Source: Rhizobiaceae bacterium (GTDB lineage Bacteria > Pseudomonadota > Alphaproteobacteria > Rhizobiales > Rhizobiaceae). Taken from it: a stretch of DNA of 64,000 bases. The stretch spans positions 1-64,000 of the forward strand of contig JARGOF010000003.1 of NCBI GenBank assembly GCA_029212415.1. The letters are read 5' to 3'. Below, piece by piece: positions 1 through 64,000 of the stretch (the stretch's first letter is position 1; every line of letters begins with the position of its first letter). A program made the translations under genes and the position numbers. A model generated the notes under the pieces. The model was not told the origin of the DNA. It searched no databases and saw only the letters and a program-made list of their open reading frames with translations.

Positions 1-2
1 GC

Positions 3-272
3 CGTCCAGATGACCTCAAGGCTGTCATTGATGCCAACTCCGGTGAAGAAACGGCCGCATTCATGGGCCGCGCGTGGGATGCAGCCGACACAAGGGCACT
101 CGATGTTCTTTCCAAAGATCCTGCCCACGAAATCACCGAGATATCCCCATCAGAACTGGCGGAATGGACAAAACAATCCGAGCCAATTATCGGTGCCTGG
201 AAAACCAAAGCGGATGCTGCCGGCATTGATGTTGACGCGGTGTTTGCGACAATCTCCGATGCCACCAACTAA
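3..272 (+). CDS. TRAP transporter solute-binding protein DctP, C-terminal fragment
   Basis: The reading frame is open from the left edge and ends at TAA 270-272, so only the last 89 residues are present. The visible part is helical and hydrophilic and matches the C-terminal end of periplasmic DctP-type binding proteins (RAWDAADT, then EISPSELAEW, then a short tail ending ISDATN). The identification rests mainly on context: it lies 21 bp upstream of a DctQ-type small permease and a DctM-type large permease on the same strand, the usual P-Q-M order. The ligand cannot be judged from this fragment. Confidence 0.8.
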   Translation, partial: RPDDLKAVIDANSGEETAAFMGRAWDAADTRALDVLSKDPAHEITEISPSELAEWTKQSEPIIGAWKTKADAAGIDVDAVFATISDATN

Positions 273-293
273 CACGGAAGCAAAGTTTCAATC

Positions 294-806
294 ATGGAAC
301 ATACATTGCTTGCCAGAATCAAAGTTCGCGCAACCAGACTGGTTGCGCGAATTGGGATGATCGCTCTGGCTACCTTGGCTTTGGTCACATTTGTCGATGT
401 TGTCGGACGCTATGTGTTCAATCACCCATTGCCCGGTGGCATCGAAATTTCCTCATCCTTGATGGCGATACTGATTTTTTCGTCATTCGTTGTTGCAACT
501 GATCATGACGAGCACGTGCGGGTCGATCTCCTGGTCGACAGCATATCGTCTCGCGTGAGGACGGTTCTGCTGCGATTGGCATCTGCATTGACTGCGGTCG
601 TTGCCCTGTTGTTTGCCTATGCCATTGTCACGAGCGGATTGCATCAATTCGAAACGGGTGAGGTTACGCCGGTCCTGCGTGTGCCAATCTACCCCGTAAC
701 CCTGGCTGCCGGTTTCATCGCGGTCGTTTTTTTCCTGATCGCGGTGTGGATGTTGTTTGCGCGACGCAAGCCTCACTCACCAGACCATGTCACGCCTGCC
801 GAGTAG
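294..806 (+). CDS. TRAP transporter small permease (DctQ family)
   Basis: A 170-residue protein with about four hydrophobic segments (near residues 20-40, 50-65, 93-115 and 135-158). It has the DctQ signature region around VVGRYVFNHPLPGGIEISSS followed by DHDEHVRVDLLVD. In TRAP systems this subunit pairs with the large permease in the inner membrane and docks the loaded periplasmic binding protein. The ATG at 294 follows the dctP stop by 21 bp and the next gene follows by 39 bp, so the three are one operon. Substrate unknown. Confidence 0.9.
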   Translation: MEHTLLARIKVRATRLVARIGMIALATLALVTFVDVVGRYVFNHPLPGGIEISSSLMAILIFSSFVVATDHDEHVRVDLLVDSISSRVRTVLLRLASALTAVVALLFAYAIVTSGLHQFETGEVTPVLRVPIYPVTLAAGFIAVVFFLIAVWMLFARRKPHSPDHVTPAE

Positions 807-845
807 GCCTGCGACAGACTTTTCCTTTTGCCTGAAAGCTTATTC

Positions 846-2138
846 ATGGGTAACGAACTTATTACAGTCTTGGTGATTGGTGGCTTGCTGGGCTTCATGG
901 TGCTTGGTGTGCCTATCGGTGTATCGATGGCCCTGTCCGGGTTTTTCGGCATCGTCGCCATTGTTGGTCTCAATGGTACAATGGCCGTTCTTTCTGATGT
1001 GATCACGGAAACGGCATTCAGCTACCATCTGAGTATCATTCCGCTGTTTATTCTGATGGGCAATCTGGCCAGCCGCAGCGGTCTCTCAAGAGAACTCTAT
1101 CAGGGGTGCGCCGTACTCTTTGGCGGCGTGCGCGGCGGACTTGGCATGGCCACAATAGGCGCTTGCGGGTGTTTTGCTGCAGTTTCAGGTTCGTCTTTGG
1201 CAACAGCCACCTCAATGGGGCAAGTCGCCATTCCCGAGATGAAGCGCTTCAATTACAGCGACCGTCTGGCGACGGGCGTTGTAGCCGCAGGTGGGACGAT
1301 TGGCGTTCTTATCCCGCCAAGCATCATCCTCGTTCTATATGGCATCCTGACCGAGACCAGCATCACTGACCTGTTTATCGCAGCCCTTATTCCGGGCCTG
1401 CTGCAAGTCATGATCTACATGATCACCATTTCGGTTCTTGTTCGATTGCGCCCCGAGGATGGCCCAGCCGGTGAGAAAACCACCCTCAGGCAAAAATTTC
1501 TTGCCATCCCGAGCGTTGCCGGAATGCTCGTCCTGTTTACCGTGGTGATCGGCGGGATTTATCTCGGCGTCTTCACACCGACAGAAGCAGCAGGCATTGG
1601 CGCCATCATAGCGCTCTTGCTTGGCGTTTTCAGGCGTCAGCTCGGCTTCAAAGCCATCGTGGACGCGCTGTTTTCGACGCTCAAGACAAGTGGCATGGTG
1701 TTCCTGATCCTCGCCGGGGCGACCATTCTGGTGAACTTCTTTGTGTTCAGCCGTGCAAATCTGATGATTGCAGACTGGGTTATCGGCCTCGACTACCCGC
1801 CTTTGATGATCCTCCTGATCATCCTTGGGATTTATCTGGTGCTGGGATGTTTCCTGGATTCAATTGGCATGGTTCTGCTGACCATCCCGGTTGTCTTTCC
1901 GATCATCATGCAGCTTGGATATGATCCGGTGTGGTTCGGCATCATGGTTGTGGTTGTTGTTGAAACCGGCATGATTACCCCGCCGATGGGGATCAATGTC
2001 TTTGCCATCAAAGGCATAGCGCCCAAGGTGCCAATTGCGTCGATTTTTGCCGGCGTTGCACCGTTCTGGGCAGCAGACATGTTCAGGATCGGCCTGCTTA
2101 TCGCCTTCCCGGCACTGGCCCTTTACCTCGTTGGGTAG
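846..2138 (+). CDS. TRAP transporter large permease (DctM family)
   Basis: A 430-residue polytopic inner-membrane protein with the DctM hallmarks: an N-terminal VLGVPIGVSMALSG segment, FILMGNLASRSG, the AAVSGSSLATATSMG segment, IPPSIILVLYG and GMITPPMGINVFAIKG near the C-terminus. This is the ion-coupled transporting subunit of the TRAP system. I chose the ATG at 846 over an in-frame TTG at 828 because the conserved N-terminus begins there. It is the last gene of the dctPQM operon. HmgA on the opposite strand ends at 2401, so the two converge over about 260 bp. Confidence 0.92.
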   Translation: MGNELITVLVIGGLLGFMVLGVPIGVSMALSGFFGIVAIVGLNGTMAVLSDVITETAFSYHLSIIPLFILMGNLASRSGLSRELYQGCAVLFGGVRGGLGMATIGACGCFAAVSGSSLATATSMGQVAIPEMKRFNYSDRLATGVVAAGGTIGVLIPPSIILVLYGILTETSITDLFIAALIPGLLQVMIYMITISVLVRLRPEDGPAGEKTTLRQKFLAIPSVAGMLVLFTVVIGGIYLGVFTPTEAAGIGAIIALLLGVFRRQLGFKAIVDALFSTLKTSGMVFLILAGATILVNFFVFSRANLMIADWVIGLDYPPLMILLIILGIYLVLGCFLDSIGMVLLTIPVVFPIIMQLGYDPVWFGIMVVVVVETGMITPPMGINVFAIKGIAPKVPIASIFAGVAPFWAADMFRIGLLIAFPALALYLVG

Positions 2139-2400
2139 AGGCAGGTTTTAGCTCACAGAACGCGGTGCCTGTCAGGTGGCGCAAGACAAGCCCGGTTGCA
2201 TGGGGCGTGTCCCGCATGATGGTGTATCGGGATTGGTAGGCTTTGCTCCCTTGTGCATCCGAAAACGCCAGGCAGGCAGCCGTTTTGCAAGCGCCTGAAT
2301 TTCAAACCTATTGATCGTGAACATCCCTCGCCAATGCGCACTGGAAAGCGCGCATTGATCAATTACCATTCGAACAGCGCTAATGGGCGCAACGGTTTTG

Positions 2401-3765
2401 TCAGTCTTTAGGGAAATTGCGCTGCAAGCCGTCCCAGCAGTCTGGATAGGTCTGATCAATTGTGTCAAGATTGGAGGCAAAACCTGTCGGATTCTGGGTG
2501 AACCTGGTTTCGAACATGAAAGCCAAAGTGCCTGAAAGCCTTTCGGGCGCCAGAGCCTTTTCGCTGGCCTTGGCGAAAGCCTCCGTATCGGGACCATGGG
2601 CAACCAGTGCATTGTGCAAGCTCATGCTGCCGGGGACAAAACCGCCCGGTTTTGCATCATAAACACCATATACAAGCCCCATGAACTCGCTCATGACGTT
2701 CATGTGATACCACGGCGGCCGGAAGCTGTCCTCCATGACCAGCCAACGTTCGGGGAAGATCACAAAGTCCATATTGGCTGTGCCGGGCAGTTCCGAGGCA
2801 GAGGTCAAAACCGTATAGATCGACGGATCAGGATGGTCGAACAATGTGGCACCGACGGGCGAGAAGCGGCGAAGATCATATTTATATGGCGCGTAATTGC
2901 CGTGCCAGGCGACGACATCAATCGGTGATTGCGCGATGGTCGTTTTGTACAGATGCCCTTGCGCTTTGAGAAAGAGTTCGCATTCGCCCTCATAGTCTTC
3001 ATAGGCTGCCACCGGATAGAGAAAGTCACGGGCATTGGCCAGGCAATTGGCGCCGATAGGGCCGCGCTCCGGCAAGGTCAGTGCCTTTCCGTAATTCTCG
3101 CAAATGTAGCCACGCACCGGGCCGTCGACCAGATCGACGCGGAATTTGACACCGCGCGGAATGACGACAATGTCTCCCGGTGCAGCGGTGATCACACCGA
3201 ATTCAGTGATCAGTCTGATGGCGTTTTCCTGCGGCACGATCAGCAGCTCGCCATCGGCGTTATGAAAATAACGGCGTTCCATGGATGTGTTAGCCACATA
3301 GAGATGTGTGGCAATGCCGGTCTGCATCGCCGCATCACCACAGGTGGTGATGGTTTTCAGTCCGGCCAGAAAATCTGTCGGCTCATCGGGAACAGGAACC
3401 GGATGCCATCTGAATTGCATGGCCGGCAGATCGCATTCATCACGGCAGGGCGCCGTGCGTATTCCGCCCTTCGGCACTTTCTTGAAGCCTGTTCCGTGTT
3501 TCACGGAAGGGCGTATCCGATAGAGCCAGGAGCGCTTGTTTTCGGCGCGTGGCGCGGTGAATGCCGTGCCGCTCAACTGTTCTGCATAAAGCCCCAAAGG
3601 TGGACGCTGCGGAGAGTTGCGGCCAATCGGCAACGCACCGGGAACAGCTTGCGTGGAATGGGTGTTTTCGTAACCGGGCATGTAGCCGAAATCAGTCGAA
3701 TCCGGTTCGATCAAGCCACCGGGTGCGATCAGTTCCTGCGGATAAGAGATGGGTTTCTCGCTCAT
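2401..3765 (-). CDS. hmgA: Homogentisate 1,2-dioxygenase
   Basis: A 454-residue protein of the normal length for the family. It begins with the conserved [19 protein letters not shown] region, then [20 protein letters not shown] and [10 protein letters not shown]. The non-haem Fe(II) ligands of the family (His, Glu, His) are recognisable near residue 350 in [14 protein letters not shown] and, about 30 residues later, in the HGPD motif. The enzyme opens the homogentisate ring to maleylacetoacetate in tyrosine and phenylalanine catabolism. The ATG at 3765 has a strong GGAGG just upstream; an in-frame TTG at 3801 was rejected. No maleylacetoacetate isomerase or fumarylacetoacetase lies beside it, so the rest of the pathway must be elsewhere. 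Confidence 0.96.
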
Positions 3766-4053
3766 AAGGCCTCCGTACAATTGCCTGTCCACCGGGTTCA
3801 ACCGGTTGCGGTCATTAAGAAAATGTCAGTTTGCCCATTGAAACGCCATCACAAACCCATGTGACACCATTGGGATTGCATCGCGTGAACGGTTGCGTCC
3901 CAGTCAAGCCAAACGGATCGCGATCAAGGCCTGGGGCCGATCCATGCTGATGTTTTTCGACGGGTGGCTTCCTATTATATTGTCGTTCCACGCAACTCCG
4001 AGGCTGCCCACGCGTTGAACAATCAGATTGCACAATCGGCTCCGGGCGGCTTC

Positions 4054-5862
4054 ATGGTTCAAAACCTTTATGCGGAATTCACGGCAGATACGGCTTCCGC
4101 TCTGTCGGCCGTGATACTCGGGCTCGTCTTCCTCGGTTTTCTTTTCGAAAAATTGCCGCCCGCCGCAGTGGCCACCGCTGGCGCGGCGGCGTTTCTTCTG
4201 CTCGGCTATATCTCGACAGAGGAGGCGCTGGCGGTGTTTTCCAATCCGGCGCCGATCACCATAGCGGCGATGTTCATTCTCTCCTCGGCGCTGGTCAGCA
4301 CCGGTGTGCTCGACGCGGCGTCGTCCTATCTTGTCGGCCTGTCGGAAAAACGCGGACCCATTGCTCTGGTGCTTCTGCTGCTCGGTGCGGCGCTGGCGTC
4401 GGGCCTGATGAACAATACGCCGCTGGTGATCGTGCTGATCCCGATCATTTCGAAAATGGCCGCTGCCCTCAATATCGCCTCCAGCAAGGTGCTGATTCCA
4501 CTGTCCTACATGGCGATCCTCGGCGGCACGCTGACCCTGATCGGAACATCCACCAATCTGCTGATCGATGGCGTGGCGCAAGGCGAGGGCATGGCGCCGA
4601 TGCGGATGCTCGAGTTGCTGCCCTTTGGTCTGGTTGCGCTGGTGGTGGGTGGGCTGACTTTACTGGCATTGGGCCCACGCCTCTTGCCTTCCCATATCGT
4701 TTCCGGGGAAGCGATCGATGACACCGACACGCAGTTCATGTCCCAGGCAAAAATTATCGCGCCAGCCGAGAACGAGGCAGAAAGTGCGTCGACCGGCAGG
4801 GCGCTGGCGGATTTCAGCGCCCTGTCCAAGATCCGCGTGCTGGCCATCCTGCGCGGCACCGAGCGGCTGAAACCCGACCCGGCGCTTGAATTGAACAGGA
4901 ACGACCTGGTCATTTTTCATGCCAATCAGTCCGAGCTTCTGACCCTGCGCGATCACCCGAACTACATGCTGGGTTACCACAAGGCCTTGCTCGCCTCGGC
5001 CGATCAGCAGAAGTCCGAAAAGATCGAGGCGGTCTATGCGGGCGACGCGAGCAGCAGCGGGCGGCGGTTGCGCGATCTCGGCTGGTTCAAGGCGGGCGTA
5101 AGGGTGCTTGGCATTTCACGGCGCAAGCACAATCCGGGGCCCGAACTGTCGGAAGTCCGCTTGCGTGCGGGCGATCGCATATTGCTGGAAGGCAGTCCCG
5201 GTGATCTCGCTGATATCGTGCAGTCGGAGAGTTTTGTGGCAGCGACTGTGCCCAAATTGAGACCCTACAAGCGGCACCGGGCGGGACTGGCAATCCTGAC
5301 AATGAGTGCTGTCGTTGTGCTGTCGATTTTCAATGTCGCGCCGATCGTCACCCTGTCGCTTCTTGGCGTCGGCATCATTCTGCTGACGCGTTGCGTCGAG
5401 GCCGAGGACGCCTGGAAAGCCATCGACGGTTCAATTCTCGTGCTGATTTTCGCGATGCTCGCCATTGGCCGTGGTCTGGACAATACGGGCGTGGTGCAGA
5501 GCCTTGTTGACGCGGTCACACCATTGCTGAAAAGCGTCTCGCCACTGGTGGTGCTGTTTGCCATCTATGGGCTGACGTCCCTGTTGACCGAGCTGATTTC
5601 CAACAATGCGGTCGCCGTGATCCTGACGCCCATGGCCATTGGACTGGCCGATGCGCTTGGCATCGATGCAAAGCCGCTCATCTACGCCATCATGATGGGC
5701 GCCTCGGCGAGTTTCGCCACCCCCATCGGCTATCAGACCAACACGCTGGTCTACGCAGCCGGCAACTACCGCTTTGCCGATTTTCTCAAAGTCGGCCTGG
5801 TGATGAACGTGGTCGTCGGCATCGCAAGCTGTCTGGCGATCTGGGCCTTTACGGAGATCTGA
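4054..5862 (+). CDS. SLC13/DASS-family anion permease with two TrkA-C (RCK_C) domains
   Basis: A protein of about 602 residues in two membrane halves. The first half ends with the SNxxT-like SGLMNNTPLVIVLIP and GTSTNLLIDG. The second contains LISNNAVAVILTPMAIG and TPIGYQTNTLVY. Between them lies a soluble stretch with two RCK_C-like beta-alpha units (ALSKIRVLAILRG and LRAGDRILLEGSPGDLADI). This matches the citrate/sulfate-type SLC13 permeases that carry TrkA_C domains, which often move sulfate or dicarboxylates. The frame also opens at GTG 3964, but the ATG at 4054 gives the usual short N-terminus before the first membrane segment; neither start has a convincing RBS. Substrate unknown. Confidence 0.85.
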   Translation: MVQNLYAEFTADTASALSAVILGLVFLGFLFEKLPPAAVATAGAAAFLLLGYISTEEALAVFSNPAPITIAAMFILSSALVSTGVLDAASSYLVGLSEKRGPIALVLLLLGAALASGLMNNTPLVIVLIPIISKMAAALNIASSKVLIPLSYMAILGGTLTLIGTSTNLLIDGVAQGEGMAPMRMLELLPFGLVALVVGGLTLLALGPRLLPSHIVSGEAIDDTDTQFMSQAKIIAPAENEAESASTGRALADFSALSKIRVLAILRGTERLKPDPALELNRNDLVIFHANQSELLTLRDHPNYMLGYHKALLASADQQKSEKIEAVYAGDASSSGRRLRDLGWFKAGVRVLGISRRKHNPGPELSEVRLRAGDRILLEGSPGDLADIVQSESFVAATVPKLRPYKRHRAGLAILTMSAVVVLSIFNVAPIVTLSLLGVGIILLTRCVEAEDAWKAIDGSILVLIFAMLAIGRGLDNTGVVQSLVDAVTPLLKSVSPLVVLFAIYGLTSLLTELISNNAVAVILTPMAIGLADALGIDAKPLIYAIMMGASASFATPIGYQTNTLVYAAGNYRFADFLKVGLVMNVVVGIASCLAIWAFTEI

Positions 5863-5887
5863 TGCAGGCCCATGCTGCAAAACCGCA

Positions 5888-6763
5888 TTAGGCTTTTAAG
5901 AGAAATTCCAGCAACAGGCCGACCAGGCTGCTGCGATGGCCCGATTCGGGCCAGACCGCGTGGATGTTGAGCGTCGGCAGCGACCATTCCGGCAAAACCC
6001 GCACAAGGCGTCCGGTGGCCAGGTCCTCTTCGATGGCGCTCAGGGGCAGTTTCTGCAGACCCAACCCGGCCAGGACGGCGGACCGCGCGCTGCTGACCGT
6101 ATTGACCACAATGCGCGATGGTTCGGGCTGGCAGGTGACCTCTTCTTTCCCCCTGGTCAGGGTAAATTTTTCCGACAGCATATCCAGCAGCACAAAATCG
6201 CAGCGCGCCAGATCCTGCGGAACACGGGGCTTTTCGATGGTCTCCAGGTAGGAGGGGGCGGCGACCAGGCAGCGCTCGAACGTGCCGATCTTGCGGCTCA
6301 TCAAGGCGCTCTCGGGCATGGCACCCAGCCGTATGGCCAGATCGTAGCCTTCGGCGACCAGATTGACCTGTTCATCGCTGCCGTGCAGCGTGACAGCCAC
6401 ATTGGGATAACGGGCGGCAAATTGCCAGATCGCGCTTTCCTGGGGGCTGTCCGCCAGGAAGGCCGGCGCGGTCAGGCGCAGGGCGCCGGCGGGACCGGCG
6501 CTTATGTCGGCGATGGCATCCAGGCCTTCCTCCGCCGCTTCGACCATGCGCCTGGCGGCTTCCAGCAACCTGTGCCCGTCTCCCGTCAAAGACATGGCGC
6601 GGGTCGAGCGGTGCAGCAGGGTGACGCCATGGCGTGTTTCCAGCGCTTTTACATGGTGGCTGACAACGGATGTCGACAGCCGAAGCGCGCGGCCTGCGGC
6701 GCTGAAACTGCCTGCTTCGGCAACCCGGGCGAAAATGGCGAGGGCGCGCAGGTCATCAATCAT
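5888..6763 (-). CDS. LysR-family transcriptional regulator
   Basis: A 291-residue LysR protein. The N-terminal winged helix-turn-helix is clear (LRALAIFARVAEAGSFSAAGRALRLSTSVVSHHVKALE), followed by the periplasmic-binding-like effector domain. The subfamily with DLAIRLG and a short C-terminus usually controls a divergent oxidoreductase gene. Here the divergent genes are the ferric-reductase-like protein at 7025 and the NmrA-like reductase at 7657, the most likely targets. It converges with the SLC13 gene with only 25 bp between stops. Confidence 0.9.
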   Translation of the reverse strand: MIDDLRALAIFARVAEAGSFSAAGRALRLSTSVVSHHVKALETRHGVTLLHRSTRAMSLTGDGHRLLEAARRMVEAAEEGLDAIADISAGPAGALRLTAPAFLADSPQESAIWQFAARYPNVAVTLHGSDEQVNLVAEGYDLAIRLGAMPESALMSRKIGTFERCLVAAPSYLETIEKPRVPQDLARCDFVLLDMLSEKFTLTRGKEEVTCQPEPSRIVVNTVSSARSAVLAGLGLQKLPLSAIEEDLATGRLVRVLPEWSLPTLNIHAVWPESGHRSSLVGLLLEFLLKA

Positions 6764-7024
6764 GGATCTCGGCTTTCGATTGGATGAGATAGTCTTTCAA
6801 ATTTACCCCATCATGTCAAAGAATGAAAAGACCTCTATTTATAAAGCCAGGGAAGGGCAAGCCGATGCCCCAATCAATCGACACCGTTCAAATGCCGAAG
6901 GCCAGCCAGTATCGGCTACAACTCTGCACGCATTTCGGGGATTCCTGCGCGACCTTTGGAAAAATGAAACAGTCATGACGTGTCGCTACAGGTGGGCAAG
7001 GTCAGAATATCCGGAGACACCTTT

Positions 7025-7636
7025 ATGAAAATGCTGAAAACGCTGCTCAATTCACCCTATGTTTTCTGGGCTCTTCTTGCCTTGCCTTCGATCGGCATGA
7101 TCAATAGCGCATTGTCCGGCCAGGATCTGGAGCCGCTGCTTCATCCCAGTGGCGAATTCGCCGCCCGGTTCATGATCCTCGCGATGATGCTGACCCCCTT
7201 GCGCATGCTGTTTCCGAAGTCCGGCCTTGTGTTGTGGTTTTTGCGACGCCGCCGTTTCCTTGGCGTGGCCGCCTTCGGTTATGCCGCACTGCATACGCTC
7301 TACTACGTGATTGACCTGGGGTCCCTGTCGGCCGTCGGTGCGGACCTGACCAAGTTCGGCATCTGGACGGGGTGGGTGGCATTCGTCATTTTCGTGCCGT
7401 TGGCCATGACCTCCAACAATGCTTCGGTCCGCCGCCTTGGCCGCTCCTGGAAGGTGCTGCAGCGATTTGTCTATGCGGCTGCGGTCGCGACCCTGCTGCA
7501 CTGGATTTTTGTCCACTATAATTTCGCTCCGGCGCTTGTGCATTTTGTTCCGCTGGCCGCGCTTGAAACCTACCGCATCTGGAAAACCATGCATTCCGAC
7601 CGTCTGGCGCAGACTGCGCACAACACCGTATCCTGA
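7025..7636 (+). CDS. Ferric-reductase-like transmembrane protein (MsrQ/YedZ-like)
   Basis: A 203-residue membrane protein with about six hydrophobic segments. It resembles the haem-binding ferric reductase-like domain of MsrQ/YedZ: LTPLRMLFP, RRRRFLGVAAFGYAALHTLYYV with a membrane histidine, then KVLQRFVYAAAVATLLHWIFVHYN with further histidines. Such proteins carry b haem and pass electrons across the inner membrane. No MsrP partner is adjacent, so I do not assign msrQ. The ATG at 7025 follows a GGAG; the GTG at 6980 in the same frame is less likely. It is 20 bp from the next gene, so they are probably co-transcribed. Confidence 0.8.
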   Translation: MKMLKTLLNSPYVFWALLALPSIGMINSALSGQDLEPLLHPSGEFAARFMILAMMLTPLRMLFPKSGLVLWFLRRRRFLGVAAFGYAALHTLYYVIDLGSLSAVGADLTKFGIWTGWVAFVIFVPLAMTSNNASVRRLGRSWKVLQRFVYAAAVATLLHWIFVHYNFAPALVHFVPLAALETYRIWKTMHSDRLAQTAHNTVS

Positions 7637-7656
7637 TCTGCAAAGAGGAGAGGCCC

Positions 7657-8529
7657 ATGGCCACTTTTGCTGTTACCGCCGCAAGCGGCCATCTGGGCCG
7701 CGCAATCATCAAGGCTCTGAGCGTCAAGGTTGGAGCCGATCGTGTCATTGCCATCGCCCGCACCCCGGAGAAAGCCCGGGATATGGGTGTCGAGGTGCGT
7801 CAGGGGGACTATAATGACCGCGCCGGTTTCGAATGTGCGCTGAAAGATGTGGATGTCGTGTTGCTGGTCTCCGGCATGGATGACCCGAACAAACGCATCG
7901 GGCAGCACCGAAACGTCATAGAAGCAGCCAAGACCGCCGGGGTCAGGAAGATCGTCTATACCAGCGTGCAGGGACCGGATGAAGGCACCAGCTTCTCGCC
8001 GGTCGTTCAGAGCAACCGTCGGACGGAACAGGACGTGCGCGAAAGTGGACTGGAGTGGATCATCGGCCGCAACGGCATCTATATCGAGCCGGATATCGAC
8101 TATATCGATTCCTACATGGCTGCAGGCGAGATCACCAATTGTGCCGGAGACGGCAAATGTGGCTACACCACCCGTGACGAACTGGCCCATGCCTATGCGC
8201 AACTGATTGTCAGCGATCTCCACAACGGCCAAACCTGCAATTTGCACGGTGAAAGCCTGACGCAGGCGGCACTGGCCGATTACCTGAATCTCGCCTTCGG
8301 CACGTCCCTGGTCTATCGCGCCGTGAGCGTCGAGGAATACAAGCAGGACCGCATTGACGCGCTTGGCACATTTATCGGCACGGTCATCGCCGGCATATAT
8401 ACGGGCATCCGAGACGGTGCCTTCGACAATATCAGTGATTATGCCGAAGCCGCCGGGCGGCCCCATCAATCATGGAACGACTACTTCTCGCGCATCAAGG
8501 CGGGCGCGACAAAACGATCACACGCCTGA
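7657..8529 (+). CDS. NmrA-like NAD(P)H-binding oxidoreductase (QorB type)
   Basis: A 290-residue atypical short-chain dehydrogenase. The Rossmann motif is at the N-terminus (VTAASGHLGRAII), followed by VIAIARTPEKARDMGVEVRQGDYND and VRKIVYTSVQG. These are typical of NmrA-like NAD(P)H:quinone oxidoreductases and sugar-nucleotide-like sensors. It lacks a standard YxxxK pair. A very strong RBS (GAGGAGAGG) precedes the ATG. It sits downstream of the membrane ferric-reductase-like protein and divergent from a LysR regulator, which suggests a small inducible redox unit, possibly for quinones or electrophiles (inference). Confidence 0.85.
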   Translation: MATFAVTAASGHLGRAIIKALSVKVGADRVIAIARTPEKARDMGVEVRQGDYNDRAGFECALKDVDVVLLVSGMDDPNKRIGQHRNVIEAAKTAGVRKIVYTSVQGPDEGTSFSPVVQSNRRTEQDVRESGLEWIIGRNGIYIEPDIDYIDSYMAAGEITNCAGDGKCGYTTRDELAHAYAQLIVSDLHNGQTCNLHGESLTQAALADYLNLAFGTSLVYRAVSVEEYKQDRIDALGTFIGTVIAGIYTGIRDGAFDNISDYAEAAGRPHQSWNDYFSRIKAGATKRSHA

Positions 8530-8733
8530 AGCATTGTATTTGCACCTTGATAAACACCAAGGCCGATCTCGTGGGCTGTTTGCAGGCTTCATCAGGCATT
8601 TGGTCAGCTCTCACCTTGAACATGGTTCTCTTTCAAGCGTATCGGGTGTAGCGTCGTGCGATGTGTTCAGACTTCAGACATTTTGAGCTGGGATGGCGTG
8701 CCATGGGTGCGCCATTCGGCAAGACACAGGAAT

Positions 8734-8773
8734 GGTGGCCGCCACCCTGCCGTTGATCACTTTTGAGATCAAC
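8734..8773. promoter_or_regulatory. Two inverted repeats upstream of the GBBH-like gene
   Basis: Two perfect inverted repeats lie just before the ATG at 8798. GGTGGC/GCCACC with a 1-nt spacer spans 8734-8746. GTTGATC (8752-8758) and GATCAAC (8767-8773) have an 8-nt spacer. The second has the geometry of a repressor or activator site. No regulator gene is adjacent, so the binding protein is unknown. Confidence 0.4.
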
Positions 8774-8797
8774 AATTCAAAATGAACTGGATTTTCC

Positions 8798-9928
8798 ATG
8801 ACCATATGTGACCTTTCGGTCCGTACAGACACGCTTGTCGTGACCTGGGCGGACAACAGCTCGACGCCATTCCCGACCATCTGGCTGCGCGACAATTGTC
8901 CCTCGGGGCTGCACCCGCAAACACACGAACGTCTGCTGGATCTGCTGGCGTTGGACGTCTCACCAGTGCTCCTGTCGGCCCATCTTGACGGCGACAACGT
9001 CGTTCTTGGCTTTGACGACGATCATGTCAGCCACATGCCTGTCGCTTTGCTAAGCGCCCATCGCCCCGGCCAGCCGGCAGCCGATGCGGCCGCCATCACG
9101 CCGCAGCTTTGGCGGGCCGACATGATTGCTGACGTTGTCCTGCGCTACCCGGCTGCGCCGATATTGCTGGACGATGAATGTCTGAACGCGTGGATGCAGG
9201 CCACTGCAACCTTTGGCATTTCGATTGTGGAACAGTTGGAGGGTCGGATCAGCGCCGGGGTCGACGTGGCACGGCGCATCGGTTTTTTGCGCCAGACCAA
9301 TTTCGGCACAACCTTTGAAGTGATCAACAAGCCCGACCCGAACAATCTGGCCTACACGTCCGTCGCCTTGCCGCTGCACACCGACCTGCCGAACCAGGAA
9401 GTGCCGCCAGGGTATCAATTCCTGCATTGTCTGGCCAATGAGGCCAGGGGTGGCGGTTCGCTGTTTGCCGATGGATTCGCGATGGCACAGGATCTCAGGG
9501 CAGAGGACCCGCAGGCCTTTGGTCTGCTCTGCGACGTGCCCGTTCCCTTTCGCTTTCACGATGGTGACGCAGATATCCGGGTGCGTGAACCGGTGATCAC
9601 TCTGGATAATTCAGGCGCGGTGATCGAGATCCGCTACAATGCCCATCTGGCGGGGGTCTTCGATATGGCACCGGAGATCATGCCAGCCTATTACCGCGCC
9701 TATCGTGCCTTTATGGCCAAGACGCGGGATCCGAAGTATCGCCTGATGCTGAAGCTGAAAGGCGGCGAAATGGTGGTCTTCGACAATCGCCGGATTCTGC
9801 ATGGACGCGACTCCTTTGATCCCTCCACCGGCTTTCGGCATTTGCATGGTTGTTATGTTGATCGCGGCGAATTCAGCTCCCGCTTGCGTTTGCTGGCCCG
9901 CAAGACCGACGTCGACAAGGCCGCTTAG
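8798..9928 (+). CDS. Gamma-butyrobetaine hydroxylase-like Fe(II)/2-oxoglutarate dioxygenase
   Basis: A 376-residue protein with the two-domain plan of gamma-butyrobetaine/trimethyllysine hydroxylases: an N-terminal DUF971-like domain (WLRDNCPSGLHPQT) and a C-terminal TauD/TfdA dioxygenase domain. The iron ligands are visible as H194-x-D196 (LPLHTDLP) and H335 (RILHGR), and Arg residues that can bind 2-oxoglutarate follow near the C-terminus. The N-terminal domain lacks the CxCxxC zinc motif of the family and keeps only one of those cysteines. The substrate may be a trimethylammonium compound, but no carnitine genes are adjacent. Confidence 0.85.
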   Translation: MTICDLSVRTDTLVVTWADNSSTPFPTIWLRDNCPSGLHPQTHERLLDLLALDVSPVLLSAHLDGDNVVLGFDDDHVSHMPVALLSAHRPGQPAADAAAITPQLWRADMIADVVLRYPAAPILLDDECLNAWMQATATFGISIVEQLEGRISAGVDVARRIGFLRQTNFGTTFEVINKPDPNNLAYTSVALPLHTDLPNQEVPPGYQFLHCLANEARGGGSLFADGFAMAQDLRAEDPQAFGLLCDVPVPFRFHDGDADIRVREPVITLDNSGAVIEIRYNAHLAGVFDMAPEIMPAYYRAYRAFMAKTRDPKYRLMLKLKGGEMVVFDNRRILHGRDSFDPSTGFRHLHGCYVDRGEFSSRLRLLARKTDVDKAA

Positions 9929-9956
9929 CCGGTGGAACAACGTCGTCTGGCGAACG

Positions 9957-9979
9957 GCGCGGGCCATAACGGCCCGTGC
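9957..9979. terminator. GC-rich hairpin after the GBBH-like gene
   Basis: A stem of nine positions with one mismatch (GCGCGGGCC, loop ATAAC, GGCCCGTGC) lies about 30 bp after the stop at 9928. There is no T tract, so it may only stabilise the 3' end or assist termination. Confidence 0.4.
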
Positions 9980-10204
9980 CCCATAGGCAATTCGGGCAGT
10001 GCCCAGCCAGAAATGACCGCGTCGATGTTCATGCCGATCATCAGAAGGCGCTGACTAGCTTTGACACAGCTCGCTATGGTGCAATTTGAAGCCGTTGGGG
10101 GCATTGCCATCGTTCGTATTGAATGGCTGCAACAGCTGCAAATGCGGGCGCTTAGGCCAATGGGCCTATTCATGGTAGGTAGTGCATAGAAGTGGGGTGA
10201 TCGC

Positions 10205-11104
10205 ATGCCGAGGTTTTTGTCTGTTACCATCCTGATAGTCGGATTGATGTTGACGCAACAGGCCGCGGCGCAGCCTGCTGATTTGATGATTGCAGCGCGC
10301 GATGGGGATGTCGAAAGCGTTGAGGCCTTGCTGGCATCCGGCGCAGAGCCGGACCCGGAGGGCATTGCAACCCCTCTGTATTTTGCGGCGCAGGGCGGAC
10401 ATCTGGCAATCGTGGAACTGCTGCTTGAGCGTGGTGCGGACCCGAACGCCCGGTCCGATTGGGGCACGCCATTGCACATTGCAGCACGGCGTGGGCACAT
10501 CGGCGTTGCAGAGATCCTTTTGCAGTATGGCGCTGACCCGAATGCGAAGGGCGGTGAACTGGACAATACGCCGTTGCACAACGCCGCCTATGTAGGTGCG
10601 ACACAGATGGGGCGATTGCTGATTGCCCAGGGTGCCGATGTAAATGCCAGAAACAACGAATTCGAGCCGCCGGTTCATCTGGCCATGGAGCGTGGGCGCT
10701 TGCAGATCGCCACACTGTTGCGGGAGGCCGGGGCCCGGCCCATTGCCGTCGAACCGATTTCCGCGCAGCTGGCCGGCGCTGACGTCGAGAAGGGCCGGAT
10801 CAGAGCCCTGGAGTGCAGCGTCTGTCACCAGTTGGCGAAGGATAAAAGGGCCATCGGTTCCGGACCGCGGCTCTGGGGCATTGTCGGACGGCCAATCGCC
10901 AGCGAGGACTTTGGTTATTCCGACGCGCTGCTGGCCGAGATCGGAACCTGGACCTTCGAGCGGCTGAATGCTTTTCTGGCGGATCCGGCGGGCACTGTGC
11001 CTGGCTCGGGAATGTATCGGGGCTATGTCCAGGAGCGGACCGACCGGATCAACATCATCGCCTATCTCAGAACGTTGAGCGAAAGCCCGGTGCCTTTGCC
11101 ATAG
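10205..11104 (+). CDS. Secreted ankyrin-repeat/cytochrome c fusion protein, copy 1
   Basis: A 299-residue protein with a signal peptide (about residues 1-23, ending QQAAAQ). About five ankyrin repeats follow at residues 24-179 (TPLYFAAQGGHLAIVELLLERGADPN, TPLHIAARRGH and similar units). A class I c-type cytochrome domain occupies about 185-299. The haem-binding motif is C204-S-V-C207-H208, and a Met in PGSGMYRGY is the likely sixth ligand. The C-terminal helix is typical of small cytochromes c (RTDRINIIAYLRTLSESP). It is predicted periplasmic. The combination suggests a cytochrome docked to a partner protein by the ankyrin part (inference). A paralogue follows 48 bp downstream. Confidence 0.88.
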   Translation: MPRFLSVTILIVGLMLTQQAAAQPADLMIAARDGDVESVEALLASGAEPDPEGIATPLYFAAQGGHLAIVELLLERGADPNARSDWGTPLHIAARRGHIGVAEILLQYGADPNAKGGELDNTPLHNAAYVGATQMGRLLIAQGADVNARNNEFEPPVHLAMERGRLQIATLLREAGARPIAVEPISAQLAGADVEKGRIRALECSVCHQLAKDKRAIGSGPRLWGIVGRPIASEDFGYSDALLAEIGTWTFERLNAFLADPAGTVPGSGMYRGYVQERTDRINIIAYLRTLSESPVPLP

Positions 11105-11152
11105 CGCGCAATGGGAGACCACGACATTGAATGACTTGTCACAGGAGGCATT

Positions 11153-12073
11153 GTGCGGAAACTGAAAACATTGTCGTGTCTATTGTTGTTCATCCATTGT
11201 CAGGCCGCATGGAGCGCTGAAATTCACGATGCTGCGCGCGCTGGAGATCTGCAATCGCTCGAACTGCTGATCGAGTCTGGTTCTGATGTGAATGCGATTG
11301 ACTATGTGCAAGGGTCCGCACTGCATATCGCCGCCGTCAATGGACATGCTGGTCTTGTGGAATTCCTGTTGCGCAACGATGCGGATCATGGGGCGCAAGA
11401 GTTCGGCAAAGGCGACACGCCGCTTCATTGGGCAGCCCTTGGCGGCAGTCCGGATGTTATCAATCTGCTTTTGGCGGCAGGCGCAGATATCGATGCTGAA
11501 AATGACATTCAAAATATACCGTTGCATATAGCCAGCGAAGCCGGCAACGCAGAAGCTGCATTGCTGCTGATTCAAAATGGCGCTGATGTCCGGGCGGAAA
11601 ATTTGAAAGGCAAGGCGGCGCTGCACCTAGCGGGGCTTGCCGGCAGCAATAATGTCGTCGACGCCCTCATCAACAAGGGCGCCCAATATGCATTGACGGA
11701 ATTTGTCTCACCACTGCTGCAAAACGCGGACATTCAAAATGGTAAGAAATACTGGGAAATGAAATGTCGTGTTTGCCATTCGATAGACCGCGGCATCAAA
11801 CTTGACACTGGACCGCCCCTCCGAGACGTCGTGGGGCGAGCGATGGCCAGTCTGCCCGATTTCGAATATTCCGAAGCACTCAAGCGTGCCGATGATGTCT
11901 GGGATTATGAGAATTTGAATGCATTGCTGCTGGATGGTTGGAATTTCTGGCCCGGAAACAGCATGGGGGGAGGGGAATATGGCAAAATCTCCATTCCTTC
12001 GATCGCAATCAGGGCAGATATTATCGCCTATCTGAGAACCCAAAGCGCCAGCCCTGTGCCTTTGCACGAATAG
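11153..12073 (+). CDS. Secreted ankyrin-repeat/cytochrome c fusion protein, copy 2
   Basis: A 306-residue paralogue of the preceding gene with the same architecture: signal peptide about 1-22 (ending AAWSA), about five ankyrin repeats (ALHIAAVNGHAGLVEFLL, TPLHWAALGGSPDVINLLLAAGADID and others), then a cytochrome c domain with C205-R-V-C208-H209. The likely Met ligand lies in WPGNSMGGG, and the C-terminal helix ADIIAYLRTQSASPVPL is almost identical to copy 1. The start is GTG, chosen because GGAGG lies 4 nt upstream. The ankyrin parts differ far more than the cytochrome ends, so the two copies may have different partners. Confidence 0.88.
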   Translation: MRKLKTLSCLLLFIHCQAAWSAEIHDAARAGDLQSLELLIESGSDVNAIDYVQGSALHIAAVNGHAGLVEFLLRNDADHGAQEFGKGDTPLHWAALGGSPDVINLLLAAGADIDAENDIQNIPLHIASEAGNAEAALLLIQNGADVRAENLKGKAALHLAGLAGSNNVVDALINKGAQYALTEFVSPLLQNADIQNGKKYWEMKCRVCHSIDRGIKLDTGPPLRDVVGRAMASLPDFEYSEALKRADDVWDYENLNALLLDGWNFWPGNSMGGGEYGKISIPSIAIRADIIAYLRTQSASPVPLHE

Positions 12074-12162
12074 GACAATCAGCCGGATTCCCCACAGGCA
12101 AAAGAGTTTGGGGGCCGTCAGCGATTGAAGTGTGGCAGATGGCTCTATCCAGTTGCAGAAGG

Positions 12163-12837
12163 TTAAACCCGGCGCAGACCGTGTTGATCGAGCAGGCGGA
12201 TCAGCATGTCCTTTGCCTGCGTCCTGTGCATCCAGTGGATCTGTCGCGCCGTCTTGGCATCGCCCCTTGCAATGGCTTCGTACAAAGCGCGGTGATCCTC
12301 GTTGGATTTATTCGGCATTGGCCGCATGTGCAGCGTCATGGCCCTTGCCCGTCGCACCTGGTCATTAAACTTGGAAACGATCATCTGAATGCGCTTGTTG
12401 CCACCCAGGCGGACAAGCTCGTCATGAAAGGCTGCGTCGGCACGCGCCCAACCCTCCCGGTCATTGGCCTCAACGCTGGCTTCCATCTCCAACGTAGCCG
12501 CTTTCAGCCGGGCAAGTTGCGCCTCGCTATAGTGCGCCTCGGCGGCAAGCGAGGCTGCAAGGCTCTCAAGCTCGGTCAGGACTTCGTAGATTTCGCGCAT
12601 GTCATCGGGTGACAGGGATGATATCCGCACCCCCTTGCGCGGTCGGACTTCCAGCAGGCCCTGGGATTCCAGAATGAGGGTGGCCTCACGGACCGGTGTG
12701 CGCGACATGCCAAGCTGTTCGGCAAGCTCGCTTTCGAGGTGATCCGTCCCGGCAGGCAGTTCGCCGGCAAAAATCAACGCCCGCAGGGCATCCACCGCAC
12801 GAATACTCTGGGATTTGGTCTTTGCTTCGCCGGACAC
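12163..12837 (-). CDS. GntR-family regulator, FadR/FCD type
   Basis: A 224-residue protein with an N-terminal winged HTH (LESELAEQLGMSRTPVREATLILESQGLLEV) and an all-helical FCD effector domain whose metal/ligand histidines are recognisable (FHDELVRLGG, EDHRALYEAI, IHWMHRTQ). These regulators usually repress adjacent catabolic genes and respond to a carboxylic acid. The GTG start at 12837 has AGAGG upstream. It is the last gene of a minus-strand operon with the two oxidoreductases at 12839-14952, and palindromes upstream of that operon near 15001-15022 may be its operator. Confidence 0.88.
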   Translation of the reverse strand: MSGEAKTKSQSIRAVDALRALIFAGELPAGTDHLESELAEQLGMSRTPVREATLILESQGLLEVRPRKGVRISSLSPDDMREIYEVLTELESLAASLAAEAHYSEAQLARLKAATLEMEASVEANDREGWARADAAFHDELVRLGGNKRIQMIVSKFNDQVRRARAMTLHMRPMPNKSNEDHRALYEAIARGDAKTARQIHWMHRTQAKDMLIRLLDQHGLRRV

Positions 12838-12838
12838 C

Positions 12839-13855
12839 TTAAACCTCTTGTTTGCGGCCTTCTTGCGCTGACCGGTAGATTGCCTCTTCCACTTCCATCA
12901 CCCGCAGATAGTCGGCAGCAGAATTTTCAAACTGCCGTTTTCCGAGCAGAGCCGCAACCACATGGTTTTGAAGGGCAAAGACGCAATCGCCGGCAAATCC
13001 GGGCCATGGTTGCGGCGCAAGCAGGGCTTTTGTCCCTGTCTCGCCGAAGGCGCGCAGGTGCACGGAGCCATCGCCCGACAAGGTCAAGGTTCCGCCGGTG
13101 CCCTCCAGCAATGCCTCGCCCAGGGTGATGCGGGTGTTTTGCGTGGCATGATCGAGATGCCGGTTGCCATCAAAGATGGCGCGCACCCCGTCAGCGAAAT
13201 CGAACAGGATGTAACCGGCATCTTCTCCGGCGATCGCCGGGTTCATTTTTCTCAGATCCGCATAGACCGCCTGAATGTCGCCGAGCAGAAAGCGGAAGGT
13301 GTCAATCCAGTGGACGGCCGTCTCGTGCACCAGAAACCGCTGCATGGTCTGAAAATAGGGCTGCCGGGAAAGATAGGCCTGCGGTCCCTGTCCGTCGCCT
13401 GTGCGCAGCCGGAATGTCATCTGGTGCACCTGGCCGATATCGCCGGCAGCCAGAGAGCGCGCCATTTCCCGGTACCAGGGCTGGAAGCGGAAGTTCTCAT
13501 GCACGATCAGAGGCACGCCCGCGGCAGCGGCCAGTTCCACCGCAATGCGGGCTTCCTCGAGCGAGGTACAGAACGGCTTCTGACAGATGATGGACTTGAT
13601 GCCGTGGTCGAGCGCCGCCCTGATCACATCCAGATGGGTTTGCGGCGGCGTGATGATGTCCAGGATATCCGGCGCGGTCTCTTCGAGCAGGCGCTGCAGA
13701 CTGCCGAAGGCCGGAAAGCCTGTTCGCTTGGCCTTGTCGACGCTTCGGTTGGCGATGCCGACCATTTTCACCTCGGGGATTCGCGCCCAGGCGTCGATGT
13801 GAAACTGGCTGAAATAGCCCGCGCCTAGGCAGGCAACCCGCAAGAGTCTGTTCAC
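12839..13855 (-). CDS. Gfo/Idh/MocA-family oxidoreductase
   Basis: A 338-residue NAD(P)-dependent oxidoreductase. The N-terminal Rossmann motif is VACLGAGYFSQFHIDAW. The family EKP segment appears here as CQKPFCTSLEEARIAVELA, with the conserved lysine kept but Glu replaced by Gln. VHENFRFQPWYREM and HETAVHWIDTFRFLLG follow in the C-terminal domain. Substrates in this family are usually sugars, inositols or related hydroxy acids. Its GTG start overlaps the TGA of the upstream dehydrogenase, so translation is coupled. Exact substrate unknown. Confidence 0.85.
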   Translation of the reverse strand: MNRLLRVACLGAGYFSQFHIDAWARIPEVKMVGIANRSVDKAKRTGFPAFGSLQRLLEETAPDILDIITPPQTHLDVIRAALDHGIKSIICQKPFCTSLEEARIAVELAAAAGVPLIVHENFRFQPWYREMARSLAAGDIGQVHQMTFRLRTGDGQGPQAYLSRQPYFQTMQRFLVHETAVHWIDTFRFLLGDIQAVYADLRKMNPAIAGEDAGYILFDFADGVRAIFDGNRHLDHATQNTRITLGEALLEGTGGTLTLSGDGSVHLRAFGETGTKALLAPQPWPGFAGDCVFALQNHVVAALLGKRQFENSAADYLRVMEVEEAIYRSAQEGRKQEV

Positions 13856-14952
13856 GTCTGTGCCTTTGCCATTATCTGTTCGAGAACCGCATTTGCGGCG
13901 GTTTCCGTGCTGCTGTCACCTCCCAGATCACGGGTGAGGTGGCTTTTGTCGGCCACCACCTGATAGACCGCGTCGCGCAGGGCTTTCGCGTCTGCAATCA
14001 TGGGGGCGCTATTGTGCTTGGTGCCCAGCCAGTCAAGCATCATGGCGGCTGACAGGATCATCGCCAGGGGATTGGCGACCCCCTTGCCGGCGATATCGGG
14101 CGCCGACCCGTGGCAGGGCTGAAACACCGCATGATCATCACCGATATCGGCAGAGGGCGCCAGTCCCAGCCCGCCCATGATGCCGGCGCCCAGATCGGAC
14201 AGAATATCGCCGAACATGTTCTCGGTGACCATGACATCGAAGGTCCAGGGCTTTTCAACCATCCACAGGGCCGTGGCGTCCACATAGGCGTGATCGGCGG
14301 TCAATTGCGGGAATTGCCTGGCGACGCCATCGAAGATTTCACGGAAGAAGGCAAAGGCGCGGAAGACATTTGCCTTGTCGACGCAGGTCACCCGGCCTTT
14401 GCCGGTTCCCGATTGCTTGCGCTGCCGGGCATATTCAAAGGCAAAGCGAAACAGTTTTTCGCTCGTCTTGCGGGTGATCAGCAAGGTCTCGCGCGCCTCG
14501 TCTTTCGTCACCACGCCTTTGCCCATGGAATGAAACAGGCCTTCAGTGCTCTCGCGAATCAACACGAAATCGATTGCCTGACCGCCGGAAAGCTTCAGCG
14601 GTGTCGGCTGTCCCGGCACGACGCGCACCGGGCGCACCCCGGCAAACAGGTCGAGCGCGATCCTCAGATCAAGTTGTGGCGATATCTCGGTGCCATCCTC
14701 ATAGCGCACGGAGGGAAGCCCCATGGCCGCCAGCAGAATGGCGTCGGCGCGGCGGGCCGTTTCCATGGAGGCCGGGGGCAGGGCCTGCCCGGTCTTGGCA
14801 TAATGGGCCGCACCGGCGTCAGCCCTGGTAAAGCGCAGCGCATAGGATTGCTGTGCAGTGGCCAGGGCCTCGAGTATGCTGATCGTCGGCGCTGTGATCT
14901 CCGGCCCGATCCCGTCACCTTCAAACACTGCGATTTCGAATGAATGGACCAT
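13852..14952 (-). CDS. Isocitrate/isopropylmalate dehydrogenase family (tartrate/D-malate dehydrogenase-like)
   Basis: A 366-residue beta-decarboxylating dehydrogenase. It shows FEGDGIGPEI at the N-terminus, the substrate-binding arginine segment LDLRIALDLFAGVRPV, the IRESTEGLFH segment, DKANVFRAF, and the metal-binding TENMFGDILSDLGAGIMGGLG, followed by HGSAPDIAGKGVANPLA. No leucine genes are adjacent, so a role in catabolism of a hydroxy acid such as tartrate or D-malate is more likely than leuB (inference). It is the first gene of a three-gene minus-strand operon ending in a GntR regulator and is divergent from the ABM monooxygenase gene. Confidence 0.85.
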   Translation of the reverse strand: MVHSFEIAVFEGDGIGPEITAPTISILEALATAQQSYALRFTRADAGAAHYAKTGQALPPASMETARRADAILLAAMGLPSVRYEDGTEISPQLDLRIALDLFAGVRPVRVVPGQPTPLKLSGGQAIDFVLIRESTEGLFHSMGKGVVTKDEARETLLITRKTSEKLFRFAFEYARQRKQSGTGKGRVTCVDKANVFRAFAFFREIFDGVARQFPQLTADHAYVDATALWMVEKPWTFDVMVTENMFGDILSDLGAGIMGGLGLAPSADIGDDHAVFQPCHGSAPDIAGKGVANPLAMILSAAMMLDWLGTKHNSAPMIADAKALRDAVYQVVADKSHLTRDLGGDSSTETAANAVLEQIMAKAQT

Positions 14953-15000
14953 GTATTTTCCCTCAGGAAGCGCCGGATTTGTCTATAAGGCAAACTCCAC

Positions 15001-15022
15001 AATAAATTTATTAATGTATACG
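15001..15022. promoter_or_regulatory. Candidate operator between divergent catabolic genes
   Basis: A perfect 12-bp palindrome (AATAAATTTATT, 15001-15012) is followed by GTATAC in an AT-rich patch between the starts at 14952 and 15148. GTATAC also forms the core of candidate GntR sites at 19836-19897, so this may be bound by one of the two GntR regulators here. Confidence 0.35.
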
Positions 15023-15147
15023 TCAATAATTGCGACGCTGTTTTTGCCAGGTCACTGGAAAGCACCACCGTGCTGCTGCTATTGTCAGCCGCATGCTGCG
15101 GCCGTGTCGATGACGATGGTTCATCTGTTTTGACAAGTGAGGTCAAT

Positions 15148-15438
15148 ATGTTTGCTGTTGTTGTGACGTTCAAAATCAAGCCTGGCCTGATGGGCACATT
15201 CATGCCGCTGATGCTGGCCAATGCGCAGGCCTCCTTGCGCAATGAGCCGGATTGCCACCAGTTCGACGTGTGCACTGATGCGGCGCAGCCAGACAGCGTG
15301 TTTCTCTATGAACTCTATTCCGATTTGGCCGGTTTCGATGCGCACCGGCAGACGCCGCATTATCAGCAATTTGATCAGGCCTCTGCGGCAATGATCACGT
15401 CCAAGGACGTGCGACGCTTCGCGCAGGTGCAGCAATGA
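15148..15438 (+). CDS. Antibiotic biosynthesis monooxygenase (ABM) domain protein
   Basis: A 96-residue ABM-fold protein: FAVVVTFKIKPGLMGTFMPLMLANAQASLRNEPDCHQFDVC, then VFLYELYSDLAGFDAHRQTPHYQQF. This matches the YgiN-like small cofactor-free quinol monooxygenases, which act as dimers. The ATG at 15148 was chosen because GAGG precedes it; upstream in-frame starts encode unrelated sequence. Its stop overlaps the start of the next gene by 4 bp, so the two are translationally coupled. The substrate is unknown. Confidence 0.85.
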   Translation: MFAVVVTFKIKPGLMGTFMPLMLANAQASLRNEPDCHQFDVCTDAAQPDSVFLYELYSDLAGFDAHRQTPHYQQFDQASAAMITSKDVRRFAQVQQ

Positions 15439-16229
15439 TCTGGGAGGTTTATGCGCTCAAATATGCCGATCGTAACAGCCGCACGCGCAGGGACAGTTTC
15501 CTGTTCGACGACAATCATGATCAGCCGCATGCGATGGACTATTTTATCTGGGTGCTGAAGTCGGGCAGGGACGTCATTCTGGTCGATACCGGCTATGACA
15601 ATGCCGAAGCCAGCCGCCGGGAGCGGCCGATCATCCGCGAACCCGCCGAGGCGCTGCGTGGCATCGGCATCAGCCCGGAAGACATCACCACCCTGATTGT
15701 CACACACCTGCATTATGACCATGCGGGCGGCCTCAATCAGTTTCCCAATGCCATCATTCATTTGCAGGCGGCCGAGATGGCCTATGCGACCGGTCCCTGC
15801 ATGTGTCACGACACGCTGCGCATGCCGTTTTCCGCCGATCATGTCTGCGAGGCAGTCAAACGGGTCTATAGCGGGCGTGTGGTGTTCCATGATGGCGATG
15901 GGGAGGTTGCCGATGGCGTCACCGTGCATTGCATTGGCGGCCACTCCCGCGGACTTCAGGCGGTGCGGGTGCGCACGGATGCCGGATGGTTGTGCCTGGC
16001 GTCCGACGCTGCCCATTATTATGAAAACGTGCATGCCAGAAAGCCGTTCCCCATCGTTGTCGATCTGCAGGACATGCTGGATGGTTTTGACCGGATATCG
16101 GCGCTGGCCAGCGATCGCAGCCTGCTCATTCCCGGCCATGATCCTTTGGTGATGCGCCTTTTCGATCGCACCGGGCCGGACTATGTGGTCAGGCTCGACA
16201 AGGGCCCTTCCAAGGCCTTTACGCTATGA
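15435..16229 (+). CDS. Metallo-beta-lactamase-fold hydrolase, AHL-lactonase-like
   Basis: A 264-residue MBL-fold protein with the dinuclear zinc motif H91-L-H93-Y-D95-H96-AGG, a further histidine in GGHSRGLQAV, the bridging aspartate in ASDAAHYYEN and a late histidine in IPGHDPLV. The layout resembles the AiiA-type N-acyl-homoserine lactonase family. It sits in a catabolic locus coupled to an ABM monooxygenase and beside a TRAP transporter, so a lactone or ester intermediate of the imported acid is as plausible a substrate as a quorum-sensing signal. Confidence 0.82.
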   Translation: MIWEVYALKYADRNSRTRRDSFLFDDNHDQPHAMDYFIWVLKSGRDVILVDTGYDNAEASRRERPIIREPAEALRGIGISPEDITTLIVTHLHYDHAGGLNQFPNAIIHLQAAEMAYATGPCMCHDTLRMPFSADHVCEAVKRVYSGRVVFHDGDGEVADGVTVHCIGGHSRGLQAVRVRTDAGWLCLASDAAHYYENVHARKPFPIVVDLQDMLDGFDRISALASDRSLLIPGHDPLVMRLFDRTGPDYVVRLDKGPSKAFTL

Positions 16230-16248
16230 AGTTCCTCTTCTGCAAGGT

Positions 16249-17841
16249 CTATAAAAAGACGGTGACCAGGCTTGGCCACACCAGCAGGACGGCGAGCGCC
16301 AGCAGTTGAATGGCGATGAAGGGCAAAAACCCGCGGAAAATATCGGTGAGCGAGATGTGGGCAGGGGCGACGGATTTCAGGTAGAAGGCGGCCGGTCCGA
16401 AGGGCGGCGACAGAAAGCTGACCTGCATGTTCATGGTGAAAACCACGCCAAACCAGATGGCCACATATTTCGGCTCAATCCCGCCCAGAAATCCGATTTC
16501 CTCGACCGGCAGCAAGGTCACGATGGGCAGGAACACCGGCATGATCAGCAGGACAATGCCCACCCAGTCCATGAACATGCCCATGATCAAAAAGACCAGC
16601 ATCATCACCAGAATGACACCCATGGTCGGCAGATCGGCGCCGACAATGAGATTGGCGACGAAAGTCGGGCCGCCGACCAAAGTGTAGGCGGCTGCCAGCG
16701 CAGCGGCGCCCAATGTCACCCAGATGATGGTTCCGGTGGACTTCATGGTGCGGATGAGGGAATCCCAGAAAATCTCGAAGGTCATCTCGCCGCGAAGAAC
16801 CGTGATGACAAACACCGCGACCACGCCCATGGCGGCGGCCTCGGTAATGCCCGTGATGCCGCCATAGATCGAGCCCAGAACCACGCCGATCACGATCAGT
16901 GGCGCCACGAGACCCTTGCCCATTTCCCAGGCGGTGAAAAGGCGTTCGCGGCCAATCACAAATTGACCGAGCAATATGCCGCCGACCACAGTTGCAACCA
17001 GATAGGGCAGGTCGGACACCATGCCCCATCGGAGGGGCGCCACATCCTCGATAATGGCATTGGCGCCGATCGCCGTGAGTATCAAAGCCCGCACCAGCAG
17101 GAGCGCTGCAATGCCGGTCACCACCAATGTCACCAGACCAGCAAACAGAACGGCCTTTTGCCGCCCCGTCGGGTCATTTGCAACCGGTTCCGGCAAAGGT
17201 GCCTGTTTTGGGTCGAGCTGGGTGCGAATGATGATGTAGACGATGAAGAATGACGCCAGCATGAAGCCCGGCAGGAAGGAGGCTGTAAACAGCGCCTTGA
17301 TCGAGGTTTCGGTGACCAGCCCGTAGAAAATCAGCACGATTGACGGCGGGATCATTGTGCCCAATGTGCCGCTGGCGCAAATCGTGCCGATGGCAAGGTT
17401 CTGATTGTATCCCAGACGCAGCATTTGCGGCAGCGCGATGAGGCCCAGAAGCACCACTTCGCCGCCAATGATGCCCGACATGGCCGCCATGACAATGGCC
17501 ATCATGGAGGTGACGATGGCGATGCCGCCGCGGGTGCGGCTCAGCCATCGATTGAGCGAGGTATACATGTCCTTGGCGATCCCGCTTCGCTCGAGCAGGG
17601 AGGCCATGAAAATGAACAGGGGCACGGAAATCAGCACGTAGTTGGTCAATTGCCGATAGACCGCCTGACCCAGCACCGCGAAAGGTCCGCGGCCAAAGTC
17701 GCGAAACAGCAGATCAGGGCCGAATTTCATGAGCAGAACGGCGCCTGCCAGGGTGGCCGATGCGAAGCCAAGCGGCATGCCCAGTGCCAAAAGCACAAAG
17801 AGACCCAGCAACAGGAAGGCTGAAAGTGTGCCCACATCCAT
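16249..17841 (-). CDS. TRAP transporter large permease (DctM family)
   Basis: A 530-residue polytopic membrane protein, longer than the usual 430 because of extra hydrophobic segments in the middle (about residues 225-310). The DctM landmarks are present: LALGMPLGFASATLAG, VPLFIFMASLLERSG, AAMSGIIGGEVVLLGLIALPQM, IPPSIVLIFYGLVTETS and FLSPPFGPAAFYLKSVAP. The ATG at 17841 follows an AAGGA and lies 4 bp after the dctQ stop. The long form with this spacing is typical of TRAP systems of the large-subunit subclass linked to organic acids such as mannonate or haloacids. Substrate unknown. Confidence 0.9.
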   Translation of the reverse strand: MDVGTLSAFLLLGLFVLLALGMPLGFASATLAGAVLLMKFGPDLLFRDFGRGPFAVLGQAVYRQLTNYVLISVPLFIFMASLLERSGIAKDMYTSLNRWLSRTRGGIAIVTSMMAIVMAAMSGIIGGEVVLLGLIALPQMLRLGYNQNLAIGTICASGTLGTMIPPSIVLIFYGLVTETSIKALFTASFLPGFMLASFFIVYIIIRTQLDPKQAPLPEPVANDPTGRQKAVLFAGLVTLVVTGIAALLLVRALILTAIGANAIIEDVAPLRWGMVSDLPYLVATVVGGILLGQFVIGRERLFTAWEMGKGLVAPLIVIGVVLGSIYGGITGITEAAAMGVVAVFVITVLRGEMTFEIFWDSLIRTMKSTGTIIWVTLGAAALAAAYTLVGGPTFVANLIVGADLPTMGVILVMMLVFLIMGMFMDWVGIVLLIMPVFLPIVTLLPVEEIGFLGGIEPKYVAIWFGVVFTMNMQVSFLSPPFGPAAFYLKSVAPAHISLTDIFRGFLPFIAIQLLALAVLLVWPSLVTVFL

Positions 17842-17845
17842 GGCG

Positions 17846-18658
17846 TTAATCCTTGATGCTTTTACGTATGCTTTCAATTTCCGTCTCATCGATATCGGCG
17901 ATGGCGGTGTGATGCTCAGGCCGTTTGTTCCAATCGGCGATCAGATTGGACAGGGCCTGAATGGCGACCATGGCAATAATGATGAGAATGGCGGGTTTGA
18001 TGGTTGCGGGCAGGGGTGGATCCCAGGCTGTGCCGAATGTTTCCCAGCGCATGAATTTTGACAGGGCTTCATTGTATCCGCCCCAGATCAGCAGGAAGGC
18101 GAAGGTCCAGATGAGACCCAGCGAGATGACATCGGCCAGCTTTTGCATCCAGCGTGGAAGCAGGTCATAAATCACGTAGATTCGGATGTGGCTGCGCTGC
18201 TGCATGGCGTAAAGGCCCGCGAACAGGAACAGAAAGGCGGCGATCCACAAAGACAGTTCATTGGCCCACAGGGTGGGTTTTTTGAACAGATAGCGCGAGA
18301 CCACTTCGTAGAACATGACAAAGACCAGAATGGAAATGCCGATCATGGTGAAGCGTGAGAAGATCAGGCTGACAATATCGAAAAACCCGGAGGGTTGAAC
18401 TTCAATGGTGCCGCGCGAGTCCGACAGATAGACGCTGGCGATCAGCAGCGTAGCGCTTGCAACAAGCATCGTCAGCATGACAATGGGGGTTTCAGCGGGC
18501 GACAGGAACTGCTTCATGCCGATGTTCGTGCCAAAGAACATGCGGCCAAGAATCACCCATAAAACCAGAATGGCGGTTGCCACAATGCTGGCGACCATCA
18601 GAATGCGTACCGGTTTGCACAAGCGCCCCAGCCACAGACTTTCGTGTGCTTCTGACAT
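17846..18658 (-). CDS. TRAP transporter small permease (DctQ family), long form
   Basis: A 270-residue membrane protein, longer than classical DctQ (about 170). An extra N-terminal pair of hydrophobic segments precedes the DctQ core, where FYEVVSRYLFKKPTLWANELSLW and QRSHIRIYVIYDLLP are conserved. The ATG at 18658 has GGGGA upstream; an in-frame TTG at 18670 is less likely. It forms a transporter with the DctM gene next to it and with the DctP gene upstream on the same strand. Confidence 0.88.
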   Translation of the reverse strand: MSEAHESLWLGRLCKPVRILMVASIVATAILVLWVILGRMFFGTNIGMKQFLSPAETPIVMLTMLVASATLLIASVYLSDSRGTIEVQPSGFFDIVSLIFSRFTMIGISILVFVMFYEVVSRYLFKKPTLWANELSLWIAAFLFLFAGLYAMQQRSHIRIYVIYDLLPRWMQKLADVISLGLIWTFAFLLIWGGYNEALSKFMRWETFGTAWDPPLPATIKPAILIIIAMVAIQALSNLIADWNKRPEHHTAIADIDETEIESIRKSIKD

Positions 18659-18692
18659 TGATTTCCCCAACGACGTGCGCCCCGATCGATGT

Positions 18693-18716
18693 GAACAAGC
18701 CCCGTGGGGCTTGTTC
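18693..18716 (-). terminator. Hairpin between dctP and dctQ (likely attenuator)
   Basis: An 11-bp perfect inverted repeat (GAACAAGCCCC and its complement with a 2-nt centre, in practice a 10-bp stem with a 4-nt loop) lies between the dctP stop at 18743 and the dctQ start at 18658. It has no strong T tract. It probably stabilises the dctP message or lowers read-through into the permease genes. Confidence 0.6.
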
Positions 18717-18742
18717 GGGTTTGGATTGCAACTCTGGGAAAC

Positions 18743-19756
18743 TTACTGAATGCTGCCTATGCGTCGCAGGAAGACACGATGGGATTCCACCAGGGCAGCC
18801 GCTTCAGGTGTCTTGGCGGCCCAGCCGTCCCAGGCGCGTTGCGCGCCGGCGCGGAATTCCGCAAGATCCTTGGGGGACCATGTATGCAGGGTAATGCCCT
18901 TTGCCTGCAGATCGGTTGCCGCTTCAGCATTGGCAATATTGATAGTCAAAGCTGTTTTGAGGGCAAGTGCCTGTGTCGCAGTCTCGATGATGGCCTGGAT
19001 ATCTGGCGGGAAATTGTTCCAGACATCCAGGTTGAACGTCACATGGTCCACCGGCATGGAGTGGAAGCCGGGGTAGGTTGCATGTTTGACGATGTCATAG
19101 AGACCCAGGTTCACATTGTTCGCCAGATTTGAAGCGTCGGCACCGTCAATGATGCCGGTTTCAAGTGCGGTGAAGATTTCAGTGAAATCCATCACGATGG
19201 GAGACGCGCCAAGTTCGGCGAAAATTTCGGTTTCCAAACCGGGCGGTGAGCGGAATTTCCAATCTTTCAGATCTTCCGGTCCGCGCAGAGGGCGGGATGA
19301 TGAAAGCGATTCCTGGCCACCGGTCCACCAGCCGACAAGATGCATGTTATGGGCTTCGTAAAGTTCGTTGGCAGCCTCCTCACCACCACCAAAATAGAAA
19401 AAGCTGTAGAGTTCCCAGGGGTCATTGTAGCCGCCCATCGGGTCACCAACGAACTGAAATGCCGGGTTTTTGCCAGTCTGATAGGCGCCACCGTGCATTT
19501 CGCCATCCAGAATGCCCGTGGCAGCGGCATCAAATCCTTCAACGGTGGCAACAACGGCTGATGACCAGAACATTTCTATGTCTACGCGACCACCGGACAT
19601 GGCTTCGACATTGGCGATGAATTCCTGCGCCAATTTGCCCGAGACGGACTCGGCTGCATATTGGGTTTGCATACGAAGGTCGAATTCAGCGGCTTGCGCG
19701 CCGGCGACCAAAACTGCAGATGCGGCAACGCTTGCAGCGAGGTGTATCAGTTTCAT
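18743..19756 (-). CDS. TRAP transporter solute-binding protein (DctP family)
   Basis: A 337-residue periplasmic protein with a clear signal peptide (MKLIHLAASVAASAVLVAGAQA, cleaved before AEFDLRMQ). The DctP fold markers follow: QEFIANVEAMSGGRVDIEMFWS, the conserved arginine region LKDWKFRSPPGLETEIFAELGASPI, and EIFTALETGIIDGADASNLANN. The ATG at 19756 has GGGAGG upstream, and the in-frame start at 19795 was rejected. It captures the substrate for the two permeases downstream and is divergent from a GntR regulator that probably controls it. Confidence 0.92.
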   Translation of the reverse strand: MKLIHLAASVAASAVLVAGAQAAEFDLRMQTQYAAESVSGKLAQEFIANVEAMSGGRVDIEMFWSSAVVATVEGFDAAATGILDGEMHGGAYQTGKNPAFQFVGDPMGGYNDPWELYSFFYFGGGEEAANELYEAHNMHLVGWWTGGQESLSSSRPLRGPEDLKDWKFRSPPGLETEIFAELGASPIVMDFTEIFTALETGIIDGADASNLANNVNLGLYDIVKHATYPGFHSMPVDHVTFNLDVWNNFPPDIQAIIETATQALALKTALTINIANAEAATDLQAKGITLHTWSPKDLAEFRAGAQRAWDGWAAKTPEAAALVESHRVFLRRIGSIQ

Positions 19757-19835
19757 GTTTTCCTCCCAGAAATGAATGCGGTGACCTGAAGTCACGCGCC
19801 TTTTGATGTGCGGTGAAATCTCAACACCATTACGC

Positions 19836-19897
19836 TGGTATACACATTATATCAGTAGGTCAAGTTTGGTATGCATGCTATAATATTTGGTATACCA
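19836..19897. promoter_or_regulatory. Three TGGTAT(A/G)C boxes between dctP and gntR
   Basis: TGGTATAC at 19836-19843, TGGTATGC from 19867 and the perfect palindrome TGGTATACCA at 19888-19897 lie in the AT-rich gap between the divergent dctP (19756) and gntR (19964) genes. The arrangement fits cooperative binding by the adjacent FCD-type GntR protein to both promoters (inference). Confidence 0.55.
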
Positions 19898-19963
19898 TAT
19901 AAAATATACATCTAAGGCGCTTGTGAAGCCAGAGAAAGCGACATAGGAAAAGCCGAGGATTTT

Positions 19964-20671
19964 TTGAACCGAGATAGTGACGTGAAAGAAAACGAAAAAC
20001 AGACGATCAAGATGCCGGCGCTGGCCCGTCAGCGCCTGGGGAACCAGGTGGCAGATGTGCTGCGCGCTCAGATTTTGCTGGGGCAACTGAAGCCTGGTGA
20101 TGTAATTCCGGAGCGCGAAACCTCCGCCGCATTGGGTGTCAGTCGAACGCCCCTGCGTGAGGCTTTGCTGGTTTTGGAAGCGGAAGGGCTGATAGAGATG
20201 TCGCCCTCCAAAAGCCCGGTGGTGGCAAATCCAAGTCTTCTCGAACTGACTGAAATGCTGCTGGTGCAATCTGCACTGGAGGCTTTGGCGGGCGAAATTG
20301 CCTGCAGCAAGGCGACGCAGAGCGATATCGAGGCCATTGAAGAGATACACAACAGAATGGTCGCGACGGCCCAGGATGCTGACCCGATTACATTCTTTCA
20401 GATTGACATGTCTTTTCATGAAGCGGTTGTTGCGGCTTCCAAAAATGAAGCTCTTATCAAGACGCACAACCGCTTTCATGTGCGGCTTTGGCGCGCCCGT
20501 TTTCTGACGGCCGGCAAGGTGGCCACGCGGGAAGTATCCGTGGCCGACCATGCGTCGATCGTGAAAGGGCTGCGCGCGCGCGACGAGCAAAAAGTCTCCG
20601 GCAGCATGCGGGATCATTTGAGAAAGGTCATCGACAATGTGACCGCCATGTACGCGCAGCAGAAAACCTGA
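19964..20671 (+). CDS. GntR-family regulator, FadR/FCD type
   Basis: A 235-residue protein with the GntR winged HTH (IPERETSAALGVSRTPLREALLVLEAEGLIEM) and an FCD domain (EALAGEIACSKA, FFQIDMSFHEAVVAASKN, DHASIVKGLRARDEQ). I used the TTG at 19964 because GAGG precedes it by 5 nt; a later ATG at 20012 would still give a complete HTH. It is divergent from the TRAP genes and in the same direction as the SDR at 20768. It most likely represses both in the absence of the imported substrate. Confidence 0.88.
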   Translation: MNRDSDVKENEKQTIKMPALARQRLGNQVADVLRAQILLGQLKPGDVIPERETSAALGVSRTPLREALLVLEAEGLIEMSPSKSPVVANPSLLELTEMLLVQSALEALAGEIACSKATQSDIEAIEEIHNRMVATAQDADPITFFQIDMSFHEAVVAASKNEALIKTHNRFHVRLWRARFLTAGKVATREVSVADHASIVKGLRARDEQKVSGSMRDHLRKVIDNVTAMYAQQKT

Positions 20672-20767
20672 GGACAAGGCCGATTTATCCATTGCGTCGC
20701 GGCAAGGCGCATCAATCGATGCATCGGGCAGAGCTGCGAAGGATTGAATTCACCGGGAAGAGGTTTC

Positions 20768-21577
20768 ATGCATTCTGATCAATTTGATGTTTCAGACACG
20801 ATTGTTCTGGTTTCCGGCGGAAGCCGTGGCATCGGGTTGGCCGCAGCGGCCGAATTTGTCCGACGGGGCGCTAGGGTGATCATCACCGGGCGCAATGAAG
20901 ACAGTTTGCGCGGGGCCTGTGCCACGGCGCCAAAGGGGGCACATGACATGGATTTTGCCACCTGCGACGTTGCCGATAGCGATGCGATCAATGCCTGCGT
21001 TGATACCGTTGCGCAAAAATACGGCCGCATCGACACTTTGATCAATTGCGCCGGCATCAATATCCGCAAACCGGCGGTCGATTTCACGCCGCAGGAATAT
21101 GACCAGATCATGGATATCAATCTGCGCGGTGCCTTTTTCATGGCGCAGGCCGTGGGCAAGATGATGATTGCGGCGGGCAAGGGCAACCAGATCAATATCG
21201 ACAGTCTTTCGACGCTGACATCGCTTGCCCGTGTTGCACCCTACAGCATGTCAAAGGCGGGACTTGGCAATATGACCCGCGCGCTTGCGCTGGAATGGGG
21301 CAGGTTTGGCATTCGGGTGAACGGCGTGGCGCCTGGGTTCATCCTTACGGACCTCACAGAAAAATTGTGGGCTGATCCGAATTTGCAAGCCTGGAACAAG
21401 ACGGTGGCGCCGCTCCAGCGCATGGGCGAAGTGGATGATCTGACAGGCGCAATGGTCTTTCTGGCGTCACCTGCCGCAGCCTTCATGACCGGCCAGATCC
21501 TGCGTATAGACGGCGGAATCTCCGCCGGGATCAATTGGCCGATTGATCAGGATTTTGCAGTCACGCTGAAGGACTGA
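20768..21577 (+). CDS. Short-chain dehydrogenase/reductase (SDR)
   Basis: A 269-residue classical SDR with the glycine-rich NAD(P) motif VSGGSRGIGLAAA, the NAG-like INCAGINIRKPA, a catalytic serine in INIDSLS, the YxxxK pair in PYSMSKAGL and the C-terminal MTGQILRIDGGISAG. The nearest well-known groups are gluconate/glucose and 3-oxoacyl reductases. The ATG at 20768 follows AGAGG. Its position downstream of gntR and near the TRAP transporter suggests oxidation of the imported hydroxy acid or polyol (inference). Confidence 0.9.
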   Translation: MHSDQFDVSDTIVLVSGGSRGIGLAAAAEFVRRGARVIITGRNEDSLRGACATAPKGAHDMDFATCDVADSDAINACVDTVAQKYGRIDTLINCAGINIRKPAVDFTPQEYDQIMDINLRGAFFMAQAVGKMMIAAGKGNQINIDSLSTLTSLARVAPYSMSKAGLGNMTRALALEWGRFGIRVNGVAPGFILTDLTEKLWADPNLQAWNKTVAPLQRMGEVDDLTGAMVFLASPAAAFMTGQILRIDGGISAGINWPIDQDFAVTLKD

Positions 21578-21693
21578 AGTTTTTCGCGCGCTTATCCCGG
21601 GTGCTCCAGTTCCTAAACTGTCCGAGGCTCTCTCCGGCGATCATGATGTTGGCAAGGTCGATATGGTCGATCGCCTGAACCGTCCATTGGCGG

Positions 21694-22071
21694 GATGTGC
21701 GCTTCTGCGTTGAAGCTCTGCAGGAAGCGATCACCCTGTTCGGCACGCCTGAGATATTGAGCACCGATCAGGGCAGTCAGTTCACCAGTGCCGAATGTAT
21801 CAATGTCCTGCACGAGGCTGGGATCAGGATATCCATGGACGGACGGGGCCGGTGTATGGACAACATCTTTACAGAACGGCTATGGGGGGCGCTCAAATAT
21901 GATTGCACTTATTTGCATGAAATGGACGACGGGTTCATCGCCAAGCGTCATATACATAAAGGGATCAGCTTTCATAATACCTAACGCCCGCACGCGACTT
22001 TCAACGGCAGAACGCCTGATGAAGTCTATGGGCCTGATGGCAATGAAAAAGACGAGAAACTGGCAGCATGA
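21694..22071 (+). pseudogene. IS3-family transposase OrfB remnant
   Basis: The frame encodes the C-terminal part of an IS3-family integrase core: FCVEALQEAITLFGTPEI, STDQGSQFTSAE with the second catalytic Asp, ISMDGRGRCMDNIFTERLWGALKY with the catalytic Glu, then YLHEMDDG. An in-frame TAA at 21982 replaces one codon in the segment normally reading YNxxRPH. Homology resumes directly in the same frame (RPHATFNGRTPDEVYG) until TGA 22069-22071. The N-terminal half, including the first catalytic Asp, and OrfA are missing. This is a dead fragment, not an active element. Confidence 0.8.
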
Positions 22072-22250
22072 TCAATATGTCGAATACACCTTAACCGGGC
22101 TGTCAAGCTGTCCGGAAAACCGGGACCACCTCACTCCACTTTATAAGAGCAAATCCACCAATGGTTGGAAAGGGAGGGTTTTCAGTGCAACAAACAATGT
22201 GATCCAATCGATAGCCGACGTTTCAAAACTGTGAACGGGCGTCGTTTGTC

Positions 22251-23762
22251 ATGTGGGGCCCGTGCGGCAAATTCAGGCTATCAACGCGAATGGAAAAGAT
22301 GGTTCCTTCTCAAACAGATTTGAAAACTTACCCAGACGGGCAGGATGATCCGAGCACTGATCCTGTCAGGTGGCGAATTCTGGCTGTTCTGCTGGTAACA
22401 ATTTTCATGACGTTGATCAGCGTTAGCATTGTCAACGTCGCCCTGCCGGCGATTCGTTTGGGGTTGAATGCAACGCAATCCGATCTCCAGTGGGTACTGT
22501 CTGGCTTTGCACTGACATTCGGCGTGGTGCTCGTGGCCGCCGGACGTGCAGGCGACATCATGGGACGGGGAGGGCTGTTCCTGATCGGTGTAGCCATCTT
22601 TACTGCCTCGTCGGTAGCGGCGGGTTTGGCACCCAGTGCTGAATGGCTCAATGCAGCGCGTTTTGCGCAGGGAATTGGTTCTGGGTTGCTGAACCCTCAA
22701 GGACTGGGGATGATCCAGCATTATTTCAGGGGAGATGCACGGGGGCGAGCGTTCGGGTATTTTGGCACGACCGTTGGCCTGTCTGTGGCGATTGGTCCGG
22801 TCCTGGGCGGCCTTCTGATTGAACTCGGTGGGACAGAAATCGGTTGGCGTCTCACGTTTCTTGTGAATGTCCCTATCGGTCTCACCGCGATCATTCTAGG
22901 GCTGCTTTGGTTTCCTCGCCCCTTGATTGTGCGTCTGCCAAGAACCGGAAGCGGGCTGCGTTCGCTTGACCCTGTTGGCGCGGTTCTTCTGGCATTGGCC
23001 GTGCTTGCCGTATTGTTTCCTTTTGTCGAAGGCCGTGGCGGTGCGTTGATCTGGTTGCTGCTGCCTGTTGGCATACTGTTGGTCTGGCTTTGGCTCTTGT
23101 GGGAACGCAGGTATGTTCGACTGGGTTTAAAGCCGATGGTTGACCTCAAGATTTTTTCGACCCGCAGCTACACCAATGGAATCACGATCATGGCCTTGTA
23201 TTTCATGGGTGTCACCAGCGTCTGGGTGCTGGTGGCGCTGTATGTGCAGGAAGGTGATGGCAAAACTGCGCTGCAATCTGCAGTCTTCAGCATTCCCGCT
23301 GCATTGCTGTCGGCCTATGCCGCCCATTGGGCCGGAAGTCGGGTGGGGCGTTTTGGCCGCAAATTGGTGATCGGCGGTCTGATTGTGGCGCTGGTCGGCC
23401 TCGGGATAAGCATCGCTGTAGTGATCCAGGTCGATGCGGGACACCTAAGCGTCTGGTGGTTGATGGGGTCGCTGTCCCTGATTGGCGTGGCGCAGGGAAC
23501 AGTGATCAGCCCCAACCAAACACTGACGCTCGCAGAGGTGCCGCTGGACTATGCAGGAAGTTCAGGGGCCATCATGCAGACGGGCCAGCGGATCGGCACG
23601 GCTGTCGGTATTGCGGTTATCACCGCGGCGCTGTTTTCGACGATTGCGGTGGCCTCATGGACTGTGGCCATGATTGTGGGATTCAGCCTGATCGCGGTCG
23701 TGGTGGCGCTGGCGCTGCTCGTGGCGATCAAAGATTTGCGCGACCGCAAGCAGGTGACATGA
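22251..23762 (+). CDS. MFS efflux transporter, DHA2 (14-TMS, EmrB/QacA-like)
   Basis: A protein of up to 503 residues with about 14 hydrophobic segments, placing it in the DHA2 drug:H+ antiporter family. Diagnostic parts are SIVNVALPAIRLGLNATQSDLQWVLSGFALTFGVVLVAAGRAGDIMGR (segments 1-2 with motif A), then FAQGIGSGLLNPQGLGMIQHYF and GYFGTTVGLSVAIGPVLGGLL (motif C). The true start could be ATG 22251, 22290 or 22299; none has a strong RBS. It begins just after the IS remnant. A 39-codon ORF overlaps its stop by 4 bp. The exported compound is unknown. Confidence 0.88.
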   Translation: MWGPCGKFRLSTRMEKMVPSQTDLKTYPDGQDDPSTDPVRWRILAVLLVTIFMTLISVSIVNVALPAIRLGLNATQSDLQWVLSGFALTFGVVLVAAGRAGDIMGRGGLFLIGVAIFTASSVAAGLAPSAEWLNAARFAQGIGSGLLNPQGLGMIQHYFRGDARGRAFGYFGTTVGLSVAIGPVLGGLLIELGGTEIGWRLTFLVNVPIGLTAIILGLLWFPRPLIVRLPRTGSGLRSLDPVGAVLLALAVLAVLFPFVEGRGGALIWLLLPVGILLVWLWLLWERRYVRLGLKPMVDLKIFSTRSYTNGITIMALYFMGVTSVWVLVALYVQEGDGKTALQSAVFSIPAALLSAYAAHWAGSRVGRFGRKLVIGGLIVALVGLGISIAVVIQVDAGHLSVWWLMGSLSLIGVAQGTVISPNQTLTLAEVPLDYAGSSGAIMQTGQRIGTAVGIAVITAALFSTIAVASWTVAMIVGFSLIAVVVALALLVAIKDLRDRKQVT

Positions 23763-23878
23763 AGAAACCGAAATTCACAGACAGCTGGTTTGAAGTTTTG
23801 GTGGATGATCCCAAAAGCAGGGGCGGCGTGTCGGTGACGCAGGCAAACCTCGTGGAAACCCCGCTCATAGGAGCCTAA
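23759..23878 (+). CDS. Putative 39-residue protein coupled to the MFS gene
   Basis: The ATG at 23759 overlaps the TGA of the MFS gene (ATGA), so translation would be coupled. The product starts MKKPKFTDSWFEVLVDDP, continues KSRGG and ends VTQANLVETPLIGA. I do not recognise a family. A charged first half, a GG in the middle and a neutral second half resemble a leader-core peptide next to an exporter, but that is speculative. It could also be a chance ORF. Confidence 0.4.
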   Translation: MKKPKFTDSWFEVLVDDPKSRGGVSVTQANLVETPLIGA

Positions 23879-23882
23879 TTCA

Positions 23883-24044
23883 TTGCCGTTTGGTATTACG
23901 CGTCCTCAAGGCGTTGATGATCAAATGGAAACATTTGATGGCGGAAAGCCGGTTCACCCGACCTGTCTTGTTTGCTCAACTGGACGCGTCGCGCAGCGCG
24001 ATGTGGTGCATCGGGCAAGCGGCACACCAAAGCCTTGCCAGTGA
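23883..24044 (+). CDS. Possible 53-residue small protein with CxxC motif
   Basis: A TTG at 23883 lies 9 nt after GGAG and opens a 53-residue frame containing TRPQGVDDQMETFDGGKPVHPTCLVC in several pieces: an acidic Met-Glu-Thr stretch, a GG pair, then a CxxC and a final Cys. It starts 4 bp after the stop of the previous small ORF. I cannot assign a family, and the non-ATG start lowers confidence. The remaining sequence to 24323, about 280 bp, contains nothing I recognise. Confidence 0.25.
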   Translation: MPFGITRPQGVDDQMETFDGGKPVHPTCLVCSTGRVAQRDVVHRASGTPKPCQ

Positions 24045-24323
24045 ACAGGGGGCGACTTTCCCCACCCATTGAAGAAGGAATAACGTTCTATTTATTTGCA
24101 TGAGAGGGCCGGTTCAATAAAAGAATGGGCGATTTTGCACGCTGCTCGCATTGATCTGCGCTTATGGTGGTAAAATTGAATTACGCATCCAATTCTGCCT
24201 CCCGGTGTGACCGTGGAGCCTCCTCCTCTCGGCAATTGATGAAGCTGTACAGCAGCATATGCTTATCGATTTTGCCAAAATGCGCATTGAGCAGCCAAAG
24301 CAGCGCCACTGCATGGAGATGGA

Positions 24324-25967
24324 TCAAGCTTCCGGGTTCACCCGCCGTTCAGAAGCTTTGCCATCCTTCGCCTTGATGATTGCCGCGGCCTTTTCGGCAA
24401 TCATGATTGTCGGGGCATTCGTATTCCCTCCGATGAGGGTGGGCATGATGGAGGCGTCGACCACGCGCAGGCCTTCTATGCCAATGACCTTGAGTTGCGG
24501 GTCGACCACGGCCATGTCGTCGATGCCCATCTTGCAGGTGCCGACGGGGTGGTAGATCGTATCGGCCCGCTGCCTGATCTGGGCGCGCAGCGCGTCGTCG
24601 TCGAGGCCTGAATAGGGGTAGATATCGTCGTGGCGCCAGGGCTCCAGGGCAGGGGCCTCCATGATCTGGCGGGCCATTTTGACTCCGGCCAGCAGGCTGT
24701 CCTCGTCGCGCTGGTCTGACAGATATCTCGGATCAATGCGCGGTGGCGAGAGGGGGTTTTTGTCAAACAGGCCGACCTCACCACGTGCATGGGGTCTCAG
24801 CAGACAGGTGTGGCAGCTATATCCGTATTGGAAGTGCATGTGGCGGTTGTGGTCATCGACAAGGGCGACCACAAAATGCAGCTGTATGTCCGGGCGGTCC
24901 AGTGCGGCGTCGGATTTGAGGAATGCGCCGGCTTCCGCCATGGGGGAGGCAAATTTGCCTGTACCCTTGCGAAACCACTCAAGAGCGGCGGCAATCTGCT
25001 TGTCGGCCCGTTTCAGGGTGATGCCGACCAGATCGCTGGAGCGGCTGGTGCTCAACAGGACAAAATCCAGATGGTCCTGGAGGTTCTGCCCGACGCCGGG
25101 CAATGCGTGTTGCAGGGCGATATCGTGCTGTTTCAGGATCTCTGGTGGGCCAATGCCCGACAGAAGCAGCAATTGCGGGGAATTGAAGGTGCCGGCGCTC
25201 AGGATGACTTCCCGGTTTGCCCTGATCTGGTGCAGGGTTTTTGCCTGTTGGTATTCGACGCCAACGGCCCGCTTGCCTTCAAGCAGGATCCGCGTGACGT
25301 GCACATGGGTGATGATTGTCAGGTTGGGGCGCGCTTCCACCGGGTGCAGATAGGCGGCAGCGGCTGAACAGCGCTCGCCATTGCGGTTGCCGCCATGAAA
25401 CTGCGTGACCTGATAGAGGCCTGCGCCTTCCTGTTCAACGCCATTGAAATCCTCATTGTGGGGGATCTGGCATTGCCCGGCGGCGTCGATAAAGGCGTGG
25501 CTGACGGGCAGGGGTGATCGCTGGTCGGAAACCTGCAGGGGGCCACCAACGCCATGCAAAGCGTCGCTGCCACGTTCGTTGTTTTCGGATGCGGTGAAAT
25601 CGTCCAGCACCTCGTCGAAGGACCAGCCGTCGCAGCCCAGATCGGCCCAATGGTCATAATCGGCGCGATGACCGCGCACATAGAGCATGGCGTTGATGGC
25701 ACTCGAACCGCCGAGCGCCTTGCCCCGGGGCTGAAATCCCTTGCGTCCATCGAGGCCCGGTTGAGGCACTGTTTCGAAGGCCCAATTGTTCAATTTGACC
25801 GGCCAGCCGGAAATCATCGCGGCAACGCCGGCAGGCATGCGCACCAAAAGACCCTTGCCGTCTCCTCCGGCTTCCAGCAGGCAGACAGAAACGCCGGGAT
25901 CCTCGCTCAGCCGATTGGCCAGCACGCAGCCTGCCGAGCCTCCGCCGACAATGATGTAATCGTACAA
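24324..25967 (-). CDS. GMC-family FAD-dependent oxidoreductase (alcohol/choline dehydrogenase-like)
   Basis: A protein of about 547 residues. The FAD-binding motif is at the very N-terminus (YDYIIVGGGSAGCVLANRLSEDP). The GMC signatures follow (GRGKALGGSSAINAMLYVRGH; SAGTFNSPQLLLLSGIG) and then the C-terminal catalytic HPVGTCKMG and MPTLIGGNTNAPTIMIAEKAA. I chose the TTG at 25967 because homology begins exactly there and AAGG precedes it; upstream in-frame starts (26183, 26066) add non-conserved sequence. Relatives include choline dehydrogenase and the AlkJ-type alcohol dehydrogenase. It is divergent from an alkylsulfatase, which suggests a primary long-chain alcohol as substrate (inference). 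Confidence 0.9.
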   Translation of the reverse strand: MYDYIIVGGGSAGCVLANRLSEDPGVSVCLLEAGGDGKGLLVRMPAGVAAMISGWPVKLNNWAFETVPQPGLDGRKGFQPRGKALGGSSAINAMLYVRGHRADYDHWADLGCDGWSFDEVLDDFTASENNERGSDALHGVGGPLQVSDQRSPLPVSHAFIDAAGQCQIPHNEDFNGVEQEGAGLYQVTQFHGGNRNGERCSAAAAYLHPVEARPNLTIITHVHVTRILLEGKRAVGVEYQQAKTLHQIRANREVILSAGTFNSPQLLLLSGIGPPEILKQHDIALQHALPGVGQNLQDHLDFVLLSTSRSSDLVGITLKRADKQIAAALEWFRKGTGKFASPMAEAGAFLKSDAALDRPDIQLHFVVALVDDHNRHMHFQYGYSCHTCLLRPHARGEVGLFDKNPLSPPRIDPRYLSDQRDEDSLLAGVKMARQIMEAPALEPWRHDDIYPYSGLDDDALRAQIRQRADTIYHPVGTCKMGIDDMAVVDPQLKVIGIEGLRVVDASIMPTLIGGNTNAPTIMIAEKAAAIIKAKDGKASERRVNPEA

Positions 25968-26182
25968 TCGCTTTGCCTTCCAGGATGGTTGTTTCAGGGG
26001 TGGAGGATATCGCCTGCGCTGACCAATGAAAACTGACAGGACAGATTTTACTGTTTCGGTTTTCATTTTCGCAGGCCTATTTTGACAGGCAATCACGATC
26101 TTATGCACAGGCAAAAATGCCGGCGCATGATCAGCTCTGCTATAGGGAATCCGGGCGTAATCAATTTTGGGGGCGGAAACCA

Positions 26183-27961
26183 ATGAAACGGTTTTTCCGG
26201 GGACTTCTGTGTGGCATTGTATTGACGGTCCTGGTGGCCGGTATCGGCCTTTATGGGTTCTTCAATTTCACGGCGCAAAATGACGTTCAGACCAAAATCT
26301 TCGCGCCGGTCCTGTCTCCCGAAGTCCATCCTGGCCTTGAAGCCCTGAGCGCAGGTTTCGAACGCAGCTTCGAGGAGGTCATGCCCGGGATATATCTTGC
26401 CACCGGATACGGACTTGCCAATGTCGTCGTCATTGATGCGCCCGATGGTCTTGTCATGGTTGATACGCTGGAAGGTATAGAGGCCGCAGAAGGGCTGCTT
26501 CCCGAGATACGCGCCTTGCGCAAGCAAACGGGCAAGGATGTCACCGACATCATTTATACTCACAATCATGGAGACCACGTTTTCGGTTCGGGTGTTTTCA
26601 CCAGCGATCAGCAAACCCCGGTGCGCATATGGGCCCATGAGAATACAGCCAACCGCGTGCATGATGTGGTCGGTGTGCTGCGCCCCATCCTGTTTCTGCG
26701 ATCCATGCGGCAGTTCGGCTCGTTTCTTTCCGAAGAAGACCTGATCAATGTCGGCATCGGGCCATTTTTGCTGGTCAATGAAAACAGCCGGGTCTATTTC
26801 AAGGAACCCACGCAGATCATCGAGGACAAGGTGGTTCACCTGCAGATTGCCGGCGAGAATCTTGTCATTCGCCAGGCTGAGGGCGAGACGCCGGATCAAT
26901 TGATGCTTTATCTTACGGATCGGGACGTGCTGCTGCCCGCCGATAATTACTACCACGCCTTTCCCAATCTCTATGCCATCCGCGGCACCCCTTACAGGGA
27001 TGTGCTGGCATGGGTCGACAGCATTGATGGCATGATCGGGCTGAATGCATCGGCCATGATCCCGCAGCATTCGCAGCCGGTTTTTGGCGCCGCCGCTATC
27101 AAAACGCAATTGACTGATTACCGCGATGCGATCCAGTTTGTGCATGATCAGACGGTCCGTGGCATCAACAAGGGGCTGATGCCAAATGACATCGCAGGCG
27201 GCCTCAAGTTGCCGCCGCATCTGGCCGCCGCACCCTATCTGCAGGAATTCTATGGCCGGGTTGACTGGGCATCGCGAGCGATATTTTCAGGATATCTCGG
27301 CTGGTTTTCGGGCGATCCGAAAGACCTGCTGCCGCTCTCTTCGAAACGCGAGGCGGCCTTGATGATCGAACTTGCCGGTGGCAGGGAGCAACTCAAACAG
27401 CGTATCGCCGAGGCCATGCAGCGTGATGAGCCGCAATGGGCGCTCGTCCTGGCCACCCACCTGCGCACTTCAGGTGATCCTGATGCCGCCGAAATGCAGG
27501 CTCTGGCGCTGATCGCGCTGGGAGAGCGCGAGATATCGGCAACCGGGCGCAATTACTTTCTGACTTCTGCTGCGGAGGCCCGTGGCTTTGTGATTCCGCA
27601 ACCCAAAACCTGGCTGACACCACAGGAAAGCCTGGTGGGCATTCCGATCCACTCCTATCTGGAACTCCTGCAGGTTTCACTGAAGGCGGAGGAGGTGCTG
27701 GACATCGAGGTTGCCTATTGTTTCAATTTCAGCGAACCGGCTGAGCAATATACCATGCGGATCCGGCGTGGTGTGGCGGTTCTGCAGTCCGGACTGGCTG
27801 CAGACTGCATCGGGACGCTCAACGCTCCAACCGCGACTTTCAAGGCGATTGCCGCCAAGGCAATCAATCCTGCCATGGCGCTGGCATCAGGCGCATTGAC
27901 AATTGAGGGCGGCGTTACCAGATTTGTGAAATTCATGGTAAATTTTGAGAAGCGACCGTGA
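26183..27961 (+). CDS. Alkyl sulfatase, metallo-beta-lactamase fold (SdsA/BDS1-like)
   Basis: A 592-residue protein with one N-terminal hydrophobic segment (FFRGLLCGIVLTVLVAGIGLYGFF) that is a signal anchor or uncleaved signal. The catalytic MBL domain has the zinc motif YTHNHGDHVFG near residues 125-133. The alkylsulfatase dimerisation domain follows (KLPPHLAAAPYLQEFYGRVDWASRAIFSGYLGWFSGDP), and an SCP2-like C-terminal domain binds hydrophobic ligands. Such enzymes hydrolyse primary or secondary alkyl sulfates to alcohol and sulfate. The first zinc-motif histidine is followed by Asn rather than the Ser or Ala common elsewhere. Divergent from the GMC dehydrogenase. Confidence 0.88.
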   Translation: MKRFFRGLLCGIVLTVLVAGIGLYGFFNFTAQNDVQTKIFAPVLSPEVHPGLEALSAGFERSFEEVMPGIYLATGYGLANVVVIDAPDGLVMVDTLEGIEAAEGLLPEIRALRKQTGKDVTDIIYTHNHGDHVFGSGVFTSDQQTPVRIWAHENTANRVHDVVGVLRPILFLRSMRQFGSFLSEEDLINVGIGPFLLVNENSRVYFKEPTQIIEDKVVHLQIAGENLVIRQAEGETPDQLMLYLTDRDVLLPADNYYHAFPNLYAIRGTPYRDVLAWVDSIDGMIGLNASAMIPQHSQPVFGAAAIKTQLTDYRDAIQFVHDQTVRGINKGLMPNDIAGGLKLPPHLAAAPYLQEFYGRVDWASRAIFSGYLGWFSGDPKDLLPLSSKREAALMIELAGGREQLKQRIAEAMQRDEPQWALVLATHLRTSGDPDAAEMQALALIALGEREISATGRNYFLTSAAEARGFVIPQPKTWLTPQESLVGIPIHSYLELLQVSLKAEEVLDIEVAYCFNFSEPAEQYTMRIRRGVAVLQSGLAADCIGTLNAPTATFKAIAAKAINPAMALASGALTIEGGVTRFVKFMVNFEKRP

Positions 27962-27973
27962 CAGATGCCGTTT

Positions 27974-27987
27974 TTGATCTTTATCAA
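27974..27987. promoter_or_regulatory. FNR box upstream of fnrL
   Basis: TTGAT-CTTT-ATCAA is a perfect match to the FNR consensus TTGAT-N4-ATCAA. It lies 150 bp before the fnrL start at 28138 and just after the sulfatase stop at 27961, suggesting oxygen-responsive autoregulation. Confidence 0.75.
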
Positions 27988-28137
27988 ACAGCATTTTGAA
28001 ATAGGGCTTAGTTCACTTGTCATGGCGGGTGTCCTTTGCACCTGCGGCCTTTTGCCTATGGTACTTAGGTTCTGGAGACAAGGGATGTCTTTGGCGTTAT
28101 TACTGATCGTGTCAGGGCTTTTTCGGAAAAGAACATA

Positions 28138-28866
28138 ATGACCGAGTACCGCAAGGATATACATAATTCAGAAATACCGGCCCTGTGTCAGGCCTGTGAG
28201 GCGCGACACCGCGGCGTATGCGGTGCACTTTCACCGCTTGAACTGCAGCAGCTGGCCAGCAAGGCCACTCGCAGGGAGATAGCGCCCGGCACAGAACTTG
28301 CCGCCGACGCGGAGCAGATTTCGCACTATGCGAATATCCTGGGCGGTGTGGTCAAATTAACAAAGATACTGGAAGACGGGCGACAGCAGATTGTCGGCCT
28401 GCAATTCGCGCCGGACTTTCTGGGCAGGCCCTTCAAGGCATCAAGCCTTACCAATGCGGAAGCGGCGACCACCGTGCAGGTTTGCAGTTTTCCGCGCTCG
28501 GCCATCGATAATATGATCAAGCAATCACCCCAGTTGGAGCACAAGCTGCTGCAACAGACGCTGGATGAACTCGACGAGGCGCGCGAATGGATGGTGACGC
28601 TGGGCCGCAAGACGGCGGCCGAGAAAGTGGCGAGCTTCCTCTATCTGATTGCCACACATATCAATCCGGAAAATGACAAAGCCGACAGCATTACCTTTGA
28701 CCTGCCGCTCACCCGCGCCGATATTGCCGACTTTCTCGGGCTGACGATTGAAACCGTCAGCCGACAGATGACAAAATTGCGCAAGGCCGGGGTCATCGAA
28801 ATCGAGAACAATCGCCATCTGACGGTTCCCGATATGGCCCGGCTGGCGCACCGCGCCAGCCTTTAA
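28138..28866 (+). CDS. fnrL: FnrL-type Crp/Fnr oxygen-sensing regulator
   Basis: A 242-residue Crp/Fnr protein. The four cysteines that bind an oxygen-labile [4Fe-4S] cluster are in place (C17, C20, C28 and C116; CQACEARHRGVC and VCSFPR). The cyclic-nucleotide-like sensor barrel, dimer helix and C-terminal HTH (RADIADFLGLTIETVSRQMTKLRKAGVIEI) follow. The E-SR recognition pattern predicts binding to TTGAT-N4-ATCAA. Such boxes occur upstream of this gene and upstream of ccoN within the window, so the cbb3 operon is a likely direct target. Its last seven codons and stop recur twice more downstream. Confidence 0.93.
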   Translation: MTEYRKDIHNSEIPALCQACEARHRGVCGALSPLELQQLASKATRREIAPGTELAADAEQISHYANILGGVVKLTKILEDGRQQIVGLQFAPDFLGRPFKASSLTNAEAATTVQVCSFPRSAIDNMIKQSPQLEHKLLQQTLDELDEAREWMVTLGRKTAAEKVASFLYLIATHINPENDKADSITFDLPLTRADIADFLGLTIETVSRQMTKLRKAGVIEIENNRHLTVPDMARLAHRASL

Positions 28867-28950
28867 GGGATAGATATTTTGGCCCATCGGGCCAGCCTTT
28901 AATGCATGGGCAGTCTGGCGCACCGCGCCAGCCTTTGATGCATCCGGCCA
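28843..28950 (+). repeat. Three tandem 36-bp units repeating the fnrL 3' end
   Basis: Units start at 28843, 28879 and 28915, exactly 36 bp apart. Each contains a 7-bp hairpin (CTGGCGC-ACC-GCGCCAG in units 1 and 3; TTGGCCC-ATC-GGGCCAG in unit 2) followed by CCTTT and, in units 1 and 2, TAA. Each unit reads LAHRASL-stop in the same frame. Unit 2 differs at four positions in the coding part, all synonymous, and two of them keep the stem paired. Serves plausibly as a terminator or 3'-end stabiliser. Confidence 0.8.
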
Positions 28951-28953
28951 ATA

Positions 28954-30330
28954 TCAGACGTTGAGCATCAGGTGCTCGCGTTCCCAGGCAGAGATTTCGC
29001 TCAGGAATTCGTCGAGCTCGTGGAGCTTGATCTGTTCGTAATTGGCTGCAAATTCTTCACCCAGGAGGGTGCGGACTTCCTGGTTTTCAGCAAAAAGTTG
29101 CAATGCGACATTGAAGCTGCGCGGAATGCTGGTGCCGCCATCATAGGCGATCTTGGAGCGCGGCTCGGAGGGTTTCAGCAATTTCTTCATGCCGAGATAA
29201 CCGCAGGCCAGATTGGCGGCAAAGGCCAGATAGGGATTGCAATCCATGCCGACGATGCGGTTTTCAACCCGCCGTGCTGCGGTTGAGGAAATGGGAATGC
29301 GTATTCCGGCGGTCCTGTTGTCACTCCCCCATTCGAAATTGACCGGGGCTGCGTCGTCGGTTTTGAACCGGCGGTAGGAATTGACATAGGGCGCCAGCAA
29401 CGCCAGCGTATGGGGCAGGTAGGTCTGAAGCCCGGCGATCATGCCGTAGAACAGCTCTGTGGCATTGCCGTCGCTATCGGAAAAAATGTTTTCCCCGGTT
29501 TTGATATCCAGCACGCTCTGGTGAATATGCATGGCGCTGCCCGGCTCATCCTTCATGGGCTTGGCCATGAAAGTGGCAAAACACCCGTTCTTCAAGGCCG
29601 CCTCACGGATGGTGCGCTTGAAGTAGAAAACCTGATCGGCCAGCGTCAGCGGATCGCCGTGGGGAAGGTTGATCTCGATCTGTCCGGCGCCGCCTTCCTG
29701 GGTGATGGCATCGATGCCCAGGCCTTGCGCTTCGGCAAAGGCGTAAATGTCATCGATCACGGCGCCATATTCATCGACAGCGGCAATGGAATAGGCTTGA
29801 CGGCCGATGCCCTTGCGCCCGGTGCGGCCAACGGGTGGTTCTATGGCGTCACTCGGGTCGACATTGGGGCTGGTGAGATAGAATTCCATTTCCGGCGCGA
29901 CGATTGGTTCCCAACCGGCCTCGCGATAGAAATTCATGACCCTCTTGAGCACATTGCGCGGCGCAAGAGGCACAGGTGTGCCATCGGGGAATTCCAGATC
30001 ATTGATCACCTGCATGGTGACATCATCGGCCCAGGGCACGGCGCAGGCCGTCGCCATGTCGGGCACCAGAACCATGTCGGATTCGGTCAGCCAGTCATCT
30101 GTCGGGCCATGATCGACGTAGGATCCGGCGATGCTGAGATGAAAAATGGAAATCGGCAGGAATGACCGGGCGCGGATGGAGAATTTCTTGGCGGGAATGG
30201 CCTTGCCGCGGGCGATGCCGGCAATATCGGGCACCATGCTTTCGACTTCTTCGATCCGTCGGCCATTTTGCCAGTTGCTGAATGCCTCGGGTAGCTGCGA
30301 TTGCCAGTCATCCTGTTCAGACGTCGTCAT
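28954..30330 (-). CDS. puuA: Gamma-glutamylpolyamine synthetase-like (glutamine synthetase family)
   Basis: A 458-residue glutamine-synthetase-fold ligase. The beta-grasp N-terminus reads VPDIAGIARGKAIPAKKF. Catalytic-domain motifs are APEMEFYL, QEGGAGQIEINL, AMHIHQSV, NSYRRFKTDDAAP, NRTAGIRIP and NPYLAFAA. The domain lacks the C-terminal adenylylation loop of GlnA. The family joins glutamate to putrescine or another amine using ATP, the first step of the Puu pathway. Downstream of agmatinase on the same strand, 46 bp from its stop, so probably one operon. Confidence 0.88.
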   Translation of the reverse strand: MTTSEQDDWQSQLPEAFSNWQNGRRIEEVESMVPDIAGIARGKAIPAKKFSIRARSFLPISIFHLSIAGSYVDHGPTDDWLTESDMVLVPDMATACAVPWADDVTMQVINDLEFPDGTPVPLAPRNVLKRVMNFYREAGWEPIVAPEMEFYLTSPNVDPSDAIEPPVGRTGRKGIGRQAYSIAAVDEYGAVIDDIYAFAEAQGLGIDAITQEGGAGQIEINLPHGDPLTLADQVFYFKRTIREAALKNGCFATFMAKPMKDEPGSAMHIHQSVLDIKTGENIFSDSDGNATELFYGMIAGLQTYLPHTLALLAPYVNSYRRFKTDDAAPVNFEWGSDNRTAGIRIPISSTAARRVENRIVGMDCNPYLAFAANLACGYLGMKKLLKPSEPRSKIAYDGGTSIPRSFNVALQLFAENQEVRTLLGEEFAANYEQIKLHELDEFLSEISAWEREHLMLNV

Positions 30331-30375
30331 CTTCTATCTTTCAAGTGAAGCAGCGAAAGTGCTGCGGGGGTTGTT

Positions 30376-31344
30376 TCAGTCACGGCCATAGGGCTTGGGT
30401 GCTGCGCCTTTGGATTTTGCCAGCAGACAGAGCCATTCATAGGCCATGGTCGCTGCGGCAAGGGCGGTGATTTCCGCATGGTCATAGGGAGGCGAGACTT
30501 CGACGACATCCATGCCAATGAGATTGAGGCCATCCAGGCCACGCAGCAATTCCAGCGCCTGCCAGCTTGCCAGACCGCCGATCACGGGCGTTCCTGTTCC
30601 GGGCGCATGGGCCGGGTCGAGGCAATCCACGTCAAAGGTGATATAGACGGGCGCATTGCCGGCACGCTTGCGAATGACCTCCAGCGTCGCATCGATGCCG
30701 TTGCGATGGATCCAGGGGCTGGTGAGAATTTCAAAACCGAAATCATCATCATTGTAGGTTCGCAGGCCAACCTGTGTGGATTTCGTTGCGTCGATAATCC
30801 CCTCGTTGACGCCGCGGGCGAACATGACGCCATGATCCATCGCCGTTCCGTCATCTGCCCAGGTGTCGCAATGGGCATCAAACTGGATCAGTGCGACGGG
30901 GCCGTGTTTTTCTGCATGGGCCTTCAGCAGGGGAAAACTGACGAAATGGTCGCCGCCCAGCGTCAGCATTTTGGCACCCGCAGAGAGGATGCCGCGTGCA
31001 TGGTCTTCAATGGTGGTGCTGACGGTCTCGGGGTGGTGGGGATTGATGAAGCAATCGCCGAAATCGATGGCGGCGATCGTGTCGAATGGATCAAAACCGT
31101 AGGGAAATGACTTGAGTTCGGCCAGTTGTGTCGAGGCCTCACGCACGGCGCGGGGGCCAAATCGGCAACCGGGTCGGTTGGTGACCGCGCCATCATAGGG
31201 AATGCCGCTGATGACCACGTCGGCAGCACCGATATCCCGGCTGTAGCAACGCCGGGCAAAACTCAAAGCACCCGCATAGGTCATTTCAACCGATGTTCCG
31301 GTCGTGTCTTTTTTGGTGAATGCCTGATCGCCCTGACTGGTCAT
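30376..31344 (-). CDS. speB: Agmatinase (ureohydrolase family)
   Basis: A 322-residue ureohydrolase with all Mn-binding motifs: LTLGGDHFVSFP, IQFDAHCDTW, and FDVDCLDPAHAPGTGTP. The enzyme cleaves agmatine (or a related guanidino compound such as guanidinobutyrate) to putrescine and urea. The 100-residue N-terminal part with IPYDGAVTNRPGCRFGPRAVREAS is typical of bacterial agmatinases. Placement between two gamma-glutamylpolyamine synthetase genes and next to a polyamine ABC transporter supports agmatine as substrate. The upstream gap carries a candidate GntR site. Confidence 0.88.
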   Translation of the reverse strand: MTSQGDQAFTKKDTTGTSVEMTYAGALSFARRCYSRDIGAADVVISGIPYDGAVTNRPGCRFGPRAVREASTQLAELKSFPYGFDPFDTIAAIDFGDCFINPHHPETVSTTIEDHARGILSAGAKMLTLGGDHFVSFPLLKAHAEKHGPVALIQFDAHCDTWADDGTAMDHGVMFARGVNEGIIDATKSTQVGLRTYNDDDFGFEILTSPWIHRNGIDATLEVIRKRAGNAPVYITFDVDCLDPAHAPGTGTPVIGGLASWQALELLRGLDGLNLIGMDVVEVSPPYDHAEITALAAATMAYEWLCLLAKSKGAAPKPYGRD

Positions 31345-31382
31345 GATTTCCTCGGTCTGGTTTTATAAAGGTATATACATCA

Positions 31383-31414
31383 TATGTGATAGTCTTTTCA
31401 ATAAAGGTATCACA
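31383..31414. promoter_or_regulatory. Candidate GntR operator upstream of agmatinase
   Basis: TATGTGAT (31383-31390) and GGTATCACA (31406-31414) lie between the agmatinase start at 31344 and the end of the gntR gene at 31439. The same two words occur upstream of the second synthetase gene at 32214-32238, with the half-sites in the opposite order. Confidence 0.55.
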
Positions 31415-31438
31415 TTTTCAAATTTGCCGGGAATCCGG

Positions 31439-32125
31439 TCAACCCAGAATTTTTCTTATGGATTCCGGGTCCAGATCACCCACGCCGCCGCGGATATCGG
31501 CCTCCAGGGCAGCTTTCAGTGCATCTTCATCGCGAATGCGCAGCGCGGCAATGGCTTCACGATGATGGTCCACCTTGTAAAGTTCATCGATATGCTGGGC
31601 TGCAATGCGGTTGAAAGGCCCCAGTTGCAGCCAGATGCTCTCGATCATCGGCATGGCGACCGCATCGGGATTGGCGCTGAAGATCATGCGGTGGAAGTGC
31701 TGGTTTTCATTGATCTGCTGATCGCGGTCACCGCGAGTGATGGCATCATTGATCCTGTCGTCGATCTCGGTGAGAGCATCAACCAGCACGTCGTTGACAT
31801 AGGGCAGGGCGCGCAATGCCGCATGGCATTCAAGGCTGATCCTGAGCAGGATCAATTCTCGAAAGCGTTCCGGCGTCATGTTGGGAACCACGATCCGTCT
31901 GTTGGGAAGCATGGTCAGGCCGTTTTCCGATGAAAGGCGCCGCAGAGCTTCCCTGACCGGAGTAGGGCTGGTTTCAAGCGCTGTCGCAAGACCGCGGATG
32001 GTGACCGGCTTTCCGGGAGAGAAATGCCCAAGCACAAGCGCACTGCGCAGGCGCCTGTAGATATGTTCCTGCACGGTCATATCCGGCTGATGTTCAACAT
32101 CAGGTATCAATACTCGGTGTTTCAA
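31439..32125 (-). CDS. GntR-family regulator, FCD type, of the polyamine locus
   Basis: A 228-residue protein with the GntR HTH (VTIRGLATALETSPTPVREALRRLSSENGL) and a helical FCD domain (ISLECHAALRALPYV, NENQHFHRMIFSANPDA, VDHHREAIAALRIRDEDAL). The TTG at 32125 has GGAGG about 12 nt upstream, longer than ideal; an ATG at 32080 would also preserve the HTH. It lies between two polyamine operons and shared TGTGAT/ATCACA half-sites flank it, so it is the likely repressor of both. Confidence 0.86.
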   Translation of the reverse strand: MKHRVLIPDVEHQPDMTVQEHIYRRLRSALVLGHFSPGKPVTIRGLATALETSPTPVREALRRLSSENGLTMLPNRRIVVPNMTPERFRELILLRISLECHAALRALPYVNDVLVDALTEIDDRINDAITRGDRDQQINENQHFHRMIFSANPDAVAMPMIESIWLQLGPFNRIAAQHIDELYKVDHHREAIAALRIRDEDALKAALEADIRGGVGDLDPESIRKILG

Positions 32126-32213
32126 GCTGTTAAATATCCTCCAGGAGTGAAATTGGTATTACGCTAACGATAATTGTTTGACAAACGCTGAAAAGTGATT
32201 TCTTTTTAATAAT

Positions 32214-32238
32214 GGTATCACAAAATTGTATATGTGAT
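32214..32238. promoter_or_regulatory. Candidate GntR operator upstream of the second synthetase gene
   Basis: GGTATCACA (32214-32222) and TATGTGAT (32231-32238) form an inverted repeat with the cores ATCACA and TGTGAT separated by 10 nt. It sits 22 bp before the TTG at 32260 and would overlap the promoter. Confidence 0.6.
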
Positions 32239-32259
32239 CGTTATTAGGCGGTACGTGTC

Positions 32260-33588
32260 TTGAAGGAATGGATATTTACGGATCAGGATATCAAGGGTGT
32301 TCATGTGGGCATCTGCGATCTGAACGGAATCTGGCGTGGAAAACGCTTGCCCTATGGTGATTTGAAAAAACTGGCCGACATGCCTGTGCGCATGCCGCTG
32401 TCGGCGACAGCCGTTGACATCTGGGGCAATGATGTTGTGGCCAATGCGGCTTTTTTCGAATGTGGTGAAAGAGATGGATTGTGCCAGCCGACCGGTCGGG
32501 CGCCCATTCGCATCGGATCGGGCAAGGATGCCGGAGTGCCATTGTTGCCCATGTGGTTTACCGATGATGATGGCGCGCCACACCCGGGCGATTGCCGTGG
32601 CGCACTGGCGCGCGTTCTTGATCAATTTGCAAATGCCGGGCTGAGACCGGCCGTCGGTACCGAACTCGAATTCTATCTGATTGATCCGGATAATCCGGGC
32701 CTGACCCCCGCCATCTGCCCGCAAACCGGTCGTCCCTTTGCCAGCAACAGCGTGCTGGCCATCGATGATATCGATTCCATCGAAGCCTTTCTGGACGATG
32801 TTTACACGATCTGCGCGGACAATGATGTCCCGGCGGAAACCACCGTGTCGGAAGGCGGCACGGGCCAGTTCGAAGTCACGCTGGGCTATTCGCCCGATGC
32901 CCTGAAAGCGGCCGATGACACGGTCTTTCTGAAATATATTCTGCGGCGGGTGGCGCGCCGTCACGGCATGGAAGCCTGCTTCATGTCCAAGCCCTTCGGC
33001 AGACTGTCAGGCAGTGGTTTTCACACCCATTTCAGCCTGCTTGATGCGGATGGTCACAATATTTTCAGCAATTGCGACGTGGCATTGCGCCATGCGGTTG
33101 GCGGTCTGCTGGCCGGACTGGAAGAATCCACCCTGATTTTTGCCCCCCATCTGAACTCCTACCGGCGCTTCAGGGAAGATTCGCTGGCGCCGACAACCCT
33201 GACCTGGGGCTATGGCAATCGCACGGCGGCTTTGCGCATTCCCGAAAGCCCGGATTCGGCACGGCGGATCGAACACCGTGTCAGCGGTGCGGATGCAAAT
33301 CCCTATATGGTGCTGGCCGCCATTCTGGGGGCTGCACTGGTTGGCGTGACAAAGAAAATGGAACCGGATGCACCGCAGGACGGCAAGGTTGATTATTCCA
33401 GTGATCAGCGGCGCCTTCCCGCCACCTGGCAGGATGCAATCAACGCCTTTGAGGCCGGAACAATTCTGCCAAGCCTGTTTGATCCGATCATGATGGATTC
33501 CTACCGGCTGTGCAAACGTCAGGAGCTTGCTGTCTTTGCCGGACGCATGACCGAGTTTGAGGCCGAGACCTATCGGGGGACCGCGTGA
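32260..33588 (+). CDS. Second gamma-glutamylpolyamine synthetase-like protein
   Basis: A 442-residue paralogue of the protein at 28954-30330. The glutamine-synthetase motifs are present (GTELEFYL, SEGGTGQFEVTLG, FHTHFSLLD, NSYRRFREDSLAP, NRTAALRIPES, NPYMVLAA), but the N-terminal beta-grasp region and the amine-pocket loops differ, so the amine substrate probably differs too. The start is TTG at 32260; no ATG in frame preserves the conserved IKGVHVGICDLNG. Its TGA overlaps the ATG of the oxidase gene, coupling ligase and oxidase. Confidence 0.87.
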   Translation: MKEWIFTDQDIKGVHVGICDLNGIWRGKRLPYGDLKKLADMPVRMPLSATAVDIWGNDVVANAAFFECGERDGLCQPTGRAPIRIGSGKDAGVPLLPMWFTDDDGAPHPGDCRGALARVLDQFANAGLRPAVGTELEFYLIDPDNPGLTPAICPQTGRPFASNSVLAIDDIDSIEAFLDDVYTICADNDVPAETTVSEGGTGQFEVTLGYSPDALKAADDTVFLKYILRRVARRHGMEACFMSKPFGRLSGSGFHTHFSLLDADGHNIFSNCDVALRHAVGGLLAGLEESTLIFAPHLNSYRRFREDSLAPTTLTWGYGNRTAALRIPESPDSARRIEHRVSGADANPYMVLAAILGAALVGVTKKMEPDAPQDGKVDYSSDQRRLPATWQDAINAFEAGTILPSLFDPIMMDSYRLCKRQELAVFAGRMTEFEAETYRGTA

Positions 33589-34895
33589 TGGTTGCTCCTG
33601 CCAGGGTGAATGCACCTGAAGAGCACGTCGCCAGCGCCTATGCCGCATCTGTTGGCGTTCTGCCTGAACGCCCGCAATTGCAAGGTGAGGTGACGGCTGA
33701 TATCTGCGTGATCGGGGGCGGCTATAGCGGCCTGTCCACGGCGATCAGCCTTTTGGAAAAAGGCCATCAGGTCATCGTGCTGGAAGGTGCGCGGATCGGG
33801 TGGGGCGCATCAGGTCGCAATGGCGGCCAGGTGGTCAACGGGTTCAATGCCGGTCTGGATACGATCACCCGGCGTTATGGCGACGATACGGCAGCTTTTT
33901 TCGGTCGACATCTGCAGGAAGGCGGCAAGATCATTCGCCAGCGGATCGAAAAATATGGCATCGACTGCGATCTGAAGGAAAAGAACCTCTATACCGCCTT
34001 TACCAAAAAACATCTGCTCGAACTGGAAGCCAAACAGGCGCTTTGGCGTCGTCACGGCATGGATGATCATGAAATGTTCGATCGTGCGTCGATACGCCAG
34101 CACGTGGGCAGCGATGCCTATCTCGGCGGGATGATCGACCACAGCGGCGCCCATCTGCATCCGCTCAAGCTGGCGCTGGGAGAGGCCGCCGCTGTCGAGA
34201 GCCTTGGCGGGCGCATATTCGAGCAGTCACGGGTCGTCTCGGTGGATTATTCCGGCCCGCAGCCCGTTGCAAAAACAGCTGCGGGGCAGGTGCGTTGCAA
34301 GAACCTGGTGATCTGCGGAAATGCCTATCTGGGCAAGGCCGTGCCGGCCCTGCTGCCGCGCATTCTTCCGGTTTCCACACAGGTGCTGGCAACAGAGCCG
34401 CTCAGCGACGAACAGGCGCGCGATATTCTGCCTACCGATGTGTGTGTGGAGGACTGCCGCTATATCCTCGACTATTTCCGCCTTTCAGCCGATAACCGTT
34501 TGATATTTGGTGGCGGGGTTCTTTATGGTGGCAGGGACGCAAAGGATATCGCCGCCCGGATCAGACCCAATATGCTGAAGATCTTCCCCCAATTGAAAAA
34601 TGTGCGGATCGACTATACCTGGAATGGTAATTTTGCCTTGAGTTTCAGTCGTGTGCCGCAATTGGGTCAATTATCGAATCATACGTGGTTTGCCCATGGT
34701 TACAGCGGTCACGGCGTGACGGGGTCGCATTTTTACGGCAAGGTTCTGGCCGATGCGATTCATGGTGATCTGTCGCAGTACAATGTGCTGGCGGGCCTGC
34801 CCTGGCTGCCGTTCCCCGGCGGCCGTCTGTTTGGCGCCCAATATTCGGCTATTGGTTCGTTTTACTATAATCTGCGTGACAAGCTTGGCTTTTAG
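33588..34895 (+). CDS. puuB: Gamma-glutamylputrescine oxidase-like FAD enzyme
   Basis: A 435-residue DAO-family flavoprotein with the dinucleotide motif ICVIGGGYSGLSTAISLLEKG, EGARIGWGASGRNGGQVVNGFN and the C-terminal HGYSGHGVTGSHFYGK. These match PuuB, which oxidises gamma-glutamylputrescine to gamma-glutamyl-aminobutyraldehyde with H2O2 release. The ATG at 33588 overlaps the stop of the preceding ligase gene and GGGGGA lies upstream; an adjacent GTG at 33585 is less likely. The next step (aldehyde dehydrogenase PuuC) is not encoded in the window. Confidence 0.88.
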   Translation: MVAPARVNAPEEHVASAYAASVGVLPERPQLQGEVTADICVIGGGYSGLSTAISLLEKGHQVIVLEGARIGWGASGRNGGQVVNGFNAGLDTITRRYGDDTAAFFGRHLQEGGKIIRQRIEKYGIDCDLKEKNLYTAFTKKHLLELEAKQALWRRHGMDDHEMFDRASIRQHVGSDAYLGGMIDHSGAHLHPLKLALGEAAAVESLGGRIFEQSRVVSVDYSGPQPVAKTAAGQVRCKNLVICGNAYLGKAVPALLPRILPVSTQVLATEPLSDEQARDILPTDVCVEDCRYILDYFRLSADNRLIFGGGVLYGGRDAKDIAARIRPNMLKIFPQLKNVRIDYTWNGNFALSFSRVPQLGQLSNHTWFAHGYSGHGVTGSHFYGKVLADAIHGDLSQYNVLAGLPWLPFPGGRLFGAQYSAIGSFYYNLRDKLGF

Positions 34896-34932
34896 ACAGA
34901 AGCTGAAATTTGAGAGTTGAATGGAGAACACA

Positions 34933-36024
34933 ATGAAAAAACTATTGATGATTTCGGCGGCCCTTGCGGCTGCGACCCTGTCCAGCGCGAAAGCCGATGA
35001 CGAGGTTCTGAACATCTATAATTGGTCTGACTATATTGCCGAAGACACGCTGGAAAAATTCACCGAGGCGACCGGCATCAAGGTTGTCTATGATGTTTAT
35101 GACAGCAACGAAGTGCTGGAGGCGAAATTGCTGGCTGGACGATCCGGCTATGATCTTGTCGTGCCGACCTCGGAATATCTCGAGCGGCAGATCAAGGCGG
35201 ATATCTATATGCCGCTGGACAAATCCAAACTGCCCAATTTGAAGAATATGGATCCAGGTCTGATGGCCAATGCCAGCAGCTATGACGCCAACAACGAACA
35301 TTCCGTCATCTACATGTGGGGCACCACCGGTATTGGCTACAATGTCGACATGGTCAAGGAACGTCTGGGTGACGATTTCGAGGTCAATTCATGGAACCTG
35401 ATTTTCGATCCGGAGGTTGTATCAAAGCTTGCCGACTGCGGCGTGACGCTGCTTGATGCGCCCAATGACATGATGAGCACTGCGCTCAATTATCTGGGTC
35501 TCGATCCGAATTCTTCCAACAAGGAAGACCTGGCGAAAGCGGCCGACCTGATGAAGGCGGTGCGACCCTCTATCCGTTATTTCAGCTCCTCACAATATAT
35601 CAATGACCTGGCCAATGGCGATATCTGCGTTGCGGTGGGCTATTCCGGTGATGTCTTCCAGGCAGCTGATCGTGCAAGTGAGGCCGAGAACGGCGTCACC
35701 GTGGATTATCTGATCCCCAAGGAAGGCGCCTTGCAATGGTTCGATTTCATGGCGATCCCCTCGGATGCGTCCAATCCGAATTCCGCCCATAAGTTCATCA
35801 ATTTCGTCATGGACGCACAGATCACTGCCGATATTACCAACTATGTCTGGTACGCCAGTGCCAATTCGGCTGCATTGCCGCTGATCGATGCCGAGATCGT
35901 GGAAAGCCCGGGTATTTTTCCGCCCGATGAGATCAAGGAGAAGCTCTGGACTGTCAGAACCAGAAGCGCCCGCGATGACAGGGCCGTGACCCGGCTGTGG
36001 ACCGAAATCAAAACCGGCCATTGA
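34933..36024 (+). CDS. potF: Polyamine ABC transporter substrate-binding protein (PotF-like)
   Basis: A 363-residue periplasmic protein with a signal peptide (MKKLLMISAALAAATLSSAKA). The PotD/PotF hallmarks follow: VLNIYNWSDYIAEDTLEKFTEATGIKVVYDVYDSNE, YDLVVPTSEYLERQI and the ligand-pocket region PKEGALQWFDFMAIPSDASNP. It binds putrescine, spermidine or a related amine. The ATG at 34933 follows a GGAG. It follows the PuuB-like gene by 37 bp and precedes its ATPase and permeases, with a strong hairpin in between. Confidence 0.92.
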   Translation: MKKLLMISAALAAATLSSAKADDEVLNIYNWSDYIAEDTLEKFTEATGIKVVYDVYDSNEVLEAKLLAGRSGYDLVVPTSEYLERQIKADIYMPLDKSKLPNLKNMDPGLMANASSYDANNEHSVIYMWGTTGIGYNVDMVKERLGDDFEVNSWNLIFDPEVVSKLADCGVTLLDAPNDMMSTALNYLGLDPNSSNKEDLAKAADLMKAVRPSIRYFSSSQYINDLANGDICVAVGYSGDVFQAADRASEAENGVTVDYLIPKEGALQWFDFMAIPSDASNPNSAHKFINFVMDAQITADITNYVWYASANSAALPLIDAEIVESPGIFPPDEIKEKLWTVRTRSARDDRAVTRLWTEIKTGH

Positions 36025-36031
36025 TGAAACT

Positions 36032-36062
36032 GAAAAAGTCGGCTGTTTCAGCCGGCTTTTTC
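36032..36062 (+). terminator. Rho-independent-type hairpin between potF and potG
   Basis: A stem of six A, one G, a G-T wobble and CGGCTG pairs with CAGCCG and a T run around the loop TTT, ending in TTTTT. It has full intrinsic-terminator form and lies 8 bp after the potF stop and 14 bp before the potG start. It probably terminates part of the transcripts so that binding protein exceeds transporter. Confidence 0.8.
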
Positions 36063-36075
36063 TCGCGAGGTCAAC

Positions 36076-37215
36076 ATGACATCAAAACCCAGTCCGGCGC
36101 AGGATAATCCCTGGCAATCCGATAATGTGAAGCCGTTCATTCGGATCAGGAATGTCACCAAGAAATTTGGCCCGGTGGCTGCGGTCGATGATGTATCGCT
36201 GGACATCTACAAGGGCGAGCTCTTTTGCCTGCTTGGAGGCTCGGGCAGCGGCAAGTCGACCCTGTTGCGCATGCTTGCCGGGTTTGAAGAGCCAACGGCC
36301 GGGTCGATCGAGATTGACGGACAGGACATGGCGCATGTGCCGGCCTATGAACGGCCCACCAACATGATGTTCCAGTCCTATGCGCTGTTCCCGCACATGA
36401 GTGTCGAGCGCAATGTCGCCTATGGGCTTCATCGCGACAATGTGGCCAAGGGCGAGATAAGGCAGCGCGTTGCCGACATGTTGGAACTGGTGCAATTGTC
36501 TGGCTATGGGCGACGCAAGCCCAACCAGCTTTCAGGCGGTCAACGCCAGCGTGTGGCTCTGGCCCGGGCGCTGATCAAGCGGCCCAAGCTGCTGCTGCTT
36601 GACGAGCCGCTGGGGGCACTGGACAAGAAGCTGCGCGAAGAAACCCAGTTCGAACTGGTGACCATTCAGGAGACCCTGGGCGTGACCTTCATTGTCGTCA
36701 CCCATGATCAGGAGGAGGCGATGACGCTCTCCACCCGCATCGGTGTCATGAACAACGGCAAGATCGAACAGGTGGGAGAGCCGCGAGAAATCTATGAATT
36801 CCCCGGAAATCGCTTTGTTGCCGATTTCATCGGCTCGGTGAACATGTTCGAAGGGATCGTGACGGAAACCGAAGCGGATTTCGTGCGCATCAGGAGCAAG
36901 GATGCCGATTGCGATATCTATGTTTCGCATGGTGTCGGTTGCGCGCCAAACCAGAAGCTGTGGTATGCGCTGCGCCCGGAAAAAATGGAAATCAGCCGGG
37001 AGCGCCCGGACCAGAAGGAAAATTTCTTCGAGGGCATCGTCGAAGACATCGCCTATATGGGCAATCAGTCTGCCTACCGTATCCGGTTGAAATCGGGGAT
37101 GGTTGTCCGCCTGACACGGACCAATCGGGACCGGGGTGAGGAAACGCCAATCACCTGGGAAGAAACCGTGTTTGTTTCCTGGGGCCCCTCTGCCGGTGTG
37201 GTGTTGATCGCATGA
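36076..37215 (+). CDS. potG: Polyamine ABC transporter ATP-binding protein (PotG-like)
   Basis: A 379-residue ATPase with Walker A (GGSGSGKSTLLRML), Q-loop (MMFQSYALFPHMSV), signature LSGGQRQRVALARAL, Walker B (LLLLDEPLGALD) and the H-loop (VTHDQEEAM). A C-terminal TOBE domain follows (about residues 270-379), as in the PotA/PotG subfamily. It powers uptake together with the two permeases downstream. Its TGA overlaps the next ATG by 4 bp. Confidence 0.93.
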   Translation: MTSKPSPAQDNPWQSDNVKPFIRIRNVTKKFGPVAAVDDVSLDIYKGELFCLLGGSGSGKSTLLRMLAGFEEPTAGSIEIDGQDMAHVPAYERPTNMMFQSYALFPHMSVERNVAYGLHRDNVAKGEIRQRVADMLELVQLSGYGRRKPNQLSGGQRQRVALARALIKRPKLLLLDEPLGALDKKLREETQFELVTIQETLGVTFIVVTHDQEEAMTLSTRIGVMNNGKIEQVGEPREIYEFPGNRFVADFIGSVNMFEGIVTETEADFVRIRSKDADCDIYVSHGVGCAPNQKLWYALRPEKMEISRERPDQKENFFEGIVEDIAYMGNQSAYRIRLKSGMVVRLTRTNRDRGEETPITWEETVFVSWGPSAGVVLIA

Positions 37216-38144
37216 GCGAGACCGCGCAACAGGACAGTGTGCGTCCCTGGCGGCTTGCCGACTGGTTTGTCAGACACGGACGGATGCTCGTCATTGGCCT
37301 TCCCATGCTTTGGCTGGGAATTTTCTTCCTGGCGCCGTTTTTCGTGGTCTTCAAGATTTCCGTGTCGGAGCTGGCGATTGCCCGGCCGCCCTATCTGCCG
37401 CTGACCAGTTGGGAGGACGGCAAACTCATCCTCACCCTCAATCTCGGCAATTTCCAATATCTGATTGAAGACAGTCTCTACGTCTCCTCCTATCTGACGT
37501 CGATCAGGATCGCCTTTTTCTCCACCATCTTTGCCCTGCTTTTGGGCTACCCGATGGCCTATGTGATCGCCCGGTCGACAGGGCACAGGCGCAACATTCT
37601 ACTGATGCTGGTAATGCTGCCCTTCTGGACGTCGTTTCTTCTGCGCGTCTATGCCTGGATCGGCATCTTGAAAGCCAATGGCGTCATCAATAATTTTCTG
37701 ATGTGGACAGGGGTGATCGACAGCCCGATCGTCATGATGCAGACCGATTTCGCCACCTATGTGGGCATTGTCTATACCTATCTGCCTTTCATGATCCTGC
37801 CGCTCTATGCCAATCTGGCCAAGCTCGATACCACGCTGCTTGAGGCCTCCTCTGACCTGGGTGCCCGTCCGCTCACGACGTTCCTGACCATCACCCTGCC
37901 ATTGTCCATTCCCGGCATTGTCGCCGGATCCATGCTGGTGTTCATTCCGGCCATCGGCGAATTCGTCGTGCCGACCCTGCTGGGTGGTCCCGACACGCTG
38001 ATGATCGGCCGGGTTCTGTGGTCTGAATTCTTCAACAACCGTGACTGGCCGGTGGCCTCCGCGGTGGCGATGGCGATGCTGGTTCTGCTGGTTCTGCCGG
38101 TGATGTGGCTGCGGCGGGCACAAAGCCAGCAGGAGGCGGGGTAA
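37212..38144 (+). CDS. potH: Polyamine ABC transporter permease (PotH-like)
   Basis: A 310-residue inner-membrane protein with about six hydrophobic segments and the EAA loop EASSDLGARPLTTFLTITLPLSIPGIVAG. The N-terminal region LAPFFVVFKISVSELAIARPPYLPLTSWEDG is typical of PotH. It forms the channel with the PotI-like protein encoded immediately downstream; the start overlaps potG and the next start follows by 1 bp, indicating coupled synthesis. Confidence 0.93.
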   Translation: MSETAQQDSVRPWRLADWFVRHGRMLVIGLPMLWLGIFFLAPFFVVFKISVSELAIARPPYLPLTSWEDGKLILTLNLGNFQYLIEDSLYVSSYLTSIRIAFFSTIFALLLGYPMAYVIARSTGHRRNILLMLVMLPFWTSFLLRVYAWIGILKANGVINNFLMWTGVIDSPIVMMQTDFATYVGIVYTYLPFMILPLYANLAKLDTTLLEASSDLGARPLTTFLTITLPLSIPGIVAGSMLVFIPAIGEFVVPTLLGGPDTLMIGRVLWSEFFNNRDWPVASAVAMAMLVLLVLPVMWLRRAQSQQEAG

Positions 38145-38145
38145 C

Positions 38146-38952
38146 ATGCAGAAAACCGGCTTCCTCATGCGCTTCATCACCGTCTTGGGTTTTGTGTTTC
38201 TCTATGCGCCCATCCTCTCGCTGGTGATCTACAGCTTCAACGAATCAAGGCTGGTGACGGTCTGGGGCGGGTTTTCCACCAAATGGTATGGCGAGCTGCT
38301 GAAGGACCCGCAAATCCTCAGTGCTGCCTGGATCAGCCTGAAAATCGCCTTCACATCGGCTTCGATCGCGCTTGTTCTCGGCACATTGACGGCCTTGGTT
38401 CTGGTGCGCTTTGGCCGGTTTCGTCTGCGTGAATTGCTCAACGGCATGATCACCGCACCGCTTGTCATGCCGGAGGTCATCACGGGCCTGTCGCTGCTGC
38501 TGCTGTTTGTGGTGATGGAAAGCTGGCTCGGCTGGCCGTCGCAGCGTGGTTTCACCACCATTGTCATTGCCCATACGACCTTCTGCATGGCTTTTGTTGC
38601 GGTGATTGTTGAATCCCGCCTGTCGGACATGGACGAATCCATCGAGGAGGCCGCCGGTGATCTGGGGGCCAGACCGGTGCGGGTCTTTTTTGATATTACC
38701 CTGCCGACCATTGCACCGGCGCTGGTCTCCGCATGGCTGCTGGCTTTCACGCTTTCGCTTGACGATCTGGTGATTGCCAGCTTCGTATCGGGGCCCGGTT
38801 CCTCGACTTTGCCCATGGTGGTGTTTTCAAAGGTGCGTCTTGGCGTCAGCCCGGATGTAAATGCACTTGCAACCATCATGATTGGTGCTATCGGTCTGGG
38901 TGTTGTCATCGCCACCACTCTTTTGCTGCGGCAGGAAAAAAAGGCCGAATAG
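38146..38952 (+). CDS. potI: Polyamine ABC transporter permease (PotI-like)
   Basis: A 268-residue membrane protein with six hydrophobic segments and the EAA loop EEAAGDLGARPVRVFFDITLPTIAPALVSAW. It starts with YAPILSLVIYSFNESRLVTVWGGFSTKWY, typical of PotC/PotI permeases. It is the second permease of the transporter and the last transport gene before the amidotransferase. Confidence 0.93.
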   Translation: MQKTGFLMRFITVLGFVFLYAPILSLVIYSFNESRLVTVWGGFSTKWYGELLKDPQILSAAWISLKIAFTSASIALVLGTLTALVLVRFGRFRLRELLNGMITAPLVMPEVITGLSLLLLFVVMESWLGWPSQRGFTTIVIAHTTFCMAFVAVIVESRLSDMDESIEEAAGDLGARPVRVFFDITLPTIAPALVSAWLLAFTLSLDDLVIASFVSGPGSSTLPMVVFSKVRLGVSPDVNALATIMIGAIGLGVVIATTLLLRQEKKAE

Positions 38953-38968
38953 GCTGAAAGCTATAGAA

Positions 38969-39655
38969 ATGAAAATTGGAATACTGCAAACCGGTCATGC
39001 GCCGGAAAGCCTGATATCTGAACATGGCGACTATAATGACATGTTTACAACCCTGCTCGGCGGGCAGGGGTTCACCTTTGACACCTATGCGGTCGTCGAT
39101 GGGCAAATGCCTGGCAGCGTCCATGATGCGCAGGGCTGGATCATTACCGGATCCCGCCACGGCGTCTATGAGCCGCATGACTGGATTGCGCCGCTCGAAG
39201 ATTTTGTACGCGCATGTTTTGCCGCTGAAATTCCTGTTCTGGGCATCTGTTTCGGTCACCAGATCATGGCGCAGGCGCTGGGTGGGAAAGTGGAAAAATA
39301 TTCCGGCGGCTGGTCTGTCGGCAACACGGACTACACCTTGAAGGACGGCAATCACTTGAAACTGCTTGCCTGGCATCAGGATCAGGTTGTTGAACCGCCG
39401 GCGGGCGCAGAAAACATTGCCAGCACAGACCATTGCCAATATGCGGCGCTTTCCTATGGCAAGAAGGGGCTGTCGTTTCAGCCGCATCCCGAGTTCGATC
39501 AGGCTTTTTTGCGCGGCCTGCTGGAAACCAGAGGCAGCGTCCTGCCCAAGGACATCAAGCAGCAAGCCTATGAGACCGTTGACGATGATCTGTCGACCGA
39601 CAAGATCATCAAAATGTTTGCTGCTTTTCTGAAATCAGGCGCGAAACCGGCGTGA
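38969..39655 (+). CDS. Class I glutamine amidotransferase, possible PuuD replacement
   Basis: A 228-residue class I GATase with the nucleophile elbow GIC94FGHQ and the His-Glu pair H173-P-E175. These are the residues needed for glutaminase-type hydrolysis. The GMP-synthase-like family is often found with polyamine genes. The usual hydrolase of the Puu pathway (PuuD, which frees GABA from gamma-glutamyl-GABA) also belongs to the class I GATase superfamily, so this protein may fill that role here (inference). The ATG at 38969 starts the conserved MKIGILQTGHAP; the upstream ORF extension overlaps potI. Confidence 0.85.
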   Translation: MKIGILQTGHAPESLISEHGDYNDMFTTLLGGQGFTFDTYAVVDGQMPGSVHDAQGWIITGSRHGVYEPHDWIAPLEDFVRACFAAEIPVLGICFGHQIMAQALGGKVEKYSGGWSVGNTDYTLKDGNHLKLLAWHQDQVVEPPAGAENIASTDHCQYAALSYGKKGLSFQPHPEFDQAFLRGLLETRGSVLPKDIKQQAYETVDDDLSTDKIIKMFAAFLKSGAKPA

Positions 39656-39681
39656 CAGTCGCCGGGAGCACCTGAAGCACC

Positions 39682-40230
39682 CTAAGGTTTTTCAGCATTG
39701 CCGGTTGCAAAAAGACCGGTGAGATGTTCGCGTTCAAAAGCGATGTGGCGTCGCATCGCCTCGAAAAAACCGCGCAGCATGTAGCCCAGGGCCTCCGGGT
39801 TGCGGAGCCTTTTGTCTGCACCAAGCTCGCGCAGGGCGTCGGACAGTTCCTCGGCAAAACATTCATCTTCGCAATGCTCATATTTGAGACGCGTGATGGT
39901 GGTGTTGATTTCTGCTGTTGACCCGAATTTCTGAATGGCCAGAGGAAACAGAACGTCTTCCTCGAATTGGTGAATGTTGCGGATGAGCGGTGTCAGATTG
40001 TCGGCCAGATTGCTGCAGGTTTGCGGATCAATCCGGGTGGGAATGGAATCGGCGATCAGTTCCAGCGTATCGCACAAAGTCGATTGCGCCTGATGGGCCC
40101 TTTGCAGGACAGCGGCGGGATCTCCCGCAGGTGAACTGAAAAATCTGGATGAATCAACAATGGTATCCAGAGCTGTCGACAGTTGCATCATACCCTCTTG
40201 CATCGCCCGAATTTTTGACCGATCAGTCAC
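39682..40230 (-). CDS. Hemerythrin HHE-domain protein
   Basis: A 182-residue protein with the metal-binding histidines and acidic residues of hemerythrin-like four-helix bundles: [29 protein letters not shown] and [11 protein letters not shown]. Such proteins bind a di-iron centre and are linked to oxygen or NO sensing, iron-sulfur repair, or storage. I used the GTG at 40230; an ATG at 40203 is an equal alternative and neither has a strong RBS. Divergent from ccoN across a perfect FNR box, so its expression is likely oxygen-controlled. Confidence 0.82.
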
Positions 40231-40271
40231 GGCCAGCGTTCGATCAATAGGCCATTCGACAAAAGCAAATA

Positions 40272-40285
40272 TTGATCAAGATCAA
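40272..40285. promoter_or_regulatory. FNR box upstream of ccoN
   Basis: TTGAT-CAAG-ATCAA matches the FNR consensus exactly, 94 bp before the ccoN start at 40379 and 42 bp before the hemerythrin gene start. It is a likely activator site for micro-oxic induction of both directions by the FnrL protein at 28138. Confidence 0.85.
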
Positions 40286-40378
40286 AGTGTCGGTGCGGGG
40301 AAAATGGCATGGTGCCATCAATCTGCAAGAATCATGTATTCTGCGGATGATTGTTTGCTGCCTGATTGGGGATTACTT

Positions 40379-42001
40379 ATGAAATTTGGTGTCGAAACCA
40401 TGATTGTCGGGATCGGAGCCTTTCTGGCTTTGCTCGCGGTCGCATTTGCACAGGACAAGGCCTTCGAAAGCCATATGTGGGTGCTGTTTTTTGTCTTGCT
40501 TTGTGCGGCCGTTGTGCTGTTGCGCAGATCATCTTTCACGACGGCAGGGGCCGTTTCAGCCGATGCTGATACGTCCGGCTATTTTGATGAGGTGATCAAA
40601 TACGGCGTGGTGGCAACCGTCGCATGGGGCATCGTCGGGTTTCTGGTGGGTGTCATCGTTGCATCGCAGCTGGCTTTTCCGGATCTGAATATTGAGCCCT
40701 GGTTCAATTTCGGTCGGGTTCGTCCCTTGCATACGTCAGCGGTGGTTTTTGCCTTTGGTGGCAATGCGCTCATCGCGACATCGCTCTATGTGGTTCAACG
40801 CACCACACGGGCGCGGTTGTTTGGCGGCAATCTGGCATGGTTCGTCTTCTGGGGTTATCAGCTGTTTATCGTCATGGCCGCGACCGGCTATCTGCTGGGT
40901 ATCACCGAAAGCCGCGAATATGCGGAGCCGGAATGGTATGTCGATATCTGGCTGACGATTGTCTGGGTGGCCTATCTTGTGGTTTTCATGGGCACGCTCA
41001 TCAGGCGCAAGGAGCCGCATATCTATGTGGCGAATTGGTTTTATCTGGCCTTCATCATTACAATTGCAATGCTGCATGTCGTCAACAATCTGTCGATGCC
41101 GGTCTCCTTTCTGGGCGCCAAGAGCTACTCGGCTTTTTCCGGTGTGCAGGACGCCCTGACGCAATGGTGGTACGGCCATAATGCCGTGGGCTTTTTTCTG
41201 ACCGCTGGCTTCCTGGGCATGATGTATTATTTCATTCCAAAGCAGGTCGGTCGGCCGGTCTATTCCTACCGTCTTTCGATCATCCATTTCTGGGCACTGA
41301 TTTTTCTTTATATCTGGGCCGGACCGCACCATTTGCACTACACGGCTTTGCCTGACTGGGCGCAAACGCTCGGCATGGCATTTTCGATCATGCTGTGGAT
41401 GCCAAGCTGGGGCGGCATGATCAACGGTCTGATGACCCTTTCAGGGGCCTGGGACAAGATCCGGACCGATCCCATCGTTAGGATGATGGTTATTTCCGTG
41501 GCGTTCTACGGCATGTCGACATTTGAAGGACCTGTCATGTCCATCAAGGCCGTCAACAGTCTGAGCCATTATACGGACTGGACCATCGGTCATGTGCACT
41601 CCGGTGCATTGGGCTGGGTCGGCATGATCACCTTTGGAGCGGTCTACTTCCTTGTTCCAAAACTGTGGCACCGCGAACGGCTTTATTCGCTGCGGATGAT
41701 CAACTGGCACTTCTGGCTGGCAACATTGGGTATCGTTGTCTATGCGGCGGTCATGTGGGTTGCCGGTATTCAGCAGGGCCTGATGTGGCGCGAATATGAT
41801 GACCAGGGCTTCCTTGTTTATTCCTTCGCCGAGACCGTTGCTGCGATGCGGCCTTATTACATCTTGCGGACCGTCGGTGGTCTTCTGTATCTGGCCGGTG
41901 GCCTCGTTATGGGCTTCAATGTGCTGATGACGATCCTTGGGCATGTGCGGGAAGAAACACCCATTCCCGGCAGTCAACCCGTTATGCAGCCAGCGCAGTA
42001 G
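40379..42001 (+). CDS. ccoN: Cytochrome cbb3 oxidase subunit I
   Basis: A 540-residue 12-helix haem-copper oxidase subunit. The haem and CuB histidines sit in the expected places: [39 protein letters not shown] (CuB His and the family tyrosine region), [13 protein letters not shown] and [12 protein letters not shown]. This is the catalytic subunit that reduces O2 and pumps protons at low oxygen. The ATG at 40379 has GGGGA upstream; the longer frame from 40160 runs through the promoter. Heads the ccoNOQP operon. Confidence 0.97.
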
Positions 42002-42012
42002 GAGAGTGGGCA

Positions 42013-42744
42013 ATGTCAATTCTTGATAAACATCATATCATCGAAAAAAATGCCTCCTATCTTCTGATTGGCTCATTGCTGGTTGTCAGTATTGGCGGAA
42101 TTGTGGAAATAACCCCGCTTTTCTACCTGGAGAATACGATTGAAAAGGTGGAGGGCATGCGGCCCTACACACCGCTTGAGCTGAAAGGGCGTGATATCTA
42201 TGTGCGGGAAGGGTGTTACGCCTGCCACAGTCAGATGATCCGTCCGTTCCGCGATGAAGTGGAACGCTATGGGCCTTATTCTCTGGCTGCGGAATCCATG
42301 TATGACCATCCGTTCCAGTGGGGCTCAAAGCGTACCGGGCCCGATCTGGCTCGCGTTGGTGCGCGCTATTCCAATGAATGGCACGTCCAGCATTTGATCG
42401 AGCCACGGTCCGTGGTGCCGGAATCGGTGATGCCCAGCTACTCCTTCCTGTTGAACGAGGAGCTGACCGGCAATCTGATGGAAGAACATCTGCGCGCCAA
42501 TGTTGCCGTCGGTGTACCCTATGATGAGGCCATGCTGGAAAATGCCAAGGCGGACCTTTTTGCTCAGGCTGACCCGGATGCAGATACGTCCGGTCTCGAA
42601 GAGCGCTATCCAAAGGCTGTGCTGGGAGATTTCGACGGAGATCCAGCCAGGCTGACCGAGATGGACGCGCTGGTGGCCTATCTGCAGATGCTGGGCACGC
42701 TGGTCGATTTCAGCAGCTATGATCCCACATCCGGTTACCGGTAG
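42013..42744 (+). CDS. ccoO: Cytochrome cbb3 oxidase subunit II
   Basis: A 243-residue membrane-anchored mono-haem cytochrome c. One N-terminal transmembrane helix is followed by [29 protein letters not shown], where CYACH binds haem c, and by VMPSYSFLL with the Met ligand. It passes electrons from CcoP to CcoN. GGAGAG precedes the ATG. Confidence 0.97.
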
Positions 42745-42764
42745 AACGCTTTAGGAGGCATGGA

Positions 42765-42935
42765 ATGGACTATCAGACAATGCGGACTTTTGCGGACAGC
42801 TGGGGACTGCTGTTCATGGTGATCGTGTTCGTAGGCGTGATCGCCTACACATTTCGCCCCGGCAGCAAGAAAGAGGCCGACAAGATTTCCCGTATACCAC
42901 TGGGTGATGACGACGCTCTGGATGGTAAGGATTGA
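42765..42935 (+). CDS. ccoQ: Cytochrome cbb3 oxidase small subunit
   Basis: A 56-residue protein (MDYQTMRTFADSWGLLFMVIV, then GVIAYTFRPGSKKEADKISRIP and a short acidic tail). It has one transmembrane helix and the typical FRPGSKK after it. CcoQ stabilises the cbb3 complex. AGGAGG lies 6 nt before the ATG at 42765. Located between ccoO and ccoP as in other operons; it has fewer than 60 residues and is easily missed. Confidence 0.95.
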   Translation: MDYQTMRTFADSWGLLFMVIVFVGVIAYTFRPGSKKEADKISRIPLGDDDALDGKD

Positions 42936-42938
42936 GAC

Positions 42939-43802
42939 ATGACCAAAAAGCACATTGATGAAATCAGCGGCGTTGAGACAACCGGGCATGAGTGGGATGG
43001 CATTCGCGAACTCAACAATCCCATGCCGCGTTGGTGGGTCATCACGTTTTACCTATGTATCATATGGGCCGTTGTCTATATGATCCTCTATCCTGCATGG
43101 CCGTTGATCAATTCGGCAACCAGCGGTGTTCTTGGTTATTCCAGCCGCGCCGAGATAGCCGAAGAAATGGCGATCGCTGCATCGGAAAAATCCGAATATG
43201 TAGACCGTATCGCGCAGATGCCGGTGGAGGAAATCAGCCAGCATCCTGATCTTCTGCAATTTGCCATGGCAGGCGGCAGTGCCGCTTTCAAGGTCAATTG
43301 CGTGCAGTGTCATGGCTCCGGTGCACAGGGCGCACCGGGCTATCCAAACCTCAATGACGATGACTGGCTGTGGGGCGGAGATATCAACGCCATTCATCAG
43401 ACCATCGCGCATGGTGTGCGGTTTGACGGCGACGACGATTCACGCTTTTCGGAAATGCCGGCGTTCAAGGACATGTTGGAACCGGCTGAAATTCGCCAGG
43501 TGGCAGCCTATGTCTACAGTCTGACCGGAGAGCCTTCTGACAGTGCGCTCGTGGCACCCGGCAAACAGGTGTTTGTCGACAATTGTGAAGCCTGTCACGG
43601 CGAAGATGCCAGGGGTGATGTGGACTTTGGTGCACCCAATCTGGCCGATGCGATCTGGTTTTATGGCGATAGCGAGGCCGAAATTGCGGCTCAGATTGCA
43701 AAGCCCAAACATGGCGTGATGCCGGCCTGGGCAGGGCGTTTGGGCGACCCGGTCATCAAGCAGCTTGCCGTGTTCATCCATTCGCTGGGAGGCGGGCAGT
43801 AG
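42939..43802 (+). CDS. ccoP: Cytochrome cbb3 oxidase subunit III (di-haem)
   Basis: A 287-residue protein with an N-terminal transmembrane region (WWVITFYLCIIWAVVYMILYPAWP) and two cytochrome c domains: C121-V-Q-C-H125 and C216-E-A-C-H220, with Met ligands in FSEMPAF and GVMPAWAG. It receives electrons from the periplasmic donor. Starts 3 bp after the ccoQ stop. Confidence 0.97.
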   Translation: MTKKHIDEISGVETTGHEWDGIRELNNPMPRWWVITFYLCIIWAVVYMILYPAWPLINSATSGVLGYSSRAEIAEEMAIAASEKSEYVDRIAQMPVEEISQHPDLLQFAMAGGSAAFKVNCVQCHGSGAQGAPGYPNLNDDDWLWGGDINAIHQTIAHGVRFDGDDDSRFSEMPAFKDMLEPAEIRQVAAYVYSLTGEPSDSALVAPGKQVFVDNCEACHGEDARGDVDFGAPNLADAIWFYGDSEAEIAAQIAKPKHGVMPAWAGRLGDPVIKQLAVFIHSLGGGQ

Positions 43803-43827
43803 TCAGGCACCATGGATAATCACCATG

Positions 43828-43858
43828 CCCGAAGCCGGCTGAGACTGTCGGCTTCGGG
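43828..43858 (+). terminator. Hairpin after ccoP
   Basis: A perfect 10-bp stem (CCCGAAGCCG/CGGCTTCGGG) with an 11-nt loop lies 26 bp after the ccoP stop and 118 bp before ccoG. There is no T run. It likely separates the structural ccoNOQP message from the assembly genes. Confidence 0.6.
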
Positions 43859-43976
43859 GCAAGCGCCCGGCAAGGCCGCACGGACATGAATTGGTGCTGC
43901 GATGGGAGGGGCCGACGTTTCATCCGCTAATTGACCGAGATATGTGCATCCCGGATCTCACACAAAGAAGACAAGC

Positions 43977-45545
43977 ATGACGGATACCAGTTCTGAAGTA
44001 ACGGACGTCGAACGGATTGATGCGGAAGCTGTCAATGCAGCCTGGGCACGCAAGCCGCTCTATGAGGCGCGCAAGAAGATATTTCCCAAGCGGGCGCGCG
44101 GCAAGTACAGGCAATTCAAGTGGCTGGTCATGCTGCTCACTTTGGGAATCTATTATCTGACACCATGGATTCGCTGGGATCGTGGACCCTTTGCGCCTGA
44201 TCAGGCCGTTCTGGTCGATATGGCCAATCGGCGCTTTTACTTCTTCTTTATCGAAATCTGGCCGCAGGAATTCTACTATGTTGCCGGTCTTCTGGTCATG
44301 GCCGGGTTTGGCCTGTTTCTGGTGACCTCGGTGGTTGGACGGGCATGGTGTGGCTATACCTGCCCACAGACCGTCTGGGTGGACCTGTTCCTGGTGGTTG
44401 AACGCGCCATCGAAGGCGAACGAAACCAGAGAATGAAACTGGATGCGGCACCTTGGTCCGCCGGAAAACTGGTCAAACGCGTCACCAAACATGCCATATG
44501 GCTGTTGATCGCGGTTGCAACAGGCGGCGCCTGGATTTTCTATTTTGCCGATGCGCCAACCTTGTTTGTTGATGTATTTACCGGGCAGGCAGCGCCGATT
44601 GCCTATATTACCGTCGCGGTGCTGACAGCCACGACCTATGTTTTCGGCGGGCTGATGCGCGAGCAGGTCTGCACCTATATGTGCCCGTGGCCGCGCATTC
44701 AGGCCGCGATGCTGGACGAGAATTCACTGGCCGTGACCTATAATGACTGGCGCGGCGAGCCCCGTTCGCGCCATACCAAGAAGGCCAAGGCAGAGGGCAA
44801 GATCGTTGGAGACTGCGTTGATTGCAATGCCTGTGTGGCGGTCTGCCCGATGGGCATCGATATCCGCGATGGCCAGCAACTGGAATGTATTACCTGTGCC
44901 CTGTGTATTGACGCCTGTGATGAGGTCATGGACAAGGTCGGCCGGCCGCGTGGTCTGATCTCCTATGCCACACTGGACGAATATGCCGACAATATGGCCC
45001 TGGCGACGGCTGGCGGCACCAGCCCGATCAACCCGGAACTCGTGCGCAAACCGGACGGCTCATTCAGCAACAAGATTCGCCATTTTGACTGGCATATTTT
45101 CATCCGGCCGCGCACACTTCTCTATTTGTCCGTCTGGGCACTGGTGGGCATCGGTCTGCTGGTTGCACTTGGGTCGCGTGACAGGCTCGAGGTTAATGTT
45201 CTGCATGACCGCAACCCGCAGTTCGTGCGTTTGTCGGATGGCTCCATTCGCAACGGCTATACCGTCAAGCTGCTTAACATGATCCCTGAACCAAGAGTGA
45301 TATCGCTGTCGATTGAAGGGTTGCCTGGCGCTACCATGTCGATTGTCGGCATTGATCAGCCCGAGGGCCGCTCATTTGCCATTCCGGTCGAGCCCGACAG
45401 GCTGAGAACCATCAAGGTTCATATCCATCAGCCGATCGAAGAGATCAAACCCGGCAAGACCGTTTTCCAACTGGTTGCGAAAGACAGGGGAAGCGATGAG
45501 TCCGATGTTTACAAGGCGACTTTTGACGCGCCGGAGGTGAAATAA
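43977..45545 (+). CDS. ccoG: Cytochrome cbb3 assembly protein, copper-reducing ferredoxin-like
   Basis: A 522-residue membrane protein with two 4Fe-4S ferredoxin motifs (CVDCNACVAVCPMGID and CITCALCIDACDEVM), upstream membrane cysteines (GRAWCGYTCPQTVW; EQVCTYMCPW) and a C-terminal periplasmic Ig-like domain. CcoG/FixG supports cbb3 maturation by reducing copper. The ATG at 43977 starts a typical N-terminus; an in-frame extension from 43944 is not conserved. Stop and next start overlap (TAATG). Confidence 0.95.
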   Translation: MTDTSSEVTDVERIDAEAVNAAWARKPLYEARKKIFPKRARGKYRQFKWLVMLLTLGIYYLTPWIRWDRGPFAPDQAVLVDMANRRFYFFFIEIWPQEFYYVAGLLVMAGFGLFLVTSVVGRAWCGYTCPQTVWVDLFLVVERAIEGERNQRMKLDAAPWSAGKLVKRVTKHAIWLLIAVATGGAWIFYFADAPTLFVDVFTGQAAPIAYITVAVLTATTYVFGGLMREQVCTYMCPWPRIQAAMLDENSLAVTYNDWRGEPRSRHTKKAKAEGKIVGDCVDCNACVAVCPMGIDIRDGQQLECITCALCIDACDEVMDKVGRPRGLISYATLDEYADNMALATAGGTSPINPELVRKPDGSFSNKIRHFDWHIFIRPRTLLYLSVWALVGIGLLVALGSRDRLEVNVLHDRNPQFVRLSDGSIRNGYTVKLLNMIPEPRVISLSIEGLPGATMSIVGIDQPEGRSFAIPVEPDRLRTIKVHIHQPIEEIKPGKTVFQLVAKDRGSDESDVYKATFDAPEVK

Positions 45546-46051
45546 TGCAGGTTTATCGCCAGATTTTTCAGAGGCAGACATTCACCGGTTGGCACATGCT
45601 GGGTGTGCTTGTCCTGTTTTTCGGCATCATCATCGGTGTCAATGGCACCATGGCCTATTTTGCCACCTCCAGCTGGAGTGGGCTGATTGTCAAGAACACC
45701 TATGTGGCCAGCCAGCAATTTGACGATGACGTTGCCGCGACACGTCAAATGAGAAGTCAGGGCTGGGCATCCAGCCTGCAGGTGGACAGCAAGGCAATCA
45801 CCTATTCACTGACCAATGCCCTTGGGTCACATGTGCCGGTCGATACGGTTGCTGTCAGCTTCACCCGTCCTGTCGGGGAAGAACAGGACCAGATCCTGCC
45901 TCTGGAACGTCAGGAAAGCGGCATTTATGCGACACACCACCGGATGAATCCCGGGCAGTGGGTTGTGCAGGTGGATGCCGAGCGTGATGGCGTTTTGATC
46001 TACAGGGATATTCAGCGGATGGTTATCGATGCGGAGGGGAACAGCCGGTGA
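45545..46051 (+). CDS. ccoH: FixH/CcoH family protein
   Basis: A 168-residue protein with one N-terminal transmembrane helix (GWHMLGVLVLFFGIIIGVNGTMAYFA) and a periplasmic beta domain containing GWASSLQVDS, typical of FixH. It is needed for cbb3 assembly or stability. Start and stop overlap with ccoG and ccoI. Confidence 0.93.
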   Translation: MQVYRQIFQRQTFTGWHMLGVLVLFFGIIIGVNGTMAYFATSSWSGLIVKNTYVASQQFDDDVAATRQMRSQGWASSLQVDSKAITYSLTNALGSHVPVDTVAVSFTRPVGEEQDQILPLERQESGIYATHHRMNPGQWVVQVDAERDGVLIYRDIQRMVIDAEGNSR

Positions 46052-48366
46052 GTTGCTGCGCTCCTGGAACCGAGGCCGCCCTTGAACTGGAAAGGACGCG
46101 CCAATCGGGCCCTTCCAATGAGGAATTGCTGCTGGCCAGCAGGGCGCTTGATGCAAACTTGCGCCAATCTGATTTCAGCGTTCCGGGCATCCATTGTGGC
46201 GTGTGCATCAGGACCATTGAAAATGGCCTGAATGCACTGCCCATGGTCGACCACGCCCGCGTCAATCTTTCAACGCGGCGGGTCAGCGTGATCTGGTCGC
46301 CGGCCTTGGGGCAGCCCTCGACGATTGTCGACACATTGCAGGCTCTTGGATACGCGGCCCATCTCTTCGATTTCGGCGAGACGGGTGAAGACAAGACATT
46401 ATCGGTGCTTTTGCGTTCCGTCGCCGTCGCTGGTTTTGCCTCCGCCAATATCATGTTGCTCTCCGTCTCTGTCTGGTCCGGCGCCGAAGCGGCAACGCGC
46501 GATCTGTTCCACTGGATCTCCGCGCTGATTGCCGTGCCGACACTGGCCTATAGTGGGCGGATCTTTTTCCGCTCGGCATTGTCGGCGCTTCGTCATGGCC
46601 GGCTCAATATGGATGTGCCGATCTCGCTGGCCGTTGTTCTGGCGTTTGCCATGAGCCTTTATGAGACAGCCAATTCAGGCGAACATGCCTATTTTGATGC
46701 ATCCGTTACCCTGTTGTTCTTTCTGCTGATCGGCAGAACGCTGGATCATGTCATGCGTGAGAAGGCGCGCTCGGCAGTCAAAGGCCTGGCGCGGCTGTCA
46801 CCGCGTGGCGCAATAGTCCTGCAGGCGGATGGATCTCGTGAATTTCTGCCTGTCGATGATATTGCTGCCGGCATGAACATTCTTCTGGCAGCCGGCGACC
46901 GCATTCCTGTCGATGCCCGTGTGCTGAAGGGTACCAGTGATCTGGATTGCTCTCTGGTCAATGGAGAAAACCTGCCGCAAACCGTGTCCAAAGGTTCTGT
47001 CATCCGAGCCGGTACGCTCAATCTGACCGGCCCGCTGACCATTGAAGCGCTTGCACCGGCCAGCCAGTCGTTTCTGGCCGAGATGATGCACCTCATGGAA
47101 AGCGCAGAAAACGGCAAGGCAGGCTACCGCCGCATTGCCGATCGCGCCGCCGATCTCTACGCGCCTGTCGTTCACATCATCGCTTTGCTGTCTTTTGTCG
47201 GCTGGCTCATCGTGTCGGGTGATTGGCACTATTCGCTCTATATCGCCATAGCCGTGCTGATCATCACCTGTCCCTGTGCCCTCGGTCTTGCTGTTCCTGT
47301 CGTTCAGGTGGTTGCTGCCGGGCGTCTCTTTGAAAACGGCATCATGGTCAAAGACGGCGCGGCCATGGAACGATTGGCAGAGGCCGACGCAGTGGTCTTT
47401 GACAAGACCGGCACCCTGACACTGGGTCGCCCGCGGCTGGTCAATGGTGATGGCATATCGCCGCAACACCTGCGCATTGCTGCGATTTTGGGGAAACATT
47501 CACGCCATCCCTATTCACAGGCTCTTGCCGGTTTGAAACCGGAGGAGGGCGAGGCTGGCTTTGGTTCGTTTCGGGAAATTCCCGGTGCGGGAATCGAGGC
47601 CGAAAACAATGGCGTTCTCTACAGGCTGGGGCGGGCCGATTGGGCGATCGGCAACAAAGACGAACAGAACGATCAGGATCTGAATCTGGAAGGTGGGCAG
47701 GCAATCCTGAGCGCTGATGGTGCGTTTCTGGCCGCTTTCCTGTTCGAAGACCGGCTTCGCAGCGATGCTGCCTCGACCATTGCAATGCTCAAAACCATGG
47801 AGCTGCCGGTGGAAATCATCTCGGGTGATCGGGCAGGGGCCGTTGCACGACTGGCCGGGATACTCGGCATTGCCGATTTCAAGAGCGGCGTATTGCCGGA
47901 ACAGAAGGCCGCGCATATTGCGCAATTGAGCGCCCAGGGCCGGAAGGTTCTGATGGTGGGTGACGGGCTGAATGATGCACCCGCACTGGTCAGCGCCCAT
48001 GTTTCGATGGCACCGGCCAGTGCAGCCGATGTGGGGCGCAATGCGGCGGATTTTGTCTTTCTGCACGAGAGCCTGTCGGCGGTCACCATCGCGCGGTCGA
48101 TTTCCCTCAAGGCGGGGCGACTGATAAGACAGAATTTTGCCCTGGCGATTGCCTATAATCTGGTCGCTGTTCCCGCTGCTATCTTGGGATATGCAACGCC
48201 GCTGGTCGCCGCCCTTGCCATGTCATCCTCTTCCATTATTGTGGTTCTGAATGCGCTGCGATTGCGGCTGGCAGGTCGCCCTATCGCAGGTACTGCAAAA
48301 GATTCATCTGGCAGTCCGGTTGATACAGAACAGGCGAAGGCCGCCATGATGGAGGCCGGCTTTTGA
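46048..48366 (+). CDS. ccoI: Copper-translocating P1B-type ATPase for cbb3 assembly
   Basis: A 772-residue P-type ATPase. The N-terminal metal-binding domain has GIHC50GVC53, eight membrane segments include the transport motif C408-P-C410, the phosphorylation site is D452KTGT, and GDGLNDAPALVSA is the hinge. FixI/CcoI exports copper for insertion into cbb3. The GTG start overlaps the ccoH stop. An unusual Cys pair (MSCCAPG) at the extreme N-terminus is common in this subgroup. Confidence 0.96.
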   Translation: MSCCAPGTEAALELERTRQSGPSNEELLLASRALDANLRQSDFSVPGIHCGVCIRTIENGLNALPMVDHARVNLSTRRVSVIWSPALGQPSTIVDTLQALGYAAHLFDFGETGEDKTLSVLLRSVAVAGFASANIMLLSVSVWSGAEAATRDLFHWISALIAVPTLAYSGRIFFRSALSALRHGRLNMDVPISLAVVLAFAMSLYETANSGEHAYFDASVTLLFFLLIGRTLDHVMREKARSAVKGLARLSPRGAIVLQADGSREFLPVDDIAAGMNILLAAGDRIPVDARVLKGTSDLDCSLVNGENLPQTVSKGSVIRAGTLNLTGPLTIEALAPASQSFLAEMMHLMESAENGKAGYRRIADRAADLYAPVVHIIALLSFVGWLIVSGDWHYSLYIAIAVLIITCPCALGLAVPVVQVVAAGRLFENGIMVKDGAAMERLAEADAVVFDKTGTLTLGRPRLVNGDGISPQHLRIAAILGKHSRHPYSQALAGLKPEEGEAGFGSFREIPGAGIEAENNGVLYRLGRADWAIGNKDEQNDQDLNLEGGQAILSADGAFLAAFLFEDRLRSDAASTIAMLKTMELPVEIISGDRAGAVARLAGILGIADFKSGVLPEQKAAHIAQLSAQGRKVLMVGDGLNDAPALVSAHVSMAPASAADVGRNAADFVFLHESLSAVTIARSISLKAGRLIRQNFALAIAYNLVAVPAAILGYATPLVAALAMSSSSIIVVLNALRLRLAGRPIAGTAKDSSGSPVDTEQAKAAMMEAGF

Positions 48367-48590
48367 GTATTCTGATCTATCTGATTCCGGTTGCGCTGTT
48401 GCTTGGGGCTCTTGGCCTCGGCGCCTTCCTGTGGTCCATTCGCACCGGTCAATACGACGATCTGGATGGCGCTGCCGTCCGTATTCTCGATGACGGTGAT
48501 GATGAACCGTTAAAAGATGCGCCTGACAGGCCTGTCACGCACACAGGGCACAGGTCAGTGGATGGGACGCCTCCAGAAGGCCGTCTATGA
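48363..48590 (+). CDS. ccoS: Cytochrome cbb3 maturation protein CcoS
   Basis: A 75-residue protein with one N-terminal transmembrane helix (ILIYLIPVALLLGALGLGAFLWSIRTGQYDDLDG), the GQYDDLxG motif diagnostic of CcoS/FixS, and a hydrophilic tail. It is needed for cofactor insertion in cbb3. The TTG start overlaps the ccoI stop (TTGA), so synthesis is coupled. Its last 56 bp overlap, in antisense, the 3' end of the hydrolase gene on the other strand. Confidence 0.92.
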   Translation: MSILIYLIPVALLLGALGLGAFLWSIRTGQYDDLDGAAVRILDDGDDEPLKDAPDRPVTHTGHRSVDGTPPEGRL

Positions 48591-49362
48591 CATTGAAGTG
48601 GTGACGGTCGGGCTCTTCCACGCTGGCCGTTGCTGCGCCCAAGCCTTTCCACATACTGGCAAGCAGCGCATTTTGACGAATGAACTCTGCCCGCTCACCA
48701 GCGCCAACCCAGCAGACAAGGCGTGTGTCGCCAACGGGCTCCAGCAGGGCAGGGCTTTCAAGCAGCGCTTCCATCCGGTCAATATGCAACGTGTCGTTCA
48801 TTTCGGTTTTCATCAAGGGACGAAGGTCATGCACGCCGCTGATGGACACGGTACGCTCGATGCGTGACAGGACATCATTGCCAAGGGGCGTATTGCGGCA
48901 AACCATCCGTGTCGCCAGATGACCGCCCGCCGAATGTCCCGTCAGTCGAATTGACCCCGGAATATAGGCAGCCACCAATTCTATGGCCTTTCCCAATTCC
49001 TCGGTAATGTCTGCAATGCGCGCGTCCGGACACAATGTGTAGGTTGGCATGGCAACGGTAAACCCATGGGCCAGCGCACCTGCGGCGAAATGCGACCACA
49101 GGGAATTGTCAAAGGCTTTCCAATAGCCGCCATGGATGAAGACAACCAGACCTTTTGAGTCGCCTTGAGGATGAAACAAATCGAGCCTGTTGCGCGGGCC
49201 GTCGCCATAGGCGATATCAAGATCGGCCTTTTCGGCGGCCAGGGATTGATCGCGAAACAGTTTGGCTGCAGCGGCCCATTTGGCCGGATAGTCTTTGCCA
49301 TCGGGAATGTGGACGCCATTTGCATAGGCATCGTCCCAATCGGTTATTTGATGCATCAGCAT
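48535..49362 (-). CDS. Alpha/beta hydrolase, arylformamidase-like
   Basis: A 275-residue alpha/beta hydrolase with the oxyanion motif VFIHGGYWKAFD, the nucleophile GHSAGGH, a late Asp in the DTRLVCWVGAGE region and a catalytic His in DRHHFNVID. HGGxW together with GHSAGG is the pattern of kynurenine formamidases, but no other kynurenine genes are near, so the substrate is uncertain. I used the ATG at 49362, which follows AGGTGA; a GTG at 49371 is possible. 3' ends overlap with ccoS. Confidence 0.83.
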   Translation of the reverse strand: MLMHQITDWDDAYANGVHIPDGKDYPAKWAAAAKLFRDQSLAAEKADLDIAYGDGPRNRLDLFHPQGDSKGLVVFIHGGYWKAFDNSLWSHFAAGALAHGFTVAMPTYTLCPDARIADITEELGKAIELVAAYIPGSIRLTGHSAGGHLATRMVCRNTPLGNDVLSRIERTVSISGVHDLRPLMKTEMNDTLHIDRMEALLESPALLEPVGDTRLVCWVGAGERAEFIRQNALLASMWKGLGAATASVEEPDRHHFNVIDGLLEASHPLTCALCA

Positions 49363-49605
49363 TGTACTCACCTGTTTATGGTTTCCACAGCCGCCAAAGC
49401 AGGGCGGTGAATTGAATCACTTTGTTATGGCGCTTGTTCTCAAATGTCCAGAAAGCAGCCGTTGTGACAGGATTACAATAAAGTGGTTTGATTGGGTAAA
49501 GCATTTTTTATGCTCGGTCATGTTCTCGACAAAACGCTGCGGCGTTATATTGTGTCACAGGACAAGTTCTGTCAGACAGGACCTAATTCATTTCGGGGAA
49601 ACACA

Positions 49606-49842
49606 ATGACGTGCGTTTTTGTTCAGCTTCAATGTATGCCGGGCCAGACCTATAGTGTCGCGGATCAGATCTATGAGCGTGAAATCATTTCAGAGCTCTA
49701 CTCAACATCCGGCGAGTTTGACCTGCTGATGAAAATCTATGTGCCAAAGGGCGAGGATATCGGCAAATACATCCATGACCATGTGCTGAATATCCCGGGT
49801 ATTGCCAGATCGCTGACCACCATGACCTTCACGGCATTCTGA
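49606..49842 (+). CDS. Stand-alone Lrp/AsnC ligand-binding (RAM) domain protein
   Basis: A 78-residue protein that consists only of the RAM domain of Lrp/AsnC regulators (VFVQLQCMPGQTYSVADQIYERE, then LYSTSGEFDLLMKIYVPKGEDIGKYI), with no HTH. These small proteins form oligomers that bind amino acids and modulate other proteins. The ATG at 49606 has GGGG 7 nt upstream; a longer frame from 49492 has no homology. It precedes the flavoprotein gene by 21 bp, so co-transcription is likely. Confidence 0.83.
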   Translation: MTCVFVQLQCMPGQTYSVADQIYEREIISELYSTSGEFDLLMKIYVPKGEDIGKYIHDHVLNIPGIARSLTTMTFTAF

Positions 49843-49863
49843 GTCTCTTTTCCAAGAAAGCAA

Positions 49864-51027
49864 ATGTCCATGAAACAAAATCCGATTGTGATCATCGGTG
49901 CGGGCCAGTGTGGCCTCAAGGCAGCAGAAACCTTGCGCCAGCAGGGCTATGACGGTGATCTGGTTCTCATTGGTGACGAACCGCACGCGCCCTATCAGCG
50001 GCCACCGCTGTCAAAGGCCTTTCTGAAGGGCGAAATCGGTATCGACAGGCTGATGCTCAAGGGGCCGGATTTTTACGGAAAACTGAATATCGAGGCGCTT
50101 CTGTCGCAGCGGGCCGTCGAAATCGATGCCGAGCAGCAAAAGGTAATGATGCAGGATGGGCGGCAGATTGCCTATGGTCAATTGTTGCTGGCGACGGGGA
50201 CCCGGTCGCGGCGCATTGAGGTGCCGGGCCTGGACCTGCCCGGTGTTTTCTCCATGCGCACCATAGCGGATGTCGAAGCCATGACGGCTGCCATGAAGCC
50301 CGGCATGAAGATCGCCATTATCGGCGGTGGGTATATCGGTCTTGAAGTGGCTGCTGCGCTGCGCTCCTTCAACTATGAGGTGACTGTGATCGAGGGCGCG
50401 GAACGTCTGTTGCAGCGCGTGGTCTGTCCGCAGATGTCGGCCTTTTTTCACCAATTGCACAGCGACCATGGTGTGGATGTTCATGTGGCTTCGCGATTCG
50501 AGGCGATAGAGGGCAGGGGACAGGCCGAGCGGGTTCGTCTGGCGGATGGAACGGCCATCGAGGCTGACATGGTGCTGATGGCCGTGGGCGCCGAGCCGGT
50601 CAGTGAACTGGCCGAGGCAGCAGGCCTCAGGATCAACAACGGCATTGAAACCGATCGCCAGTGCCACACGTCGCTTCCGCATATCTATGCGGCGGGTGAT
50701 TGTGCCTCCTTCCATTCCAATCGCTATCAGCGCCACATTCGGCTGGAGAGCGTGCAGAACGCCATTGATCAGGGCAAACATGCAGCCAATGCGCTTTTGG
50801 GTGTCGAAGATGATTATGATCCGGTTCCCTGGTTCTGGTCTGATCAATTTGATACGAAATTGCAGATTGCAGGCCTGTCGCAGGGTTATGATCGTGTTGA
50901 AATGCAGGGCAGCGAAGCGGAGAACGCCTTTGCCATCCGCTACTACGCAGGCGATCATCTGCTCTGCGTGGATGCGGTCAATTTACCACGGGCGCACATG
51001 ATGGCGCGCCGTGAGCTTGCCGCGTAG
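49864..51027 (+). CDS. Ferredoxin/rubredoxin reductase-type FAD oxidoreductase
   Basis: A 387-residue pyridine-nucleotide-disulfide-type flavoprotein without redox cysteines: FAD motif IVIIGAGQCGLKAAETLRQQG, PYQRPPLSKAFL, NAD motif IAIIGGGYIGLEVAAALR, and the C-terminal IYAAGDCASF followed by ESVQNAIDQGKHAA. It resembles reductases that feed electrons from NADH to a ferredoxin partner for P450 or Rieske oxygenases. No oxygenase is adjacent, so the acceptor is unknown. First gene after the RAM-domain protein. Confidence 0.88.
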   Translation: MSMKQNPIVIIGAGQCGLKAAETLRQQGYDGDLVLIGDEPHAPYQRPPLSKAFLKGEIGIDRLMLKGPDFYGKLNIEALLSQRAVEIDAEQQKVMMQDGRQIAYGQLLLATGTRSRRIEVPGLDLPGVFSMRTIADVEAMTAAMKPGMKIAIIGGGYIGLEVAAALRSFNYEVTVIEGAERLLQRVVCPQMSAFFHQLHSDHGVDVHVASRFEAIEGRGQAERVRLADGTAIEADMVLMAVGAEPVSELAEAAGLRINNGIETDRQCHTSLPHIYAAGDCASFHSNRYQRHIRLESVQNAIDQGKHAANALLGVEDDYDPVPWFWSDQFDTKLQIAGLSQGYDRVEMQGSEAENAFAIRYYAGDHLLCVDAVNLPRAHMMARRELAA

Positions 51028-51058
51028 TTGCATCGCAGTCCTTGCTGCCGAAACTCGC

Positions 51059-51087
51059 CCGTGAAAAAATCGTTTGATTTTTCACGG
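51059..51087. terminator. Hairpin after the ferredoxin-reductase gene
   Basis: CCGTGAAAAAATC and GATTTTTCACGG pair (one A bulge) around GTTT, 32 bp after the stop at 51027. A/T-rich arms make it work in either direction as a weak terminator. Confidence 0.5.
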
Positions 51088-51144
51088 CGCTTGAGGGAAG
51101 CTCAGGGGGTGCAGCCCTGGGCTGTTTCTGCTGCAACGGGATGA

Positions 51145-51747
51145 ATGATGGCTGTCGGCAACAAAGGCGATGCAACGCGCGCGGCGACTTCCGCCGTGTC
51201 GACCGATATTGGTCGTGACATTCGTGCCATCCGGCAATCCCGCGGCATGACGCTGACGGAAATGTCCACCAGTCTGGGGCGATCAATCGGATTTCTCAGC
51301 CAGGTCGAGCGCGGGATCTCGTCGCTGTCGACGGAGGAACTGCGTCAGGTTGCCCAATTGTTTGGCGTGCCGGTCACCTGGTTTCTGGTGCTGTCGGATG
51401 TCAGCGATGCCGAGCGCGGCCTGATCACCCGGTCCGGTCTGCGCCGCATGAGCGGTGCGACGGGGGATGGTTTGGTCGAAGAGTTGCTGTCGCCGGATCT
51501 GGGCGGTTCCTATGAAATGATCCGCAGCGTCTTTGCCCCGGGCGCGCGGCTTGAAAAGCCGGTTCGTCGCATGACCGAAGAGACCGCTTATATGGTTTCG
51601 GGAAAGCTGGATATTCGTATCGGCGAGCGTTTTTTCACGGTTCAAGCCGGCGATTGCTTTCGCTTCAAGGAGGAGAAATTCTCCTGGGAAAACAATTATG
51701 ATGAACCGGCAGTCGCCCTATGGGTGATTTCTCCACCCATTTACTAG
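51145..51747 (+). CDS. XRE-family HTH regulator with cupin domain
   Basis: A 200-residue protein: an N-terminal XRE helix-turn-helix (IRAIRQSRGMTLTEMSTSLGRSIGFLSQVERGISSLS) and a C-terminal cupin (RRMTEETAYMVSGKLDIRIGERFFTVQAGDCFRFKEEKFSWENN). Regulators of this type commonly control methylamine, polyamine or amino-acid catabolism. It lies 15 bp upstream of the dimethylglycine dehydrogenase-like gene and is the best candidate regulator for the adjacent demethylation and transport genes. Confidence 0.88.
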   Translation: MMAVGNKGDATRAATSAVSTDIGRDIRAIRQSRGMTLTEMSTSLGRSIGFLSQVERGISSLSTEELRQVAQLFGVPVTWFLVLSDVSDAERGLITRSGLRRMSGATGDGLVEELLSPDLGGSYEMIRSVFAPGARLEKPVRRMTEETAYMVSGKLDIRIGERFFTVQAGDCFRFKEEKFSWENNYDEPAVALWVISPPIY

Positions 51748-51762
51748 CATCAGGAGTTTACC

Positions 51763-54198
51763 ATGGCGGATCTTGTTTCCCATGCACAGGTGGTCATCAT
51801 TGGTGGTGGTGTCGTTGGCGCGAGCTGTCTCTACCATCTGGCCATTGCCGGAGTGACCGACACTGTCTTGATAGAGAAAAACGAACTGACCTCCGGTTCG
51901 ACCTGGCATGCAGCCGGCAATACGCCGAATTTTACCGGCAATCTCAACCTGATGAAACTGCAGAATTATGGCTCGCGCCTCTACAATCGTCTGGGTGACG
52001 CGGTAGACTACCCGATCAACCGTCATATGACCGGTGCGGTCCGGTTGGCCCATTCAAGGGAACGCATGCAGGAATTTGAACATGTGGCCGCCATGGCCAA
52101 TGTTGCCGGTATGGATATGGAGGTTCTCAGTGCCGGGGAGATGCAGAGCAAATATTATCCATGGCTTGAAACCCATGATCTGACGGGCGGTCTGTGGGAC
52201 AGTGAAGACGGTGATATCGATCCGGCGCAATTGACTCAGGCCTTTGCCAAGGGCGCACGCGACAAGGGCGCACGCATTGCGCGCTTCACCAAGGTAACCG
52301 GATTGAAGCAGCGGTTGGATGGCAGTTGGGATGTCACCACAGACAAGGGCAATATTCACGCGCAAACCGTCGTCAATGCGGCCGGTTATTATGCCGATGA
52401 AATCGGCCGCATGGTCGGTCGCGACATTCCGATGGTGACCATGTCGCATCAATATCTGGTCACCGAAGCCATTGCTGATCTGGAAGGGCTGGACAAGAGT
52501 ATTCCGCTGCTGCGTGACCCTGATGACAGCTACTATCTTCGCCAGGAAGGCAATGGCCTCATTCTGGGGCCCTACGAATGGCAGGCGACGCCCCATTGGC
52601 TCAAGGAGGGCACCCCCGACGATTTTGCCTTCCAGCTCTATCCCGATGACCTCGACAGGCTTGAATGGTACATCAACGCCGCCTGCGAGCGGGTTCCGAT
52701 GCTGGCCAAAGGCGGGGTCCAGAAAGTGATCAACGGGCCCATCCCCTATGCGCCCGATGGCCTGCCATTGATCGGCCCGGCACCGGGATTGACCAACTTT
52801 TTTGAAGCCTGTGTCTTTACCTTTGGTATTTGCCAGGCCGGAGGTGCGGGAAAGGTCATCGCAGAATTCATCACCGAAGGGGAGAGCGAGCTCGATCTGT
52901 GGATGGTCGATCCGCGCAGGTTTACCGATTTTGCCACAAAGACCTATGCAACGCTGAAGGCCGTTGAAGTCTATCAGAATGAATACGCCATGCATCTGCC
53001 CCACAGGCCATGGCCGGCAGGGCGACCGGCCAAGACATCGCCGCTTTATGAAACAATGCGGGCAGGTGGTGCGCAATTCGGAAGCTTTGGCGGATGGGAA
53101 CGACCTTTGTGGTTTGCCCGTGAAGGTGACCGGGCCGAGCCGGACCTGACGCATGGAAAACCGCATTTTGATGATGCGGTGGCCGGCGAAGTCAAAATGG
53201 TTGCCGAACGGGCAGGTCTTCTGGACCTGACCGGTTTTACGCGATTTGAACTTTCAGGTGAGTCGGCGTCTGACTGGCTGGACGGCATGATCACGGGCGC
53301 CTTGCCACGGGAAGGGCGCGTGTCACTGGCCTATTTCTGCAATGAGAGCGGCGGTGTGGTCACCGAAATGACCCTGACCCGGCTGTCGCAGAACCGCTTT
53401 TGGCTGATCGGCCCGGCCGCAGGCTATTGGCACGACCGTGACTGGCTGCAACAGCATATGCCTGACGATGGCTCCGTTGTGCTGGAGGATGTCACTGCCC
53501 GTTTTGGTACGCTTGTGCTGGCAGGCCCATTGTCACGCGACATTCTGGCGATGGTGGCCGAACAGGATCTGTCCAATGAAAACCTGCCCTGGCTGGGCGC
53601 TGCACCAATCACCATCGGCATGGCGCGTGGCCTTGTCTTGCGCGTCAATTATGTCGGTGAACTGGGCTATGAATTGCATCTGCCGATGGAATGCATGAAC
53701 AGTGTCCACGGGCAATTGCTGCAGGCAGGCGAGGCCCATGGCATTGGCCATTTCGGCATGTATGCGATGGATTCCATGCGGCTTGAAAAGGGTTATCGCG
53801 GCTGGAAACAGGATCTGTCGTCGGAATATTCACCCCTGACATCCGGCGTCGATCGCTTTGTGCGGCTCAACAAGGCGGATTTCATCGGACGAGAGGCTCT
53901 GCTGCGGCAAAGTCAGGAGGGTGTCTCCCAGCGTTTCGTGGTGATGGAGCTGGCGCATGGCGACGGGACGCAGGCCCCCTATGGCAGCCCGGTTTTCGCC
54001 GGTCATGAACCGGTCGGGCTGGTGACGTCCGGTGGCTTTGGGCACCGCACCGGCAAGTCCATTGCCTTTGGTTACGTCAATGTCAGCCATGCGGCGGAAG
54101 GCAGCGTTCTGCTGATCGACATTTTTGGAGAAAAGCGTCAGGCGACAGTGGTTCCCGAGGTGATCTATGATCCGAAAAATGAGCGCTTGAGGGCCTGA
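51763..54198 (+). CDS. Dimethylglycine/sarcosine dehydrogenase-like FAD enzyme with GcvT domains
   Basis: An 811-residue protein. The N-terminal DAO-type FAD domain contains VVIIGGGVVGASCLYHLAIAG and GSTWH49AAGN, where H49 is the usual covalent-flavin histidine of this family. The C-terminal half is a GcvT-like folate-binding fold (FELSGESASDWLDGMITGALP; LVNYVGELGYELHLP). Such enzymes oxidatively remove N-methyl groups and pass formaldehyde to tetrahydrofolate. The substrate could be dimethylglycine, sarcosine or an N-methylated sulfonate. Starts 15 bp after the XRE regulator. Confidence 0.87.
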   Translation: MADLVSHAQVVIIGGGVVGASCLYHLAIAGVTDTVLIEKNELTSGSTWHAAGNTPNFTGNLNLMKLQNYGSRLYNRLGDAVDYPINRHMTGAVRLAHSRERMQEFEHVAAMANVAGMDMEVLSAGEMQSKYYPWLETHDLTGGLWDSEDGDIDPAQLTQAFAKGARDKGARIARFTKVTGLKQRLDGSWDVTTDKGNIHAQTVVNAAGYYADEIGRMVGRDIPMVTMSHQYLVTEAIADLEGLDKSIPLLRDPDDSYYLRQEGNGLILGPYEWQATPHWLKEGTPDDFAFQLYPDDLDRLEWYINAACERVPMLAKGGVQKVINGPIPYAPDGLPLIGPAPGLTNFFEACVFTFGICQAGGAGKVIAEFITEGESELDLWMVDPRRFTDFATKTYATLKAVEVYQNEYAMHLPHRPWPAGRPAKTSPLYETMRAGGAQFGSFGGWERPLWFAREGDRAEPDLTHGKPHFDDAVAGEVKMVAERAGLLDLTGFTRFELSGESASDWLDGMITGALPREGRVSLAYFCNESGGVVTEMTLTRLSQNRFWLIGPAAGYWHDRDWLQQHMPDDGSVVLEDVTARFGTLVLAGPLSRDILAMVAEQDLSNENLPWLGAAPITIGMARGLVLRVNYVGELGYELHLPMECMNSVHGQLLQAGEAHGIGHFGMYAMDSMRLEKGYRGWKQDLSSEYSPLTSGVDRFVRLNKADFIGREALLRQSQEGVSQRFVVMELAHGDGTQAPYGSPVFAGHEPVGLVTSGGFGHRTGKSIAFGYVNVSHAAEGSVLLIDIFGEKRQATVVPEVIYDPKNERLRA

Positions 54199-54265
54199 TG
54201 GTCGCTCTTTGAAATGGAGCCGCCGTCATCCAGACGGCGAATTTGCTTCAGAAAATGCCGGGGCG

Positions 54266-55132
54266 TCAGCCCTTGCCTTTCCAGGGGATCAGCCAGTTTT
54301 CCAGATAACGCATGAATATCTCGATGATATAGCCGATCACACCGATGATGATGATGCCGATCACCACGGTATCGGTCTGCAGGAAATTCTTTGCGATCAT
54401 GATCATCGAGCCGACACCCTTGTCGGCTGCGACCAGCTCGGCGGCGACAACCGTTCCCCAGCACACCCCCATGGAGGTGCGCAGACCGGTGAAGATTTCC
54501 GGCAGGGCATTGGGCAGGATCACGTGGCGCAGAATCTGAAGTTTCGAGGCGCCGAGGGAATAGGCCGCATGGACCTTTGAAATCCCGACACTGGATACCC
54601 CTGAGCGGGCAGCAATGGTCATGATGAAGAGCGATGCAAGAAACAGCAGGAAGATCTTGGCTGTCTCGTCAATGCCGAACCACAGGATGATCAGGGGGAT
54701 CAGCGCCAGCGGCGGGATGGGACGCATGAATTCGACAATCGGGTCAAACAGACCGCGTGCCGTCGAGGACAAGCCCATGGCAAAGCCCAGGGGGACGCCG
54801 ACCAGCGCGCCAAAGATAACACCGGATATCACCCGAAAGACACTGATGCCCACATGCTCCCACAGCGGCACATTGCGGAAACCTTCTGTCACCAGAAGAT
54901 AGACGCGGTCGATTGTTCCGCCAATGGTCGGCCAGTAGAAAGGCTCGACAAATCCCATGATCGAGGCAAGGACCCAGAGGGCACCCAGCCCGAAGACCAC
55001 GATAAAACTGTATATGCGGCCGGAATTGACGGCACTGGCATCACCGAATTTCACGGTTTTCTGACGCGTGAATGCATTGTCCGCGATGCCCAGCCAGATG
55101 GCGATGTCAGAAGGCTGTTTCTTGTCTGCCAT
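54266..55132 (-). CDS. tauC: ABC transporter permease (TauC-like)
   Basis: A 288-residue permease of the nitrate/sulfonate/taurine family: hydrophobic segments near 40-60, 95-120, 140-175, 225-245 and 255-275, with the EAA-type loop AAYSLGASKLQILRHVILPNALPEIFTGLRTSMGVCW. Forms the channel of the transporter with the ATPase and binding protein upstream on the same strand. The taurine assignment rests on the binding protein and on xsc/tauR nearby. Confidence 0.8.
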   Translation of the reverse strand: MADKKQPSDIAIWLGIADNAFTRQKTVKFGDASAVNSGRIYSFIVVFGLGALWVLASIMGFVEPFYWPTIGGTIDRVYLLVTEGFRNVPLWEHVGISVFRVISGVIFGALVGVPLGFAMGLSSTARGLFDPIVEFMRPIPPLALIPLIILWFGIDETAKIFLLFLASLFIMTIAARSGVSSVGISKVHAAYSLGASKLQILRHVILPNALPEIFTGLRTSMGVCWGTVVAAELVAADKGVGSMIMIAKNFLQTDTVVIGIIIIGVIGYIIEIFMRYLENWLIPWKGKG

Positions 55133-55144
55133 TTCAGTCTCCTG

Positions 55145-55945
55145 TCAGGGTGTTGCCTGGCCCATGATTTCCTCTTCCATTTCCCAGATCATGGAGAGAA
55201 TTTCTTCACGTTTTTCAACAAATTCGGCGCTGGCCTTGATGTCGCGGGGGCTTTTTGTTCTGCCTTGCCGGGCAAAGGGAAGGTCATAGATCTTCTCGAT
55301 CCGGCCGGGACGGGGCGCCATGACGATCAGTTTCTCGCCGAGGAAAAGGGCCTCTTCCACAGAGTGGGTGATGAGAATGATGGTCTTGCCGGTTTCTTCC
55401 CACAGCTTGAGGACCAGTCCCTGCATCTTTTCCCGGGTCAGCGCATCAAGGGCGCCCAGCGGCTCATCCATCAGGATCACGTCCGGATCATTGGCAAGGC
55501 AGCGGGCGAGAGCGACCCGTTGCTGCATGCCTCCCGAAAGCTGGTAGACGGGTTTTTCGCCAAAATCACCCAGACCGACGATTTGAAGAAGGTGTTCGAC
55601 CTTCTGACGCGTCTGGTCTTTCGGCTTGCCTGCCATGTTTGGTCCGAAGGCCACATTTTCCGATACGGTCAACCACTCAAAAAGGGCGCCCTGCTGGAAA
55701 ACCATGCCGCGCTCTGAACCGGGACCTTTGACAATGTGATTGTTCAGTTGCACCTCGCCCGACGTCGGAGATAAAAAACCCGCGACAATATTCAAAAGCG
55801 TGGTCTTGCCACAGCCCGACGGACCGAGGACCGAGACGATTTCGCCTTCCTTGATATCGAGGCTTACATTGTTCAATGCATGGACTTCACCGCCGCCGGG
55901 TATCGTGAAAACCATCGAAACGCCGTCTATAGCAATGCCGGTCAA
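55145..55945 (-). CDS. tauB: ABC transporter ATP-binding protein (TauB-like)
   Basis: A 266-residue ATPase with Walker A GPSGCGKTTLLNIVAG, Q-loop MVFQQGALFEWLTV, signature QLSGGMQQRVALARCL, Walker B VILMDEPLGALD and H-loop ITHSVEEALFLGE. It is most like the TauB/SsuB subfamily. I chose the TTG at 55945 because GGAG precedes it and homology starts there; a GTG at 55972 has no RBS. A hairpin separates it from the binding-protein gene. Confidence 0.85.
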   Translation of the reverse strand: MTGIAIDGVSMVFTIPGGGEVHALNNVSLDIKEGEIVSVLGPSGCGKTTLLNIVAGFLSPTSGEVQLNNHIVKGPGSERGMVFQQGALFEWLTVSENVAFGPNMAGKPKDQTRQKVEHLLQIVGLGDFGEKPVYQLSGGMQQRVALARCLANDPDVILMDEPLGALDALTREKMQGLVLKLWEETGKTIILITHSVEEALFLGEKLIVMAPRPGRIEKIYDLPFARQGRTKSPRDIKASAEFVEKREEILSMIWEMEEEIMGQATP

Positions 55946-55979
55946 ATACTCTCTCCACCTTGAAGGACGCACCCATCAA

Positions 55980-56004
55980 TTCAGGCGGCAACATGCCGCC
56001 TGAA
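55980..56004 (-). terminator. Hairpin between tauA and tauB
   Basis: A perfect 11-bp inverted repeat (TTCAGGCGGCA/TGCCGCCTGAA) around ACA lies between the binding-protein stop at 56019 and the ATPase start at 55945. Probably an attenuator or mRNA-stabilising stem that keeps binding protein in excess. Confidence 0.65.
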
Positions 56005-56018
56005 CAATTGTTGGCTGA

Positions 56019-57005
56019 CTATTTCAGGAAGTTGGGATCGATGAAGACCGAGTAGTCATCAAGCGCTGTGTCCATGCCGCCGGCCGATACCATGATGTCG
56101 GCGACACCCTTGGTCATTTCCTGAACGCCACCACCAAGCCAGTTGGGGCCTTTCTGGTCTGCAGCGGTTGGAAATCCGAAATTGGCCATGGTTGCCTTGG
56201 TGGTGTCGATATCCATACCGGAGGCCTTGGCGACGATCGGGTAGGCTGCATCAGGATCGGCCTTGTAGGCGATATTGGCAGCTTCCGTTACCGCCATGAA
56301 TTTTTCGACCAGGTCCGGATGCTCTTCTGCGAACTGATTGGTCACCGTCACAATATCGAATGTATTGATGCCGATGGCCTCCTGTTCGGCGCCCGTCATC
56401 AGGGGCTCACCATATTCGCGCATGCGCGTCAGCGCGCCACCAAAACCGCAGGCCATGGCCACATCGGCACGGGCAAGAGCAACGGCTCCGTCCGGTGGGT
56501 TCATCTGCACCAGGTTGACCTTGCTGTGATCCACACCGAGATGCTCCAGTGTACGCAGCAACTTGTAATGGGTGACATTGCCGATGGGCGTTGCAACCTT
56601 TTTGCCTTCAAGATCCTTTGCATTGGCCTTGGTGATGCCGGCATCCTTGTGCACAACGCAATTGTCGTTTTCCGCATAGGTCACGGCGATACCGACAAGC
56701 TTGAGCGGCGCCCCGGTGCTCACACCGACGACAAACGGAACAAAGCCCTGACTGTAGGCAATCTGCACATCGCCGGAAACCATGGCCTGTGTCATTTCAT
56801 TGCCATTGCCGAAGGCGCGCCATTTGAGTTTGACGCCCATTTCCTTGTCATAGGTTTCTTCCATCTGGGCGACCTGGTTGGCTGTCGGCCATTCAAGAAA
56901 ATAGGCAACGGTGACTTCATCGAGAGCCAGGGCGCCCGGAATACCACCCAATGTGGACAGCAGCATTCCGGTGGCCAGAGCAGTCATTCTGGTTTTCATG
57001 GACAT
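56019..57005 (-). CDS. tauA: Taurine-type ABC transporter substrate-binding protein (TauA-like)
   Basis: A 328-residue periplasmic protein with a signal peptide (TALATGMLLSTLGGIPGALA). The mature protein has EVTVAYFLEWPTANQVAQ, SGDVQIAYSQGFVPFVVGVSTGAPLKLVGIAVTY, NPPDGAVALARADVAMACGFGG and a C-terminal LDDYSVFIDPNFLK. This is the pattern of alphaproteobacterial TauA proteins. It may bind taurine or a derivative. First gene of the minus-strand tauABC-like operon; divergent from the mttB-like gene across 369 bp. Confidence 0.85.
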   Translation of the reverse strand: MSMKTRMTALATGMLLSTLGGIPGALALDEVTVAYFLEWPTANQVAQMEETYDKEMGVKLKWRAFGNGNEMTQAMVSGDVQIAYSQGFVPFVVGVSTGAPLKLVGIAVTYAENDNCVVHKDAGITKANAKDLEGKKVATPIGNVTHYKLLRTLEHLGVDHSKVNLVQMNPPDGAVALARADVAMACGFGGALTRMREYGEPLMTGAEQEAIGINTFDIVTVTNQFAEEHPDLVEKFMAVTEAANIAYKADPDAAYPIVAKASGMDIDTTKATMANFGFPTAADQKGPNWLGGGVQEMTKGVADIMVSAGGMDTALDDYSVFIDPNFLK

Positions 57006-57374
57006 TGATATTCCCCTTTATTCGCACTTTGTGTGGCGTTTGAGCCGGGTATGCCGGTCTGCATATTCAATCAGGAGTATGGGTAAAAGTCGCTACAACA
57101 ATTGTAAATAGCAAGCTGGTTGGACACTCCTGCAACCATTAGGCAATTAATGATGAGGCCAAAGGTAGTGCCAGGCTCAAGCCCACATTGGTGCCAACGG
57201 CTGAAAAATTGATTAAACTGCCAGATTTTGCATGGTTTAATGAAAAATGCCCTTCGATTTTCACAGATCTGGCTCCATCATTCTCCGAAATAATGGCGTG
57301 TAACTGGTTCTATCAGCACCCGGAAAACGCGTGATAGCGTCAAAGACAGGTCGTGCCCATGGAGGAATGCGCCG
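57006..57374. promoter_or_regulatory. Shared promoter region of tauA-like and mttB-like genes
   Basis: This 369-bp AT-rich gap has no gene. It holds ACAATTGT (57098-57105), the near-palindrome TTGGTGCCAA (57188-57197) and the inverted repeat ATTAAAC (57212-57218)/GTTTAAT (57235-57241). These are candidates for the XRE-cupin or TauR binding sites. Confidence 0.4.
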
Positions 57375-58955
57375 GTGTCAAAACTGTTGGACGAGACCGA
57401 TGTTCCCGGTATTGAACGCAGCAAGCGCCGGTCAGGCGGACGGCAGGCCCGGCTTGCTCTTCGCGCAGCACCTCTGGACAGGTCGGTTCGTCCGGTCAGA
57501 CCGGGAATGTCTTCGGACAATTATCGCCCATTATCCGCCCATGACATGGACCGCATCCATGAATCCGTGCTGACCATTCTGGAAGATGTCGGCATGGGGC
57601 AGCCAATTGATTCCTGTATCGCGCTGTGCACTGGCGTTGGCGCCATTCATGGGGCAGACGGAAGGCTGCGGTTTCCGCGCGCGCTGGTGATGGAGACCGT
57701 TCGTAATGCCTGCCGTGATCTGACCCTTCATGCGCAGGACCCCGTGCATGATCTGCATTTGTCCGGCAACAAGGTGCATTTTGGAACAGCCGGCGCCGCC
57801 GTTCATATTGTTGACGTGGAGCACCGCCTCTATCGGGAATCCCTGCTGGGCGATCTTTATGATGCAGCCCGGATCGTCGAAGTTTTGGACAATATTCACT
57901 TCTTTCAACGGCCGCTGGTTGCAAGGGATATTGCCGATCCGTGCGATCTCGACATCAACACGCTTTATGCCAGCGTTCTGGGAACCACAAAACATGTGGG
58001 CACCAGTTTCACGGTTGGTGAAAACGTCAAGCCCTGCCTGGATCTGCTGCACCTGGTGGCAGGCGGCGAGGCGGCCTTCAGGGCGCGGCCCTTTGTTTCC
58101 AACTCCAATTGCTTCGTGGTGCCACCATTGCGATTTGCGGCAGATGCCTGCGTGGTCCTGGAGGAATGTGTTCGCGGCGGCATGCCGGTTCTTCTGCTTT
58201 CGGCCGGTCAGGCCGGCGCCACGGCGCCGGCAGCCATTGCCGGTGCAGTGGTGCAGGCGGTTGCAGAAGTCCTGGCTGGCCTGGTCTATGTCAATGCCCT
58301 GTCGAAAGGTCATCCGGCGATCTTCGGGACCTGGCCCTTTGTTTCGGATCTGCGCACCGGGTCCATGTCGGGCGGATCCGGAGAGCAGGCATTGTTGTCG
58401 GCTGCCTGTGCACAGATGTCCCACTACTACAACCTACCGGGAGGCGCTGCCGCAGGCATTGCCGATTCCAAATTGCCGGATGTTCAGGCGGGTTATGAAA
58501 AGGGCATTACCAATGTCATGGCGGGCCTGTCCGGGCTGAACATGATCTATGAGGCGGCGGGCATGCATGCCTCATTGCTGGCATTTTCACTGGAAAGCCT
58601 GATCATAGACAATGACATGCTTGGCCAATGTCTACGTTGTGTTCGCGGCATTGAGGTCAATGAACGCACGCTGTCGCTGGCAGCGATCGAGGATGTCTGC
58701 ATCAATGGGCCGGGGCACTATCTTGGCCATGAACAGACATTGTCGATGATGGAAACGGAATATATCTATCCCGTGATTGGCGATCGCACCAGCCCGAAGG
58801 AATGGGTTGAGCGAGGCAGGCCGGACATCATTCAGACGGCCATTGCCGAAAAAAACAGAATATTGTCTACCATCTATCCCAGACACATTTCCCGCGAAGT
58901 GGATGCGGCCATTCGTGCGCAGTTCGATATCCGACTGTCTCAGAGCCTCTATTGA
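57375..58955 (+). CDS. Trimethylamine methyltransferase (MttB) family, non-pyrrolysine type
   Basis: A 526-residue TIM-barrel MttB-superfamily protein: FGTAGAAVHIVDVEHRLYRES, GTSFTVGENVKPCLDLL, MPVLLLSAGQAGATAPAAIAGAVVQAVAEVLAG, and GAAAGIADSKLPDVQAGYEKG. The frame has no in-frame TAG that would be read as pyrrolysine, so it belongs to the non-Pyl branch, which includes glycine betaine demethylases. These enzymes transfer a methyl group from a quaternary amine to a corrinoid protein. No corrinoid protein or activator is encoded in this window. GGAGGA precedes the GTG start by 8 nt. Confidence 0.85.
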   Translation: MSKLLDETDVPGIERSKRRSGGRQARLALRAAPLDRSVRPVRPGMSSDNYRPLSAHDMDRIHESVLTILEDVGMGQPIDSCIALCTGVGAIHGADGRLRFPRALVMETVRNACRDLTLHAQDPVHDLHLSGNKVHFGTAGAAVHIVDVEHRLYRESLLGDLYDAARIVEVLDNIHFFQRPLVARDIADPCDLDINTLYASVLGTTKHVGTSFTVGENVKPCLDLLHLVAGGEAAFRARPFVSNSNCFVVPPLRFAADACVVLEECVRGGMPVLLLSAGQAGATAPAAIAGAVVQAVAEVLAGLVYVNALSKGHPAIFGTWPFVSDLRTGSMSGGSGEQALLSAACAQMSHYYNLPGGAAAGIADSKLPDVQAGYEKGITNVMAGLSGLNMIYEAAGMHASLLAFSLESLIIDNDMLGQCLRCVRGIEVNERTLSLAAIEDVCINGPGHYLGHEQTLSMMETEYIYPVIGDRTSPKEWVERGRPDIIQTAIAEKNRILSTIYPRHISREVDAAIRAQFDIRLSQSLY

Positions 58956-59043
58956 CGATAGAGTTGGCGTATCTGCTTTCTTCTTCAGTTTGTACGTGCG
59001 AATTGGCATTGACTTGCCCTCATTGCGTATGGAAACCTCGGAT

Positions 59044-60549
59044 ATGAAAAAAAGTCTCCATACCTTGTTTGCCGCTGCAGCCCTGCTGGTTCTTTCTACG
59101 GCAATCCATGCACAGCAATTGCCGCAGGCAAATGACGCCTATTACACATCCGCGCAGGACAGACTTAAGCAGACCCTGGCGCGCCAGCCGATTATGGCAA
59201 GGGCGAGGAATGTCATTTTGTTGATTGCGGACGGCAATGGGGTCGGCACCAACTATGCGACCCGACTGTTCCAGGGCCAGAAAATGGGGAAACTTGGCGA
59301 CGAACACGTGCTGTCCTACGAAGAATTTCCCAATCTGGCGCTCGTCAAGACCTATAATATCAACGCCCAGACGCCCGGTTCAGCGGCAACAGCCGGCGCC
59401 ATGAATACCGGCGTCAAACAGATGTTCAGCACGATCAACCTGAACGACAAGGTGGTGCTTGGCGATTGCAGCACGGTTGCGGGCAACGAACTGACAACCT
59501 TCTCTGAAATCGTGTCGCGTGCAGGCAAGTCAGTGGGCGTGGTTTCCACTGCCCGTCTCACCCATGCGACCCCCGCGGCCGTCTATGCCAAGACGGCCAA
59601 CCGGGGTTGGGAGGCTTCTGTTCCCGCCGACTGCACAGCACAAAAGGATATTGCCGTTCAACTGATCGAGGCCATTGGCGTCGGCACAGTGGATTTCGCC
59701 ATGGGCGGTGGCCGCCGAAATTTCGTCGCCAGTGATGGTGCGACGGATGAGGGCGGCAAGGGACGCCGCGAAGATGGCCGGAACCTTATTGAAGAGGCAA
59801 AAGCTGCAGGTGTGCAATATGCCTGGAATGCAGCCTCTGTCGACGCGTTGAAGCTGGATGGCGCGACGCCGGTGCTGGCACTGCTCGCGGACAACCACAT
59901 GAACTTTGAATTCGACCGCAGGGATGAAGATGAGCCTTCACTGGCGGCGATGACCAAAGTGGCGATCGAATTTCTCAGCCAGAATGAACAGGGCTACTAT
60001 CTCGAGATAGAGGCCGGCCGTGTCGATCATGCCAGTCATCACGGCAATCTGCACCGCTCGCTGAGCGATGGCGTTGCCTTTGCCGAGGCTGTGGCCATGG
60101 CCGATCAATTGACCAATGATCAAGATACATTGATCATTGTTACAGCCGACCATGAACACGCCATTGCCTTCAACGGATATTGTGGTCGTGGCACGCCCAT
60201 TACGGGTCTTTGCATGGGCATTGCCAAGGGGCAGGTCGAACACACCGATGAGCCGCGCCTGGCAGCCGATGGAAAACCCTATACAGTGGTTGGCTATCTC
60301 AATGGTCCGGGCTCTGTGCTGACCCGGCAGGCGGATGGAAGCTATTCCGGCAGCCGTGCACTTGTCGACCAACAACAGGCCATTGATCCGGAGTATCAGC
60401 AGCAGGCCGCCATTCCCATGTCATCGGAGACCCATTCAGGCGAGGATGTTGCGGTCTATGCCAAGGGCCCCTGGGCGCATTTGTTCGATGGTACGATCGA
60501 GCAGAACTACATCTTCCACGTCATGAACCACGCCATATCCGCCCAATAG
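59044..60549 (+). CDS. Alkaline phosphatase, PhoA superfamily, with altered active site
   Basis: A 501-residue exported enzyme: signal peptide 1-23 (MKKSLHTLFAAAALLVLSTA), then metal motif LLIADGNGVG, nucleophile region TPG112S113AATAGAM, EAGRVDHASHHGN, VTADHEHAIAF and SETHSGEDVAVYAKG. Ser113 is the expected nucleophile. The Asp that directly precedes it in most family members is replaced by Gly. The ATG at 59044 begins the signal peptide; the long upstream frame overlaps the previous gene. Cleaves phosphate esters or another alkaline-phosphatase-like substrate. Confidence 0.85.
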   Translation: MKKSLHTLFAAAALLVLSTAIHAQQLPQANDAYYTSAQDRLKQTLARQPIMARARNVILLIADGNGVGTNYATRLFQGQKMGKLGDEHVLSYEEFPNLALVKTYNINAQTPGSAATAGAMNTGVKQMFSTINLNDKVVLGDCSTVAGNELTTFSEIVSRAGKSVGVVSTARLTHATPAAVYAKTANRGWEASVPADCTAQKDIAVQLIEAIGVGTVDFAMGGGRRNFVASDGATDEGGKGRREDGRNLIEEAKAAGVQYAWNAASVDALKLDGATPVLALLADNHMNFEFDRRDEDEPSLAAMTKVAIEFLSQNEQGYYLEIEAGRVDHASHHGNLHRSLSDGVAFAEAVAMADQLTNDQDTLIIVTADHEHAIAFNGYCGRGTPITGLCMGIAKGQVEHTDEPRLAADGKPYTVVGYLNGPGSVLTRQADGSYSGSRALVDQQQAIDPEYQQQAAIPMSSETHSGEDVAVYAKGPWAHLFDGTIEQNYIFHVMNHAISAQ

Positions 60550-60569
60550 TCTCACCTGTGCCACGTGGT

Positions 60570-62345
60570 CTATGCGCCCTTTTGCGGGCGCATGTCATCG
60601 CGGTTGATCCCGGCCACTTCCACGGGTTTTTTCATGGCGTCGCGGCGGAAGGGTTCACCAAGTTCCTGATTGAGGATAACCTCAATGAGGGTTGTCACGC
60701 CGTCTTTCTGGGCATCGCAGGCGTCCTGCAAAACCGTTGTCAGATCGGCCTGGCTGCTGACCGTGATGCCTTTCAGGCCGCAGCCTTCTGCCACCTTTGC
60801 GTAGCTGAGTTGCGGATCCAGCTCGGTGCCGACAAAATTGTCGTCAAACCACAATGTGGTGTTTCTCTTTTCGGCGCCCCATTGGTAATTGCGGAAGACC
60901 ACCATGGTCACGGCTGGCCATTCTTCGCGTCCGCAGGAGGTCATTTCGTTCATCGAGATGCCGAAGGCGCCGTCGCCGGCAAAACCGACCACCGGAACAT
61001 CCGGGCAGCCGATCTTGGCGCCGAGAATGGCTGGGAAACCGTAGCCACAGGGCCCGAAGAGACCGGGGGCGAGATATTTGCGTCCCTTTTCAAACGTCGG
61101 ATAGGCATTGCCGATAGCGCAATTGTTGCCGATATCGCTGGAGATGATCGCGTCCTTGGGCAAGCCAGCCTGAATGGCACGCCAGGCCATGCGCGGCGAC
61201 ATGCGCTCGGGCTGCCGGCCGCGTGCATCCTCATTCCAACTGGTGCCTGCATCATCATCTTCGTGATCCATGCTGCTGAGTGTCTGCAACCAGGCTGACT
61301 TGGTCCTGTGGATCACGGCCTTGCGCTCTTCGCGGCCGCTGTCACCAGCGTCCGGGGTCAATTTGTTCAATATCTGTCGGGCCACCTGTCCGGCATCACC
61401 GCAGATGCCGACGGTGACCTTCTTGGTCAGGCCAATGCGATCGGAATTGATATCGACCTGAATGATCTTCGCGTCCTGCGGCCAATAGTCAATGCCATAG
61501 CCGGGCAAAGTGGAAAACGGGTTGAGCCTTGTGCCGAGCGCCAGAACGACATCAGCCTTGGCAATCAGCTCCATGGCGGCCTTCGATCCATTGTAGCCAA
61601 GTGGTCCGCAGGCGAGGGGATGGCTGCCGGGAAAGCTGTCATTGTGCTGGTATCCATTGGCAACGGGCGCATCCAGACGCTCGGCAAGCGCCTTGCAGTC
61701 CTCGATGGCGCCGCCGATGACCACGCCGGCGCCCGAAAGGATCACCGGAAACTGTGCATTGGAAAGCAGATCGGCTGCCATTTCGATGGCCTTGTCGCCA
61801 CCCGAAGGCAGCTCAAGGCGAACGATCTGCGGCAATTCGATATCGATGATCTGCGTCCAGTAATCGCGCGGCACATTGATCTGTGCCGGGGCTGAGCCGC
61901 GGATGGCTTTTTCGATGACCCGATTGAGGACTTCGGCCATGCGCGACGGGTCACGCACTTCTTCCTGGTAACACACCATGTCCCGGAAAAGCGCCATCTG
62001 TTCCACTTCCTGAAAACCGCCCTGACCGATGGTCTTGTTGGCGGCTTGCGGTGTGACCAGCAGCATTGGCGTATGGTTCCAATAGGCGGTCTTGATGGGG
62101 GTAACGAAATTGGTGATGCCGGGGCCGTTCTGGGCAATCGCCAGGGCCATTTTGCCGGTTGAACGGGTGTAGCCGTCACAGATGATCCCCGCATTGGTTT
62201 CATGGGCGCAATCCCAGAACGTGATGCCAGCCTTGGGGAACAGATCGGAGATCGGCATCATGGCGGAGCCGATGATGCCAAAGGCATGTTCGATACCATG
62301 CATCTGCAAAACCTTCACGAAAGCTTCTTCGGTGGTCATTTTCAT
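60570..62345 (-). CDS. xsc: Sulfoacetaldehyde acetyltransferase
   Basis: A 591-residue thiamine-diphosphate enzyme. It begins MKMTTEEAFVKVLQMHGIEHAFGIIGSAMMPISDLF and continues WDCAHETNAGIICDGYTR, with the catalytic Glu. The ThDP-Mg motif is VGFAGDGAFGISMNEM followed by VVFRNYQWGAEKRN. These are diagnostic of Xsc, which converts sulfoacetaldehyde and phosphate to acetyl phosphate and sulfite in taurine catabolism. The ATG at 62345 follows AAAGGA; the longer frame from 62384 is not conserved. Divergent from a probable TauR, 147 bp away at the stop of that gene, and in the same direction. Confidence 0.95.
   Translation of the reverse strand: MKMTTEEAFVKVLQMHGIEHAFGIIGSAMMPISDLFPKAGITFWDCAHETNAGIICDGYTRSTGKMALAIAQNGPGITNFVTPIKTAYWNHTPMLLVTPQAANKTIGQGGFQEVEQMALFRDMVCYQEEVRDPSRMAEVLNRVIEKAIRGSAPAQINVPRDYWTQIIDIELPQIVRLELPSGGDKAIEMAADLLSNAQFPVILSGAGVVIGGAIEDCKALAERLDAPVANGYQHNDSFPGSHPLACGPLGYNGSKAAMELIAKADVVLALGTRLNPFSTLPGYGIDYWPQDAKIIQVDINSDRIGLTKKVTVGICGDAGQVARQILNKLTPDAGDSGREERKAVIHRTKSAWLQTLSSMDHEDDDAGTSWNEDARGRQPERMSPRMAWRAIQAGLPKDAIISSDIGNNCAIGNAYPTFEKGRKYLAPGLFGPCGYGFPAILGAKIGCPDVPVVGFAGDGAFGISMNEMTSCGREEWPAVTMVVFRNYQWGAEKRNTTLWFDDNFVGTELDPQLSYAKVAEGCGLKGITVSSQADLTTVLQDACDAQKDGVTTLIEVILNQELGEPFRRDAMKKPVEVAGINRDDMRPQKGA
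60572..60593. terminator. Hairpin at the convergent phoA-like/xsc ends
   Basis: ATGCGCCC and GGGCGCAT pair around TTTTGC. The stem lies inside the last codons of xsc and 22 bp after the phosphatase stop at 60549, so it could stop transcription from both sides. Confidence 0.55.
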
Positions 62346-62492
62346 GGCGACGGTTCCTTTGAATTTCACGGTTCGGGCGCTCACACCTGCAGTGCCTGCA
62401 CCTTTGATAGGGGGAGACTGGCACCATGGCGTAGAGCCAGATCAGGCCAAATGCCTGAGCCAGTCATGTTTAAAGCGTTCATTGTGGATCTA

Positions 62493-63971
62493 TCAGGCAG
62501 GCTTCATTGCCGCAACGATATGCGACAACCGCTCGAGTCCGGGTTCTATGCGTTCCTCCGCGATTGAGGAAAATCCCAACCGGATGAAGTGCCGATGGTT
62601 CTGCGGATCGGAAAAATAGATGTCTCCGGGTTCGATGACGATGCCTTCCTCCAGCGCCCGGCTCGCCAGCAGGGTTCCGTCCAGCCATGGTGGCCCCTTC
62701 AGCCAATAGGAGGTTCCGCCAAAGCCGGGGGCCTGTGTCCAACCGGGAAAATATTTCTCCAATGCCTTGCCCATGGTGACCCAGCGATTGCGATAGCTGC
62801 GGTGCAACCGTCCGATCAGCGTGTCATGGTGACCAAGCGACAGAAACAGGGCGACGACGCCCTGATTGTTGCCGGGCGGGTGGCGCAACATGAGACGCCG
62901 CAAGGCCCGGGCTTCGCGAATAAGCGGGGCAGGGGCAACCATGAAACCCATGCGAAGGCCCGGCATCAGTGATTTTGACAGGCTGCCGACATAGAGAACG
63001 CGTTGCCCCTGATCGAGGGATTTCAGCGCCGGTGTCGGTTCGCCCTGGTAATTGGTCTCGAATTCATAGTCGTCTTCAATGATCAGCCCGTTGTTTGTGG
63101 CCGCCCATTGCAGGAGGGCTTTTCTGCGTTCCGGGCTCATGGTGGCATTGGTCGGATACTGGTGGCTGGGGGTGACAAAAACCAGTTCGGATTTGAACAG
63201 TTCGGGCGTCAGGGTAATGCCTTCCTCGTCGACAGGAATATGGTTGATCTGATCGGTGCGCAGCTGAAATATATTGCGAATGTCCGGGTAGCCGGGGTCT
63301 TCGATGGCCACTGTCATGCCGCGTTTGACCAGCAGGCTCGACAGGATGTAGAGCGCGTTTTGCGCACCCAGCGTGATGAGAATCTCATCGGCATTGGCGA
63401 GGATGCCGCGCCGCGTGAGAATACGTTGCCGCACCTGTTCGATGAGCATGCGGTCGTCTTCGGCAAAATGGTCATTGGTCCAGGCATCCAGCCACTTGCG
63501 GCCCATGGACTGGCGCATGCAGTCGCGCCAGGCGGCGATGGGGAAGAGTGCGGCATCGGCCTGTCCATAAATGAATGGATAGGGGTAATCATGCCAATTG
63601 TCCGGCTTGACGATATTGGTCTGCTCGCTGGGTTGCACGCGAAAGCGGCCTGCCCAGTCAGGCTGGGGTTCGCCAGTCAGCGGCGGTTTGGCCGGGACGG
63701 AGCCCGCCATGGTGCCATCGTGAATATCCGATGATACATAAAACCCGGATCGCTCACGCGCCACAAGGTAGCCATCGGAAGCCAGTGCCTGATAGGCCAG
63801 CATGACCGTGTTGCGGGATACTTTCAGCCGCTTGGCCATGGCCCGGGTGGAGGGAATGGGCGCGCCTACGGGCAATTGCCCCGACAGCATGGCCGAGACC
63901 AGCATCTCGCGGATCTGGGTCTGGAGTGTTGTCATCTCCATTCGTTCAACATGAAACAGCGCATTACGCAT
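62493..63971 (-). CDS. tauR: MocR-type GntR/aminotransferase regulator (TauR-like)
   Basis: A 492-residue fusion: N-terminal GntR winged HTH (IPSTRAMAKRLKVSRNTVMLAYQALASDGYLVARERSGFYV) and a C-terminal fold-type I aminotransferase-like domain with VFVTPSHQYPTNATMSPERR and the PLP-lysine motif GSLSKSLMPGLRMGF (Lys near residue 333). In Rhodobacter relatives a MocR protein called TauR activates tpa and xsc in response to taurine; adjacency to xsc supports the same role. The ATG at 63971 is near the window edge, so the promoter and any divergent gene are outside. Confidence 0.88.
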   Translation of the reverse strand: MRNALFHVERMEMTTLQTQIREMLVSAMLSGQLPVGAPIPSTRAMAKRLKVSRNTVMLAYQALASDGYLVARERSGFYVSSDIHDGTMAGSVPAKPPLTGEPQPDWAGRFRVQPSEQTNIVKPDNWHDYPYPFIYGQADAALFPIAAWRDCMRQSMGRKWLDAWTNDHFAEDDRMLIEQVRQRILTRRGILANADEILITLGAQNALYILSSLLVKRGMTVAIEDPGYPDIRNIFQLRTDQINHIPVDEEGITLTPELFKSELVFVTPSHQYPTNATMSPERRKALLQWAATNNGLIIEDDYEFETNYQGEPTPALKSLDQGQRVLYVGSLSKSLMPGLRMGFMVAPAPLIREARALRRLMLRHPPGNNQGVVALFLSLGHHDTLIGRLHRSYRNRWVTMGKALEKYFPGWTQAPGFGGTSYWLKGPPWLDGTLLASRALEEGIVIEPGDIYFSDPQNHRHFIRLGFSSIAEERIEPGLERLSHIVAAMKPA

Positions 63972-64000
63972 GATGGTGGCCTGACCTCGGATCTGCCCGC

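Follow-up and report, generated by a model that had tools for sequence, protein, structure and literature searches.

Electron carriers usually choose their partners through a weak charged patch that is common to many of them. In the portion of PMC9777161 that concerns docking, lysines 8, 13, 27, 72, 79, 86, and 87 of cytochrome c are described as binding acidic patches of the bc1 complex and of oxidase. An excerpt of PMC7876108 reports that Rhodobacter cytochrome cy needs its membrane helix to remain on the supercomplex and that a soluble form is not retained. Ankyrin proteins required for catalase activity are also on record (excerpt of PMC7567364). The parts of the proteins described below are known; their combination as a family appears to be new, with no paper on the fusions found among the matches listed for open-licence PMC articles.

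Two ankyrin-cytochrome c fusion genes side by side

The window, a stretch of 64,000 nucleotides at the start of a contig from a Rhizobiaceae bacterium (JARGOF010000003.1), carries two plus-strand genes, A and B (Table 1), separated by 48 bases, a spacing that suggests co-transcription. A first, sequence-only reading had described each product as a signal peptide and about five ankyrin repeats, ending in a class I cytochrome c domain that has CxxCH and a likely Met ligand, and this architecture is borne out by the open reading frames, the Pfam ankyrin families, and matches to solved cytochromes. The ankyrin family PF00023 scores 124.6 bits in A and 94.4 bits in B against a cut-off of 21.1. The Pfam cytochrome c family reaches 20.9 bits in A, below its cut-off of 21.3, and gives no match in B, and the NCBIfam cytochrome c-550 model gives 33.4 (A) and 36.1 (B) bits, far under its cut-off of 240. 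Compared with solved cytochromes, the haem domain of A has its best match in cytochrome cy (6xkw, 1.8e-15), that of B in mitochondrial cytochrome c (3zoo, 2.2e-13), with cytochrome cy (6xkw) at 1.1e-11.

Table 1. Positions of the two fusion genes, their parts, and redox genes elsewhere in the window
Feature	Position	Strand	Remarks and basis
MsrQ/YedZ-like haem b membrane protein	6980-7633		About 2.6 kb upstream of A; 71.8 bits against a cut-off of 130
Gene A	10205..11104	+	299 aa; predicted secreted ankyrin-cytochrome c fusion (export judged from the N-terminus)
A signal peptide	10205..10270	+	Probable cleavage after ...QQAAA; sequence and hydrophobic 15-mer score
A ankyrin repeats, five	10274..10735	+	Residues 24-177; Pfam Ank families, model helix pairs, Foldseek
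A class I cytochrome c domain, cytochrome cy type	10754..11101	+	Residues 184-299
A CSVCH haem-binding motif	10814..10828	+	Residues 204-208; sequence
A Met270, predicted axial ligand	11012..11014	+	Met at this position in 48/49 fused domains
AGGAGG ribosome-binding site of gene B	11143..11148	+	4 bases 5' of the GTG start; sequence
Gene B	11153..12073	+	306 aa, GTG start; predicted secreted ankyrin-cytochrome c fusion (export judged from the N-terminus)
B signal peptide	11153..11218	+	Probable cleavage after ...AAWSA; sequence
B ankyrin repeats, five	11219..11695	+	Pfam, model, Foldseek
B class I cytochrome c domain	11702..12070	+	Short insertion 3' of the Met ligand
B CRVCH haem-binding motif	11765..11779	+	Sequence
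B Met271, predicted axial ligand	11963..11965	+	Alignment of fused domains
cbb3-type oxidase operon (COX1, FixO, FixP), fixG, fixI-like P-type ATPase	40160-48366		About 28 kb downstream

AlphaFold2 models built on family alignments are confident for both A (pLDDT 92.7, pTM 0.86) and B (pLDDT 90.6, pTM 0.85), and each predicts five pairs of ankyrin helices, followed at the C-terminus by helices whose pattern is compatible with a class I cytochrome c. The best 50 Foldseek matches of each model all fall on the ankyrin part, mostly to designed ankyrin proteins over about 155 residues, and none of these best 50 matches the cytochrome fold. We assign A and B to the class I cytochromes c from CxxCH, the distal Met ligand, and sequence homology; covalent haem attachment is predicted, and the haem-attachment gene ccmE is present in the genome. 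At the N-terminus, the hydrophobic 15-mer score of A reaches 2.08 from residue 4, above the threshold of 1.6, and the core of B is weaker, at 1.47, below that threshold.

Near-identical cytochrome ends and diverged ankyrin parts had at first been taken as the mark of paralogues that dock to different partners. The identities speak otherwise: A and B agree at 59/156 ankyrin positions (38%), at 33/96 positions of the cytochrome without its tail (34%), and at 13 of the last 16 residues, and the mean pair identities of 39 family members are 0.51, 0.50, and 0.84 over the same three parts. The tail of the genome's own unfused cytochrome (L003) is identical to that of A at 14/16 positions and to that of B at 13/16; since this unfused protein has the same tail, the tail is a motif of the cytochrome lineage and is silent on ankyrin divergence. 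A groups with L037 and L046 in the full-length tree (97/84) and in a five-row group without B in the haem-domain tree (99/96), where A and B share a larger but weak group of nine rows (80/89). The ankyrin tree pairs B with L044 (99/95), and these two sit inside a five-row group with A (92/81). The three trees, the A-B identities, and the tail of the unfused cytochrome rule out a recent tandem duplication with divergence confined to the ankyrin part. A and B are distant family members that stand next to each other and may come from one broad branch; paralogues they are in this sense, and not as a close pair, A being nearer to others than to B in all three trees.

A sparse family of fusions

Ankyrin-cytochrome c fusions are not a one-off but a sparse family, mostly of Mesorhizobium and Rhizobium, and A and B share its pattern: a signal-peptide-like start, ankyrin repeats, and a cytochrome cy-type domain in one conserved alignment. 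Counted as lower bounds (the best five to seven first-look candidates were scored per genome), 86 of 297 genomes sampled from the window's family match at an E value of at most 1e-20. The fusion is matched over its full length in the window's genome and in 8/296 others, at nine loci, and the remaining 77 genomes match over the haem part, except G062, which matches over the ankyrin part. At the level of the order (query B, 297 genomes, 1e-25), at least seven genomes match: the window's own, three more from its family, and three from outside that family, among them a partial candidate (in G407) unconfirmed as a fusion. The class sample (385 genomes, 1e-29) gave a fusion in the window's genome only, its one other match (in G814) being unfused, and the phylum sample, searched with a profile (398 genomes, 1e-35), gave 52 matching genomes, with full-length matches in the window's genome and three of its family; these counts are lower bounds too.

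A scan of named genomes yielded at least 80 loci, among which L046-L085 are ankyrin-cytochrome relatives (L081 and L084 only as short ORFs, which the fusion sets omit). Most of them come from Mesorhizobium; Rhizobium, Aminobacter, and Phyllobacterium also occur, as do three Ruegeria and some records that are unclassified or metagenomic. The scan pattern was the C-terminal IAYL(R/K) motif only, and tail conservation among L046-L125 is therefore partly built in; the tail is also conserved in L003, L037, L040, L042, L043, and L045, which were found without that motif. CxxCH is present by construction in the haem-domain rows, which were cut out by CxxCH and the tail motif, but not in the fusion ORFs picked by BLAST, where it occurs in 51/51 (three of them copies). 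Met occupies the ligand position in 48/49 fused domains; the fusion of Ruegeria sp. XHP0148 (L085) has Lys at the aligned position and Met two residues on. Two fusion ORFs at one locus were seen in the window only, with none among loci L037-L085.

A CxxC pair, typically CLDCV, stands in the fourth ankyrin repeat of 36/46 fusions, where the second helix should start. It is found in L040, L048, L062, and most other Mesorhizobium and Rhizobium members, is absent from A, B, the Ruegeria members, L037, L044, L046, L047, and L079, and, lying beside a haem domain, may form a disulfide or a pair of redox-active thiols.

The trees and the neighbour clustering omit L038, L039, and L041 (copies of L046, L047, and L065), and the cytochrome tree also omits L092 (a fusion relative with a broken frame) and the copies L103 and L107. 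L019, L026, L030, and L094 gave no haem-domain row; L079 is left out of the family alignments, one of which also lacks L054, L073, and L075; the charge and ring counts exclude the third domain of L102, and the neighbour Pfam work excludes L053.

Fusion genes of the Mesorhizobium/Rhizobium branch are under purifying selection: dN/dS lies between 0.09 and 0.41 in both domains of 7/7 pairs, all from that branch and not A or B. Among matches to plasmid records, 16/18 span 80% or more of the query, each of the 16 bearing the name 'ankyrin repeat domain-containing protein'. Such a sparse and often plasmid-borne distribution, with full-length matches in so few sampled genomes of the window's family and no fixed neighbourhood, could mean that the fusions are accessory-genome cargo, each serving as periplasmic donor or acceptor for an enzyme of its particular host, with no family-wide partner type. 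Constraint on both domains and one conserved architecture instead favour a common partner type, and we consider the cargo reading improbable.

The anchor of cytochrome cy exchanged

Matches to solved structures and the haem-domain tree both make the haem domains of A and B homologous to cytochrome cy. Among the unfused relatives, 54/55 N-termini read as membrane-anchored, with a membrane helix, a linker, and then the haem domain; L143, read separately, is anchored too. The single exception, L018, has a signal peptide instead of the anchor, as well as a second CxxCH domain, so that the comparison set called anchored is the unfused set with one unanchored member. Fusions and unfused relatives have in common an entry motif before CxxCH and the C-terminal tail. 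A and B do not show the cytochrome cy arrangement of an N-terminal anchor followed by a linker: the N-terminal segment is separated from the haem domain by the ankyrin repeats. From the start of the hydrophobic segment to CxxCH, the median distance is 198 residues in 46 fusions versus 73 in 57 unfused proteins, and the segment exceeds the threshold of 1.6 in 40/46 and 57/57, respectively. These distances, taken with the anchored relatives, put the signal peptide and ankyrin repeats where the anchor and linker sit in the relatives. As judged from sequences and models, the haem domain belongs to the type of membrane-anchored cytochrome cy, with a signal peptide and ankyrin repeats in place of anchor and linker, an exchange that is new here.

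The free cytochrome tree implies four changes between the fused and unfused states. Constraining all fusions to one group improves the likelihood by 5.97 (p-AU 0.598); a single fusion origin is thus not rejected, and the fused set may descend from one.

Loss of the lysine docking ring

We mapped the ring as K13, K27, K72, K79, K86, and K87 of horse cytochrome c on the alignment, leaving out K8; the horse numbering was checked against the cytochrome c alignment of B. Lys or Arg occupies a mean of 0.90 of the six positions in fused domains versus 4.29 in unfused ones. Among 49 fused domains, 19 have none, 17 have one, 12 have two, and one has three, whereas 58 of 62 unfused domains have 3-6 and four have 0-2 (three of these from one Bauldia protein). 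A has none and B one; the genome's own anchored, unfused cytochrome (L003) has five. Position by position, basic residues are found in 2/49 fused versus 42/62 unfused domains at K13, 20/49 versus 56/62 at K27, 1/49 versus 56/62 at K72, 12/49 versus 29/62 at K79, 8/49 versus 43/62 at K86, and 1/49 versus 40/62 at K87, which is acidic in 44/49 fused domains. Within the window's family, the 19 unfused rows (from 22 loci, three of which gave no row) have 4-6, and 16 hand-chosen deep fused lineages have 0-2.

Basic residues outside the ring are not reduced (mean 9.94 fused versus 8.71 unfused). The mean net charge of the domain moves from +1.7 in unfused to -2.5 in fused proteins, and mean total lysine from 8.95 to 4.55; with lysine halved and the outside basic residues kept, arginine supplies much of the basic complement elsewhere. 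Fused domains also have fewer basic residues at positions 202, 212, and 243 and more of them at 188, 196, 198, 229, and 231. On the alignment, then, the docking ring is largely lost in the fusions, a feature that is new here, and the change is a wider remodelling of the surface, not a pure ring effect. As the fusions may share one origin, ring loss may have been one or a few events, kept afterwards. Among the unfused proteins, L096, L102, L105, and L123 have two or more tandem cytochrome domains each (four were cut from L102), and three L102 domains are also without most of the ring.

These changes bear on the most conventional role for A and B, that of auxiliary respiratory cytochromes shuttling between bc1 and an oxidase, for example the cbb3 enzyme of the window, with the ankyrin part only stabilising or localising them. 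Among solved proteins, cytochrome cy comes closest to the haem domain of A, the cbb3 oxidase and fixG genes alone lie at 40160-45545, and one of 106 neighbour proteins at other fusion loci is a cytochrome b. Set against this are the loss of most docking lysines, the lack of the membrane helix by which cytochrome cy is retained on the supercomplex (excerpt of PMC7876108), and the anchored copy that the genome retains, and no oxidase family is represented by more than one of those 106 proteins. Without a membrane helix, with little of the ring, and in a genome that has its own anchored cytochrome, a fusion makes an unpromising shuttle between bc1 and oxidase, and we hold this role to be unlikely.

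Genomic neighbourhoods

The observation that no oxidase stands beside A and B is correct for the nearest genes but fails more widely, since the cbb3 operon lies in the same window (Table 1). The MsrQ-like gene upstream adjoins a divergent LysR gene and an NmrA-like gene, and the ORFs scanned beside it included no gene for the partner MsrP. An operon of A with the upstream GBBH-like oxygenase gene was considered and set aside: the gap is 276 bases, and a promoter/terminator scan was uninformative.

Mapping of the neighbours at other loci revealed no recurring partner gene, and no recurring redox enzyme, by neighbour clustering, a Pfam scan, or eight annotated plasmid neighbourhoods. The large shared clusters are the fusion itself, apparent antisense ORFs, and apparently common ABC, SDR, LysR, GntR, and cyclase-type families, with a small group of syntenic Mesorhizobium loci besides. 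The Pfam scan covered 106 of the 114 neighbour proteins of at least 150 aa, out of 169 called by a codon-score script, and found 125 families, 14 of them in at least two proteins, with MFS the commonest (4). No redox family occurs in more than two of the 106 proteins, and oxidase and MsrQ-like families each occur no more than once (flanks up to 10 kb). Genes of the GFA family lie within 12 kb of the fusion in 3/8 plasmid neighbourhoods (L145, L146, and L148), in varying places, as do cyclase-domain genes in more than one neighbourhood. At 10734-11006 of L144, about 1 kb from the fusion of pMESCI01 and on the opposite strand, a short annotated ankyrin fragment is perhaps a decayed copy.

Two further roles turn on these neighbourhoods. 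The fusions could be redox or haem-ligand sensors, the state of the haem altering the ankyrin surface and thus the binding of a signalling partner. The genes are mostly solitary, the ankyrin domain is a plausible output module, the CxxC pair of 36/46 fusions (not A or B) could be redox-active, and cyclase-domain proteins lie near some fusions (Guanylate_cyc in 2 and GGDEF in 3 of the 106). These signalling families are, however, common and vary in place, and Met at the ligand position in 48/49 domains favours a closed, six-coordinate electron carrier. Evidence for or against a sensor is scant, and we rate it as quite improbable. A helper in haem handling or peroxide defence that supports catalase, in the manner of AnkB of Pseudomonas or Cj1386 of Campylobacter, would have a precedent in ankyrin proteins, and two of the 106 neighbours are peptide methionine sulfoxide reductases. 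Yet no catalase family is found in more than one of the 106, no catalase gene was found among the window genes scanned around A and B or in the eight plasmid neighbourhoods (from an incomplete gene table), and we know of no cytochrome domain in AnkB or Cj1386. Such a helper would be a long shot.

A proposed ankyrin-addressed electron carrier

The reading that we tentatively prefer, while giving it somewhat less than an even chance, is that A and B are soluble periplasmic electron carriers, with one haem each, that the ankyrin domain addresses to a non-standard, specific partner. In the unfused relatives, the haem domain hangs on an N-terminal membrane helix and linker and docks to bc1 and oxidase through the lysine ring. 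In the fusions, a signal peptide that is cleaved off and a solenoid of five ankyrin repeats would have taken the place of anchor and linker, with most of the ring lost. The ankyrin surface would then bind a specific partner in the periplasm or at the membrane surface and keep the haem beside it, so that partner choice would be set by the ankyrin domain and not by a general lysine ring. The carrier could pass electrons to or from this partner without competing in the main respiratory shuttle, which would be left to the separate anchored cytochrome of the genome. The sequence-only reading had already proposed a partner-selected electron shuttle; its conclusion survives as the best reading, its argument from cytochrome ends does not, and ring loss together with anchor exchange now favours the addressed carrier.

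Several observations weigh against this carrier. No redox family recurs beside the fusions. Some cytochromes c dock by hydrophobic faces without a lysine ring, so ring loss alone is no proof of a new partner. The origin of the fusions is possibly single, ring loss perhaps one ancestral event, and the remodelling extends beyond the ring, with total lysine halved; K27 and K79 are still basic in 20/49 and 12/49 fused domains. B, which is strongly diverged, keeps one ring lysine and may differ in function, and selection was measured in relatives, not in A or B. A narrower version, in which electrostatic docking has been erased in favour of an ankyrin module for one chosen periplasmic partner and A and B are two addresses side by side, strikes us as rather doubtful.

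If the ankyrin domain does set the address, the fusions would be a precedent, found in nature, for redox proteins with plug-in wiring, and swapping ankyrin domains would become a test of how the destination of a cytochrome's electron is decided. That reading would also give a function to seek in proteins labelled only as containing ankyrin repeats.

Comparison with known systems

Cytochrome cy of Rhodobacter, membrane-anchored cytochrome c552 of Paracoccus, and CycM of Bradyrhizobium, the name that this lineage has in rhizobia, share with the fusions the haem domain sequence, CxxCH, the Met ligand, the entry motif before CxxCH, and an IAYLRT-type tail. Unlike these proteins, the fusions have no anchor and long linker but a signal peptide and five ankyrin repeats, and they have largely lost the docking lysine ring. 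The stand-alone secreted ankyrin proteins of Proteobacteria (e.g., L160 and L155) resemble the fusions in a signal-peptide-like start and related ankyrin repeats and differ from them in having no CxxCH (0/11 examined among the ankyrin-only phylum matches). Periplasmic AnkB of P. aeruginosa and haemin-binding Cj1386 of C. jejuni are, in an excerpt of PMC7567364, ankyrin proteins with a haem connection. A and B, by their N-termini, would likewise be exported ankyrin proteins, but no catalase gene recurs beside the fusions, and, unlike AnkB and Cj1386, each fusion bears a c-type haem domain of its own.
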